Below, piece by piece: positions 1-54,625 of a DNA stretch of 54,625 nt. The notes below the pieces were generated by a model. The model ran no database searches, had not been told where the DNA came from, and saw only the letters and a list, made by a program, of their open reading frames with translations. The DNA comes from Methanobacteriota archaeon (GTDB lineage: Archaea > Thermoplasmatota > Poseidoniia > Poseidoniales > Poseidoniaceae): positions 1-54,625 of the forward strand of contig WTJK01000083.1 of the NCBI GenBank assembly GCA_011524855.1, written 5' to 3'. Within the stretch, counting starts at the first letter, position 1, and every line of letters begins with the position of its first letter. Both the position numbers and the translations under genes were made by a program.

Positions 1-994
1 TGGCGTGCGTGGCGTTGTGCAGGACGACGTTGACCACTTCGGCGGTTTGACCGCCGCTGGGGTTGTCCGTCGTGATCTCAATGTCGTAGGTGTTGGTTGC
101 ACCGAGGTACCCGTACACGTCGATGTAAGTGGTCCGGTTCGTTGTGGCTGTGTGGGACATGGATTCAATGTTCGAGGTGGAGGTGGAGCTGTCAATGAAG
201 GCCCCACTTGCATCGTCCCATCCTACGTCGATGTCCCCGTTGGCGTCGATGAACGTGAGGTTCACGTAGTAGGTGACACCGGCCACGGTGTCAATCTCAA
301 AGTAATCCACGTCGGAACCCGAATCAAGCGACAGGCCCGTGCAAATCATGGGCAACAACGAGGCCGGCGTCGCCGTTGCCGTGCTGTCGTTCGGCTCCAA
401 CGGGTCAGGTGTCACCGTGTTGTTTCCCGAGCAATTCACCACGGAAGTGAAATTGCCACCACCGCCACCGGTGCCTCCGGTGCCGTTGGACACGGTGAAT
501 TTGTACAGCGAGAGGGACCAACTTCCCGAACCCGAGTACCTGGAGATGTCAATGTACACCATCGCCCCAGCACCACCGGTGGTGTTGGTTGACAGGGTTT
601 CGGGGTTGCCCATCGACGATTGGCCGAGGAAATTCAAGTTGCTGTCCAAGAACGTGAGGTCAAAGTCATTGGTGACCGTGGTGCTGTTGTTGAAGGTGGT
701 GGTGGAGGGGAAGGAGAGGCTGGCTGACAAGCCTTGGTTGGCGTTCAACGCCACGCGGAGGATGTCGTTGTCGTCGCCCCAGGTCAGTTCTCCGGTGCCG
801 GAATAGGACCCTGAAAAGATGTAATTGGTGATGTTCACGCTGGTGTTGTCCGGCAAGTCACCACCTGAATTCAAATCGTTTTGATTCGATCCGACCGCGC
901 TGACGGAGGGCGAGATGGCCGTGGCCAACAACGACAAGAGGAGCATGAAGGTCAACGACAGGCTACGGATACGGGAAGAGGCTTCGCCGCTCAT
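1..994 (-). CDS. Secreted PPC-domain protein, 3' end outside window
   Basis: About 331 residues are visible, and the C-terminus lies beyond base 1. The ATG at 994 opens a protein with a signal peptide: basic start, hydrophobic core at residues 13-27, then SPSVSA. Two stretches resemble bacterial pre-peptidase C-terminal (PPC) beta-sandwich domains. One is around residues 62-168. The other, around 195-306, has the hallmarks EPNDS (198-202) and DVDYFEI (226-232), joined by a Gly/Thr linker near 170-180. PPC domains usually sit on secreted enzymes or adhesins as accessory modules. No catalytic domain is visible in this part, so the role is unknown. A TATA-like element lies about 28 bases upstream, which fits a leaderless transcript. 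Confidence 0.8.
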   Translation of the reverse strand, partial: MSGEASSRIRSLSLTFMLLLSLLATAISPSVSAVGSNQNDLNSGGDLPDNTSVNITNYIFSGSYSGTGELTWGDDNDILRVALNANQGLSASLSFPSTTTFNNSTTVTNDFDLTFLDSNLNFLGQSSMGNPETLSTNTTGGAGAMVYIDISRYSGSGSWSLSLYKFTVSNGTGGTGGGGGNFTSVVNCSGNNTVTPDPLEPNDSTATATPASLLPMICTGLSLDSGSDVDYFEIDTVAGVTYYVNLTFIDANGDIDVGWDDASGAFIDSSTSTSNIESMSHTATTNRTTYIDVYGYLGATNTYDIEITTDNPSGGQTAEVVNVVLHNATHA

Positions 995-1014
995 GGATTC
1001 AAGCGTTCTCCGAT

Positions 1015-1027
1015 GGTATATGATACC
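1015..1027 (-). promoter_or_regulatory. Probable TATA element of the PPC-protein gene
   Basis: Read on the minus strand, GGTATCATATACC is centred about 27 bases upstream of the ATG at 994. It is also a small inverted repeat, GGTAT-cat-ATACC. The spacing matches an archaeal TATA box for a leaderless mRNA. This is assigned from position and composition only. Confidence 0.4.
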
Positions 1028-1032
1028 TCTCG

Positions 1033-1272
1033 CTAAATGGCGGTCGGGGCCACATGGCCGTCGCCCTTGTCGTCCGGCTGACGGACGCGTGACCACACGC
1101 CACCCATCAATTCGTCATGGTGGGCTTGGCAGTAGTGGAACCGACGGTAGGCTTCACGAAAGGAATACGCCTTCTTCCCCGTGGCGACAAGGAACCCCTC
1201 GGGCGAAAGACGTGAGACGATGGTTCCCTCAGCGTCGCATCCGGGAAGGTCGCACGCTGGTTTGTCGCTCAT
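1033..1272 (-). CDS. Small Cys/His-rich protein, unknown function
   Basis: A 79-residue protein starting at the ATG at 1272 (MSDKPACDLPGC); an in-frame TTG at 1290 is less likely. Cys7 and Cys12 near the N-terminus and the cluster HYCQAHH around residues 46-52 could form one zinc site, but no known family is recognised. It lies 36 bases downstream of the biotin carrier gene on the same strand and may be the last gene of the carboxylase operon. The C-terminal 20 residues are polar and probably disordered. Confidence 0.6.
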   Translation of the reverse strand: MSDKPACDLPGCDAEGTIVSRLSPEGFLVATGKKAYSFREAYRRFHYCQAHHDELMGGVWSRVRQPDDKGDGHVAPTAI

Positions 1273-1308
1273 GGTGTTCACTCGGGTCAACGACTAATGA
1301 AGTCTTGC

Positions 1309-1719
1309 TCAGGCTTCGTCCTCGGGCGAAGGCTCAGGTTCGATGACGACCAGCGGCACGTTCGCTTCGATGGCTTCCCCTTCTGAGCATTGGACTGAAA
1401 CCACCGTACCGGTCACCGGCGCTTGGATTTCGTTCTGCATCTTCATGGCCTCAAGGATCAGCACCACTTGACCTTCCGTGACCTGTTGACCCTCTTCAAC
1501 TTCAACGGTGACCACTTTACCTGGGATGTTGGCTGAAACGGTGCCGGACTTCTTCTTCTTTCGTCCGCCGGAGCGTTTGGCTTTGGCAGCAGGTGCTGCG
1601 TTGGGAACTTCGATCTCGAACACTTGACCGTCCACGGTCGCCTTCCAAGACGTGCCGTCGGCCTCCAGTTCAACCGTGTATTCTGTACCGTTCACCTTTA
1701 CTGTGTGTTGTTCCGTCAT
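1309..1719 (-). CDS. Biotin carboxyl carrier protein of acyl-CoA carboxylase
   Basis: A 136-residue biotinyl carrier. Residues 1-40 form a short beta-rich N-terminal region, residues 41-58 a flexible Ala/Lys/Arg linker (GGRKKKK), and 59-127 the biotinyl/lipoyl domain. The biotin-accepting Lys93 sits in the canonical EAMKM (90-94), and the hammerhead fold ends in VPLVVIE. It carries carboxybiotin between biotin carboxylase and the carboxyltransferase. The ATG at 1719 follows a strong GGAGGTGA that contains the stop codon of the preceding small gene, so the two are translationally coupled. The biotin ligase at 25314-26885 is the likely modifying enzyme. No biotin carboxylase gene is present in the window. 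Confidence 0.93.
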   Translation of the reverse strand: MTEQHTVKVNGTEYTVELEADGTSWKATVDGQVFEIEVPNAAPAAKAKRSGGRKKKKSGTVSANIPGKVVTVEVEEGQQVTEGQVVLILEAMKMQNEIQAPVTGTVVSVQCSEGEAIEANVPLVVIEPEPSPEDEA

Positions 1720-1723
1720 TCCT

Positions 1724-1912
1724 TCACCTCCAGGGTGAGCGAGAAGCTCGTGCATGCATCAGGGATGCCTGACCAACCATCGTCCGACGGTGGTCTTGTG
1801 ACCAAGGTGCACCGGGCTGACGGGCTCGTGCGGATTCGTCCTCGCCTTGAGCACGCATGTGCATCAGGACCGCCACAATCGCTGCCGTGCGTCGTTCATC
1901 CTCCACCGCCAT
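1724..1912 (-). CDS. Small acyl-CoA carboxylase-associated protein (epsilon/OadG-like)
   Basis: A 62-residue ORF filling the gap between the carboxyltransferase and biotin-carrier genes, starting 9 bases after the former stops. Its TGA lies inside the Shine-Dalgarno of the biotin-carrier gene. The sequence has an N-terminal hydrophobic helix (TAAIVAVLMHM, residues 9-19), a polar linker, and a C-terminal Trp/Arg-rich part (PWSQDHRRTM, then SPWR at the end). Small proteins with an Ala/Val helix and a Trp/Arg tail occur beside carboxyltransferases in several acyl-CoA and oxaloacetate carboxylases and help hold the complex together. That role is inferred from position and general pattern, not from a clear family match. 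Confidence 0.65.
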   Translation of the reverse strand: MAVEDERRTAAIVAVLMHMRAQGEDESARARQPGAPWSQDHRRTMVGQASLMHARASRSPWR

Positions 1913-1921
1913 GACGTCACC

Positions 1922-3475
1922 TCACAACGGGATGTTGCCGTGCTTTCGGGCTGGCCGTAATTCCTCTTTGTCCAACAGCATGTCCAAGGCCCGGCACAAC
2001 CGCTGACGCGTTTGGTTGGGCTCGATCACATCGTCAAGGTAACCCATGGCTGCCGCCTTGTACGGGTTGGCAAACTTCTCCTTGAAATCCTCCGTGAGTC
2101 GAACACGTTCCTCTTCGGGGTTTCGTGCAGAGGCAATGCGTCGTCGGTGAATGATTTCGACGGCGCCATCGGCGCCCATGACGGCCAACTCGGCAGAAGG
2201 CCAAGCAACGTTGTAATCACCGCGAATGTGTTTGCTCGACATCACGTCGTACGCACCGCCGTAGGCTTTCCGCATCACGACGGTGAGTTTGGGAACGGTG
2301 GCTTCGGCGAAGGCGTAGAGCAACTTTGCGCCGTGACGGATGATGCCACCCCACTCTTGGTTGGTGCCGGGAAGGAAGCCGGGTACGTCCTCAAAGGTGA
2401 GCAGCGGGATGTTGAACGCGTCACAAAACCGGACGAAACGGGCTGCCTTGTCGCTCGCGTCGATGTCCAAGCACCCGGCAAGCACCTTGGGTTGATTGGC
2501 CACCACGCCCACGGTTTGTCCGCCGAGGTGGCCGAACCCGACCACGATGTTTTGTGCCCATTCGGCCTGTACTTCGAGGAAGCCTCCATCGTCCAGCACT
2601 TCGGTGATGACATCGACCACGTCGTACGGTTTGGCCGGGTCATCGGGAATGACCGAATCCAAGGCGTCGCAAGCCCGGTCCTTGCTGTCGGAGGTGGATT
2701 TGACGGGAGGACGCTCAAGGTTGTTCTGGGGCAGCAAATCCGTCAGGTCGCGGGCCAATTGGATGGCGTGTTCATCGTCCGAGGCCGTGAAATGAGAGAC
2801 GCCCGACTTGGAGCCGTGCGTAAAGGCACCACCGAGGTCTTCGAAACTGACCACTTCGTTGGTGACCGTTTTGATGACCTCAGGACCCGTGATGAACATG
2901 TGGGCGGTTTGGTCCACCATGATGACAAAGTCCGTGATGGCTGGCGAGTACACAGCGCCGCCTGCACAAGGACCCATGATCACGGAAATCTGAGGAACCA
3001 CGCCGGATGCCCGCACGTTACGGAAGAAGATTTCAGCATAGGAGCCGAGCGACGCAACGCCTTCTTGGATTCGCGCCCCACCGGAGTCGTTCATGCCGAT
3101 GACCGGACGACCGGTTTTGAGCGCCATGTCGAGGACCTTGCAAATCTTCAGCCCGTGCATCTCGCCGAGTGACCCACCATAAACGGTGAAATCTTGAGCG
3201 AAGGCGAAGACTTCCCGACCGTTGATCGTGCCATGCCCCGTGACCACACCGTCACCCGGAATGACGTTCTTGTCCATGTCGAAGTCACGGCACCGGTGCT
3301 CAACCAACGCATCAATTTCCTGAAACGTCCCATCGTCAAGCAACAATTCCAGACGCTCTCGGGCCGTGAGTTTTCCACGGTTGTGCTGGGCTTCAACACG
3401 GGCTTGCCCCCCACCTGCTTCGCTGCGAGCCTTGCGGTTTCGAAGGTCCTTGAGTCGTTCTTCCGTACCTGACAT
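1922..3475 (-). CDS. pccB: Acyl-CoA (propionyl-CoA) carboxylase, carboxyltransferase beta subunit
   Basis: A 517-residue crotonase-fold carboxyltransferase of normal family length, starting at ATG 3475 ([11 protein letters not shown]) rather than the upstream in-frame starts. Visible motifs are [10 protein letters not shown] (about 131-140) and [12 protein letters not shown] (168-179) in the N-domain, and [11 protein letters not shown] followed by [11 protein letters not shown] in the C-domain. The Asp in GGAYDVM corresponds to the residue that in actinobacterial enzymes favours propionyl-CoA over acetyl-CoA. It transfers the carboxyl group from carboxybiotin to propionyl-CoA, giving methylmalonyl-CoA. 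This fits the mutase-related genes at 8121-9493. It heads the operon with the small subunit and the biotin carrier. Confidence 0.93.
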
Positions 3476-3542
3476 GAACTTCCCCGACCTCCGGTCGTCC
3501 GGGGCCGCCCTTATGGCTTGCTCTTGAGACCTCACCTGTCGG

Positions 3543-4385
3543 TCATGTTCTTCCGGTTGACGATGTGCTACGGTGGAGCACACCGTCCACCATGACCATG
3601 TGCGGGACCGTCAACGCAGCCAACCCGATGAAGACCACCCGCAACAGCGCCGGTTCCATGTCCATGGTGGCTGTTTGCTGAACAAGGACGACCAGCCCCA
3701 CACCCCACGTAAGCAAGGAGAAAACCACCGTCGTCTTGGCGATGGAAAATCTGGAAACGGTGCTTTGCATCAACGCGCCCATCGAAGACGCGTGCCGAAC
3801 GGCATGAACGAAACAGAAATACAACGCAAAGCCCAGGAGCGGTGGGGCGACCAGGAACATCAACCACAATGTCCCGAGTTCCATCACAAACAAACGCCGA
3901 GAGGCGGTGTCTTTGAACAGCAAGGCCACAACGACGCAGGCTGCGGCAAGGACAACGACGCCGTTGAGAAACAACCAGATCAGCGAAGTCTCCTGTCCAA
4001 CCAGTGTTTGAAAGATCGTGTTCACGTTCTCGCGGTGAAGTTGGCTGATGCCACCGATGACGACACCGCCCCGAGCCAAACTCTCAATGAAGGTTTGGCC
4101 TGCGACTGTGGAGGATGAATCACCGCGCCCAAAGTGAACGATACTGATGGCGAGAAACGCCGTGAACGTGAGGACGGGTGCAAAGGCCCAGAGCACAACC
4201 ACAACGCCAGCCAAACCGAGGTACCAGAGCAAAAAAAGAACCGTCGCAGTCGGTCGGTTTGTCCAGCCGAAATGCATGGCGAGTGCACCGTCCATGGCCC
4301 CGTGTGGAAGGCCGATGAACACCACTCCAAAGAGGGCAACAAGGTTGAGTGCATCGGCAGCGATGAAGGATTCCAAGGCGGTCAT
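3543..4385 (-). CDS. blh: Beta-carotene 15,15'-dioxygenase (Brp/Blh family), makes retinal
   Basis: A 280-residue multi-spanning membrane protein. It carries the Blh histidines: His28 in GLPHGAMDG, His84 in IVHFGRGD, His194 and His198 in HAVRH, and a further PHMVMVD at 261-267. The first four match in spacing the iron-binding histidines known in marine Blh. It cleaves beta-carotene centrally to two retinals in the membrane. The ATG at 4385 overlaps the stop of the lycopene cyclase gene (ATGA) and is preceded by GGTGGT; longer upstream starts lie inside the cyclase gene. It is the last gene of crtB-crtY-blh. Retinal implies a rhodopsin, but no opsin gene is in this window. Confidence 0.94.
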
Positions 4386-5467
4386 GAAACCACCTGATGC
4401 GGCCGGCTGAACATCATCTTTGAAACACCCCGGATGAAGGGCAACTTCGGCATGGCCATCATGACCTTGAAGCGAAGCCACCAACCGGCCCGACCGCTCA
4501 TGAATCGAATGAATTCCTCACCGGAAAGCGAACGCGCCATGCGGCCGAACAGAACCGGTCCCTGTTGAGGCCAATGACGTAAAACGGCCAACAAGACGCC
4601 GTCCATCCAAACATCAACACGCTTGTGTGGACGGGTGAATCGCAGAGGTTGGCCTCGCTCCACCCGTTCAACCGCTGTTTGGATTTGCTGATGAATGAAG
4701 GCGAACGTGTAGCCACTGGCTGGTCGAATGGCCCCCCCGTTTGCACCCAAACCCGGAAGGTTCGGGTCGTGGAGGCCGAGCTTGCCCATCGGAATCACAC
4801 CCTGTTCCTCGCCGATGACCTCGACCACGGTGGCCTTGTGGTGCTGGAAGAGGTAGGATGTGATCGCTTCTTTGTAGTGATCTCGAGGCATCACCTTGGT
4901 GCTGAACATCGTTGATTCGAGCAAAGCACGGGTCGGAGAAAAAGGGAGCACGTACATGAAATGCATGCCGTGGGATTGGTCGACCCTGAAGTCCATCAGT
5001 ACGGCGGTCGTTGGGTCGAACACGGGACGGTCGACTTCAACCTCCATACCAGCAAAATGTTGCAGCATGGCCCCGGATGGAGCACGAGGTGGACGGGTGT
5101 CAAACACCAAGGACGGATTGAATGCTTCTGCTTCCGCCTCATCGATGAAACGAACACCTGCGTCCTCCGCCGTTTTTTTTGCCTGTTCGAGGTAAGCAAG
5201 TTTGTGCATGGCGTGATACGGGTGCGCCTCGGAGGTCAAGGTGGCATGGGCGGATCCCGTGATGATGGACCAGTTCGGCCAAGTGTGCCGTGCATGCTGC
5301 GCAGCAAACGCCATCTCAGGCGTCCCCCAAAATCCCAGCATGTGGTCGCTCGGCTGGGGTGCTGCTTCAGGGCGGATCACCGTGATGGCGTGCCCATGCA
5401 ATTCCTTGGCACGAGTGGCGAACATCATGGATGCGCACCCGTCACCCAGAACATGAACCGATTTCAT
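4382..5467 (-). CDS. crtY: Lycopene beta-cyclase (CrtY/CrtL type)
   Basis: A 361-residue FAD-type cyclase. The N-terminal dinucleotide-binding motif is degenerate but recognisable (VHVLGDGCASMM). Family-typical segments follow: FDPTTAVLMDF, FMYVLPF, RALLESTMFS, and a C-terminal half with GANGGAIRPASGYTFAFI. It closes both ends of lycopene to beta-carotene, the substrate of the Blh enzyme encoded immediately downstream. The ATG at 5467 overlaps the stop of crtB (ATGA); a second in-frame ATG at 5473 is possible. The order crtB-crtY-blh with overlapping ends indicates one transcript. Confidence 0.9.
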   Translation of the reverse strand: MKSVHVLGDGCASMMFATRAKELHGHAITVIRPEAAPQPSDHMLGFWGTPEMAFAAQHARHTWPNWSIITGSAHATLTSEAHPYHAMHKLAYLEQAKKTAEDAGVRFIDEAEAEAFNPSLVFDTRPPRAPSGAMLQHFAGMEVEVDRPVFDPTTAVLMDFRVDQSHGMHFMYVLPFSPTRALLESTMFSTKVMPRDHYKEAITSYLFQHHKATVVEVIGEEQGVIPMGKLGLHDPNLPGLGANGGAIRPASGYTFAFIHQQIQTAVERVERGQPLRFTRPHKRVDVWMDGVLLAVLRHWPQQGPVLFGRMARSLSGEEFIRFMSGRAGWWLRFKVMMAMPKLPFIRGVSKMMFSRPHQVVS

Positions 5468-6408
5468 CCCCATCCGCCCCCTTGTTGTTGGTACGGGGTC
5501 AACCAGTTGTGCAGATCGGCATTGTGTCGACGACGTGGGTGGGGAACCCTCCAGACGAGGTTGGCCGTCGCACGAACGGTGCACAGCATCTTGCTGGCTC
5601 GAGAGGTCACCTGCCTTCGGCCGTGCCACGAATCACGAGACCTCAGCAATTGACGACCAATCTGACGGTAGACCTTCGCCGCCACACCGATGGAAAAATG
5701 AGCCCGGAACGGGAGGAAGGACAACCCGGCTCGGCCGCTGGTGTAGTATGTTTCTGCGAGTTCCAACAGGCGTTCCACCCCCTGGGTAATGAGTGTTCCA
5801 TCACGGCCATGGGGGTCCTTGGACGCAGAGAGGATGGCCTCAGGTGAGAGATGATTCACCCACTCGCCTGGAAGGTACCGACGACCCATCTTGGCATCCT
5901 CAACCACATCCCTTGCAATGTTGGTCAATTGCATGGCGATGCCCAAATCCACGGCGTGGGCTCTCGCCCGAGGGTCGGCGTTGTTGAGGATGTTGCACAT
6001 CAGCAAGCCAACGGTGCCGGCGACCTTGAAGGCGTACTGAATCAAGCCCGTTTCGTCTTCGATGAGGACCTGAGGCGCTTGATCGTCCATCAACCCCTCC
6101 ACCAGTGATCCGAGAACCTCATGGGGCAAGCGGTGCCGTTCAACCAGCGAAGCGTAGTGCTCGAGGACAGGGTCACCCTTCCACTCGTTTGCCTTGAGCA
6201 GTGCCTGAATGCGGCGAAGTTGTGCGGGGCCGCCCGGAATGTCCCCGTCTGCCATGTCATCAAGAACCCTGCAAAAGGAGTAGAGTTCGGCTGCATCACG
6301 CCCCATGGTCGGTCCCAAAAACCGACGGGCCCAAAAGAAACTCTCGCCGCTCGTTGCGAGAATCTTTTCCGGTTGATGGAGGTCATGTTTTTGTTGCAAC
6401 CTCACCAC
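5464..6408 (-). CDS. crtB: Phytoene synthase
   Basis: A 314-residue squalene/phytoene synthase that condenses two geranylgeranyl diphosphates to phytoene. Both Asp-rich magnesium-binding motifs are present: LDDMAD (Asp50, Asp51, Asp54) and NIARDVVED (Asp167, Asp171), followed by GRRYLP. The frame opens with two GTG codons at 6408 and 6405. A TATA-like GTTATAAC is centred about 27 bases upstream, so a leaderless mRNA starting at the GTG is likely. It is the first gene of the leftward carotenoid operon, divergent from crtI across a 93-base control region. Confidence 0.93.
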   Translation of the reverse strand: MVRLQQKHDLHQPEKILATSGESFFWARRFLGPTMGRDAAELYSFCRVLDDMADGDIPGGPAQLRRIQALLKANEWKGDPVLEHYASLVERHRLPHEVLGSLVEGLMDDQAPQVLIEDETGLIQYAFKVAGTVGLLMCNILNNADPRARAHAVDLGIAMQLTNIARDVVEDAKMGRRYLPGEWVNHLSPEAILSASKDPHGRDGTLITQGVERLLELAETYYTSGRAGLSFLPFRAHFSIGVAAKVYRQIGRQLLRSRDSWHGRRQVTSRASKMLCTVRATANLVWRVPHPRRRHNADLHNWLTPYQQQGGGWG

Positions 6409-6415
6409 CTGATGT

Positions 6416-6439
6416 TAACATCGTTGTCGATGTTATAAC
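6416..6439 (-). promoter_or_regulatory. crtB promoter with inverted-repeat operator candidate
   Basis: Bases 6416-6423 (TAACATCG) and 6428-6435 (CGATGTTA) form a perfect 8-base inverted repeat with a 4-base spacer. The repeat overlaps the TATA-like GTTATAAC at 6432-6439, which sits 24-31 bases upstream of the crtB GTG. A regulator bound there would block the TATA box. The inverted repeat is read directly; operator function is inferred. Confidence 0.5.
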
Positions 6440-6450
6440 TGGTTGTTTTT

Positions 6451-6465
6451 GTAAACGATATTTTC
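6451..6465 (+). promoter_or_regulatory. Probable TATA region of crtI
   Basis: An AT-rich stretch (gtaaacgatattttc) lies about 37-50 bases upstream of the crtI GTG. Transcription would then begin near 6484 and leave a short leader carrying AAGTGAG as ribosome-binding site. This is positional evidence only. Confidence 0.35.
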
Positions 6466-6501
6466 ATCGGGTTGGAAGCGAACATTCCTAAGTGAGAACC
6501 C

Positions 6502-8019
6502 GTGACAAAGGGCATGCATCAAGCAGCGGAACATGCCCGAACTGCTGCGGTGATTGGCAGTGGTTTTGGGGGCCTTGGAGCTGCCATTCGCCTTCAATCC
6601 GCAGGCATCAACACCGTCCTCTACGAAGCCCGTGACCTCCCGGGTGGGCGAGCATACGTCTACCAGGACGAGGGATTCACCTTCGACGCTGGACCCACCG
6701 TCATCACCGCACCCCACACCCTTACCGAACTGTTCGAGTTGTCAGGCAGGCGCCTTGAGGACTACATCGACCTGGTAGAAGTCCAACCCATGTATCGGTT
6801 GATTTGGAGCGATGGCGACCGGTTTGATTACGTCAGGGATGAGGCAGCCATGGTGGCCCAGATCGCTGCGCGAAGTCAGCGGGACGCTGATGGGTATCAG
6901 CGCTTCTTTGAATACGCAAAAAAAGTGTTCAAGAAAGGCTACACGGATCTCGCCGACCGACCGTTTCTCAAGTTCTCGGACATGGTGACCGTGACCCCAT
7001 CGTTGATGCGTCTGCGAGCCGACCGGTCCGTTTACAAAACGGTGGCAAAGTACGTGAAAGACGACCACCTTCGGCAAGCATTGAGTTTCCATTCGCTTTT
7101 GGTTGGAGGGAATCCATTCCAAACGTCATCCATTTACACCTTGATTCATTTCTTGGAGCGTGAGTGGGGCGTTCATTTTCCAAAAGGTGGAACACACGCC
7201 TTGGTTCGAACCTTGGTGGGTTTGTTTGAAGAACTCGGTGGCGAGGTGCGCTTGTCCACACCGGTGGAATCCGTTGAGGTCACCACCCACCAAGGGGCGG
7301 CCAAACACACCATCATGGACAAAAACGGAGGCACCCAAACCTTTGATTTGGTCGTTTCAAACGCTGACGTCCACCACACCTACGACCGGCTCTATCGGTC
7401 CACTGCCGCCGCTCAAAAACGAACAAAAAAGCTGGAAAAGATGGATTGGTCCATGTCACTGTTCGTCTTGTATTTTGGCACGGACATCGCCTATGAGGAC
7501 GTGGCGCACCACACGATTTTGTTCGGGCCCCGCTACAAAGGGCTGCTGGATGACATTTTCAAAGGTAGTGAACTCCCTGAGGATTTCAGTTTGTACCTTC
7601 ATGTCCCCACCGTGACCGATCCAAGCCTCGCACCTGAAGGTTGCAGCGCAGCCTACGTGCTGGCACCCGTTCCGCACCTCGGTCGAGCCGATGTCGACTG
7701 GGACAACATCGCTGAAGCCTACGGTGACCGCATCATCGAAGCACTGGAGGTTGAGATGCCCAACCTTCGAGACCACATCGCCGTTCGCCGCCACATCACA
7801 CCCAAGACCTTCGAGCGGGAGTTGGCAGCGTTCAAAGGATCGGCCTTCTCTGTGGCTCCAAAACTCACGCAAAGCGCTTCGTTCCGACCTTCCAACAAGG
7901 ACCCCAACATCCCTGGGCTCTACCTCGTCGGTGCAGGGACACACCCTGGCGCAGGGCTGCCCGGCGTGTTGAACTCCGCCAAAGCCACCGTCGATCACAT
8001 CCTTGCCAACATGACATGA
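6502..8019 (+). CDS. crtI: Phytoene desaturase
   Basis: A 505-residue FAD-dependent desaturase of CrtI length that converts phytoene to lycopene. The N-terminal Rossmann motif is VIGSGFGGLGAA (17-28), followed by the family signature LPGGRAYVYQDEGFTFDAGPTVI (split here across residues 46-68). The C-terminus has the FAD-binding PGLYLVGAGTHPGAGLPGV followed by the final helix. The start is taken as GTG 6502 with GTGAG upstream; an ATG at 6514 is the alternative. It is transcribed divergently from crtB, so synthesis of phytoene and its desaturation are probably controlled from the same short region. Confidence 0.94.
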   Translation: MTKGMHQAAEHARTAAVIGSGFGGLGAAIRLQSAGINTVLYEARDLPGGRAYVYQDEGFTFDAGPTVITAPHTLTELFELSGRRLEDYIDLVEVQPMYRLIWSDGDRFDYVRDEAAMVAQIAARSQRDADGYQRFFEYAKKVFKKGYTDLADRPFLKFSDMVTVTPSLMRLRADRSVYKTVAKYVKDDHLRQALSFHSLLVGGNPFQTSSIYTLIHFLEREWGVHFPKGGTHALVRTLVGLFEELGGEVRLSTPVESVEVTTHQGAAKHTIMDKNGGTQTFDLVVSNADVHHTYDRLYRSTAAAQKRTKKLEKMDWSMSLFVLYFGTDIAYEDVAHHTILFGPRYKGLLDDIFKGSELPEDFSLYLHVPTVTDPSLAPEGCSAAYVLAPVPHLGRADVDWDNIAEAYGDRIIEALEVEMPNLRDHIAVRRHITPKTFERELAAFKGSAFSVAPKLTQSASFRPSNKDPNIPGLYLVGAGTHPGAGLPGVLNSAKATVDHILANMT

Positions 8020-8120
8020 GGCTCCGGTGCCCACGGTCATCGACAGCCCACCCACGAGTAGACGGGGTGCCTCACACGACGTGCACAGACCTTTGATAGG
8101 ATGAACGCCAACAGACCTGC

Positions 8121-8567
8121 ATGGAGCATCCACTTCGCATCGTTGTGGCCAAGCCGGGACTCGACGGACACGACCGAGGGGCCAAGGTCGTTGCACGCGC
8201 CCTACGCGACGCTGGCCATGAAGTGATTTACACCGGGCTTCGCCGAACTTCGCAACAAATCGTTGACACGGTTCGGGACGAGGACGCACGGTTTCTGGGA
8301 CTCTCCTCTCTTTCAGGCGCTCATGCTCACCTCTTCCCCCAAGTCTGCCAGAAACTGATCGAAGCCGGGTTGGACGATGTCGTCGTGTTCGGCGGTGGCA
8401 TCATCCCTGAAGATGACCGACCTGCGTTGCACGAAGCAGGCGTCCGCGCCATTTTCGGACCTGGCACACCCACGGCAGAAATCCTCGAGTTCATGACCAC
8501 GGCTTCGTCCATGGCGGACGTCGGCGTTGGTCAAACCAGCGACTGGCATTGGACCTCCAAGGCATAG
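8121..8567 (+). CDS. mcmA2: Methylmalonyl-CoA mutase small subunit, B12-binding
   Basis: A 148-residue free-standing cobalamin-binding domain. It has the base-off/His-on motif LDGHDRG (Asp15-x-His17-x2-Gly20), the GLSSLSGAH segment (60-68) and the VVFGGGIIP loop (88-96). In split archaeal mutases this chain pairs with a separate catalytic TIM-barrel chain and interconverts (R)-methylmalonyl-CoA and succinyl-CoA. The catalytic chain is not in the window. The stop at 8567 is 8 bases before the MeaB-type GTPase start, a standard pairing. With the acyl-CoA carboxylase at 1309-3475 it suggests propionyl-CoA metabolism. The ATG 8121 follows a 101-base gap with an AT-rich TTTGATAGG, probably its promoter. 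Confidence 0.92.
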   Translation: MEHPLRIVVAKPGLDGHDRGAKVVARALRDAGHEVIYTGLRRTSQQIVDTVRDEDARFLGLSSLSGAHAHLFPQVCQKLIEAGLDDVVVFGGGIIPEDDRPALHEAGVRAIFGPGTPTAEILEFMTTASSMADVGVGQTSDWHWTSKA

Positions 8568-8575
8568 GTGGTGGC

Positions 8576-9493
8576 ATGACGGACCTGCACCGTTCTGCCC
8601 AAAACGGCGACCGGCGAGCCCTCGCTCGCATGTTGTCAGCGATTGAGGCCGGCGAGGTGGACGTGCAGACCCTGATCGATGCAGCCCCACCAACGGGTGC
8701 GTGGAACGTGATGGCCATCACCGGCGCCCCGGGTGTTGGAAAATCGGTGTTGGTGGACGCCATCATGCAGCGCTGGGCAAGGCAGGGTCACACCACCGCC
8801 CTGCTCGCCGTCGACCCGAGTTCACCGCGAACCGGGGGCGCCCTGCTGGGTGATCGCGTCCGCATGACCACCGTTGACGACCCCGAGTTGAGCCACCGAG
8901 TGTACGTCCGCTCCGTGGCGACGAGAAAGGCCATCGGCTCGGTGCCCATGGTGGTGGGCGACATGGCGGCATACCTGCTCGGTTGTGGTTGGGACAGGGT
9001 GATCATTGAAACCGTCGGGGCAGGGCAGTCCGAGTTGCGGTGCGCTGCGGTGGCAGACCGCATCGTCGTGGTGGAAGGCCCTGCACGCGGCGACGGCATC
9101 CAGGCGGAGAAGGCAGGTTTGCTCGAACTCGCCGACCTCGTGCTGGTGAACAAGTGCGACCTCGATGGCGCAGAGCGCCACGCTGCGGAGCTCACGGAAT
9201 CCTATGCCTTGGGCGAAGAGGCCCCCCAGGTGATGCTTGTGTCGGGATTGAAGGGCACCGGCGTTGATCAAGCGGCAGAGGTCATGTTGGACCTCGCGCC
9301 CTCCAATCGCTCCACCGTAGCCAAAATGCGAGAGCGACTTCACGCTTCCCTTGAGCGGCGGCTCACGAGCCATTCCCGTTACAACCAAACGCTGGTGGAC
9401 CTCTCACAAGGGACAATTGATATTCATGAGGCAATGGCATTGCTGTTAAGTGAGCGCCATGAGTCACCAGGTCGAGATGACCAACCCCGTTGA
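8576..9493 (+). CDS. meaB: MeaB/ArgK-type GTPase, mutase chaperone
   Basis: A 305-residue G3E-family GTPase. The P-loop is GAPGVGKS (50-57), followed by LAVDPSSPRTGGALLGDRVRM, the switch region ETVGAGQSE (145-153) and NKCD (192-195) as the base-specificity motif. Family members load or protect the cobalamin of methylmalonyl-CoA mutase, in line with the B12-binding subunit gene 8 bases upstream. The ATG at 8576 is chosen because the longer frame start lies inside that upstream gene. The segment VRSVATRKAIGSVP replaces the usual RPSxxxGxLGG, a mild divergence. It overlaps the next gene by about 35 bases. Confidence 0.92.
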   Translation: MTDLHRSAQNGDRRALARMLSAIEAGEVDVQTLIDAAPPTGAWNVMAITGAPGVGKSVLVDAIMQRWARQGHTTALLAVDPSSPRTGGALLGDRVRMTTVDDPELSHRVYVRSVATRKAIGSVPMVVGDMAAYLLGCGWDRVIIETVGAGQSELRCAAVADRIVVVEGPARGDGIQAEKAGLLELADLVLVNKCDLDGAERHAAELTESYALGEEAPQVMLVSGLKGTGVDQAAEVMLDLAPSNRSTVAKMRERLHASLERRLTSHSRYNQTLVDLSQGTIDIHEAMALLLSERHESPGRDDQPR

Positions 9494-10085
9494 AACCTCG
9501 GTCGGGGGGATGCGAGGCCATGTGCTTCGCCGGTCCATCCATCTCGGCATGGTCGCCATCCCCTTTGCGTATTTTGAATTCGGTCCTTCTGTCGCAGAAA
9601 CCCTTCAGGTGACCCTTGACCAGCTCGTCGCCGGCTTTGTGCTCTTGTTGGTCATGGTGGAATTGCTTCGATTGCGTCTTGGTATCACCGTGTTCGGTCA
9701 GCGAGATTACGAGGCCAACCAAATCTCGGCCCTCGCATGGGGTGGTTTTGCCATCGGCATGGTCTTGTTGCTCGCTCCCGCACCTGGCTACGCATGGCCG
9801 CTGATCGTATCGTTGGCGTTGGGTGACCCGTTCATGGGTGAACTCCGTCGCAAGGGCATGGACGACCGAAGCGTGATGATGTACGCCACGTTGCTGATTT
9901 TGGCCATCTGGATGGTGTCTTGGTGGACCGTGGATACGCCCCTTCTCATGTGCTTCCTTCTGGCACCCGTCTGCATGGCGGCGGAATGGCCGAGGTTGAC
10001 CTACATCGACGACAACGCCACCATGGTCCTCATTCCACTGGCGTTGGTCCTGCTGCTCGAGCCCTTTGTCGGCTTGATGGGCTGA
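9459..10085 (+). CDS. Dolichol kinase-like membrane protein
   Basis: A 208-residue protein with about six or seven membrane segments. The pattern RRSIHLG near the N-terminus, VMVELLRLR, a central LALGDPFMGELRRKG and a late AAEWPRLTYIDDNATMVLIPLAL corresponds in order to the archaeal dolichol/polyprenol (phytol) kinase family. Those proteins use CTP to phosphorylate a polyprenol and share a GD motif and a late DN motif. The assignment rests on this motif order and is moderately sure; the exact lipid substrate cannot be read. Starts at 9459, 9477 and GTG 9450 all overlap the end of meaB, indicating cotranscription. Confidence 0.65.
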   Translation: MSHQVEMTNPVETSVGGMRGHVLRRSIHLGMVAIPFAYFEFGPSVAETLQVTLDQLVAGFVLLLVMVELLRLRLGITVFGQRDYEANQISALAWGGFAIGMVLLLAPAPGYAWPLIVSLALGDPFMGELRRKGMDDRSVMMYATLLILAIWMVSWWTVDTPLLMCFLLAPVCMAAEWPRLTYIDDNATMVLIPLALVLLLEPFVGLMG

Positions 10086-10162
10086 GTGAAACCGACGGCC
10101 ACGAATGGACCACCACCATACGTTGAAAGGGTGAGTGCGGCTCCCCGCAAACGGAGAGCATC

Positions 10163-10273
10163 ATGTCGGACGAAGGAACGGACAACGACCCACCCCAAGT
10201 GGCTTACCAAGTGGTCTTTGCGTTGGTGATCATCGCCCTCGTCGTGACCGTGTTCCGCTACCCTCTTTGGTGA
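10163..10273 (+). CDS. Micro-ORF, 36-residue single-span membrane peptide
   Basis: An ATG at 10163 after ACGGAGAG opens 36 codons. The peptide has an acidic N-terminus (SDEGTDNDPP), one hydrophobic helix (residues 17-31) and the end FRYPLW, with the stop at 10273. The arrangement is typical of small membrane subunits or regulators, but no family is recognised. It lies between the dolichol-kinase-like gene and asnB, on the same strand, and is followed at once by a T-run. Confidence 0.5.
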   Translation: MSDEGTDNDPPQVAYQVVFALVIIALVVTVFRYPLW

Positions 10274-10279
10274 TTTTTT
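10274..10279 (+). terminator. T-run, possible archaeal terminator
   Basis: Six T residues directly follow the micro-ORF stop. Archaeal termination often needs only a T-rich stretch. There are 50 bases from here to the asnB start, so a new promoter there is possible but none is clear. Confidence 0.25.
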
Positions 10280-10329
10280 CCGCACGAGAATGAACACTCC
10301 TTCAAAAGGTGCAGCCGCGAGGGCTTGCT

Positions 10330-12102
10330 ATGTGTGGGATTGCGGGTGCGTTGGGACAACCCGACGAAGCCGTTCTCCACCGCATGAACCGGATACTCGG
10401 CCACCGCGGTCCCGACGAACAATCCGCCTTGGTTGACGGACCCGTTGGACTGGCGCACACTCGACTGGCCATCGTTGATGTCAACGGCAGCCAGCAGCCG
10501 CTTTACGGCACGGATTCAACCGTGCTCATCGTGAACGGAGAGATCTACAATCACACCGAACTTCGGCGCACGGTCACCTATCCATACCAAACGGTTGGCG
10601 ACAGCGAGGTGATCCTCGCCCTTCACCACGAAGGAAGCAAAGGAAGCACTCGCTCTGCCGCTGAACACGCTCGCTGGATCAAACGGCTCGACGGTATGTT
10701 CGCCTTTGCCTTGTGGAACCCCGATGAGCGAACGTTGCTGCTCGCCCGAGACACGCTGGGCATCAAGCCCTTGTTCCGAACCCGTGTGGGGGACAGTCTG
10801 TTGTTCGCCAGCGAAGCGAAGGCGTTCCAAGCGCACGAGGCCTACCAGCCGGTGTTGGACCGGACAGCGTTCGGCGCCCGATTGGTATGGGAATATCCCT
10901 TGGACAGCACGTCACTTCTCGCGGGTGTTCACCAAGTCCGACCGGGGACGGTGGAGGTCTGGACCGTGGACGAAGGAGGTCAGCCTCGTTTGAAAGACGT
11001 GGCCATGTTTGAACGCTCCATGGTCGAACCCCAGGACACCTGGGATCCCTTGACCGGGGCTCCAGAGCTGTTGGATTCCTTCGTGACCAGTGTCCAGCAA
11101 CGGCTCATGGCCGACGTCCCGGTGGGCATCGTGCTCTCCGGCGGCCTTGACTCAAGTTTGGTGGCTGCGGTTGCTCACGAAGCCGCTGAACGCGCCGAGC
11201 AACCGGTGCCTGCGTGCTGGACAGTTGCGGAGAGCGAGGACAACCCTGACTGGATGGCGGCTGAAGACGTTGCCGCTTCGTTTGACCTTCAGCACCACCA
11301 GCACGTGCTCGAGCCTGATGCTTTCGAACGCACCCTCCCCTCCCTTGCCTGGCACGGGGAAGACATCGACGTGACCGTGCTGTTCTTCCAACCGCTGTTT
11401 CAACACATGCGTCAACACGTCACCGTGGGCTTGTGCGGTCAAGGCGCAGATGAGCTGCATGCCGGCTATCCAAGGTACCGGGCCCTCAACGATCACGGCC
11501 GGGAACTGATGGAAAGGGAACAGGCACTGCCCACGGATGTCCACCGTGCGTTGTCCGACGGGAACCTTTCCGGTCACGATGGCTGGTTCCAGCCGTCTCA
11601 CACGGCGTCAGATCCAACACGAGACCTCAACAGCATGCTGCAGTTTGAGTTTGACCACGGGCAGCTGAGCAATTTTCAACTTCGCCTGGTCGACCGCCAC
11701 TCAATGGCCCATTCACTCGAGGTCCGAGTTCCGTTCCTTGGCCGCCCACATCGACGCCTTGCCCAGCGCCTGCCGATGAATTGGCGGCTGCCCGATGCTG
11801 ACATCGAAAAGCTGGCCCTGCGTCGCGCAGCTGCCTTGACCAAACTGCCTCGCCACATCGTTGACCGTCCCAAGCTCCCCGCAGGACGGGCGACTTCACC
11901 CACCATGATCGACGCGTTCCTGAACGGCTACGCTGCTCAAACCGAGACCCTGATGGCAAGGTATGCCGAATGGGCGCCGGCCATGAAGGGTCAAGAAGAG
12001 TTGGCTCTTGGACTGGGGCTCTTCGAAGCCATGCATCTGAACGCTGACGGTTGGCAACAGCGCAACCGAAGTGTCGACGCATGGCTCAGCGAGGTGATCT
12101 AA
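10330..12102 (+). CDS. asnB: Asparagine synthase (glutamine-hydrolysing) family
   Basis: A 590-residue class II glutamine amidotransferase joined to an ATP-pyrophosphatase synthetase. The ATG at 10330 gives MCGIAGALG, so the nucleophile becomes Cys1 after Met removal; longer starts would bury it. HRGPD, LAIVD and NGEIYNH mark the glutaminase domain (1-200). SGGLDSSLVAA near residues 270-280 is the PP-loop of the synthetase. The usual product is asparagine from aspartate, but the family also amidates other carboxylates. The next gene, a glutamate-cysteine ligase-like enzyme, starts one base after its stop, so a shared peptide-like substrate is conceivable. Confidence 0.88.
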   Translation: MCGIAGALGQPDEAVLHRMNRILGHRGPDEQSALVDGPVGLAHTRLAIVDVNGSQQPLYGTDSTVLIVNGEIYNHTELRRTVTYPYQTVGDSEVILALHHEGSKGSTRSAAEHARWIKRLDGMFAFALWNPDERTLLLARDTLGIKPLFRTRVGDSLLFASEAKAFQAHEAYQPVLDRTAFGARLVWEYPLDSTSLLAGVHQVRPGTVEVWTVDEGGQPRLKDVAMFERSMVEPQDTWDPLTGAPELLDSFVTSVQQRLMADVPVGIVLSGGLDSSLVAAVAHEAAERAEQPVPACWTVAESEDNPDWMAAEDVAASFDLQHHQHVLEPDAFERTLPSLAWHGEDIDVTVLFFQPLFQHMRQHVTVGLCGQGADELHAGYPRYRALNDHGRELMEREQALPTDVHRALSDGNLSGHDGWFQPSHTASDPTRDLNSMLQFEFDHGQLSNFQLRLVDRHSMAHSLEVRVPFLGRPHRRLAQRLPMNWRLPDADIEKLALRRAAALTKLPRHIVDRPKLPAGRATSPTMIDAFLNGYAAQTETLMARYAEWAPAMKGQEELALGLGLFEAMHLNADGWQQRNRSVDAWLSEVI

Positions 12103-12103
12103 C

Positions 12104-13306
12104 ATGCATTTGAAAGACCTGAATCAACAACTCGAAGCCCATCGAACCGAAATCACCTCATGGATGGCGGCAAAAAGGTCCGAGGTCTCGATCCCCATTT
12201 ACGGAAGCGTGGATGTCCGAGATGCCGGCTGGAAGGTGGGCGTGGTCGATGCGAACCATTTCCCTGCAGGTTTCAACAACGTGGCAGAATCTCAACAAGA
12301 AGAACTTTCCAACCTCCTCAAGGATCACCTGCAACGAGCCCACCCCGACGTCGCATGGGTTCATGTTTATCCCGAGAGCCACACACGCAACCCCGCGTAT
12401 GTCGAAAACATTGCGTCCATTCAACGGATGATTGAACGAGCAGGTTACCGCTGCACCGTGGGTTCCCCCGAATTGGAAGAATTCAAGACCCTCAACGGGA
12501 CCAGTGGCCCCCTCAACCTCGTGCCGACGCAAGTTGACGGAGAGAACCGGCTTGTCGTTGATGGCCAAGAGCCCGATTTGATCCTGCTCAACAACGACCT
12601 CACCGACGGCAACATTCCAGGAATTGCCTCGCCCAACGTCACGCCACCACCCCACATGGGTTGGTTCCGGCGGAGGAAATCCCAACATTACGAGGCGTTG
12701 CGACCGTACGTCAACGAAGTGGCTGAGTTGCTGAACCTTGACCCATGGCACCTGATGCCGGATTGGTTTGTCTCCGAGGACAAGTGCCTGACGGAGGACG
12801 CATGTAAACAACGACTCGCAGAAGAAATCGATGACTTCCTCGGCCGCCTGAAAACCAAGTACGCTGAACTCGGTATCGACCGCCAACCCAGCGTGGTGAT
12901 GAAGAACGACAGCGGAACCTACGGCCTTGGCGTGATGGTCTTGACCTCAGGCGATCAAATCCTCAACCTCTCAAACCGCAAAGCGAACCGGTTGCGCTAC
13001 GCCAAAGGCGGTGCTTCGGTTGAAAATTACTTGATTCAGGAAGGCATCCCAACGGCGCTCCAAACCGAAGCAGGCGAAGCCCTCGAACCGGTGGTCTACC
13101 TGGTGGACGGTGAAGCAGCCTCCTGGTTTTACCGAATCAACGCCAAAAAGTCCGACATGGACAACCTCAACTCCCCCAGCGCTCGTTTTGAGAATTACGC
13201 CGATACCGCCAACCCCTACGCCACGGAAGCCCACGGCTGGCACGCGCTGGTCGCCGAACTGAGCATGCTGGCGATGGGGAAAGAAGCCGAGCGTTATGCT
13301 GTTTGA
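12104..13306 (+). CDS. gshA: Glutamate-cysteine ligase-like enzyme (GshA, ferrooxidans type)
   Basis: A 400-residue protein resembling the GshA family first described in acidithiobacilli and related proteobacteria. The segments PIYGSVDVRDAGWKVGVVD and NHFPAGFNN (residues 31-59), VMKNDSGTYGLGVM (about 265-278) and a C-terminal ATP-grasp-like half support this. The expected reaction is ATP-dependent gamma-glutamyl-cysteine formation. No glutathione synthetase gene follows, so the end product could be gamma-glutamylcysteine or another thiol. It starts one base after the asnB stop and must be cotranscribed with it. The family match is from remembered motifs. Confidence 0.72.
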   Translation: MHLKDLNQQLEAHRTEITSWMAAKRSEVSIPIYGSVDVRDAGWKVGVVDANHFPAGFNNVAESQQEELSNLLKDHLQRAHPDVAWVHVYPESHTRNPAYVENIASIQRMIERAGYRCTVGSPELEEFKTLNGTSGPLNLVPTQVDGENRLVVDGQEPDLILLNNDLTDGNIPGIASPNVTPPPHMGWFRRRKSQHYEALRPYVNEVAELLNLDPWHLMPDWFVSEDKCLTEDACKQRLAEEIDDFLGRLKTKYAELGIDRQPSVVMKNDSGTYGLGVMVLTSGDQILNLSNRKANRLRYAKGGASVENYLIQEGIPTALQTEAGEALEPVVYLVDGEAASWFYRINAKKSDMDNLNSPSARFENYADTANPYATEAHGWHALVAELSMLAMGKEAERYAV

Positions 13307-13467
13307 GACGGGCAGGACCTGCCGGCTCTTCCCGTCAACAAGCATCACGAGTTTGGTTGACAGTGCGGTGTTGATGCGAAGGCTGCTCGTCCAGAACGGT
13401 TCAACGACGCCGTGAGGGAACCTGTAAAGCGACGCATGCAACAGGATGAAGACGAAGACCACCACGC

Positions 13468-14151
13468 ATGTCCATGAAGGGCAAAGCGTGGTGGTACGTG
13501 CTCACCATCGCCGTTGGCCTGTGGGTTTCCGCCACAGGAGCCAACGGCATCTTGCCCGATCGTTGGGCTGAATGGCCGGTGAACGTTTGGTGCTGGGGCC
13601 TGTTTCTTGCCTTGTATGCGAAGGCTGACCGAAAAGAGCGCATTGAAATGATCACCGTGATCGCCTTCGCCACGCCGATGGAACTGTTCTTCTCTGAGGT
13701 CTGGAAGGTGTACGAGTATCAACGCGGATTGATGCCCTTGTTCGTACCTGTCGGCCATTACTTTCTGTTCGATTTGGGCCGCATTTGGGCTGAGCGCATC
13801 CAGGAGGCGTGGGCCATGCCGCTGTTGATGCCGTTTGTTCCTGTCGTCGGCTACGGTGTGTGGACGGGCGGTGACACGTCCGGGGTCTTGCTGCTGGCTT
13901 TGGTGGTGCTTTTCACACGGTTTGGCCCCCAACCTCGTTTGTACGCTGCGATGGTGTGGGCGGCCCTGGCCATGGAAATCGTTGGCACGCAACTCGGCAA
14001 CTGGACCTGGGCGACCGAGGTGCCGTGGACACCGTTCACCGCATGGAATCCTCCGCTGCTGGTGGGTGCCTTCTACTGTTTAGGTGACCTGTTGGTGAAC
14101 CTCAGCGTTGCTAAGTTTGAAGGGGAACCTCCCGAGGAGGTCACTGCATGA
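13468..14151 (+). CDS. Multi-spanning membrane protein, unknown
   Basis: A 227-residue protein with six or seven hydrophobic segments. Conserved-looking polar residues sit inside or beside them: MELFFSEVWKVYEYQ (about 71-85), LFVPVGHYFLFDLGR (about 91-105) and GTQLGNWTW with WNPPLLVG and YCLGD near the C-terminus. Polar clusters like this suggest a membrane enzyme or a transporter, but I do not recognise the family. Its stop overlaps the start of the ferredoxin-like gene (ATGA), so it is the first gene of a three-gene unit. Starts at 13468 and 13474 are both possible. The 161 bases upstream hold only a short GGCAG-gac-CTGCC hairpin. Confidence 0.75.
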   Translation: MSMKGKAWWYVLTIAVGLWVSATGANGILPDRWAEWPVNVWCWGLFLALYAKADRKERIEMITVIAFATPMELFFSEVWKVYEYQRGLMPLFVPVGHYFLFDLGRIWAERIQEAWAMPLLMPFVPVVGYGVWTGGDTSGVLLLALVVLFTRFGPQPRLYAAMVWAALAMEIVGTQLGNWTWATEVPWTPFTAWNPPLLVGAFYCLGDLLVNLSVAKFEGEPPEEVTA

Positions 14152-14480
14152 CAGGGGCCGATGAACTGCGCCGGCGCCGTCAGAACGAAGCCGTTCGTAT
14201 CCGCACGGCGCTCAACCGGCAACGGGGTGAGCAGCGTGCCAACACCAAGGGCGGTGAGGGAACAGTGGCTTTTGTGGAGGAGCGAAAGTGCATCGGCTGC
14301 GACCAGTGCACCATCGTCTGCGATGACGATGCCATTGAACTCTACCACGTGGCCATGAAGAGCCCGCTCATGTCGGTGGAAAGCAACCGAAAAGCAAGGG
14401 TGCTGAGGGACCCGTGCACCGGGTGCCGTCTCTGCGTGCTTGCGTGTCCCACCGACGCGATTACCATGATCGATCGATGA
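14148..14480 (+). CDS. Ferredoxin-like 2[4Fe-4S] protein
   Basis: A 110-residue protein. Residues 1-40 are basic and probably helical. The C-terminal part has two cluster motifs: Cys48-x2-Cys51-x2-Cys54-x3-Cys58 and Cys90-x2-Cys93-x2-Cys96-x3-Cys100-Pro. The first lacks the usual Pro after its last Cys (it reads CDDDAI), and the two motifs are 31 residues apart rather than close together. It is likely a cytoplasmic electron carrier. It lies between two membrane-protein genes, overlapping the first by 4 bases. The convergent bc-type operon just beyond encodes a cytoplasmic iron-sulfur module it might serve; that link is speculation. Confidence 0.88.
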   Translation: MTGADELRRRRQNEAVRIRTALNRQRGEQRANTKGGEGTVAFVEERKCIGCDQCTIVCDDDAIELYHVAMKSPLMSVESNRKARVLRDPCTGCRLCVLACPTDAITMIDR

Positions 14481-14501
14481 ACAACAACGGGAGGAGGAAC
14501 C

Positions 14502-14792
14502 ATGGCCAAGAAAGGAAAAGACCCCACTGCACAACGGTTTGGAGGCGAATTTGGCCCGTACCGTAAACCTGGAACCGCCGGCGTAAGCTTGTCGACGTTC
14601 AAGACCCTCGTTTGGGTCTCCAACCTTGGGGGGTTGCTGCTGGTGGCCCTGGCCCTCGAACTGATGTTCGTGGCTCAGAACTTTGCATGGGGTTTGTTAG
14701 CGCTCGTTCTTGGGGTCGCTGTGGGGTTGTTTCCCTCCAACTACGAAATTGTCGGAATGGAAGAGGATGACGACGGAACATCCAACACCTGA
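14502..14792 (+). CDS. Small two-span membrane protein, unknown
   Basis: A 96-residue protein with a basic soluble N-terminus (MAKKGKDPTAQRFGGEFGPYRKPG), two adjacent hydrophobic segments (about 34-57 and 60-78) separated by a short Asn/Phe turn, and an acidic tail. A clear GGGAGGAGG precedes the ATG at 14502. It follows the ferredoxin-like gene by 21 bases and ends 4 bases before the end of the convergent methyltransferase-like gene. No family is recognised. Confidence 0.75.
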   Translation: MAKKGKDPTAQRFGGEFGPYRKPGTAGVSLSTFKTLVWVSNLGGLLLVALALELMFVAQNFAWGLLALVLGVAVGLFPSNYEIVGMEEDDDGTSNT

Positions 14793-14796
14793 TGGT

Positions 14797-15537
14797 TCAA
14801 TCCGCTGAACCGTACACGCGCTGCATGAACGGCCGTTCAACGCTCATGTAAAACACGTAGATGCTGATGTGGAAAAGGAGGGCAACGGCCCACCCTTGGA
14901 TGGAAGCAGCCTCCAACGCCGCAGCGTGCATGGACACGTTGCCAATGCCGTACATGGGGTTGGCGAACACTGCGTACGGCCCGGACGTGATCAACGCCCC
15001 ATCACCCGCCCGGTCGTGAAACAAATCCCGATAGTAATACACGTCCATACCAACCAAATGCGTCGCCCATGTCTTGACCCCGACGCTCACAAAGAACAGC
15101 ACACCACCAAGGGCCATGACCACGGTGGTCGGTAGTGGGAGGTCAACGGTGTCAGCATGAACACGAAGGAACATGGCAAGGGACCAACCGAGGTTGAAGA
15201 ACACCACACCGAGCACAGATTCGTAGGTGGCCCAAGCTCGCTCATCACCCAACGCCTTGCGGAGTCGGTGATGCAACTTGAAACGGAAAAAAAGGATGTG
15301 CCCAAGGTAGTACACACACCACTCCACCACCACGTACATCAGGGCCAACATTGGGGTGGTGATGTACATCCAGCCGATGATGGCCGAGAGAAGGATGAAC
15401 AACGCCGTCAACATCGTTTGAACCATCGGACGGTCGAGACGCATGCCTGACATCCCAGACACAAGGGCGAGGGTACCCAACAGGGGTGACGCCTTTCCGC
15501 CCATAGCGGTGTTTTCCTTGTGCAGCGCATGAATCAT
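14797..15537 (-). CDS. Isoprenylcysteine/phospholipid methyltransferase-like membrane protein
   Basis: A 246-residue integral membrane protein. Its C-terminal third has the ICMT/PEMT pattern: ITSGPYAVFANPMYGIGN (about 183-200) and a late VERPFMQRVYG, preceded by four or five hydrophobic segments. Such enzymes transfer methyl groups from S-adenosylmethionine to lipids or C-terminal cysteines; the substrate here is unknown. It lies 83 bases downstream of the cytochrome b-HdrD fusion gene on the same strand and may be the distal gene of that operon. The start could be ATG 15537 or 15504; neither has a good ribosome-binding site. Confidence 0.75.
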   Translation of the reverse strand: MIHALHKENTAMGGKASPLLGTLALVSGMSGMRLDRPMVQTMLTALFILLSAIIGWMYITTPMLALMYVVVEWCVYYLGHILFFRFKLHHRLRKALGDERAWATYESVLGVVFFNLGWSLAMFLRVHADTVDLPLPTTVVMALGGVLFFVSVGVKTWATHLVGMDVYYYRDLFHDRAGDGALITSGPYAVFANPMYGIGNVSMHAAALEAASIQGWAVALLFHISIYVFYMSVERPFMQRVYGSAD

Positions 15538-15620
15538 GCGGCCGTTGAGGTCGAACGACCCGCACGGGCAACCTCATGCAAGGGGGTCGGGAACTTCCCG
15601 CGCCCGCCGCCGGTTCAGCG

Positions 15621-18437
15621 TCAGGCTTCTGCGGTTTGACCGGTCTGAACTTCGCCACCAACGAGCGCTTTCTTCTCGTTGACTTGGCGGGCCAGGAAGG
15701 ACACCACGTCCAAGATTTCGATGTCCTGGTAGGCTTCGTCACCTTCGAACTTCAGGCACTCAAAGTGCGACACACACTTCGGGCAAGAGGTCAGCATGGT
15801 CTCAGCACCGGTGGCCCGCACTTCTTCCATGCGAGTCACACGCAGCGAGCGTGCGTTCTCGTTGCACGACATCATGCTCGACACACCGCAACACATGGCG
15901 TCTTCGCCGTGGTGCTCCATCTCAACGAGTTCAACGCCCTCCACCGAGGTGATGAGGTCACGGGGTTCATCGTAAACACCCATCTGTCGGCCGAGTCGAC
16001 ATGGATCGTGGAAGGTCACGGTCGTGTCCTCTGCTTTGAGGTTCATGTCGAAGCCTTGCTCGAGCAGGAACTCCGTGGTGTGCATGACCTTGACGTCTTC
16101 CAATTCGTAGTCACGGGCAAAGGTACGGAAACATTCGGCGCAAGAGGAGACCAGCGTGTCAATGCCAGAATCGTTGATCTTCCGTTGGTTGTAGGCCTTG
16201 AGCTTCTCAAAGACTTCATCCAAGCCCTGCCACTTCTGGTCGTGGCCGCAGCACTTCAAGAAGTCACGGCCGAGGTAGGCCACGTCGGTGCCCATCTCTT
16301 CGAACAGCGTGAAGGCAGCCGTGGTGGTATCCCCGAGGTTCATGGTGCCCTCGTTGACGTGCGAGAAAACCATTTCTTGGTCGAGGTAGTCAACACAACC
16401 GGGGTAGTAACCCACGTTGGAGGTGATGGGGTAGTCCTCAACGGCGATGAAGTCCTCATCAGCGGCTTCGTCGGCTTCAGCGTTCAACACGGCTTGGAGC
16501 ACCGTGTGGGGGATTTCTGCCTGTGGGCCGCCAACGATCAGGCTGCGACGAATGTCGACGTACGAGTCGTAGTCCACAAGTTGGGGGCAAGCGTTGGTAC
16601 AAGCCGAACAGGTGAGACAGGAGTACAACGGTACACCGTCGTCTTCGTTGTTCCACGAGTTGTAGATGATGTTGAGTTTGTCACCGCCGTTGAACAGACG
16701 AACGGGACAAGCATCATCACACAGGTCGCAACCGTAACACTTGTTCATCTCAAACTCGTATCCACGGGCCATGTACCGCAGCAACACGAAGACAAGGGCT
16801 CCAAAGGTCACGGATGGGATGAACATCGCATACGTGAGTTTGGCGTCCAACGACTTGGGGTTCTGGTGATAGCTGGGGTTCTCGATGACGCTGAAGGACG
16901 TACCGCCCAACGCCATCTCGTCGACGTTGGAGAGGTTCACCGTGTGGCCGGCAAGGGCCTCAGGAGCGTCGTCGTTCCAAATCAGCAAGGGCTGGTAGGA
17001 TGCCACCGTGAACGAAGTTTCTGTGCTGATGGTGTTGTTCTCAGCGAGGGCACCGCTCACGACCACCTCGTAGGTGTAATCGTAGGTACCGACGGCAAGT
17101 TCGGTCGTGTCACCAGCGCAGTTCTCAAACGAGCTGACAACGTTCCCGTTGGCATCGGTCACGGTGAGGGTGGTCGCGACCATGGTCTGTGTGTTGATGC
17201 CGTCGATCTTGCGCTCGCTTGATCGGTATTCACAACCCAAATCCGTGGTGATACCATCGTTGGTCACCTCTTCTGGGTGGCCTTCTGGGAAGTGGGTGGT
17301 GTCCTCGGTCACCGTGAATTGACCGGCCGTCGTCCAGCCAGCACCGCCGAAGAACGTGTTCGTCCCGTGGGCTCCGTTCACACCGTTTTCGAGGTCTTGA
17401 TGGCCGTTGGCATCGCTGAAATCCGTGATGATGTAGCGGGCAGGCTGGTAGATGTTCCAATCCAACCAGGCGGCCGTGGGAACGACGCCGGACTCGGACC
17501 AGCCTCGGTCGTCGGTGAATTCGTTCACATCGTGAACATGAACATCGCTGGGTTGCGTTCGCATGGCTTCGAGTTCACCGTAATCCTTGATCGTGAGCAG
17601 ACCTTTGGCGCCCCAGAACCCTTTGTCGTAGGTATCGAAGGTGGCGACGGTCGCAGCCGAGGAGATGATGAGGGCACCAACGAGCAGTTGACGGCTCTTG
17701 GCCACCGTGAAACCAGCACCCAAGGCTTTCACCAAGAGGATTCGACCCACGAAATAGACCACGATCCACATCAGAACGCCTGTCATGACCCACGGTATGG
17801 AATTGAACACGTCCGCAATCCACGGGTCTCGTGTTCCGCACAACAGGTCGCCGTGCGAGTCCAACTTACAGAAATCGGACCGGTTTTTGCCGTACAGTTC
17901 AAGGAAAATGTTGATGGAAAACACCGAGATGAACCAGATGTGAGCGAGGTAGACCGCACCAGCAGCAGCGAACCAGGGGTCTTCCACCGGTCGCTTCTCC
18001 CGTCCACCAAGGAAGGGTGGAAGAGCGAGGATGCCCACAGGGATACCGGTCAGGGCTGCACCCCACCACGCTGCGTTCCATGGGAACACCGGTTGGCCAA
18101 CGATGTCACCAATGAAGCCGGTGGGAACCACAAACTGAGGAAGGTATTCACCCCAGCGAAGGTAGCCGTACGAAAACAGCACGTACCAGTCGGGGAACAC
18201 GAACCCTGCTTGTGCGTAGGGGTCAGCAGCACCGTGCAACGGTGGTGGAATCAACCATGCGTAGAACAGAAGGATGGAGATCATCGAGGCAAAGATGATG
18301 GTGTCACGAAGCACCTCGTGCGGCCAAAAACCATGACCTGTTCGGGTGCGCTTTCGCTTTTCCTCCGCTTTCTGCAGTTGTTCTTTTTCCTCCATGTACA
18401 TGGAGGCAACTCGGCCAAAATTGTCAATCAGTCCCAT
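15621..18437 (-). CDS. Cytochrome b C-terminal half fused to HdrD-like iron-sulfur reductase
   Basis: A 938-residue fusion. Residues 45-63 begin a subunit-IV-like membrane part with the quinol-site motif PDWY (82-85); further spans lie near 123-145, 153-182, 211-238 and 250-268. Residues 270-530 form a large Asn/Thr-rich domain of unknown type. A sixth span (534-556) precedes the iron-sulfur module: C567/570/573/577, C607/610/613/617, then two CCG-type repeats (C681, CCG 729-731, C766/C769; C813, CCG 849-851, C885/C888). This order matches HdrD/GlpC/LutA-like subunits that reduce disulfides or oxidise organic acids. Six spans put the middle domain outside and the clusters in the cytoplasm. 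A GGAGGG precedes ATG 18437. Confidence 0.88.
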   Translation of the reverse strand: MGLIDNFGRVASMYMEEKEQLQKAEEKRKRTRTGHGFWPHEVLRDTIIFASMISILLFYAWLIPPPLHGAADPYAQAGFVFPDWYVLFSYGYLRWGEYLPQFVVPTGFIGDIVGQPVFPWNAAWWGAALTGIPVGILALPPFLGGREKRPVEDPWFAAAGAVYLAHIWFISVFSINIFLELYGKNRSDFCKLDSHGDLLCGTRDPWIADVFNSIPWVMTGVLMWIVVYFVGRILLVKALGAGFTVAKSRQLLVGALIISSAATVATFDTYDKGFWGAKGLLTIKDYGELEAMRTQPSDVHVHDVNEFTDDRGWSESGVVPTAAWLDWNIYQPARYIITDFSDANGHQDLENGVNGAHGTNTFFGGAGWTTAGQFTVTEDTTHFPEGHPEEVTNDGITTDLGCEYRSSERKIDGINTQTMVATTLTVTDANGNVVSSFENCAGDTTELAVGTYDYTYEVVVSGALAENNTISTETSFTVASYQPLLIWNDDAPEALAGHTVNLSNVDEMALGGTSFSVIENPSYHQNPKSLDAKLTYAMFIPSVTFGALVFVLLRYMARGYEFEMNKCYGCDLCDDACPVRLFNGGDKLNIIYNSWNNEDDGVPLYSCLTCSACTNACPQLVDYDSYVDIRRSLIVGGPQAEIPHTVLQAVLNAEADEAADEDFIAVEDYPITSNVGYYPGCVDYLDQEMVFSHVNEGTMNLGDTTTAAFTLFEEMGTDVAYLGRDFLKCCGHDQKWQGLDEVFEKLKAYNQRKINDSGIDTLVSSCAECFRTFARDYELEDVKVMHTTEFLLEQGFDMNLKAEDTTVTFHDPCRLGRQMGVYDEPRDLITSVEGVELVEMEHHGEDAMCCGVSSMMSCNENARSLRVTRMEEVRATGAETMLTSCPKCVSHFECLKFEGDEAYQDIEILDVVSFLARQVNEKKALVGGEVQTGQTAEA

Positions 18438-18453
18438 GATTTACCCTCCTCGA

Positions 18454-19320
18454 TCAATGCGGCTCCGCGATGCCTTGCACCCACACGATAAACAAGTGAA
18501 TGATGATGAGCGTCGTCACGATGACGGGCAAAATGAACACGTGGATGAAGTACATGCGTGTGACCGTCAGCGGTGTCAACTCCGATCCTGCAAAGAGCAA
18601 CGTGGCCACGTATTTGCCGACCAAGGGGCTCGAGTTCGCCAGGTTGATGCCGATGATGGCTGCACCGTAGGCGAGGCTGTCCCATGGCAGCAGGTAACCC
18701 GAGTAACCAAACACGATGGTCAAGGCCATCAGGGCCACACCGATGAGCCAGTTCAACTCACGGGGGTTGCGGTATGCACCGGTGAAGTACACACGGCACA
18801 TGTGCAAGAACACGCTGGCGACCATGAAGTGCGTCGTCCAATGGTGAACAGCTCGCAAGATGTAGCCAAACGGCAACTGCGTCATGATGTACTCCATGCT
18901 GGCGTAGGCTGGAGAAGGGTCGCCTTCCCCGCCGGGAACGTAGTAAATCCCCAGCACGGTTCCGGTGATCACGAGGATGATGAACGACAAAAAGGAGATG
19001 CCACCCAAACAGTACAACGGGTACCAGTACCAGATGATTCGAAGTTTGTATTTCTCAGCGTGAGTCAGCGGCATTTGACGGTGCATGTTGTAGTAAGCAC
19101 CTTTGGACATGTTCCAGTAATCTTGCAGGCGGAAACGGGTGTCCAGCCAAGAAAAGACCCAGAGGAACGACCGTTCGGCCACCCCCATTTTGCCAGAGGA
19201 TTCGACGGCGCGCAAAATGTCACGCCGGGGCATTTCTTCGCTTTCTTTGCGCAGCGTAAACGCCACCAAAACAACGAGGAAGACGATGAAGAACCAAAGC
19301 ACCCAGAACATTGTCGTCAT
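18454..19320 (-). CDS. Cytochrome b (b6-like N-terminal half)
   Basis: A 288-residue di-haem cytochrome b. Haem ligands are predicted as His159 and His173 in the VHHW...FLH helix (14 apart, as in b6) and His260 and His275 in the FIHV...IIHLF helix. VYFTGAYRNPRELNW and the GYLLPWDSLAYG loop are family hallmarks. Unlike plastid b6 it has an extra N-terminal hydrophobic segment (4-23) and a roughly 80-residue cytoplasmic stretch before the four core spans. With the fusion protein encoded 16 bases downstream it makes the complete quinol-oxidising b unit. A GAGGTGATC lies just before ATG 19320, and the gene sits 9 bases after the Rieske gene. Confidence 0.93.
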   Translation of the reverse strand: MTTMFWVLWFFIVFLVVLVAFTLRKESEEMPRRDILRAVESSGKMGVAERSFLWVFSWLDTRFRLQDYWNMSKGAYYNMHRQMPLTHAEKYKLRIIWYWYPLYCLGGISFLSFIILVITGTVLGIYYVPGGEGDPSPAYASMEYIMTQLPFGYILRAVHHWTTHFMVASVFLHMCRVYFTGAYRNPRELNWLIGVALMALTIVFGYSGYLLPWDSLAYGAAIIGINLANSSPLVGKYVATLLFAGSELTPLTVTRMYFIHVFILPVIVTTLIIIHLFIVWVQGIAEPH

Positions 19321-19329
19321 ACGATCACC

Positions 19330-20175
19330 TCAGTCACAGAACGTGTACCAATCCACGTAGTCGGTCAAGCCCTCAATGGTGTCTCCGTTGAGTTGGATGG
19401 GGATGATGGGCAAGCCCACAGGAGCTGGCCCGCCAGCACGGCGGATGCCGGCGTACTTGAACGTGGCACCGGTGGACCGGTTCCGGTTGGAGTTCATCTC
19501 AAGCACCGTGGGGTCGAACCGGGAAGAATGGCAAATACAGAACAGCTTGGTGCCGCCGTCGTCACCGCCCCCGGGTGTCCACGAGTCTTCGGTGAATGAA
19601 TTTGAGACGAGTTGCCAACCGGGAATGCAACACAAGTGCGTGCAGCGGCCGAACACCATGACGAGGTCATCGCTGGGCATCAGGCGGGGGTCGGCCTCCG
19701 CCAAGTCTTCGAAATGGCCAACGTACTTGCCCGTCTCGTCGTACCCCTCCGTGAATTGGAAACGGGCTTTTCCGTTGTTTTCAGGCGTGCCGGCGTTGCG
19801 GCTGTGCTCGACGTACATCACGACGACAGGAACACCGTTCCAAACACCCGATGCGCCGGCCGTCCCGGTGCTCGAGTTGGCTGCTTCGGCGACGAAATCC
19901 GATTTGGTCATGGGTTGAAGGTGCTTGGCACCGTACCAGGCTTCGTCTTCACGACCCTTGGCCCAGAAATTGACCGCAAGGTCCCCACCACCACCACCAC
20001 CGGGTGGCAAGAGGATGGCGGCAAAGCCCAACATGCCCAGCGAGGCCGTGAGCACACCGGCAGCGGTGTTGAAGCCGTAGCGAAGGAATTGGCGTCGGTT
20101 GATGGTGGTGTTCATCCCTGGGGCGTCCCCTTCGTCGAGGCCGGGTGCTGGTTTGAGTTCGAATTCGCGTGCCAT
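19330..20175 (-). CDS. Rieske iron-sulfur protein of bc-type complex
   Basis: A 281-residue Rieske protein. NRRQFLRYG (26-34) followed by a hydrophobic segment (36-57) is a Tat-type anchor, so the cluster domain is exported folded. Cluster ligands are Cys178 and His180 in CTHLCC and Cys213 and His216 in CICHSS; Cys183 and Cys215 would form the family disulfide. The usual Gly of CTHLGC is Cys182, an odd extra thiol. A Gly/Asp-rich insertion lies between the two boxes. It passes electrons from quinol to an external acceptor. The ATG 20175 follows GGTGAT; ATG 20181, overlapping the previous stop, is equally possible. Confidence 0.93.
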   Translation of the reverse strand: MAREFELKPAPGLDEGDAPGMNTTINRRQFLRYGFNTAAGVLTASLGMLGFAAILLPPGGGGGGDLAVNFWAKGREDEAWYGAKHLQPMTKSDFVAEAANSSTGTAGASGVWNGVPVVVMYVEHSRNAGTPENNGKARFQFTEGYDETGKYVGHFEDLAEADPRLMPSDDLVMVFGRCTHLCCIPGWQLVSNSFTEDSWTPGGGDDGGTKLFCICHSSRFDPTVLEMNSNRNRSTGATFKYAGIRRAGGPAPVGLPIIPIQLNGDTIEGLTDYVDWYTFCD

Positions 20176-20180
20176 GACCA

Positions 20181-20624
20181 TCACCACTTGTATTCGCGCC
20201 AGTCTTTCTGGTGTTCAGGAATGAATTTGTTCTGAGCGTGTTTCACGATGATCGTGTCGGGAAGGATGTATTTCAGGTAGATGACACCAACCATGATGAG
20301 GGTGGTGAACGTCATGGCCAGGTGGAACGACAGTTGCTGTTGATCCCATTTCTTGGCCAGACCGTACACCATGGAGAAACTCCAGTAGCAGATCCAGAAG
20401 AGGCCCCAGACGAGGAAGAACATGGCGAGGTACGAGCCGCCCGAGGGCGCAAGCGAAGCGGAGACGATGGTACCCGGTTCGGCAACGTTGAACACACCGT
20501 GGTCGATGGCATCCGACATTTGGTCTTCCGTCAACTCAGCACCCTCAAGCGCGGAGCGAGCATCTTCCACACTGACCGACCCGTCGGCCACCTTTCGCAG
20601 CAGTTTGGATACCGTGTCGTCCAT
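20181..20624 (-). CDS. Small membrane subunit of the bc-type operon, unknown
   Basis: A 147-residue protein. Residues 1-55 are soluble and helical (VSKLLRKVADGSVSVEDARSAL and a second similar stretch), followed by two membrane segments (about 66-88 and 101-122) and a basic tail ending EHQKDWREYKW. The ATG at 20624 overlaps the stop of the upstream gene (TGATG), and its own stop overlaps the region of the Rieske start. It is therefore very probably a structural or assembly subunit of the same complex. No family is recognised. Confidence 0.8.
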   Translation of the reverse strand: MDDTVSKLLRKVADGSVSVEDARSALEGAELTEDQMSDAIDHGVFNVAEPGTIVSASLAPSGGSYLAMFFLVWGLFWICYWSFSMVYGLAKKWDQQQLSFHLAMTFTTLIMVGVIYLKYILPDTIIVKHAQNKFIPEHQKDWREYKW

Positions 20625-21469
20625 CACTGATCACCTCGACGCATGAGTTTGTACCGGAGGCGAAGTTGGTTGCTTCGACCCTTGTAGGAGGTGGAAAAGC
20701 CGTACCGCAGGAGCAGCCCGGCAAAGGCAACGACGCCGAGCACGGCACCGAAGCCAAGCAACCCAAGCCAGTGAGCACGAAGTTTGGCGCCCATGTGGTG
20801 GAGGTCAACACCGTGGTGGTCAGGTTCAGGAGGTGCCACTTCGCCATCACCTGCGAAAAGGGTCCGGGTCCCCATGGCGGCCGAGGTTTCATCGCCTTCG
20901 TTGAGACCGAAGTTGAGTTGGTTCCAGCGGTCTTCAACACCGGGCACTTGGTCCCCGTTCACCGAATTGCCGACGATGTAGAAGTACGCCACACCCTCAC
21001 CTGCATCGGCAGGTGCGGTCCAAACGAAATCCCATGCACGGTCCGAGGTGGCCGAGGAGGCTTCGGTGTGGGTCAAGGCCTGAAGGTCAACTGCACCATC
21101 AATCTCCGGGTTCTGGGCCATGTCGCTGGACAATTCGCCCAGCGTCACACGCATGGAGAAGCCAGCGGTGTACGTGCCGGTGGCGGGAGGTCCGCCGATG
21201 AGTTGAAGACGGAGGTCGTAGGTTTGGCCGGGCTCGTAAGCATAGGGGGCGTGGTCGACGACGACTTGAACCGAGTTGTCTGCCACTTCGTTGTGGCACA
21301 GGCAACCGGATTTGGCCACATCGTCGATCTCCACCGTGCCCGTGGAGCCCTGATGCGTGTGGGAACCGGCGATGCCTCCGTGATAGGATGATGCCAGCGT
21401 GGGGAAGAGGAGCAGCAGACCCACCAAGGTCAACAACCCAATTCGCGATGTTTGAGTGGTCTTGAGCAT
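20624..21469 (-). CDS. Exported reeler-like protein with CLCH motif, bc-type operon
   Basis: A 281-residue exported, C-terminally anchored protein. A signal peptide (about 1-28, ending LASSYH) is followed by a His-rich stretch and Cys56-Leu-Cys58-His59. A beta-rich domain follows, with YEPGQTYDLRLQL and YTAGFSMRV, as in reeler/choice-of-anchor-V domains. A membrane span lies near 231-256 with a basic tail. Choice-of-anchor-V proteins often carry a CxxCH haem c site in this place; here one residue is missing (CxCH), so haem attachment is uncertain. ATG 21469 follows GGTGAGG and opens the operon. It may be the extracytoplasmic electron acceptor or a structural subunit. Confidence 0.75.
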   Translation of the reverse strand: MLKTTQTSRIGLLTLVGLLLLFPTLASSYHGGIAGSHTHQGSTGTVEIDDVAKSGCLCHNEVADNSVQVVVDHAPYAYEPGQTYDLRLQLIGGPPATGTYTAGFSMRVTLGELSSDMAQNPEIDGAVDLQALTHTEASSATSDRAWDFVWTAPADAGEGVAYFYIVGNSVNGDQVPGVEDRWNQLNFGLNEGDETSAAMGTRTLFAGDGEVAPPEPDHHGVDLHHMGAKLRAHWLGLLGFGAVLGVVAFAGLLLRYGFSTSYKGRSNQLRLRYKLMRRGDQ

Positions 21470-21497
21470 GGCCTCACCCTCTGCTCTTTCCGACTTG

Positions 21498-21554
21498 GGT
21501 GGACTCCTTAAACATTGCCAGCAAAACAGCCGCAAATCTGCGGCGCAGTCCACC
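21498..21554 (-). promoter_or_regulatory. bc-operon promoter with nested inverted repeats
   Basis: Bases 21498-21505 (GGTGGACT) and 21547-21554 (AGTCCACC) are perfect inverted copies. Inside them, 21529-21534 (GCCGCA) and 21539-21544 (TGCGGC) form another perfect repeat with a 4-base gap. On the minus strand a TTTAA element near 21509-21513 lies about 42 bases before the start codon, which would put transcription near 21485 with a short leader. Regulator binding is inferred. Confidence 0.4.
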
Positions 21555-21648
21555 GTTTTTTTGTGACTTTCCTCGGCCAACACGTATCATTCAAGCCACC
21601 CGTGGCGGCAGGGTTTTTTAGGGCCGGAGACAGGGGCGATTGATTGTT

Positions 21649-21948
21649 ATGACCAACCATGCTTTCGAGAACACCTATGGCCTCACCAACGAGCAACTTG
21701 AGCGCCTGGATGAAGCCGAGGACCTGATGCTCAAGGGCGCACTTGGCCGAGCAGAGACGATGTTGCTCGAGATGCTCGAGGCCGATCCTGAATGCATCCC
21801 CGTCTTGTCCAACCTTGGCCACTTGTACGGCCGATACCTGTCCGAGTTTGAAAACGCTGTGAACTATTACAACAAGGTGCTCGAGCTTGAGCCGGACAAC
21901 GCATGGGCACGCGATGCTCGTCGGCGTTACCTCCGATACGTGGAATGA
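21649..21948 (+). CDS. Small TPR protein
   Basis: A 99-residue helical protein with two to three tetratricopeptide-like units: LKGALGRAETMLLEMLEADPECIPVL, then NLGHLYGRY...FENAVNYYNKVLELEPDNAWA (quoted in parts). It is probably a cytoplasmic protein-interaction scaffold; the partner is unknown. The start is ATG 21649 rather than the in-frame TTG at 21640. A T-rich ggttttttag at about 21613-21621 could be its TATA region, giving a nearly leaderless mRNA. It is divergent from the bc-type operon. Confidence 0.8.
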   Translation: MTNHAFENTYGLTNEQLERLDEAEDLMLKGALGRAETMLLEMLEADPECIPVLSNLGHLYGRYLSEFENAVNYYNKVLELEPDNAWARDARRRYLRYVE

Positions 21949-22029
21949 AAGCCTGCGCCGCATGTCGGTAGCAGGCGGTATCGAAAAGGAACACCAAAGT
22001 TCTTTGAGAACCATCAGACAAGTTCCTCC

Positions 22030-22944
22030 ATGGACCCTGCCACCATCCTCATCGCAGGTGTCGGCGGTTTGGGTTGTGCATGGGCCAAACAAGCACACGA
22101 GCGGTCAGGCCGTGGAGTCCATCTGGCCCTCATCGATGCCGATGAACGGAGTTTTGCGACCGGGGAGGGGATCCACGTCCTACGACTTGGCCACACCCTC
22201 GACAAGGTCGGGTGTGCAGCCTTGCCACCGCTGGCTGAACAGCGCATGCGAGGACTGTCATCCCTGACAGCCAACGTTCTGGAGCCCACCGAGCTGGTGG
22301 TGTTGCTCACGGCATTGGGCGGCGGGTGTGGAACCGGAGCCGCTCAAGAATTTGCTCGACAAGCCCGTCAGCGCGGTGCCATTGTTTTGGCCGTTGCAGC
22401 CTTGCCTTTCGAAGCACAACACACCCGGCTGGCCATCGCTGAAGCCGGTCTAGCACGGCTCGAAGCAATGGCCCACATCACGGTCCGGCTCTCCCTCGAT
22501 CGATTGGCCCGACAAGCCCGTGACCGGGGCCAACAGTGGCACATGGGATCGGAGTGGATCGAAGATTTGGTCGACGGTCTCGTTCGCACCTTGATGCGCA
22601 TGGGACTCATCAACCTGGATCTGATGGACTTGAGGGCCGTTGTTGACCAAGACGGCGAAGCAACCATGCTCGTTGGCGTCGGTCGTCCCGACGACCCTCG
22701 CAGCATTCTCGAATCCGCACTCAAAGCACCCCTTGCCGCCATGGACGTGGGTGGCGCCACCGGATGCCTGATTCAAGTGGAAGGTGGCCCGGGCATGACC
22801 ATCGGCCAGGTGGACGCCGTGGCCTCCCTGTTCACCAGTGCACTGGATGATGGCGCCCATGTCATCCTCGGCGCACGTGTCAGCGAGGACCTTGATGACA
22901 GCATCCGTGTGGTGACCTTGCTGTCCGGCATTCGACCGGATTAA
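22030..22944 (+). CDS. Divergent FtsZ/tubulin-family GTPase
   Basis: A 304-residue protein with the FtsZ/tubulin layout. The N-terminal nucleotide loop is GVGGLGCAW (10-18), and the signature loop is GGGCGTGAA (95-103) where FtsZ has GGGTGTG. LPFEAQHTRLAIAEAGLARL corresponds to the FtsZ KPF...R...A..G...L stretch. The catalytic T7 loop is LINLDLMDLR (191-200) with Asp195 and Asp198 kept. The C-domain ends with VTLLSGI. Because the T7 acids are present, GTP hydrolysis on assembly is plausible. It lacks the C-terminal tail that binds FtsZ partners and is diverged, so it may be a paralogue rather than the division FtsZ. It converges with the next gene, overlapping by 4 bases. Confidence 0.78.
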   Translation: MDPATILIAGVGGLGCAWAKQAHERSGRGVHLALIDADERSFATGEGIHVLRLGHTLDKVGCAALPPLAEQRMRGLSSLTANVLEPTELVVLLTALGGGCGTGAAQEFARQARQRGAIVLAVAALPFEAQHTRLAIAEAGLARLEAMAHITVRLSLDRLARQARDRGQQWHMGSEWIEDLVDGLVRTLMRMGLINLDLMDLRAVVDQDGEATMLVGVGRPDDPRSILESALKAPLAAMDVGGATGCLIQVEGGPGMTIGQVDAVASLFTSALDDGAHVILGARVSEDLDDSIRVVTLLSGIRPD

Positions 22945-24371
22945 CCCTCGTCGGACGCGCCGTCCCAGTCGACATCGTCTGCGAGGACTTCGACCGGATC
23001 GTCGGCCCAGTCCACGCGAACAGGAGCTTGGTTGTGTTCAGTGGCGGAGGCCATCACGCCACCACCTTCGGGGTCCGACGGCCCCTCGGATGCCGTGGGT
23101 TCATCGCTCGCAGGCGCTTCTGTTTGGGCAGCAACATTGGAGGGAGATGCAGCGTCGACGGCTCGGCGAATGGTCACCTCTGCATCGTGCTGCCCAAGGG
23201 CCCGAATGAGCACGCTACGCTGCATCCAAAGCAACGTGCACAACACCACTCCATGACCTGCCATCATGACGGTGCGCACATCATCGAGCACCCCCGTGAG
23301 CATGGCGACGCTTCCAGCATAGGCGTACCCAAACGCCAACCCCATCGGCAGTGCATTTCCATCGTGAACCAACCCAAGGGCTGATTTGACGGATTTCGAA
23401 GTCAAGCCCCAAATGGCCATGATCACGGTGAACACCATCAACATCAGTTCCTCGATGAGCAGGAGGGCAGGAGGAGGCGACATCACCGTGTGACGCCAAA
23501 CCGTGAGGGCGTGCCAGACAACAAAAAACTGCGACATCAACAACCAAGCGCCCGAAAACCGATGCAAAGAGCGATGGCGTGAAGCCCTTCGCCGCTGTTC
23601 GCGTGTGGCAGCAAAGGACACCCCCATCAGCAGGCCGAAAACAGCGAAGAACGCGGCGTTGTCTCTGGCCACGGCGGCTGGGCCGGCCTCCTCACCTGCG
23701 ATCATGGAGAACAGGCTGAGCAGCCCGAGCGTGACCCCCCCGAGCAGCATCGAATGAAGAACGACATGGACCGCAATCCCTCCGGAGCGAGGAGAAGGTT
23801 CTGGAAGGCGCTTTGCTGCCACCGAGGACATCCATGAGGACAAACTGCGTGCTTGGACAATGGACCACAGCACAAAGAGCCCGCTGAGCACCAGCGGCAG
23901 GGTGTCGAGTTGGTCCCCCAACGCCCCGTCTTCACCCATGAGGAGGAGCAAAGCGGCCGCCCACAGGCAAGCCAGCACGAGGGGAAACAAGCAAATCTTC
24001 AACCAGTTCAGCACTCGCTTGGCGAGTCCAAGCGGCGGCTGGGTCTCTCCCCCCACCTCATCCGTGGGATCCAAAGCCATCCATCGACGAACAGAACCGA
24101 TGGACGACAACATACCCGCCGTGGCATATGCCATGGCGAGGCTGGTGAAAGCAACGGCCGATACAGCCGTTAAACCCCCTTCGGTGACGAGGAACAACAG
24201 AGAACTTGACACCACCAACAAGAGCACATGTGGAAGCGTCCGAGGGTGGAGCAAGGTGCGGACCAGTGTCAGCAGCGACGTGTCTTGTTCGGCCATGGCC
24301 GCCAGTTCATCGCTGGTTTCAACGGCCTCCGTTGTTGAAGCCTCTGTCACGCCTTGCCCTGGACGACGCAT
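22941..24371 (-). CDS. Polytopic membrane protein (about 10 spans), unknown
   Basis: A 476-residue protein with a short acidic cytoplasmic N-terminus, about ten hydrophobic segments from residue 45 to about 405, and a long acidic, Pro/Ser/Glu-rich C-terminal tail (about 410-476) that is probably disordered. Basic loops such as REQRRRASRHRSLHR favour a cytoplasmic position. No transporter or enzyme signature is recognised. The start is ATG 24371. It is divergent from the RNase P-like ORF and converges with the FtsZ-like gene. Confidence 0.8.
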   Translation of the reverse strand: MRRPGQGVTEASTTEAVETSDELAAMAEQDTSLLTLVRTLLHPRTLPHVLLLVVSSSLLFLVTEGGLTAVSAVAFTSLAMAYATAGMLSSIGSVRRWMALDPTDEVGGETQPPLGLAKRVLNWLKICLFPLVLACLWAAALLLLMGEDGALGDQLDTLPLVLSGLFVLWSIVQARSLSSWMSSVAAKRLPEPSPRSGGIAVHVVLHSMLLGGVTLGLLSLFSMIAGEEAGPAAVARDNAAFFAVFGLLMGVSFAATREQRRRASRHRSLHRFSGAWLLMSQFFVVWHALTVWRHTVMSPPPALLLIEELMLMVFTVIMAIWGLTSKSVKSALGLVHDGNALPMGLAFGYAYAGSVAMLTGVLDDVRTVMMAGHGVVLCTLLWMQRSVLIRALGQHDAEVTIRRAVDAASPSNVAAQTEAPASDEPTASEGPSDPEGGGVMASATEHNQAPVRVDWADDPVEVLADDVDWDGASDEG

Positions 24372-24429
24372 GATTTGAGGTTACGCCATCCAACTCAACG
24401 TTCATCACGGGTCGCTCACAGGCGAGGTT

Positions 24430-24789
24430 GTGGGCCGAAAACTCACCAAAGCGCTTCGCGGCAAACGGCGCTGGGTGGGCGTGGCTTTTCGTCGTGGGAT
24501 CGTTGACCGGGCGACGGCGGGGAGGTTGCTCCACCACCTTGACGAAGACCTCAACACCGTGCAACCTTTGAGGCTCATGGATTTCGTTGAGCCCGATGTG
24601 CACGGTCTCGATGACGAGCGATGGCTGGGCATTCTCTGCGTTCGGTTGGAAGATTCATCTTCGCTCCGTGAGGCACTCAGCGGGGAAGACGCCCTCGACC
24701 AGCGAGGTATGCAAAGCCTGACCACCAGCGGAAAAATCAGGCTGGTGAGGGAGCGACTGGGCCTCCCCAAACCCAAACGCAGACGCTGA
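24430..24789 (+). CDS. Small basic protein, possibly RNase P Pop5-like
   Basis: A 119-residue protein starting at GTG 24430 after GGCGAGGTT. The layout of a basic N-terminus (KALRGKRRWVGVAFRRG), a central alpha/beta part with WLGILCVRLEDSSSLREAL, and a C-terminal LTTSGKIRLVRERLG resembles in order and length the archaeal RNase P subunit Pop5 (Rnp2), whose last strand reads SGTI plus basic residues. The similarity is weak and read by eye only. If wrong, it is a conserved-looking RNA-binding-type small protein of unknown function. Confidence 0.45.
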   Translation: MGRKLTKALRGKRRWVGVAFRRGIVDRATAGRLLHHLDEDLNTVQPLRLMDFVEPDVHGLDDERWLGILCVRLEDSSSLREALSGEDALDQRGMQSLTTSGKIRLVRERLGLPKPKRRR

Positions 24790-24830
24790 CCACCCAAGAT
24801 TGATGAGCAGGCGCGGCGACGGCTGCCACC

Positions 24831-25364
24831 ATGGGCGGCGCTGGAACTGCACCCAAAATGAAGATGAGCGATGCTCTCATTTTGGTCGGAGCCACGCTGC
24901 TGCTTGGGGCCTTGTTCATGCATGCATGGGTCAGCCCGTTAATGCTCAACGGAGATGACGGCCCCTACGAGAAGCAGGTGAATCTCATGTCGGGCGACCG
25001 GCTGGTGATCGAGGTCACGGTGGAAAACGAAACCACCCTTCGAACCGTTGTTCGCGACACTGAAGACCGGGTCGTGGAGGCGTCCAACGTCGTGCTGGCT
25101 GCTGGGGCCACCGAACGGTACACCTACAACGCTGAGAACGGCGGTGCTTATTCGGTTGAAATCGATACCAACGGCGTGGACGCCACCCTCGATGCCTTCT
25201 CCATTGAACGAGGGTTCATGATCGACATGTTGCCTTTCCCGATCGGTACCGTCGTGCTGCTCTACGGATTGTACTTGCGTCAAAACAGCGAAGAGGACGC
25301 TCCAAAGGACCACTCAGCCACCATGGACGCCATCCTTGAGCCCGACCCAGACAACGACGTCTGA
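24831..25364 (+). CDS. Membrane-anchored protein with external domain, unknown
   Basis: A 177-residue protein. A hydrophobic segment at about 15-35 and another at about 131-148 flank a roughly 95-residue beta-rich domain (VNLMSGDRLVIEVTVEN...YTYNAENGGAYSVEIDT, quoted in parts). That layout places the domain outside the cell. The acidic C-terminal tail is cytoplasmic. No family is recognised. Its last 51 bases overlap the end of the convergent biotin ligase fusion gene. Confidence 0.75.
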   Translation: MGGAGTAPKMKMSDALILVGATLLLGALFMHAWVSPLMLNGDDGPYEKQVNLMSGDRLVIEVTVENETTLRTVVRDTEDRVVEASNVVLAAGATERYTYNAENGGAYSVEIDTNGVDATLDAFSIERGFMIDMLPFPIGTVVLLYGLYLRQNSEEDAPKDHSATMDAILEPDPDNDV

Positions 25365-26885
25365 GTCGGTTAAACGAACCTCGACACCGTCCACCACGCC
25401 TGCGAGCTCACCCGAGTTGAGCAATCGAGGGGCCTCAACCGCTTGCCCGTTGAAACGGAGCGGACCCAGCACCTCGAGGCCGCGGTGACATGCTGCTTCC
25501 ACCTCGGCATGAACCTCAACCTGTGGACCAGCGCTGTATGGTACCGGCTCGTGAAGGCTCGCAACGACAGCGTGAACAGCTTTCAGCAACAACGCCGGCT
25601 CGGTGCTCACCCCACCGTCTTCAACACCCGCAAAAAGCGTACCAGCAGGCGCAGAAACGTTGACCCCGATACCAACCACGACACGGTGTGAAGAACCTTG
25701 ACTCCTCATTTCGTAGAGAACCCCGCCGCATTTTTTCCACGATCCGTCCAACATCGATACGTAAAGGTCGTTGGGCCACTTGAGCACAAACGCCCCCCCT
25801 TCGGATGAGGACAAACGGTTGCAACACGACACCAGGGCCTGGCCCAAACGAACCTGGTCGAAAGGACGGTGGTGCACCTTCGAACCAGCCTCCACCAACC
25901 ACGATGCCTCAACAGCATCGGGAGAGGACACCCATCCCCGTCCTTGGCGCCCATGGCCCTGCTCTTGGCGGTCAGCGGACAAGCGATGGCCGACAGAACC
26001 ATCCCCCTCCAAGAGGGACGTGTTGGTGCTGCCGGTCGTGGAAAGGTGGATTTGAGGCGCGCCTTCGTAAGGACGCCAAAGAGCGAGCACCTCCAACATT
26101 TCGCCGTCATCAAAGACATGTCTCATCACAGGCTGAGCCGCCATCCCCCTGCTCCACGCCTCGGCACAGGCATCGGGGAGCACCCCCGACGAAGACACCA
26201 CCACCAACGCCAATCCACCGGGGGCCAACAGGGAAGTGGTGGACAAGCGGTGTACGAAGTCGGTGTAAAGGCCTAACCGCGAGGTGTCGGTCAGCGACGC
26301 TTCCTCAAGCGGACCGAGGTGGTGCGTTTTCATCGTTTCAGGGGGTGAAAGGTACGGCATGTTCCATACGACAAGGTCGTAGGAAGCATCACCACCCCAC
26401 TGTGACTCGGTTCCGTCAGCAGCAGGGCCCGGCCCTCCCTCATGGACGAGGATGCGGTGGCCGTGACGCCGGGCGTTGCCACGAGCCGCCGCCACCGCCA
26501 AAGGGTTCACGTCGCAGCCCGTCACGCGCCAACCTTTGCTTGCGGCGAAAAGCGACAATGCGCCACTCCCACAGCCCACATCGAGCACCGAAGCACCCGT
26601 CGGCAGGGAGCATTTGTTCATGGCAGCGGCCAAGAGATCGGTGTCCTCTCGAGGAGGATATACCGTGAACGGCAGCATGAGTTGCAAAGCATGATGGAGG
26701 GGCGTGACCCAAGTCACCTCGGTGGTGTCCGTCGCCGTCCGTAGCGCCTCACGGTGGGCGTCGCTCCCGTCAAACCACGGCCCCCCTTCCATGACGCAAC
26801 GGGTGTCGGCGACCGTCAAAGAACGTAACCCGTGAGGGGGCTTGTTGGGCAGGCCAACCACGTTTGCATAGGTTTTTGTAAACAA
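25314..26885 (-). CDS. Methyltransferase-biotin protein ligase fusion
   Basis: A 523-residue fusion. Residues about 74-275 are a Rossmann methyltransferase of the HemK2/Mtq2 type: VYPPREDTDLL (75-85), the SAM site DVGCGSG (102-108), and NMPY (175-178) in place of NPPY. Residues about 280-480 are a BirA-type biotin ligase: STTGSTN (282-288), GHGRQGRGW (310-318), KWPNDL (369-374), GGVLYE (387-392) and GIGVN (405-409), followed by the C-terminal SH3-like domain. The ligase should biotinylate the carrier encoded at 1309-1719. The methyltransferase type usually modifies Gln in release factor aRF1. No BirA DNA-binding domain is present. The frame opens with TTG 26885; GTG 26861 or ATG 26792 are alternatives. 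Confidence 0.88.
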   Translation of the reverse strand: MFTKTYANVVGLPNKPPHGLRSLTVADTRCVMEGGPWFDGSDAHREALRTATDTTEVTWVTPLHHALQLMLPFTVYPPREDTDLLAAAMNKCSLPTGASVLDVGCGSGALSLFAASKGWRVTGCDVNPLAVAAARGNARRHGHRILVHEGGPGPAADGTESQWGGDASYDLVVWNMPYLSPPETMKTHHLGPLEEASLTDTSRLGLYTDFVHRLSTTSLLAPGGLALVVVSSSGVLPDACAEAWSRGMAAQPVMRHVFDDGEMLEVLALWRPYEGAPQIHLSTTGSTNTSLLEGDGSVGHRLSADRQEQGHGRQGRGWVSSPDAVEASWLVEAGSKVHHRPFDQVRLGQALVSCCNRLSSSEGGAFVLKWPNDLYVSMLDGSWKKCGGVLYEMRSQGSSHRVVVGIGVNVSAPAGTLFAGVEDGGVSTEPALLLKAVHAVVASLHEPVPYSAGPQVEVHAEVEAACHRGLEVLGPLRFNGQAVEAPRLLNSGELAGVVDGVEVRLTDSDVVVWVGLKDGVHGG

Positions 26886-26940
26886 TGGCGGTTTTTTGGT
26901 CTGAGGCAGAGGGACGAGCGCATGCTGCCCCTCAGCAATC

Positions 26941-26950
26941 TATAAAAATA
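26941..26950 (+). promoter_or_regulatory. TATA box of tRNA-Lys / RNA polymerase operon
   Basis: TATAAAAATA lies about 42 bases upstream of the tRNA-Lys 5' end, giving an expected transcription start near 26971. No second TATA-like element is visible in the 49 bases between the tRNA and rpoH, so this promoter may serve both. Confidence 0.6.
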
Positions 26951-26987
26951 CCATGCAAGTCGGGCAACAAGCCCAAGTTGCTACATT

Positions 26988-27061
26988 GGGCCTGTAGCTC
27001 AGTCAGGTAGAGCGTCGGACTTTTAATCCGATGGTCGCGGGTTCGAACCCCGTCGGGCCCG
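26988..27061 (+). tRNA. tRNA-Lys (anticodon UUU)
   Basis: A 74-base cloverleaf. The acceptor stem GGGCCTG pairs with CGGGCCC (one T-G pair), the D arm is GCTC...GAGC, the anticodon stem is TCGGA/TCCGA with loop CTTTTAA, and the T arm has loop TTCGAAC. The discriminator is G at 27061. It is followed by CCT, so CCA is not encoded. No intron is visible. Confidence 0.96.
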
Positions 27062-27110
27062 CCTGATTGTGCTGCAGGTCCGTGTGGGAGGGCCATCGCG
27101 GGGAAAAAAC

Positions 27111-27761
27111 ATGGTCGTAAAGAGTGCAACAAAAAAGCGGTTGATGGAACTGGGCGTGTCCGAGGAATACGCCCACAAGCTGGCCACCGACCGAAACATG
27201 ACGGACATCAAGAACATGTCCCACGACGATGTCGCCACCACCCTCGGCATTTCGAAAGATGCCGAAGCCTTCACCCAAACCATGAACATCATTGCAGAAC
27301 AAGGCTCTCGCCGACGTGCTGCGAAGAAAAGCACCAAAATCACCATCCGTGCCAAAGCCATCGATGACTTCGATCGCCCGGAGATCACCTCCCGGTTCAA
27401 CGTCCTGAACCACGAACTCGTGCCCCACCAGGAACTGGTTGGACCCGCCAACGTGTCCGAGGAAGAGCAACTCGCCATCGAGACCGCCGAACTGGCCCCC
27501 TGGCGCATGGTTCAACCCGACCCCGAAACCGGGGAAGACCGCCTTGCCAAGGAACTGCTCCCCAAGATCCTCATCACCGACCCCGCCGTCCAAGTGGTGA
27601 AGGAGCTGGCAGAAGCCGAAGACAACGCCCGTTTGGCCGCCGACCCCGACCACCGCCCACTGGCGGCCGGCTGGATCGCCGACCGGGTCTTGAAGGTCAT
27701 CCGCCGATCCCCGTCGGCGGGCAAATCCGTGGCATACCGACTGATCGTCGAGGGGAACTGA
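27111..27761 (+). CDS. rpoH: RNA polymerase subunit H with N-terminal HhH-like extension
   Basis: A 216-residue protein; stand-alone archaeal RpoH is only about 75-85 residues. The true H domain is at the C-terminus: FNVLNHELVPHQELV (about 95-110), LPKILITDPAVQVVKE, and after a short acidic insertion GWIADRVLKVIRRSPSAGKSVAYR to the end. Residues 1-80 form an added helical domain ([20 protein letters not shown]...) close to the N-terminus of RpoA'' at 34580. The pattern resembles HhH-5 domains of RadA. The ATG 27111 is preceded by CGGGG and lies 49 bases after tRNA-Lys. It is the first protein gene of the polymerase operon. Confidence 0.92.
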   Translation: MVVKSATKKRLMELGVSEEYAHKLATDRNMTDIKNMSHDDVATTLGISKDAEAFTQTMNIIAEQGSRRRAAKKSTKITIRAKAIDDFDRPEITSRFNVLNHELVPHQELVGPANVSEEEQLAIETAELAPWRMVQPDPETGEDRLAKELLPKILITDPAVQVVKELAEAEDNARLAADPDHRPLAAGWIADRVLKVIRRSPSAGKSVAYRLIVEGN

Positions 27762-27774
27762 GGAGGAATACACC

Positions 27775-30700
27775 ATGCAAGAGATCATTCAAGCATTTTT
27801 CAAAGAGCGCAGCCTTGTCAACCACCAACTTGCGTCGTACAACGACTGCATCCCTGCTTCCGAAACCTCGTTGTCCCGCATGGAGCGTATTATCCGCAAC
27901 ATCCGTGTTGGGACGGACGAGGATTTCGACGATGACGAAGGCGGCTACATCAAGTTGGACGTCGCCGACCAAGACATCGTCATCCGCCTCAAGAACGTCC
28001 GTTTGGGCAAGCCCACCGTCAAGGAGGCCAACGGTGCGCTGAACGACTCCACCCCGATGGAGTGCCGACTCCGCAAGTTGACCTACATGAGCCCCGTCTC
28101 CATCGACTTCACCATCCTGCGCAACGGCGTTCCTTCCCCCACGGAGGAAGGCGTCCAAGTGGGATCCATGCCCATCATGGTCCGTTCGGAACGCTGCAAC
28201 CTGCATCCCAAGCACATTGCTGGCGACCGCGTGCTGACCCCCGTCACCTCGGACGAAGATCGCTCGTCGTGGCACGAACTGCTGCGCAAGCGTGGTGAGG
28301 ATCCGTTGGACCCTGGCGGCTACTTCATCATCAACGGGACCGAGCGTGTTCTCATTTCGATGGAAGACCTGGCCCCCAACCGCGTGACCGTTGAAATCAA
28401 CAAGCGCTACGCCAAACAGACCGAAGTGGCCAAGATCTTCTCACAAAAAGACGGCATGCGTAAACCCTTGACCGTTGAGAAGCGCCGTGACGGTATGCTG
28501 ATGGTCAAGATCAGCACCGCCGGTACGACCGCTATCCCCGTCGTGCTCCTCATGCGTGCGCTGGGTGTTGAGAACGACCAAAACATCTTCCAGGCCATCG
28601 CTGGCAACACCGATTCGTTCAAGTTCATCGTGGCCAACATCAACGAAGTCAACGACAACGAAGAATACAAAGTGGTCACGACCGAAGAAAGCCACCAGTG
28701 GCTTGAGAAGAAATTCGCCGCAGGCCAGCAGAAGGAATACCGTGAAGCACGTGTAAACCAACTCCTCGACCGAGAGCTGCTCCCCCACTTGGGCGACCAG
28801 GTCACCGACCGCGAAAAGAAGGCCATCTACCTTGGCCGCATCGTTCGTCAAGTCTTGGAAATGGCCATTGAAGGACGCGACCCCAACGACAAGGACCACT
28901 ACGCCAACAAGCGCGTTCGCTTGGCAGGCGACCTCATCGAGGACCTGTTCCGTGTGTCCGCCGGTCAATTGGCTCGTGACCTCAAGTACCAACTTGAGCG
29001 TCACCACAACCGTAAGCGTGAACTCAAGATCACGTCCTGCCTCCGCCCAGACGTGCTGACATCCAAAATCATGCACGCACTGGCCACCGGTAACTGGGTG
29101 GGCGGCCGATCCGGCGTCAGCCAACTCCTGGACCGCACCACTTACCTCGCTGCACTCTCGCACATGCGCCGTGTCACGTCACCTCTCGTGCGAAGCCAAC
29201 CCCATTTCGAGGCCCGTGACCTTCACCCCACCCAGTGGGGTCGCTTGTGCCCCAACGAGACCCCTGAGGGTCAAAACTGCGGCCTGGTCAAGAACGCTGC
29301 CCAGATGATCGACATTTCCGAGGATGTCAACGAGAAAGAAATCCATGAGCGCCTCGACGAGTTGGACGTGTACCAGCCCGACGATTGGACGGACGGCGAC
29401 CGTATTCACGTCAACGGCGACATCTACGGCATCCACAAGAAGGGCACCCGTTTGGTGGACCACTTCAAGTCGGCTCGTCGACGTGGAACCATCCCGTCGG
29501 AGGTGTCCATTCGCCACGACAAGGAAAACAAGGACATTTTCATCAACACCGACAAGGGACGAATCCTCCGTCCTGTACTGATTCTGTACGACGGTGCACC
29601 ACGGTTGACCCAGGCTCACCTTGAGCGCTTGAGCAACGGCGAAATGGACTTCCGCTCCCTCGTCGTTGAGGGTATCGTGGAATGGGTGGACGCTGAGGAA
29701 GAAGAAGACCTCTACATCGCCCCCCGCCCGTTCGTGCTCCCAGAAACCGTCCCCGAGGGCGACTCCGCTGGCCTTGCCGGCCGTGTGGTCAAGAACGAGG
29801 ACGTTCAGTGGATGAACCTCGGCGAACACGGCGCCACTTCCGCCCACTTGAAGGCCAACGTGCGCATGCCCAACGGCGAGTGGGCCACCACCGAATTCGA
29901 AGTGCCGCTCCTGTACACGCCGGAGCACACGCACTGCGAAATCGACCCACAACTCGTGCTGGGTGTGTGTGCATCGCTCATCCCCTACCCCGAGCACAAC
30001 TCGACACCTCGTGTTACGGGCGGTACGGCCATGGTCAAGCAATCGCTCGGCCTGCCCAGCGCCAACTACCGCATGCGCCCTGACACGCGAGCCCACATCC
30101 TGCACTACCCGCAACGCTCGATCACCAAGACCCGCGCCATGGCCACGACCAACTTTGATTCCCGCCCCGGTGGACAGAACTTCGTCGTCGCCATCATGTC
30201 CTTGCATGGCTACAACATGCAAGACGCTGTCATCATGAACAAGGGGTCGGTGGACCGTGCTTTGGGTCGTTCGACCTTCAACCGTACGTACAACGCTGAG
30301 CGACGCCGCTTCCCCGGCGGTCAAGTCGAAGAGATCGAAAAGCCCGGCACCTCCAAGCAGGAAGTCAAGGGCCTCAAAACCCCTGAATCGTACTTCCACC
30401 TGGAAGCCGACGGCTTGCCCATGCCCGAATCCTACCTCGAAGGCGGGAACGTGTTGGTCGGAAAGACGAGCCCGCCCCGCTTCTTGGAGGAATCCTCCGG
30501 AGGCGCCTTCTTGATGGCACAGGAGCGACGCGAGTCCTCCATGCTCGTCCGCCATGGCGAAAAGGGCTGGGTTGACAACGTCTACGTGACCGAATCCCTC
30601 GACTCCGGTCGCTTGGTTCGCGTGATGGTCCGAAGCCACAAGGTGCCTGAAGTCGGTGACAAGTTCGCTTCTCGCCACGGACAGAAGGGCGTGATCGGCC

Positions 30701-31388
30701 GCCTCGTTGAACCCGAGGACATGCCGTTCACCCCCGACGGCGTCGTGCCCGACCTCATCATCAACCCGCACGCCATTCCATCCCGCATGACCGTGGCCCA
30801 CGTTCTGGAAATGATCGGTGGGAAGGTCGGCGCCATGGAAGGTCGCCGCATTGACGGCACCGCCTTCCGTGGAGAGAAGGAATCCAGCCTGCGTGACGGA
30901 CTGGTGCGCAACGGTTTGGCCCACACCGGTCGTGAAATGATGATCAACGGTGAAACCGGTGAGTCCTACCCCGCTGAAATCTTCGTTGGTTGCATTTTCT
31001 ACCAGCGACTGCACCACCTCGTCAGCTCGAAGATCCACGCTCGCTCTCGCGGCCGTGTCCAAATCCTGACCCGCCAACCCACCGAAGGGCGTGCCCGACA
31101 AGGTGGTCTGCGATTCGGTGAAATGGAACGTGACTGTTTGATCGCCCACGGTGCGTCGATGGTCATCAAGGACCGCTTGCTCGATGAATCGGACGGAATT
31201 GACATGTACGTCTGTGCTCAATCCGGACACATCGCTTGGTTCGACCCCAAGCGAAACACCTACGTCAGCCCGATCCACGGTGACGGTGCTGAGGTGTACA
31301 AGGTACAAACCTCCTACGCCTTCAAGCTGCTTCTGGACGAAATGAAGAGTTTAGGTGTGGCCATGCGTCTTGAACTGGAGGACCGAAA

Positions 31389-31392
<4 letters not shown>
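27775..31392 (+). CDS. rpoB: RNA polymerase subunit B (single, unsplit)
   Basis: A 1205-residue catalytic subunit, complete in one chain, as in Thermoplasmata and unlike the split B'/B'' of many methanogens. Landmarks are HPTQWGRLCPNETPEGQNCGL (read in two halves, about residues 483-503), NFVVAIMSLHGYNMQDAVIMNKGS, and GDKFASRHGQKGVIG (about 961-975), the last part of the active-site region. The C-terminal part has ILTRQPTEGRARQGGLRFGEMERD. The ATG 27775 follows GAGGAGG; the stop overlaps the rpoA1 start (ATGA). It pairs with A'/A'' to form the RNA synthesis centre. Confidence 0.97.
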
Positions 31393-36142
<4,750 letters not shown>

Positions 36143-36187
36143 TGTTCCAACCATGAGAAACACTGGTGGAGAATGGAGGAAGAAAAA

Positions 36188-36487
36188 ATGGATTTGAGCC
36201 GACAACTGAAAAACGCAATCGCAACAGGTTCCCTGTTGTTTGGACAACGACAAGCCAAGGACGCCTGTGCCAAAGGGGACGCAAAACTCGTGCTCGTGGC
36301 GGCGAACTGCCCAGAGGGGTACGTCACGGACCTGCGGGCTGCACACCCCGAGGTTACGCTTCATCGCTCCCGAATGGTGAACCGGGAACTCGGAATCGCC
36401 TGCGGTAAGCCCTTCTCGGTGTCCACGTTGACCGTGCTGGATGCCGGCAACAGCGATCTGCTTTCGTTGGAAACCAACGTCGAGTGA
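36188..36487 (+). CDS. rpl30e: Ribosomal protein L30e
   Basis: A 99-residue protein of the L7Ae/L30e fold and usual L30e length: LSRQLKNAIATGSLLFGQRQAKDA at the start (quoted in two parts in the family pattern), KLVLVAANCP in the core strand, and ELGIACGKPFSVSTLTVLD near the end. It sits directly after rpoA2, its standard archaeal place. The ATG 36188 follows GGAGGAAG; the ATG at 36173 contains that site and is not used. The genes usually next in this operon, nusA and rps12, do not follow. Confidence 0.93.
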   Translation: MDLSRQLKNAIATGSLLFGQRQAKDACAKGDAKLVLVAANCPEGYVTDLRAAHPEVTLHRSRMVNRELGIACGKPFSVSTLTVLDAGNSDLLSLETNVE

Positions 36488-36538
36488 GCATCGCCGCCAA
36501 ACAAAGGCTTGATGGCCTACGGTCACGGCCTTTGAGGC

Positions 36539-39500
36539 ATGCGAAGCCTGGGCTTCTCCGCAGCAAGCATCACCGTCCTGTTGGTGTTGAGCATCGTCAC
36601 GCCGTTCACGACCGTTCACGAACAACTTGGGACCTCCGATGTGCACCCAACATCAGGCCGTTCGTCCACCGAAGAGGTGTTCCTTTCCACGGGAGGCGGT
36701 GCAAATGGCAACGAATTCCCTACCAGCATCGCGACCACCGCTTCTGGCTTCGCCGTGTTGGGTGACTACAACCGTACCATGAACTTCGGCACCCACTCAA
36801 TGAACCCAACTTCGCCGTTTTCCAACGGCAATGAAATCTTCCTCGCCCACATGGACAGCAACGGGGCATGGACCGCTGCACTGGGTGCCGACCACTCCAC
36901 CGGCGGTTATTCCTTCGCCAGTGACCTGACCAACTCCCAAGGCGCCGCCGTTGCCACAGGATACATGATCGGCGTCGGTGTGTTTGGCTCCACCACGCTC
37001 CAAACCTCCGTCCTGGACGGATTCGTAGCAAAGGCCAACGCCAACGGCAACGGTTGGGCATGGGCCAAATCCTTCCAAACCGTGGCGAACCAAAGCAGCG
37101 ATAACAGCATCCCGAGCGCTATAGCGGTGGACGCCAACGGCGACATCATCGTCGCAGGTACCTTCTCAGGGGAGACCGATTTCGGCGGCACGAGCATCAA
37201 CGTGAGCAACACCGAAGTCTTTGTTGCCAAACTGGACGGTGCCAGCGGGAACCTTGTCTGGGCGGTGAGCGGCGGTGGCCTTGGTGATCAGGGCGTCACC
37301 GACGTGGTCGTGGACGGGAACGGCAACATCCACGTGGCAGCCGTCACACAAACCGCCGTCTACTTCGGGGCCAACAGTTACACCCCCGTCGGGACGCAGG
37401 ACTCGTTTGTGTTGACCCTGTCGAGTACCGGCTCGTTCCTGAGTGTCGACGGCTTCGGCGTGGCCAACGAGGTGGTCGTGATTCGAAACCTCGCATTGGA
37501 CGTCAACAACCAACTGTTCATCGGTGGGACGTTTTCGGGAACCCTCGCCAAGTCGGGATGGTCCATCACCGCCAACAAGGGCGGTTCGGACATCTTCATC
37601 ATCAAGCAGGGGGCAACACCCAGCCAACAATGGGCTACGCTCGGCGGGAGCAATGCGAACGATGTGCTGAGCGGTATGGCCGTTGATTCCCGAGGAGAAG
37701 TTGTCTTTTCAGCTTACATCCAAGGAACGTTCAGCGCTGGTACGAAAGCCATCACACCGAGCGGAAATTTCGACGGCTTGGTCGGCGGGTTGAGTGCCAC
37801 CGGCAGCTGGACCTGGCTGGACGTCACCCGCAGCCCGGACTACGAGGCCCATTACGGCGTGGCGATCAACAGCAACGACATCGCCGCTGTTGTCGGTGCC
37901 TACGCCAACCAAAACCCTGCACAAATCTCCAAAGGCACGACCACCATCACCGCAGCCGGTGCTTGGGACACCTTCGTTTGGGCGTTTGACCCCGCTATGA
38001 AAAAGGACAGCGACACGGACGGCGTGCCCGACGTGAGCGACAACTGCCCCGCGGTGTCCAATCCGCTGCAGGAAAACACGGACTTTGACCTGCAAGGCGA
38101 TGCCTGCGATGCCGACGACGACAACGACGGCATCACGGACAACTCCGGTGACGATTGCCCCCGAAACGGACAATTCAACTGGACGTCAACCCAGGATTTT
38201 GCAGTCCCTGATAATTCGTCGGATTGGGACCGAGACGGGTGCAAAGACGATGCAGAGGACAACGATATCGACAACGACGGCGTGCTGAACATCGACGACG
38301 TGTGTCCCCGCTCCCCCTACCAACCGCCTCGCCCCACGTGGGAGTCCAACGCATCCACCGACATCGACGGGGACGGTTGCCGGGACGTGGATGAAGACGT
38401 CAACGACGATGGCGACGCCTTCGATGACGTGTTCGACGACTGTCCATCGGTGTTCGGCAATTCGACACAGGGCCAAACCGGCTGCCCCGATAACGACGGC
38501 GACGGTTGGTCCAACGCACTCGACGACTGCCCCGATGAGGCGGGTAACTCCACGCTGGGAGGAAAGAACGCTTGCTTTGACCAGGACGGCGACGGGTGGG
38601 CGAACGTGGACGATGCGTTTGTGGACGACCCGTCGCAATGGTCCGATGCGGACGGTGACGGCTTCGGCGACAACCCCTCAGGGACAACCGCCGATGCATG
38701 CCCGGATGTTGCGGGTGATTCCTCCACGGACCGCATCGGTTGCGTTGACACCGACGGTGACGGCGTATCCGACGGGGACGATGGTTGGAGTACGGAAGAT
38801 GGCGCTGACGCCTTCCCGGATGATGCCACGCAGTGGTCAGATTTCGACGGAGACGGCTTGGGTGATAACTGGGCCAATGCCAGCTGGGACGACCGAAACC
38901 CCTCGTGGCCGGGCGTATACCACCCCGATGTAACGGCTCAAGATGCGTGTCCCACCCAAGCCGGAACGGCCACCGCCAACGGAATGACAGGTTGCCCCGA
39001 CGCCGATGGTGATGGATGGTTCAACCTCCAGGATGCGTTCCCCGGCGAAGCCAGCCAATGGGCCGACCAAGACGCTGACGGCTTTGGTGACAACCCAGCC
39101 GGCGTGCAACCCGACGCATGCCCCCTTGAGGCGGGAACATCCACCATGGACCGCTTTGGTTGCATCGACAACGACGGTGATGGCTATTCCGCTCCGGTTC
39201 CAGATTGGACGCCTTGGGAGAACGGAGCGGACTACGACGATGCCGACGCTACGCAATGGGCCAACGCCGACCGTGATGCATACGGTGACAATCCGAACGG
39301 CGACCAACCGGACGAGTGCCCCGATGTGTTTGGAACATCCTCGATTGACCGCTTGGGGTGCCTTGACAGCGACGCCGACGGGCTGTCCGATGCGACCGAT
39401 GCGTGGAATCTTGAGGACGGCGCCGATGCTTGTCCACTGGCATACGGCAACTCAACCGCCGATCGCATTGGCTGCCTCGACAGCGACGGAGACGGCTATT

Positions 39501-39946
39501 CCGACCCTACCGGGGGCTGGGACATTGAGCAAGGCGCCGACGCTTACCCCAACGATCCGAACCGTTGGATCTACGAACCACCCTCCGACGACCTGGCCTT
39601 TGCGTCGACCGAAGTCGTCGTGGGCGGTGGCGTCGGTGTTGTGTTGGTTCTGGCTCTGTTGGGCCTCCTGGTGAGGCGCCGAGGACGAGCCGACGTGCCG
39701 TTGACGAAGGCACCCGTGATGCTCCCTGACTTTACCGCACAACCGATGGCCTATGCAACCCCACCGACGGCGGCACCGACCTACGGTGGAGCCTCCGTGG
39801 CAACCGCACCAGCGAGCGTTGCTCCGCCACCGGGTTTCGAACCCGATCCCGCTCGTGAATACTACAACGGACTGATTGCACAGGGCTACCCGCCTCAAGA
39901 GGCCATGCAGTACACGCAACAATACTACAACCATTTCAGGGGTTGA
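36539..39946 (+). CDS. Surface protein: propeller-like repeats, TSP3 repeats, membrane anchor
   Basis: A 1135-residue protein. A signal peptide covers about 1-25. Residues about 45-480 hold repeated beta units with the pattern SIATTASGFAVLGDYN / IAVDANGDIIVAGTFSG / MAVDSRGEVVFSAYIQG, as in SBBP-type propellers. Residues about 490-1010 carry some ten Asp-rich thrombospondin type 3 (calcium-binding) repeats such as DSDTDGVPDVSDNC. A membrane span lies near 1029-1047, followed by a basic stop-transfer. The cytoplasmic tail is Pro/Ala-rich and ends with a YYNGLIAQGYPPQEAMQYTQQYY-like helical motif. It is likely a calcium-stiffened cell-surface stalk or adhesin. It stands where nusA normally follows rpl30e. 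Confidence 0.88.
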   Translation: MRSLGFSAASITVLLVLSIVTPFTTVHEQLGTSDVHPTSGRSSTEEVFLSTGGGANGNEFPTSIATTASGFAVLGDYNRTMNFGTHSMNPTSPFSNGNEIFLAHMDSNGAWTAALGADHSTGGYSFASDLTNSQGAAVATGYMIGVGVFGSTTLQTSVLDGFVAKANANGNGWAWAKSFQTVANQSSDNSIPSAIAVDANGDIIVAGTFSGETDFGGTSINVSNTEVFVAKLDGASGNLVWAVSGGGLGDQGVTDVVVDGNGNIHVAAVTQTAVYFGANSYTPVGTQDSFVLTLSSTGSFLSVDGFGVANEVVVIRNLALDVNNQLFIGGTFSGTLAKSGWSITANKGGSDIFIIKQGATPSQQWATLGGSNANDVLSGMAVDSRGEVVFSAYIQGTFSAGTKAITPSGNFDGLVGGLSATGSWTWLDVTRSPDYEAHYGVAINSNDIAAVVGAYANQNPAQISKGTTTITAAGAWDTFVWAFDPAMKKDSDTDGVPDVSDNCPAVSNPLQENTDFDLQGDACDADDDNDGITDNSGDDCPRNGQFNWTSTQDFAVPDNSSDWDRDGCKDDAEDNDIDNDGVLNIDDVCPRSPYQPPRPTWESNASTDIDGDGCRDVDEDVNDDGDAFDDVFDDCPSVFGNSTQGQTGCPDNDGDGWSNALDDCPDEAGNSTLGGKNACFDQDGDGWANVDDAFVDDPSQWSDADGDGFGDNPSGTTADACPDVAGDSSTDRIGCVDTDGDGVSDGDDGWSTEDGADAFPDDATQWSDFDGDGLGDNWANASWDDRNPSWPGVYHPDVTAQDACPTQAGTATANGMTGCPDADGDGWFNLQDAFPGEASQWADQDADGFGDNPAGVQPDACPLEAGTSTMDRFGCIDNDGDGYSAPVPDWTPWENGADYDDADATQWANADRDAYGDNPNGDQPDECPDVFGTSSIDRLGCLDSDADGLSDATDAWNLEDGADACPLAYGNSTADRIGCLDSDGDGYSDPTGGWDIEQGADAYPNDPNRWIYEPPSDDLAFASTEVVVGGGVGVVLVLALLGLLVRRRGRADVPLTKAPVMLPDFTAQPMAYATPPTAAPTYGGASVATAPASVAPPPGFEPDPAREYYNGLIAQGYPPQEAMQYTQQYYNHFRG
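37999..39560 (+). repeat. TSP3-type Asp-rich tandem repeats (within surface protein)
   Basis: About ten units of some 35-50 codons are each built around DxDxDGxxD followed by a Cys-containing turn (DACP or GCxDxDGDG). They are coding repeats with degenerate DNA, not a CRISPR or satellite array. Confidence 0.75.
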
Positions 39947-40212
39947 TGAGCATGAACCCACCGTCCGCCGAAACCGAGCGGACATGGCGAAACCATCCGA
40001 TGGTTCGCACCCTGTTGGTGTTCTCGTTGTTTCGTGCCGTGTACGGGATGGGTATCCTGTTGGTCACCTATGTCTTGGCAACAGGTGAATCCGTGCCTGC
40101 GTGGACGCCTTGGGCGTTTCTGGCCGCGTCCATGGTGTTCAGTCGAATCCTGTTTCGTTGGATGAAACGAACGTGGCCCCATTGGTTTGATCCCAACGCT
40201 TTGAGCCAGTAA
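39946..40212 (+). CDS. Small two-span membrane protein, unknown
   Basis: An 88-residue protein overlapping the stop of the surface-protein gene (TGATG); ATG 39952 is an alternative start. The N-terminus is soluble and charged, there are two hydrophobic segments (about 20-43 and 53-70), and the tail ends MKRTWPHWFDPNALSQ. It is probably cotranscribed with the surface protein and could help in its export or anchoring; that is inference. The 185 bases to the next gene end contain nothing I can identify. Confidence 0.7.
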   Translation: MSMNPPSAETERTWRNHPMVRTLLVFSLFRAVYGMGILLVTYVLATGESVPAWTPWAFLAASMVFSRILFRWMKRTWPHWFDPNALSQ

Positions 40213-40397
40213 GGCAAGTGTCAGAACAACGGGCTTGCGACGAACTCGGTCAGGCTCCGTGGTGGGGTTGGAAGTTCTTGTTGAGGACCCAGCACCTGAA
40301 ACTGCGCGCCGGTGAACCGACCTCATGAAGACGCCGAGAAAAAATTCTGCACGGCTGGACGCCCCTCTGCAGGGACGGGTGTTGCTCGCAAGGGGAA

Positions 40398-41819
<1,422 letters not shown>

Positions 41820-41851
41820 TCACTGGGTTCCACCACCAAGGTTCACGGCCT

Positions 41852-42409
41852 TCAACGGTACGGATGAAGCGTCAGGAATCGCTCCAGCCGTTGCAAGCGG
41901 CGTTCACCTTGAGCGTCCACCTCAGCGGTCATCATGACGGCCTGCGCAATCATTGCATGCTGGTCGGGTTGCAACCCCATCAACCCCCGCAGCACATCGA
42001 GCATGGCCCATTCGTCCTCGGTGATCACTTCGTCGTCCAATGCTGCGATCAGGGCGGATTGGTAGGTCGCCACGTCGCCGGTCCGGTGACCGCTAAACCG
42101 GTCATCGTCCTCCTCAAACGGAGAGGGTTCCTCTCCGGCTACAACAGCGCGGCAGGTTGCAGCCGCGGCCGGTTGGACGCCAAGTGCCATGGCCAGCACG
42201 CGGAGGATCTGAGCTTCCTCGTCCGTCACGATTTTATCGGCAAAGGCCGTTTTCAAGGTCTCGCAGTACAGGTAAACGCCTCGCGACGGTTCAAGGGCCA
42301 TGCTCGGAACCAAGGCGACCTGCCCTTGAATCTTCGGTCCGGTGAGGAATGCGGGGGAGAACATGATTGAAGGAAGCGTGCTGTGCATGAACACACAAGT
42401 GTATGACAT
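41852..42409 (-). CDS. TerB-like tandem helical protein, unknown
   Basis: A 185-residue soluble protein. Two similar helical units are visible: YCETLKTAFADKIVTDEEAQILRVLAMALGV (about 48-78, described in parts) and YQSALIAALDDEVITEDEWAMLDVLRGLMGL (about 115-145). Each has the Asp-x3-Thr-x2-Glu turn and Leu pattern of TerB/EF-hand-like folds. Function is unknown. The ATG at 42409 lies about 25 bases from a TATA-like TATATAAT on the minus strand, so a leaderless mRNA is likely; ATG 42364 is an alternative. It is divergent from the ribbon-helix-helix gene and shares its promoter region. Confidence 0.75.
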   Translation of the reverse strand: MSYTCVFMHSTLPSIMFSPAFLTGPKIQGQVALVPSMALEPSRGVYLYCETLKTAFADKIVTDEEAQILRVLAMALGVQPAAAATCRAVVAGEEPSPFEEDDDRFSGHRTGDVATYQSALIAALDDEVITEDEWAMLDVLRGLMGLQPDQHAMIAQAVMMTAEVDAQGERRLQRLERFLTLHPYR

Positions 42410-42437
42410 TTCGTCATCAAATGTAATACATTATATA
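42403..42437. promoter_or_regulatory. Shared divergent promoter with operator-like palindromes
   Basis: TTATATA at 42431-42437 is a TATA box readable on both strands. It lies about 25 bases from the leftward ATG 42409. It also lies about 26 bases before the expected rightward start near 42459, which leaves a short leader with AGGAGGAA. ATGAC-atttc-GTCAT (42403-42417) and ATGTA-a-TACAT (42421-42431) are perfect inverted repeats beside it. The rightward gene encodes a ribbon-helix-helix protein, the usual kind of autoregulator for such sites. Confidence 0.6.
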
Positions 42438-42473
42438 CCGGAGGTTGGATGGAGGTGTACAGGAGGAACCGGA

Positions 42474-42848
42474 ATGAGCCAGCCCACCACCGCCGTCTCG
42501 CTTCGCATCAGCGACGAGGACCTGGCATTGCTCGATCTTCGCGTGGGCACCGCTGGCACCCGTAACCGATCCGACGTGGTCCGCATGGCCATCCAAGAAT
42601 TCCTCCACAACCAGCCCCAAATCCAGGACATGCAGTCGGTGCGCATTCCGGTGGGCCGACACGATCTCTCCCAACTCGCCAAGCTCTACGAGTTGCGGGG
42701 CGTCACCCTCGAGCAAGCCGCTCAAGAGGGCTTGTCCCTTTACATTCAGAAGGTCACGAACGAAATTCTGGCTTCCAACAACGCCCTCGATGCGGTGTTG
42801 GACCAGGTCCGAGAAGAAACGATTCGACGCAGCGAATACCAAGCATAA
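42474..42848 (+). CDS. Ribbon-helix-helix transcriptional regulator
   Basis: A 124-residue protein. Residues 7-45 form a ribbon-helix-helix DNA-binding domain: strand AVSLRISDEDLALLD, then helix-turn-helix with GTRNRSDVVRMAIQEFL. The remaining 75 residues are helical (HDLSQLAKLYELRGVTLEQAAQEGL) and probably dimerise or bind an effector. The ATG 42474 is preceded by AGGAGGAA. It probably represses itself and the divergent TerB-like gene through the palindromes in the shared promoter. Its wider regulon is unknown. Confidence 0.88.
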   Translation: MSQPTTAVSLRISDEDLALLDLRVGTAGTRNRSDVVRMAIQEFLHNQPQIQDMQSVRIPVGRHDLSQLAKLYELRGVTLEQAAQEGLSLYIQKVTNEILASNNALDAVLDQVREETIRRSEYQA

Positions 42849-42873
42849 CTGGTGAGAGAACGGAGGGGATGGG

Positions 42874-43071
42874 ATGTTTTGGCAAAACCAAGGATACTTC
42901 CAAGGTGATGCCACCCTTTGGACGGTGCAGGACCGGTCAATCCTGCACGGTTTAGCCTCGCTGCGCCGACGTGCCCGTCATGCACGTCCTGACCACGGCC
43001 CCCACGGCCAACCCCCCCACAACCCCCTGGATGACGGCCAGGGGGACTCATCCTCCACCCCTGTCAGTTGA
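42874..43071 (+). CDS. Short ORF, 65 residues, uncertain
   Basis: An ATG at 42874 after CGGAGGGG opens 65 codons: MFWQNQGYFQGDATLWTVQD, then a basic part (LRRRARHARPDHGPHG) and a disordered His/Pro/Asp/Ser tail. The good ribosome-binding site and the 25-base distance from the regulator gene support it; the low-complexity tail argues for caution. If it is not a gene, 42849-43176 is a 328-base gap holding only the hairpin at 43086-43114. Confidence 0.45.
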   Translation: MFWQNQGYFQGDATLWTVQDRSILHGLASLRRRARHARPDHGPHGQPPHNPLDDGQGDSSSTPVS

Positions 43072-43085
43072 CGGGTGGCCCCCAC

Positions 43086-43114
43086 GTGCCCAACACCCCC
43101 ACATCGTTGGGCAC
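43086..43114 (+). other. Perfect 9-base inverted repeat upstream of helicase gene
   Basis: GTGCCCAAC (43086-43094) and GTTGGGCAC (43106-43114) pair perfectly around an 11-base loop. It lies 15 bases after the short ORF and 62 bases before the helicase start. No T-run follows, so an intrinsic terminator is unlikely. A leader hairpin or protein-binding site is possible. Confidence 0.5.
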
Positions 43115-43176
43115 ATCCACGAGCATCAGCGTGAGCGAGGAACACCGTGCGAATCCTTTAGGAGGGTCGTCCACCG

Positions 43177-45282
43177 ATGGCCCTCATGACAAACGGTGAT
43201 TCCTCCGATTCGGGAACACCGATACCCTTTCTTGCTCACGAGCGACCTCGACCAGGCCAGCTTGACATGATTCATGATGCTCGCCGCACCCTTGAACGCG
43301 GCGGCTATCACCTCGCTGCCGCCCCAACAGGGATTGGAAAAACAGCGGCATCACTGGCCGCTGCCCTTCAGGTGGCAAGCCAGCACCCGACGAAGAAAAC
43401 CGTGTTCTTCTTGACCTCGCGCCAAACGCAGCACCGGATTGTGGTGGACACCGTTCGACGCATCAATGAACGCCGACACGGTGCGATGCCTGTCCGGCTC
43501 GTGGACATGGTCGGGCAGGCAGGGATGTGCGTTCAGCCGTTTGCAAAAGAAGCACCCTTCGTGTTCTCGCTGATGTGCAGCCAAGCTCGGCGGACCAAAG
43601 GTTGCAAGCCGTGGATCACGCCAGCCCCCGGCTTGAAAGAAAAAATCCTGGCTCACCCGTTGCACGTCGATGAGTTGGTGAGCATCACACAGCAGCACAC
43701 CGTCCAGGGCGCCCCCGCCGTGACCTGCCCGTGGAAGGTGGCACGCGAAGCGGTGTCGGGTGCGGATGTGTTTGTGGGGGACTACAACCACCTGTTTGAC
43801 GACGGTGTACGGGATTCCAGCCTCAAGGCCATGGAGCTCTCCCTTGAGGACATCATCATCGTGGTTGATGAGGCCCACAACCTGCCCGACCGCATTCGAA
43901 TGACCCTTGAACGACGGTTAACGCAGACGATGATTCGCAACACATGGATGGAACTCGAAGAGCACGTGGGTACCCTTCAGAAGGCGATGACCCTGCCTGG
44001 AGGAGAACTGCTGCAGGCAAGCGTTGACCTCGCCATGTGGGCTCACGACGTCATGAAAGCAGCTCGATCGTCGTTCGAAGCCTTGTTTTCACGTCTCCAT
44101 CGCGAGCTGACCAACGGGGAAGAGGAATCCGAAGTGGAGGTCAACACCCTCGTGGAGGTGTTCCAACAGGCCTGTGACCGAGCAGAAGGCCTCACGGGGC
44201 AACAACACCTCGGGCCTCCCTCCTCGACCCCCCATCCCAAGGTGGACCGTGCCGTTCGACTTCACCAACTGCGCGACCTCTTGTACGCTGTGGACGTGGA
44301 CATGGATGCGGGCGATGACGGCAACCCGATGGAGCCCAACGCCCACAAAGTAGCTGAAATTCTTGACGCGGTGGTTCGTTTTGGCGATTCCACGGCCATG
44401 ACACTGGTCTTCGACACCAAAGGAAAAGACGGTCGCATCACCACCCACTTGCTCGACCCGGGACTGGTCTCGAAGCCGGTGTTTGAGGCATCGGCAGGTG
44501 CTGTCTTGATGTCCGGCACGCTCTATCCACCGAAGATGTACGCCGATGTGTTGGCCCTCCCCCCAACCAAGACCTCGACTCGGGCGTACGATTCGCCCTT
44601 TGCAGCGATGCGCCGGCCGGTGTTGGTCGCACGTGACGTGACGACGAAGTACAGCGAACGAGGTCCAGAAAACACCGCTGCGATGCGCCGCCACCTGCAA
44701 ACCCTCATCGACGAGACACCCGGCAACGTGGCCGTGTTCGCACCGTCTTACGCCATGCTCAACCAGATCGTCGGAGAAGCCACCTTCAACGGTGTTCGCG
44801 TGATGGTTGAGGACAGAACGTGGACCAAACAAGACCTTGACCTCATCGTTGAAACCCTTCTCGAGGAAAAATCACGGGGCAGAAAAATCCTGCTGGCTGG
44901 GGTGTTTGGCGCCCGACTCTCCGAAGGCGTGGATTATCACAACGGGGCGCTGGACGCCGTGGCCTGCATTGGCATCCCCAACGCCCCGCCCTCTGTGCTG
45001 TCAAAAGCCCTCAAGCAGTACGCCGAAGACCGGTTCGGAAAGAGCCTCGCATGGCGGTACACGGTGTCGCAGCCGGCCATCAACGCCATCCTTCAGGCCA
45101 TGGGACGACCGATTCGGGCCGTTGGTGACCGAGCCCTCATTCTGCTGCTGGACCGCCGTGTCACCGACCGAACCTACGCGCCGTGCTTCCCTCAGGACAT
45201 GAAAATGAACGAAGCAAGCGACGCAAGCACGACGCAACGCTTTGCACGGCGCTTCTACAGCCGGGTTCAACCCGCTCCGTGA
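43177..45282 (+). CDS. Rad3/XPD-type iron-sulfur helicase
   Basis: A 701-residue superfamily 2 helicase. Motif I is APTGIGKT (49-56). An iron-sulfur domain has Cys117, Cys133, Cys142 and Cys183 in the XPD-like order. Motif II is DEAH (230-233) within VVDEAHNLP. The C-terminal half has LMSGTLYPPKMY, FAPSYAMLNQIV, GRKILLAGVFGARLSEGVDY and QAMGRPIRA (motif VI). These enzymes unwind DNA 5' to 3' in repair or transcription-linked processes; the cluster is needed for coupling. ATG 43177 follows TAGGAGGG. Size and layout fit archaeal XPD, though a DinG-like paralogue cannot be excluded. Confidence 0.93.
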   Translation: MALMTNGDSSDSGTPIPFLAHERPRPGQLDMIHDARRTLERGGYHLAAAPTGIGKTAASLAAALQVASQHPTKKTVFFLTSRQTQHRIVVDTVRRINERRHGAMPVRLVDMVGQAGMCVQPFAKEAPFVFSLMCSQARRTKGCKPWITPAPGLKEKILAHPLHVDELVSITQQHTVQGAPAVTCPWKVAREAVSGADVFVGDYNHLFDDGVRDSSLKAMELSLEDIIIVVDEAHNLPDRIRMTLERRLTQTMIRNTWMELEEHVGTLQKAMTLPGGELLQASVDLAMWAHDVMKAARSSFEALFSRLHRELTNGEEESEVEVNTLVEVFQQACDRAEGLTGQQHLGPPSSTPHPKVDRAVRLHQLRDLLYAVDVDMDAGDDGNPMEPNAHKVAEILDAVVRFGDSTAMTLVFDTKGKDGRITTHLLDPGLVSKPVFEASAGAVLMSGTLYPPKMYADVLALPPTKTSTRAYDSPFAAMRRPVLVARDVTTKYSERGPENTAAMRRHLQTLIDETPGNVAVFAPSYAMLNQIVGEATFNGVRVMVEDRTWTKQDLDLIVETLLEEKSRGRKILLAGVFGARLSEGVDYHNGALDAVACIGIPNAPPSVLSKALKQYAEDRFGKSLAWRYTVSQPAINAILQAMGRPIRAVGDRALILLLDRRVTDRTYAPCFPQDMKMNEASDASTTQRFARRFYSRVQPAP

Positions 45283-45310
45283 GTCGTACGTGAGGGGGAC
45301 GAAGGTTCAT

Positions 45311-45805
45311 GTGGGCTCGTCCGCTCCTTGGGTCATGGACGAGTGGACTCCCGTAGACATCGAGGAAGCCAACGAAGCCCCGCCGTTTGCTGAAGGCGTT
45401 GAGACTCACGGCCTGAGCGTTGATGCCGCCACCTTGCAGGCCTCGTTTGAAGGCGAAGCCGCCCATCTCGTGGAAGTTCGACAACGTCACGAGGCGGTGT
45501 TGGTCACCGCCGGCATGATCCCCGAACACGCCCTCGCCGCCACGCAGCCCGAGCGAGCGCTGACGTGGGTGGTGCAAGGCCTGAACGGCCGAATCCATCC
45601 TGACGGTCTGACCATCCCCCTCCTGGGCTCGGCGCTTGAACACGTCAACCTCACCACGAGCACCGAAGGAGAAACTGCGACGGTTCGGTTGACCGTCAGC
45701 GAAGATGGCCATGAGCCACTCGTTCGAGACATGAACCTCCCTGAAAAAGCGATGAACGGGTTCACCGCCACGTGGGTGAACGGTCACCTCCACCTCCGCT
45801 GGTGA
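45311..45805 (+). CDS. Small acidic protein with Hsp20/CS-like C-terminus, unknown
   Basis: About 164 residues from GTG 45311 (GAAGG five bases upstream), or 156 from ATG 45335 (MDEWTPVDIEEAN). The C-terminal 75 residues are beta-rich: HVNLTTSTEGETATVRLTVSEDG, then LVRDMNLPEKAMNGFTATWVNGHLHLRW (described in parts). They resemble the Hsp20/CS fold, where a LPexv...a.w.nG.L.l ending is common. The match is weak. It follows the helicase by 28 bases and converges with the giant surface-protein gene. Confidence 0.65.
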   Translation: MGSSAPWVMDEWTPVDIEEANEAPPFAEGVETHGLSVDAATLQASFEGEAAHLVEVRQRHEAVLVTAGMIPEHALAATQPERALTWVVQGLNGRIHPDGLTIPLLGSALEHVNLTTSTEGETATVRLTVSEDGHEPLVRDMNLPEKAMNGFTATWVNGHLHLRW

Positions 45806-45878
45806 AGCAGGCGCTCTCCTGCGGGCCGGCCAACCCCATGCCCTTGACGTGTTCACCCCAACACGGTACGAGCGATGC

Positions 45879-48800
45879 TCACAAGCCTCGGGGCGGGACC
45901 TTCTGGATCTGGGCGATCTCTCCGCTCATCTTCGTGAGGGCTTGGCCAGCGACTTCGCCGTGTTGAGCACCCAATTCCTCACGGCTGTACCGTGCCATTT
46001 CGAACGTGTTGTCCAGTGCGGTCAGTGCATCCTCTGAAACACCGCCAAGGGCTTGGCGGATGGCAAATTCAAACTCACGAACGGTTTCGAAATCCCGACG
46101 AAGGAAGCCGCGTTGCTGAAGCAATCCACACAGGTCTTGGTAGCAGGTGAAGATCGTTTCACGTACGGCGTCACCGGCAGCCAGCAGCTCGGCGGTGTAG
46201 GCAAACACTTCCGCAGCGTCCTTGAGAATGTCATTGGCTGCCTGGCGACGACGGTACATCACCACACCAGCAGTCACCAAGGCGGTGATGAGCAACAACA
46301 AGCCGTAGGACCACCATGGCGTCGGTTCCTGTTGCTCGGCGAAGTTGTACTGAAGGGCAAACCCTTCGCTGCGGGTGTCCTGGAAATCCTCGAGGCTGTT
46401 GGACGACAACCGTGGGTCGTTGATGACGATGTCCACACGCACGCGACCCCACGCGTCCACGTCCCCGTAAGGCGGGTCGGCACTGAATTCGAACTCCACG
46501 CGGCCGTTCTCACCGGTCTGTCGGTTTTGTGTGGCGAGCTGTGACTGGTTTTCGTCGTAGATGAAAACGAGGACTTCGATACCACCCAATCCGGTTCGGG
46601 TATCATCGGCAACGATGGAAACCGTCGTCATGATGTCTTCCTGTTCATCCTCAACGATTTCGGTGGTCGAAACGGTGATGGTGGCGTCAACCTGAACAAA
46701 CACGGGACGGTTTTGACTGGCCGCATTGAGGTACAACGTGTCGTTGCGAGCCATGTCGATGGCGAAGAATTGGGAACCGACGGAGAGCCAATACGGTGCA
46801 GGACCGGTCATCGTGAAGTTGCCGTTCTGCCACGACACCATCATCGACGGGAAGCACTTGGCACCTTCACGGGCGTTGGAACAGTCCGAGCCGTTGCCCA
46901 TGATCAGGGTCAGGCCTTCGAAGACCTCGCCTTCACCTCCAACCTCTTGGACGGAGCCCGAGAAGGTGATCGGTGCAAAAACAGCGTCGGACCGTGTCAC
47001 GATGGCCGACGACGTGTTGTCGATCGTGATGATCACGTTGGCCCACACTTGCACGGATGCATCGTTGCTGGCAGCCAAATGCGCTTGGGTTCCAGCAAAG
47101 GTCACGCCGAGGGTGTGGGTACCCCGGCTCAGGTCCATTGTGGCGGGCACGTTGGCCGTCCAAGCACCGTCCAAGCCCGTGACCGTGGTTGTTACCGGGA
47201 CACCATCGAGGGTCACCGTGAGTTCCATGCCCACCAAACCGTCTCGGTCGACCGTGTCGATGTCAAAGAGCCGACCGGACAGTTCCCACATGTCCCCACG
47301 GGTGGCCTCAATGCCGTTGTCGAACACCAGGGTCACCATGGACCGGTGGGCAAGGAAGAACGTGAATTCACCGTCACCCGACCGGTAGTAACCCTGTGCT
47401 GGCACTTCGGCGACCAAGGTCTGGTTGCCGATGTCAAAGAGATCGGGGACCACCCAATCGTAAGCAAAGGTACCGTCGGCTTCGGTCACCAAGGACGCCA
47501 CCGTAATGCCGTCGACCGTGAGGAGAACATCAAGCATGCCAACACCAACAAGTTGGTTGTCCACCACGCTCCCCGTGATGGTGACGGTTTCGTTCACCGC
47601 AACAGGATCGGTCATGCTCACGGTTACGAGAATGGGGCTGAACACCTCCCAAAGGCCGGATGCTTGACTGGGCAAGTAGGTCAGGGTTCCCGTGAAGCGA
47701 ACCTCGACCGGCACCGGACCAAGGGTGGCATCCGCCGGCACCGGGTGCACCGCTGTGAAGGTCCCGTTGGCATCGGTGGTGGTGTTGGTCAACCACATAC
47801 CGTCCAACCACACCTCCACGGTCCGGTTTGGAAGCGGGTTGTCAACGATGTCAAGCAGTCGTCCTTGAAGGGTCATCGTCGTTTCACGGTCGACTTGACC
47901 GCTTGGCGTCAGGAACAAAATCTTGGTCGGAACGCTGACGTTGAAATCCACGGTGGCCATGGAAGGCTGGTAGTATTCGGGATTGAGGGTTTCACCCACA
48001 CCGATGGGGTCCACCCAGTCTCGACCGCCGCGGAATTCAACACCGATCAGGTGTTGACCCGCCGTGGTGTCTTGGGGCAGCGTGTACGCCAAGGAGAAGC
48101 TCCCATCCGCAGCGTTGGTCTCTGTGCTTGCCACCGGGATGCCGTCCACCATGAGGTGGACCACGGCGGTGGACGGAACACCCATGTTGAGCAGCGTCAG
48201 TCCCAAATCATCGAGCAATGTGCCGTTGACGACCATTCGATCACCGGCCGTTAACACGCTCGGCGCCTCGGAGATGGTGACCACGGTGTCGGCGAGCACC
48301 ACGAAATCGGTGCTTGTGTTGGACCCCAGCACGCCGGTTGTCCCCGAAATGCCTGCATAATCCGCCGACAACACGGTTGGACCGACCGAAAGGTTGGCGG
48401 GGACGGTCAACGTTCCAACGGCGGTGCCGTTGTCAGCCGTGGTCACGGTCGTGGACACCGGGATGGTGAAGCCGTTTGTGGCGTCCAACATCACGACGAT
48501 GGACTGGTTGCTCATGGGCTCGTTCTGGTTGTCCGTCAACAAGATTCTGAAACTGACGTTGGTGCCACGGTCGGTACGGTCGTTGAGGGAAGGTTGACCG
48601 AGGCCATCAAGTTGGGGTGTGATGAATTGCAAGGTGGAGTAACCTCGGCTGTCAAAGGACGCATTGCTTTCCGAGCCAACGTAGTAATTCACCGTTGGAA
48701 TGTACGTCGCTTCCAGAGTGTGGTTGCCGCGTGGGAAGGCCACACCGAGCTGGATGGTGGCGTTCCAGTAGCCATCGACGCCAATCGTGCCGTCCACGAC

Positions 48801-51800
48801 CGTGAAGCCTGAGGCCATGTCATCGATGGCCACGAGCACGTTGGCGTTGGGAAGCAAACCACCGTCGCGGGTTTCCAGTCCGGAGCCGTTGTCGGAGGTG
48901 ACACGGCCGCTGATGTTGAACGAGCCGGCCGCCACGGGGTTGGCAGCGATGTTGTCAACAACCATGAACGTCAAAGAGCGCACGGTGATGCTCGTGATGT
49001 TGGCATTGGTGGCCAAGAGGTCACTGGAGCCGTTGAACGCCATTTGGACGACGATCAGGCCCAACGGGTGGTCGTAAGGCACGCTGTAGGAAAAGTTCGC
49101 AAACCCTTCTCCATCCGTGGTGGCTTCGCTCAACCACGTGTCGTGGAATTTCAGACTCACCTCGTAGTTGCCGAGTGGAGCAAAGAGGTCGGAGGCCTCG
49201 ACCAGTTGAGCGGACATGTTCACGGTGTTGCCACGGTTGATGAGCACCGCGTTGAGCGGCTGGAGGCTCTCCAACCTCGAGACGCCCATCACCTGAATCG
49301 GCGACTGCGAGGTGGCCGTGAGGTAGAACGGTGAGGAATCCTCGACCACGGTGATGACCAACGTGTGGGCACCTCGCGTTGTACCGTTGTTGGCGGTGTC
49401 GGTGGGGACGGTGAGGTTGAAACTGCCGTTTTGCGCTGTCGGGCTGCCGCTCAGCAGGATTTCATCGGGGTTCTCGAGCCAGAAGACGTCCAGACGCACA
49501 CCCGAAAGGAGCGGCCGGCTGGCGTTCTCGCCGTCCATCACCTGACCGACCACGTTGAACGCTTGACCGGCGGTCACGTTGGAGGGCACGTTGATGATTT
49601 GGATGGTGCTGTCGATCTGAACGGTCACGTTCACAACGGACACGTTGCCGTATCGACGGGTGTTACCGTCAGCGAGCGCTGCGGTCAAGTCGTCTTGCAC
49701 CACCATGCCCACGTTGTAGTAACCGGGAGCGATGCCATCGGGGACATAGGACAGGCTGGCGTTTCCTTGGGCGTTGGTCGTGGCTGTTCCAAGGCTGGTG
49801 TTGGCACCGCCGTAATCCCAGATGTATTCCACCGAGACCCCGGAAATGTTCGAACCGTCGGCCACATCGGTCACTTTGGCGAGGAAATCCACCGAGGCGT
49901 TCATTTCAACGATGTACGCTGGTCGTTCCGCCGTCACCACCGTGTCCGTGACGATACCGCCAAGGGTGGAGATCAGCGTTGGAGGAGCAGGGGGTACCGA
50001 CGGATCCACGTAGGCATAGTAGGCCCCACCTTCGGGTGCTTGGGAAAGGAAATCCAGGTCCAAAATGAGGTCATAGGCGCCCGAGGCAAGGTTCGCTGGC
50101 ATCGTGATGGGGATGCTGAAGGCACCGGTGGAGTTGTTCAGCGAGGCAAGCGCCAGGTCAATGAACCCGTCATCGGTTTCGAGGGAGACGGTGATCAGGG
50201 TGTTGTTGTCCAGCACCGGTGTGTTGTAAACGGCATCGAACAGGTCGCCCGTCAAGGTCGTGGTGTTGCCCATGTAGGTCCAATCTTGGGCGATGGAGAG
50301 GTTGTAATCGATTTCTGCTTGGACGCGAATGGTGCCGCTGGCGGTCGCAGGTTGGTAGTAATCCGAGCCGTTGAAGCTTGCGCCAAGTGGATAATCACCG
50401 GCAGTCAGGGTGGAGGCCAAGGCAAACGCCAGGTCAATGGCGTCGGTGCTCGGGTCAACCGTGGTGTTGAACCACGACCCGTCGAACGTGAAATCGTAAT
50501 TGCCCAAGGTGTTGGGCACGGGGCTCACGCCGCGATGATCGAGCAAATCCACACGAACGCCGGCGTCAAAGCCTCGCAGCTGGGCAGTTTCTTCAATGAC
50601 CATGGTCAGTTTGCCACGAAGGAAGTAGGGTTCACCGCTGGACACGTTGGCGTCGTCGGTGGCCGGGAGGCTGAGCGGGAAGAACCGCACCCGCACCTCG
50701 ATTTGACCCGCAGCCACCATGGTGGTGTTCGGGAGGAAATATTGGAGGGAGAAGGTTCCTGTCACGGTCTGGTTGAAGACTTCCGTCCACACGTCACCCA
50801 GGTCAAAGGCCCGAATGGACAGTTGGACGTTGCCGGTCAGGGCGGTGGGCGTTGCACCGAAGGATTGCGCCGTGCCGTTGACCCACACGTCGTCATCGAG
50901 CAGGAGAATGCTGTTGTTGGCCAACGGTCCTTCCACCGTCGCTGTCAGGTTCGGCGCATCGGTCACGTTGATGACGATGCTGTGCGTGGTGGGCAGGAGG
51001 TGGAATTGCGGCAAGGTGATGCCACCCACCGACGTGTCCTGCCATCCGGAGAAGCCAAGGGTGGCAGAGAGGTTGGTCTTTGCCTCGAATTCGCTGAGGT
51101 TGAGGGTGATGGACCAGAACCCTGCCGTGTCGGCCGTGGCCGAGAGGTTCTGTGCGCCGTCCACCGAGGAGGTGAACGCCAGCCACACCGTTTGGTTGGG
51201 CAGGCTGGTGAAATCGCTGTCGGGCATGTTTTCGAACGAAAGCGTCCCCTCCAGCACCGTGGTAGCGCCGGCACCGGCAACGGGGGCATCAATGGCTCCC
51301 GGGGCGGTATGGGCGATGGTGGCGTTGTCGGTCAGGTTGACGTAGGCGTCGTACACAATGCCGCCGTTGGGCACGTAGCCCGTTTGGAGATGCTCGATCA
51401 CGATGTTGTGCATCCCCGGTGCAGTGGGCTGATTGGGGAAGCCACGGAGCGTGAAGGTGCCGTTGGCATCGGTCATGTTCTCGTCAAGTTGACGCTCAAT
51501 CACGCCACCCGGACCGGGCACCAAGGAGGCCTCGTCCACGGGTGTGAGGTAGGCCTTGACGCGAACGTCGGTGGCAGGGGTGCCGTTTTCGGCGTAGCGG
51601 AGCTGACCCGAGACGACGATTTCCTGGTTGATGTTGCGCGTGAAGGTCAAGGCCGAAATCGTCTGGTTGGCCACCTCCATTTCTTCGGCGGGCGGGCACG
51701 GGTCGAAAGCAACCCAACCCAGGTCGGTGCCCCCGTTGGCCGCGTTTTGTTCCAAGCGAACCTCCGACCATGTGGCAGCGTTGTTGGCGTAGACGGCGTA

Positions 51801-54625
51801 ACCGGTTCCTGACCACGTGCCGCCGATGTAGCCGCTGACTTGCCGAGCGGGGAGTCCGGCCAAGCGCGCCATCGTCACGAAGACCGTGTTGAACTCCCGG
51901 CAGGACCCCTCAAGGGTGGATTCCAGCAGGTTCAGGGTGAGGTCCAACAGGTTGGGTGTTCCTGAGCCGTTGTGGTTGCGCTTGAATTCCGTGGAGGCGT
52001 TGCCGTTGATCAGAAAGTCCTCGATGGCGGCTGCCGTGCTGTACGCATCGGTAGCACCCGCATCGCTGACCACCGCATCGGTGATGTTCTTGACAAGGGA
52101 ATGCGGGTCGGACGTGTCGGTGAACTTGTCGTCCGTTTCCAGCTCGTAGGGGAACCCTTGGCCGGCCACCGTGGTGGTTGCGAGCGTGTCCCAATCGAAG
52201 TAATACTCGGGCTGTTCGTAGATGATTTGGCTGACGGGGCCCACACCGACCGAGAGGGTGTGCGTGTCGTTGCTGCGCTCAAGCGTGCTTGACACATCGA
52301 AAATGTAGGACACGTTGGAGTAGGCGGACGGGGCCGGCACCTGCCCGTTCATCATGGCGTTGGACAATTCCACGTTCCAGCGAACCGTGTCGTTGGCAAA
52401 GGAAAGCGGGGCAAGGTGCGTGAAATTGCTGGTCCCGAGCGTCAACTCCTCGCTGGGGTGAACGCTTGAAAGGTGGGCATACGTGGTGCCCGTGTAGAAG
52501 TCGTTGGTGTTCACGCGCCAACGGTGTTCCAAGTCAAGGTCCACCGTACCGGTGGTGTTGTTGGCCCAGAACACAACATCCGTGTTGATGACGTCGTCGC
52601 TCGGATCGAACGGATCGAACGGCGCACCGGCGCAATTCGTCAGCCAATAGATGTCGGGGCATTCCAAGCCGTCGATCATGCCTCCGCCGTCCGTGTCGGG
52701 GTTGGTCCAATCGGTGCCGGTGAGGTTTTCCACCGCATCGGGAATGCCGTCCCCGTCGAAATCGTCGGGCTGAATGTCATCGGTTGGGTCACTTTCGGGG
52801 TTGGTACCGTCGAAGTATTCCGTTCGGTCATCCACCCCACCCGCATCGGTGTCAAATGCATCGTGAGCGGTCGTCCACACGTCCGTGGAACCGTTGGTGA
52901 TGCCAATGAAGGTCAAGTCACAGCCGGTCGTGTTTTCGAAGTAATTGTTGAGACCGTCTCCGTCATCGTCGAGGAGGTTGCTGCACGGCTCGTTGGGGTC
53001 GGTGTTGTCAAACACTTCGTCGAAGTCGTTCATTCCGTCGTTGTCCGAATCCGCCAGTGTTGGGTTGGAGAACCACCCAAAGGTGCCGAGCAACTCCTGC
53101 CAGTCAGCAAGGCCGTCACCGTCCGTGTCTTCGTAGTCGTCGTCGCAGTAGTCGCGGTCACCCCCGATGCTGCCGTCGGCCACCGCCTGCGTGTGGCAGA
53201 ACGAGCCGTTGCGGTTGGCCACATCGGTTGCCGTGCCCGAGGGGCCCGTTGACACCTGTTGGAGCACGTTACCGTTGACCGACGCGTAGCTAAACGCCTC
53301 CCATGTCCCCGACACGTTGTACCATCCAACGCCGCCGGCCGGGTTGAAGCCGGTGCCGTTGCTGACGGTGAGCTGGTTGAACGAGCCGCTGTAACTCACG
53401 AAGGCGGTCTCGAAATTCACCAGCGAGTCGCACGGGTCGGTGCCGTGGCTGATGTTCCGCTCGTCTCCGTCGTTCACGCCACCGAAATCCGTGTCGGCCA
53501 CGTTCCACAGCGTGCAAGTGAGGTTTTCCTCCCAATTTTGAATGCCGTCGTTGTCAGCGTCGCCCGAATCTTCTCGCCGGGTTGGGTCCGTTTCACCGTC
53601 GTCAAGCAAGCCGTTGCCGTTGACGTCCTCTTCCCCGTCATCAAACGCGTCGCCGTCGGTGTTGTTGTTGCGGGGGTCGCTTGCTTGAGCAGGATCGCCG
53701 TACGCACCGTTGACCTCGATGCCATCGGACACGCCGTCTCCGTCCGTGTCGGAAGAGGTGGGGTCGGTCAAGAGGGTGAGGGCTTCGTACGAATCGTTGA
53801 GGCCGTCACCGTCCGTGTCGGCCACTTGCGGGTTGGTGGACGTGATCCCGTCCACCTCTGCAGTGTAGGTGGCGCAGCCACCGGGCCCCTGGCCTGCGGC
53901 CGGGTTGCACGGAGAGGTGGTTTCCGTCACCGCGCCGTCCGGCCCGTTGCGGAAGCAGGGCGAAGAGCCGCACATGGTGGTCCAGGTTGGGTTGACGTAT
54001 TCGAGGAGGTTGTTCAGACCGTCACCGTCCGGATCGCCGTTGGGCCCGTCGGCGTTGGAAGGCGAGGTGGCATTCAGGCCGTTGGCAGCCTCCCAACCGT
54101 CCGGCATGCCGTCACCGTCGGTGTCCCAGCCAGCAGGGTCCTCGTCGATGTCGCCGTCACCGTCGTCGTCGTCGGTCAAACAATCGGCGTCCCCGTCGCC
54201 GTCGGAATCCGCAGCGTCAACGAACCCGTCTTTGTCGTCATCAAATCCGTTGGCGCAGATGTTGCCTACCGGGTCTTCGTCGCACAGAATGATTGAACCG
54301 GTGCCATCGGAACCCGCGTCACCGCACCCGGGCTGGTTGTACTGGAGGGCGTCTTCCTCGTTCCAGTCGTTCACCGGGATGGTGCCGTTCCACCACACAC
54401 CGTTGTCGAGGTAGGAGGTGGTGGAAGAGGAATCCCAACCGGAGGGCTGGAGGTAGAGGTATTCCTGCAGGTTGGACATGCCGTCCCCATCGGGGTCAGC
54501 CGTGGCCCCGTCCGCACCGTTGCTGGAAAGCGGGTCCAAGCCGTAATTCCACTCCCACCCGTCGGGCAAGCCGTCGTTGTCGGAGTCAGGGTCGTTGGGC
54601 AAGGTCCCGATGAGGTATTCCAGCC
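45879..54625 (-). CDS. Giant surface protein: TSP3 repeats, transglutaminase-like domain, Ig-like repeats, DUF4129-like tail
   Basis: More than 2,900 codons, open through the window edge, so the N-terminus is missing. Numbering from the codon at 54602: residues 1-660 are Asp-rich TSP3-type repeats (DPDSDNDGLPDGWE and others). About 770-1000 is a transglutaminase-like domain with GSCREF (Cys901) and GWVAFDP (Asp967), but the expected His is Ala943 in ATW. About 1000-2730 is a long array of Ig-like/carboxypeptidase-regulatory-like beta repeats. A membrane span lies near 2757-2780. The last 120 residues resemble DUF4129, with YQDLCGLLQQRGF and an ARYSREE-like end. It is a calcium-stiffened surface stalk with an inside sensor-like tail. 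The domain set recalls TgpA-type proteins. Confidence 0.87.
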   Translation of the reverse strand, partial: LEYLIGTLPNDPDSDNDGLPDGWEWNYGLDPLSSNGADGATADPDGDGMSNLQEYLYLQPSGWDSSSTTSYLDNGVWWNGTIPVNDWNEEDALQYNQPGCGDAGSDGTGSIILCDEDPVGNICANGFDDDKDGFVDAADSDGDGDADCLTDDDDGDGDIDEDPAGWDTDGDGMPDGWEAANGLNATSPSNADGPNGDPDGDGLNNLLEYVNPTWTTMCGSSPCFRNGPDGAVTETTSPCNPAAGQGPGGCATYTAEVDGITSTNPQVADTDGDGLNDSYEALTLLTDPTSSDTDGDGVSDGIEVNGAYGDPAQASDPRNNNTDGDAFDDGEEDVNGNGLLDDGETDPTRREDSGDADNDGIQNWEENLTCTLWNVADTDFGGVNDGDERNISHGTDPCDSLVNFETAFVSYSGSFNQLTVSNGTGFNPAGGVGWYNVSGTWEAFSYASVNGNVLQQVSTGPSGTATDVANRNGSFCHTQAVADGSIGGDRDYCDDDYEDTDGDGLADWQELLGTFGWFSNPTLADSDNDGMNDFDEVFDNTDPNEPCSNLLDDDGDGLNNYFENTTGCDLTFIGITNGSTDVWTTAHDAFDTDAGGVDDRTEYFDGTNPESDPTDDIQPDDFDGDGIPDAVENLTGTDWTNPDTDGGGMIDGLECPDIYWLTNCAGAPFDPFDPSDDVINTDVVFWANNTTGTVDLDLEHRWRVNTNDFYTGTTYAHLSSVHPSEELTLGTSNFTHLAPLSFANDTVRWNVELSNAMMNGQVPAPSAYSNVSYIFDVSSTLERSNDTHTLSVGVGPVSQIIYEQPEYYFDWDTLATTTVAGQGFPYELETDDKFTDTSDPHSLVKNITDAVVSDAGATDAYSTAAAIEDFLINGNASTEFKRNHNGSGTPNLLDLTLNLLESTLEGSCREFNTVFVTMARLAGLPARQVSGYIGGTWSGTGYAVYANNAATWSEVRLEQNAANGGTDLGWVAFDPCPPAEEMEVANQTISALTFTRNINQEIVVSGQLRYAENGTPATDVRVKAYLTPVDEASLVPGPGGVIERQLDENMTDANGTFTLRGFPNQPTAPGMHNIVIEHLQTGYVPNGGIVYDAYVNLTDNATIAHTAPGAIDAPVAGAGATTVLEGTLSFENMPDSDFTSLPNQTVWLAFTSSVDGAQNLSATADTAGFWSITLNLSEFEAKTNLSATLGFSGWQDTSVGGITLPQFHLLPTTHSIVINVTDAPNLTATVEGPLANNSILLLDDDVWVNGTAQSFGATPTALTGNVQLSIRAFDLGDVWTEVFNQTVTGTFSLQYFLPNTTMVAAGQIEVRVRFFPLSLPATDDANVSSGEPYFLRGKLTMVIEETAQLRGFDAGVRVDLLDHRGVSPVPNTLGNYDFTFDGSWFNTTVDPSTDAIDLAFALASTLTAGDYPLGASFNGSDYYQPATASGTIRVQAEIDYNLSIAQDWTYMGNTTTLTGDLFDAVYNTPVLDNNTLITVSLETDDGFIDLALASLNNSTGAFSIPITMPANLASGAYDLILDLDFLSQAPEGGAYYAYVDPSVPPAPPTLISTLGGIVTDTVVTAERPAYIVEMNASVDFLAKVTDVADGSNISGVSVEYIWDYGGANTSLGTATTNAQGNASLSYVPDGIAPGYYNVGMVVQDDLTAALADGNTRRYGNVSVVNVTVQIDSTIQIINVPSNVTAGQAFNVVGQVMDGENASRPLLSGVRLDVFWLENPDEILLSGSPTAQNGSFNLTVPTDTANNGTTRGAHTLVITVVEDSSPFYLTATSQSPIQVMGVSRLESLQPLNAVLINRGNTVNMSAQLVEASDLFAPLGNYEVSLKFHDTWLSEATTDGEGFANFSYSVPYDHPLGLIVVQMAFNGSSDLLATNANITSITVRSLTFMVVDNIAANPVAAGSFNISGRVTSDNGSGLETRDGGLLPNANVLVAIDDMASGFTVVDGTIGVDGYWNATIQLGVAFPRGNHTLEATYIPTVNYYVGSESNASFDSRGYSTLQFITPQLDGLGQPSLNDRTDRGTNVSFRILLTDNQNEPMSNQSIVVMLDATNGFTIPVSTTVTTADNGTAVGTLTVPANLSVGPTVLSADYAGISGTTGVLGSNTSTDFVVLADTVVTISEAPSVLTAGDRMVVNGTLLDDLGLTLLNMGVPSTAVVHLMVDGIPVASTETNAADGSFSLAYTLPQDTTAGQHLIGVEFRGGRDWVDPIGVGETLNPEYYQPSMATVDFNVSVPTKILFLTPSGQVDRETTMTLQGRLLDIVDNPLPNRTVEVWLDGMWLTNTTTDANGTFTAVHPVPADATLGPVPVEVRFTGTLTYLPSQASGLWEVFSPILVTVSMTDPVAVNETVTITGSVVDNQLVGVGMLDVLLTVDGITVASLVTEADGTFAYDWVVPDLFDIGNQTLVAEVPAQGYYRSGDGEFTFFLAHRSMVTLVFDNGIEATRGDMWELSGRLFDIDTVDRDGLVGMELTVTLDGVPVTTTVTGLDGAWTANVPATMDLSRGTHTLGVTFAGTQAHLAASNDASVQVWANVIITIDNTSSAIVTRSDAVFAPITFSGSVQEVGGEGEVFEGLTLIMGNGSDCSNAREGAKCFPSMMVSWQNGNFTMTGPAPYWLSVGSQFFAIDMARNDTLYLNAASQNRPVFVQVDATITVSTTEIVEDEQEDIMTTVSIVADDTRTGLGGIEVLVFIYDENQSQLATQNRQTGENGRVEFEFSADPPYGDVDAWGRVRVDIVINDPRLSSNSLEDFQDTRSEGFALQYNFAEQQEPTPWWSYGLLLLITALVTAGVVMYRRRQAANDILKDAAEVFAYTAELLAAGDAVRETIFTCYQDLCGLLQQRGFLRRDFETVREFEFAIRQALGGVSEDALTALDNTFEMARYSREELGAQHGEVAGQALTKMSGEIAQIQKVPPRGL
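46950..51650 (-). repeat. Array of Ig-like beta-sandwich repeats (within giant surface protein)
   Basis: Roughly 100-residue units recur with the pattern of an N-terminal VTAGQ or VNETVTI strand, a central VxVxLDGxWLxNTTTDxNGTF turn and a terminal YxPSxAS strand. Units are diverged at DNA level. They would form a long flexible stalk. Confidence 0.7.
52620..54625 (-). repeat. TSP3-type Asp-rich repeats (within giant surface protein)
   Basis: Some fifteen units of the form DTDGDGLxDxxE or DPDGDGMSNLQEY recur over about 660 codons up to the window edge. They are spaced by loops of 15-45 residues, several with paired Cys. They are predicted to bind calcium. Confidence 0.75.

Follow-up and report, generated by a model that had tools for sequence, protein, structure and literature searches.

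Several described systems share parts with the complex encoded by the Poseidoniales (Marine Group II, MGII) that is the subject of this analysis. The cytochrome b6f complex has a cytochrome b that is split into cytochrome b6 and subunit IV, a Rieske protein and a cysteine for haem ci, and these elements recur in the Poseidoniales complex. The latter differs from b6f by the lack of a cytochrome f gene in its operon and by its putative iron–sulfur input, which is covalently attached. Whether photosynthetic b6f has a ferredoxin–quinone reductase activity is a matter of debate. HdrD/HdrE and HdrABC contain HdrC and HdrB domains with Hdr-type cysteines, as does the Poseidoniales protein, and one family of relatives (f25) even has an HdrA-MvhD-like partner. 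However, the membrane partner of HdrD is HdrE, whereas the Poseidoniales module is joined to a cytochrome b6/subunit IV complex with a Rieske protein; moreover, the N-terminal CCG site is broken in relatives from family f3. Mycobacterial EtfD (PDB 9ojn) likewise combines an HdrC–HdrB-type cluster chain and a quinone-reducing membrane part in one protein (PMC13083937). EtfD has a five-span haem b domain at its N terminus and accepts electrons from the electron-transferring flavoprotein (ETF), whereas the Poseidoniales protein starts with cytochrome b subunit IV, is part of a Rieske complex and has Hdr-type ligands. In the ligand pattern of EtfD, a capping histidine (CPHC) is present and cluster D1 has lost its second cysteine (PMC13083937).

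MGII archaea have been reported to encode cytochrome b and a Rieske protein, with no canonical bc1 complex, as well as a lone RnfB, with no membrane Rnf subunits (Tully, 2019; PMC6336850). The cluster part of RnfB from the Rnf complex resembles the ferredoxin that neighbors the gene described below, whereas RnfACDEG are reported to be absent in MGII (PMC6336850). An arrangement shared with the Poseidoniales, i.e., hdrD-like and rnfB-like genes beside a complex III-like cytochrome b locus, is known from the Angelarchaeales, for which one sentence suggests that electrons enter from ferredoxin (Diamond et al., 2022; PMC9038741). The part of that account that deals with the locus is about nearby genes, and mentions neither a subunit IV fusion nor a haem-ci cysteine, nor any fusion to ferredoxin or flavodoxin. 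In a search of open-licence papers, neither the fusion nor the carrier fusions reported here were found to have been described. The ferredoxin idea was anticipated by the Angelarchaeales sentence.

The Fusion Gene and Its Operon

The window, i.e., the whole stretch of 54,625 nucleotides that was analyzed, contains the features listed in Table 1. A sequence-only reading of this DNA had claimed a single frame of 938 codons, which is indeed present without interruption. The same reading had recognized a subunit IV part with PDWY, a middle domain, a sixth span and an HdrD-type module, had placed the middle domain outside and the clusters in the cytoplasm, and had stated that no standard bc complex is built in this way. 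The anatomy is upheld by Pfam, profile comparison and hydropathy, the topology agrees with hydropathy and charge, and the statement on bc complexes stands.

Table 1. Features of the fusion gene and its surroundings, in positions of the window.
Feature	Position	Strand	Evidence
Glutamate-cysteine ligase GshA, a frequent neighbor, not an obligatory part	12104..13306	+	PF08886 E 5.5e-99
RnfB-like dicluster ferredoxin, proposed electron donor to HdrC	14148..14480	+	Fer4_21 E 3.1e-14; rnfB model
Two-span membrane protein paired with the ferredoxin	14502..14792	+	Conserved pair
Fusion gene, 938 aa: subunit IV, beta-sandwich, HdrC, HdrB	15621..18437	-	Intact frame, Pfam, profile match; conserved across the order
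HdrB-like part, two CCG domains, residues 676-892	15762..16412	-	PF02754; Foldseek to HdrB and EtfD
HdrC-like dicluster domain, residues 560-625: CYGCDLCDDACP and CLTCSACTNACP	16563..16760	-	PF13183/PF13187
Sixth span, residues 534-552	16782..16838	-	Hydropathy
Fifth span, residues 251-269, followed by the extracytoplasmic beta-sandwich domain, residues 270-533	16839..17687	-	Hydropathy, structure model
Cytochrome b C-terminal half/subunit IV-like part, residues 1-240	17718..18437	-	Profile match to cytochrome b and petD chains; hydropathy
Cytochrome b6-type subunit with the two haem histidine pairs and Cys104, equivalent to the haem-ci cysteine	18454..19320	-	PF00033 E 4.1e-40; alignment to b6
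Rieske protein, CTHLCC ... CICH	19330..20187	-	TIGR01416 E 3e-10
Small two-span subunit, weakly DUF7318-like	20181..20627	-	PF24002 E 3.1e-4, under the curated cut-off; operon place conserved
Choice-of-anchor V protein, GC-x-CH motif	20624..21583	-	NF041895 E 5.7e-25; operon place conserved

Pfam gives no PF00032 score on the fusion protein of the window itself. A profile made from its subunit IV-like domain and unfused relatives matches solved cytochrome b C-terminal halves (E 1.9e-9) as well as b6f subunit IV (E 2.2e-6), and a relative lacking the Hdr module does match PF00032 (E 1.5e-9). According to hydropathy, the subunit IV-like part has four spans, with the invariant PDWY at residues 82–85, and the whole protein has five spans ahead of the middle domain and one behind it. 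The middle loop is acidic (11 K+R vs. 40 D+E), and hydropathy and charge together place this domain and the PDWY loop outside and the iron–sulfur part at the cytoplasmic side. In structure prediction, the middle domain is modeled as a beta-sandwich with a local pLDDT of approximately 80–90; the full-length model has a mean pLDDT of 53, and its poorly modeled membrane part is not trustworthy. Behind the sixth span, a short tether leads to the first cluster cysteine at residue 567. The two 4Fe-4S motifs are located within residues 563–619 (PF13183, E 2.9e-7), and the two C-terminal CCG domains are matched by PF02754 (E 6.5e-23). With two 4Fe-4S motifs and two complete CCG domains, the window protein has the complement that is expected for a heterodisulfide reductase.

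The fusion is encoded last in its operon, preceded by the genes for the choice-of-anchor V protein, the small membrane subunit, the Rieske protein, in which both cluster boxes are present, and cytochrome b6. The true start of the choice-of-anchor V gene is probably located downstream, near 21469. No cytochrome f (or c1) gene is seen in the operon, and the choice-of-anchor V protein has GC-x-CH, not CxxCH. This motif may form an unusual site for haem or metal at the outer face. The comparison of the conserved motif covered L122, L123, L135 and L141; in its place, the protein of L135 has a haem c-like CTSCH, and that of L141 retains only ATCH. Besides the operon, a divergent FtsZ/tubulin-like protein (22030-22944, +) is encoded beside a TPR protein (21640-21948, +), and the synteny of this pair with the operon is conserved.

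Conservation and Relatives in Thermoplasmatota

Relatives of the fusion are encoded in 305 stretches of public genomes, from which 80 were kept; their titles are those of Poseidoniaceae, Poseidoniales or Euryarchaeota assemblies, some of them single-cell. Among the sampled genomes, matches are found in 57 of the 58 genomes of the family and in all 79 of the order, the great majority showing the whole architecture in one frame. In a few genomes, the match consists just of fragments at the ends of contigs, of interrupted frames, or of a second HdrD-like protein alone. The genome assembly of the window is fragmented (83 contigs), which speaks for an assembly or binning join of two genes. The identical single frame, however, recurs across the two Poseidoniales families that were sampled, also in G011, whose genome is a single contig, and in single-cell genomes. 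Such a join is rejected, its probability being negligible, and the refutation envisaged in the sequence-only reading, in which the two halves would be separate genes in all close relatives, fails, as they are fused throughout these two families. Outside the phylum, one search of plasmids yielded matches that cover at most about half of the query, with approximately 23–25% identity, in the HdrD-like part.

In other Thermoplasmatota, the module is arranged differently. The sister family f3, which belongs to the same class and is probably Marine Group III, has subunit IV–HdrC as one gene and HdrB as the next. In another class, families f22 (L120) and f25 (L121) have subunit IV–HdrC–HdrB. The beta-sandwich is absent from the relatives in all three families. 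In seven additional families (f4, f15, f21, f23, f31, f32, and f39), the operon encodes a subunit IV without an Hdr module; directly beside these plain operons, neither HdrC-B nor the ferredoxin is seen. A cytochrome b tree groups MGII, f3 and f22 (87/89) and does not settle the placement of f25. The tree needs two changes for the fusion, which may thus have originated more than once, and the fusion of f25 may be separate in origin. Other extracytoplasmic domains occur on the complex of relatives, i.e., a laminin-G-like domain on subunit IV (L134 5994-7733) and, on cytochrome b, an N-terminal Ig-like Big_5 domain (L120 8086-9975, L121 986-3613, L124 1420-4644).

Cofactor Ligands

Alignment with b6 shows that both histidine pairs of cytochrome b are kept, and Cys104 aligns on Cys35 of b6, the haem-ci cysteine; a covalent haem ci is thus a prediction from sequence. 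This cysteine is present in 119 cytochromes b and missing from most relatives without the arm, i.e., the HdrC–HdrB module. One or two events underlie the correlation between cysteine and arm. The residue is a serine in the arm-bearing genus g24, and L135, which is unfused, has the cysteine; a strict link between the haem-ci cysteine and the arm is weakened by both cases.

All 126 HdrC-type ORFs that were scanned, two HdrD-only ORFs among them, have intact HdrC motifs, and the C-terminal CCG site is likewise intact wherever a copy is of sufficient length. Of 116 Poseidoniales copies, 115 have an intact N-terminal CCG site, the exception having lost a cysteine; in f3, this site is broken in each of the six copies, in one of two distinct manners. 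The fusion has the ligands CAEC and CCG, and the capping histidine of EtfD is missing. A second HdrD-type membrane protein is encoded in the genome of the window (L003 616-2709; G000:C57) and recurs in the family. This protein has the EtfD ligand pattern, with CSG and CPHC.

Linked Redox Partners and Metabolic Context

Among the features of these loci, the partner gene is the most informative. Whenever the complex bears HdrC-B, it is accompanied by a linked low-potential redox protein of the cytoplasm. Of 79 Poseidoniales genomes, 77 encode the RnfB-like ferredoxin, whose gene usually adjoins the fusion, in either orientation; in the single-contig genome G011 it is located approximately 15 kb from the fusion, next to gshA. 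In f3, the RnfB-like dicluster protein is continuous with a soluble archaeal ferredoxin (match to Sulfolobus ferredoxin, E 1.1e-27); in two f3 genomes from a single genus, it is a flavodoxin (PF00258, E 6e-27) to which this dicluster is fused. Ferredoxin and flavodoxin are the classical interchangeable low-potential carriers, and their separate fusion to one dicluster protein points to the low-potential carrier pool as the electron source. In genus g24, the dicluster gene occurs with either a flavodoxin or a soluble-ferredoxin domain (L128 5946-6935, L147 5004-5993, L123 6666-7505). The partner in f22 is a longer polyferredoxin. In f25, an HdrA-like gene follows the subunit IV–HdrC–HdrB gene (NCBIfam; L125 757-2292, L121 5435-6379), and judging by its sequence it appears to have an MvhD-like end in L125. 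In the Poseidoniales operons, no HdrE or HdrA partner is seen.

The metabolic context was checked in ten genomes. All ten encode the 49-kDa subunit of complex I, 2-oxoacid:ferredoxin oxidoreductase (POR_N) and ETF alpha. NuoF was not found in seven of the ten, including the single-contig G011, although draft genomes can be incomplete. Since NuoF was not found, ferredoxin may be a main low-potential donor. The GshA encoded near the fusion is of the ferrooxidans type. It was found in all f1 genomes listed and not found in many f2 genomes, and this distribution suggests a patchy thiol system within the order.

Proposed Function and Alternative Readings

With moderate confidence, we propose that the protein is the subunit IV half of a b6f-type Rieske/cytochrome b complex, and that its HdrC–HdrB arm serves as an input from ferredoxin or flavodoxin to quinone. 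The input arm is inferred from the linked partners, the haem-ci cysteine and the fact that NuoF was not found. In the proposed route, 2-oxoacid:ferredoxin oxidoreductases would reduce ferredoxin or flavodoxin, from which electrons would pass to the linked RnfB-like dicluster protein and onward to the HdrC/HdrB clusters of the arm. These clusters would presumably deliver them at the inner face, to haem ci/haem bn and the quinone at the Qn site. The quinol would then be oxidized at the outer PDWY/Rieske site, towards an oxidase. The order and direction of these steps are likewise our proposal; the direction is chosen because ferredoxin has a potential near -450 mV and menaquinone one near -80 mV. 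The CCG clusters would act as carriers, not as catalysts, and the loss of N-terminal CCG cysteines in f3 favors such a wire over a two-cluster catalyst. More doubtful, although possible, is the specific version in which ferredoxin or flavodoxin input is wired covalently at haem ci and the Qn quinone is reduced by two electrons, of which the carrier supplies one and the Q-cycle the other.

As best explanation, the input arm is supported by the retention of the ferredoxin even where its orientation is flipped, and by the plain subunit IV operons, which are without both HdrC-B and the ferredoxin. The best fold match counts for it as well, as EtfD, the nearest solved case of a cluster chain of this kind on a quinone-reducing haem protein, wires a cytoplasmic donor to quinone via HdrBC-type clusters and haem b. 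So does the ferredoxin entry that was proposed for the similar Angelarchaeales locus (Diamond et al., 2022). Counting against it are the serine in g24, the cysteine in L135, the distant ferredoxin in G011 and the presence of ETF in all ten genomes checked. In addition, both CCG sites have stayed intact in most Poseidoniales copies, which is what one would expect of a disulfide reductase. Such an enzyme, the second option of the sequence-only reading, would be fed from quinol, with the low-potential electron from quinol bifurcation at the outer site passing via haems bp and bn to HdrC and reducing a cytoplasmic disulfide at the HdrB clusters. Besides the Hdr-type cysteine sets at both sites and the missing capping histidine, the glutamate-cysteine ligase gene that lies nearby in many genomes agrees with this. 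However, electrons would have to go against the membrane potential, the N-terminal CCG site is broken throughout the f3 copies, and the ferredoxin and flavodoxin fusions are left unexplained. Moreover, GshA was not found in 28 of the 79 order genomes that keep the system, because of which gamma-glutamylcysteine disulfide is rejected as an obligatory substrate. Altogether, we regard a disulfide reductase as unlikely.

A similarly low probability is given to an ETF:quinone oxidoreductase, in which the arm would take its electrons from ETF like mycobacterial EtfD. EtfD (9ojn) is the best match in both sequence and fold (Foldseek), and the genomes do encode ETF alpha. On the other hand, the genome of the window already has a separate EtfD-type protein with the CSG and CPHC ligands where the fusion has CCG and CAEC, and no ETF gene is seen among the linked genes. 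Quite improbable is a dehydrogenase arm that passes electrons from a thiol or an organic acid (lactate, glycolate, or glycerol-3-phosphate type) to quinone, as GlpC, GlcF, and LdhH do. The C-terminal part has NCBIfam matches to TfrB, LdhH, GlpC, and GlcF, but all of them are far under the cut-offs, no matching flavin dehydrogenase gene is seen beside the fusion, and the partners are ferredoxin or flavodoxin domains. From the function suggested in the sequence-only reading, the feeding of electrons into quinone is retained, whereas a thiol, lactate or glycolate donor or a disulfide acceptor finds little support, in view of the neighborhood, in which no flavin dehydrogenase gene is seen, the genomes in which GshA was not found, the CCG loss in f3 and in one Poseidoniales copy, and the ferredoxin, flavodoxin or HdrA-MvhD-like nature of the partners.

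Implications

MGII archaea rank with the most common archaeal groups in surface waters of the ocean. Should the arm function in the proposed way, they would have an entrance for ferredoxin electrons to the respiratory chain besides complex I, which would fit the missing NuoF. In the more doubtful version with input at haem ci, the complex would be a dedicated aerobic counterpart of the ferredoxin–quinone reductase activity that has long been debated for photosynthetic b6f. A working arm would also offer a natural fused system for asking whether a b6f-type complex takes ferredoxin electrons via haem ci, a point of debate in cyclic electron flow.
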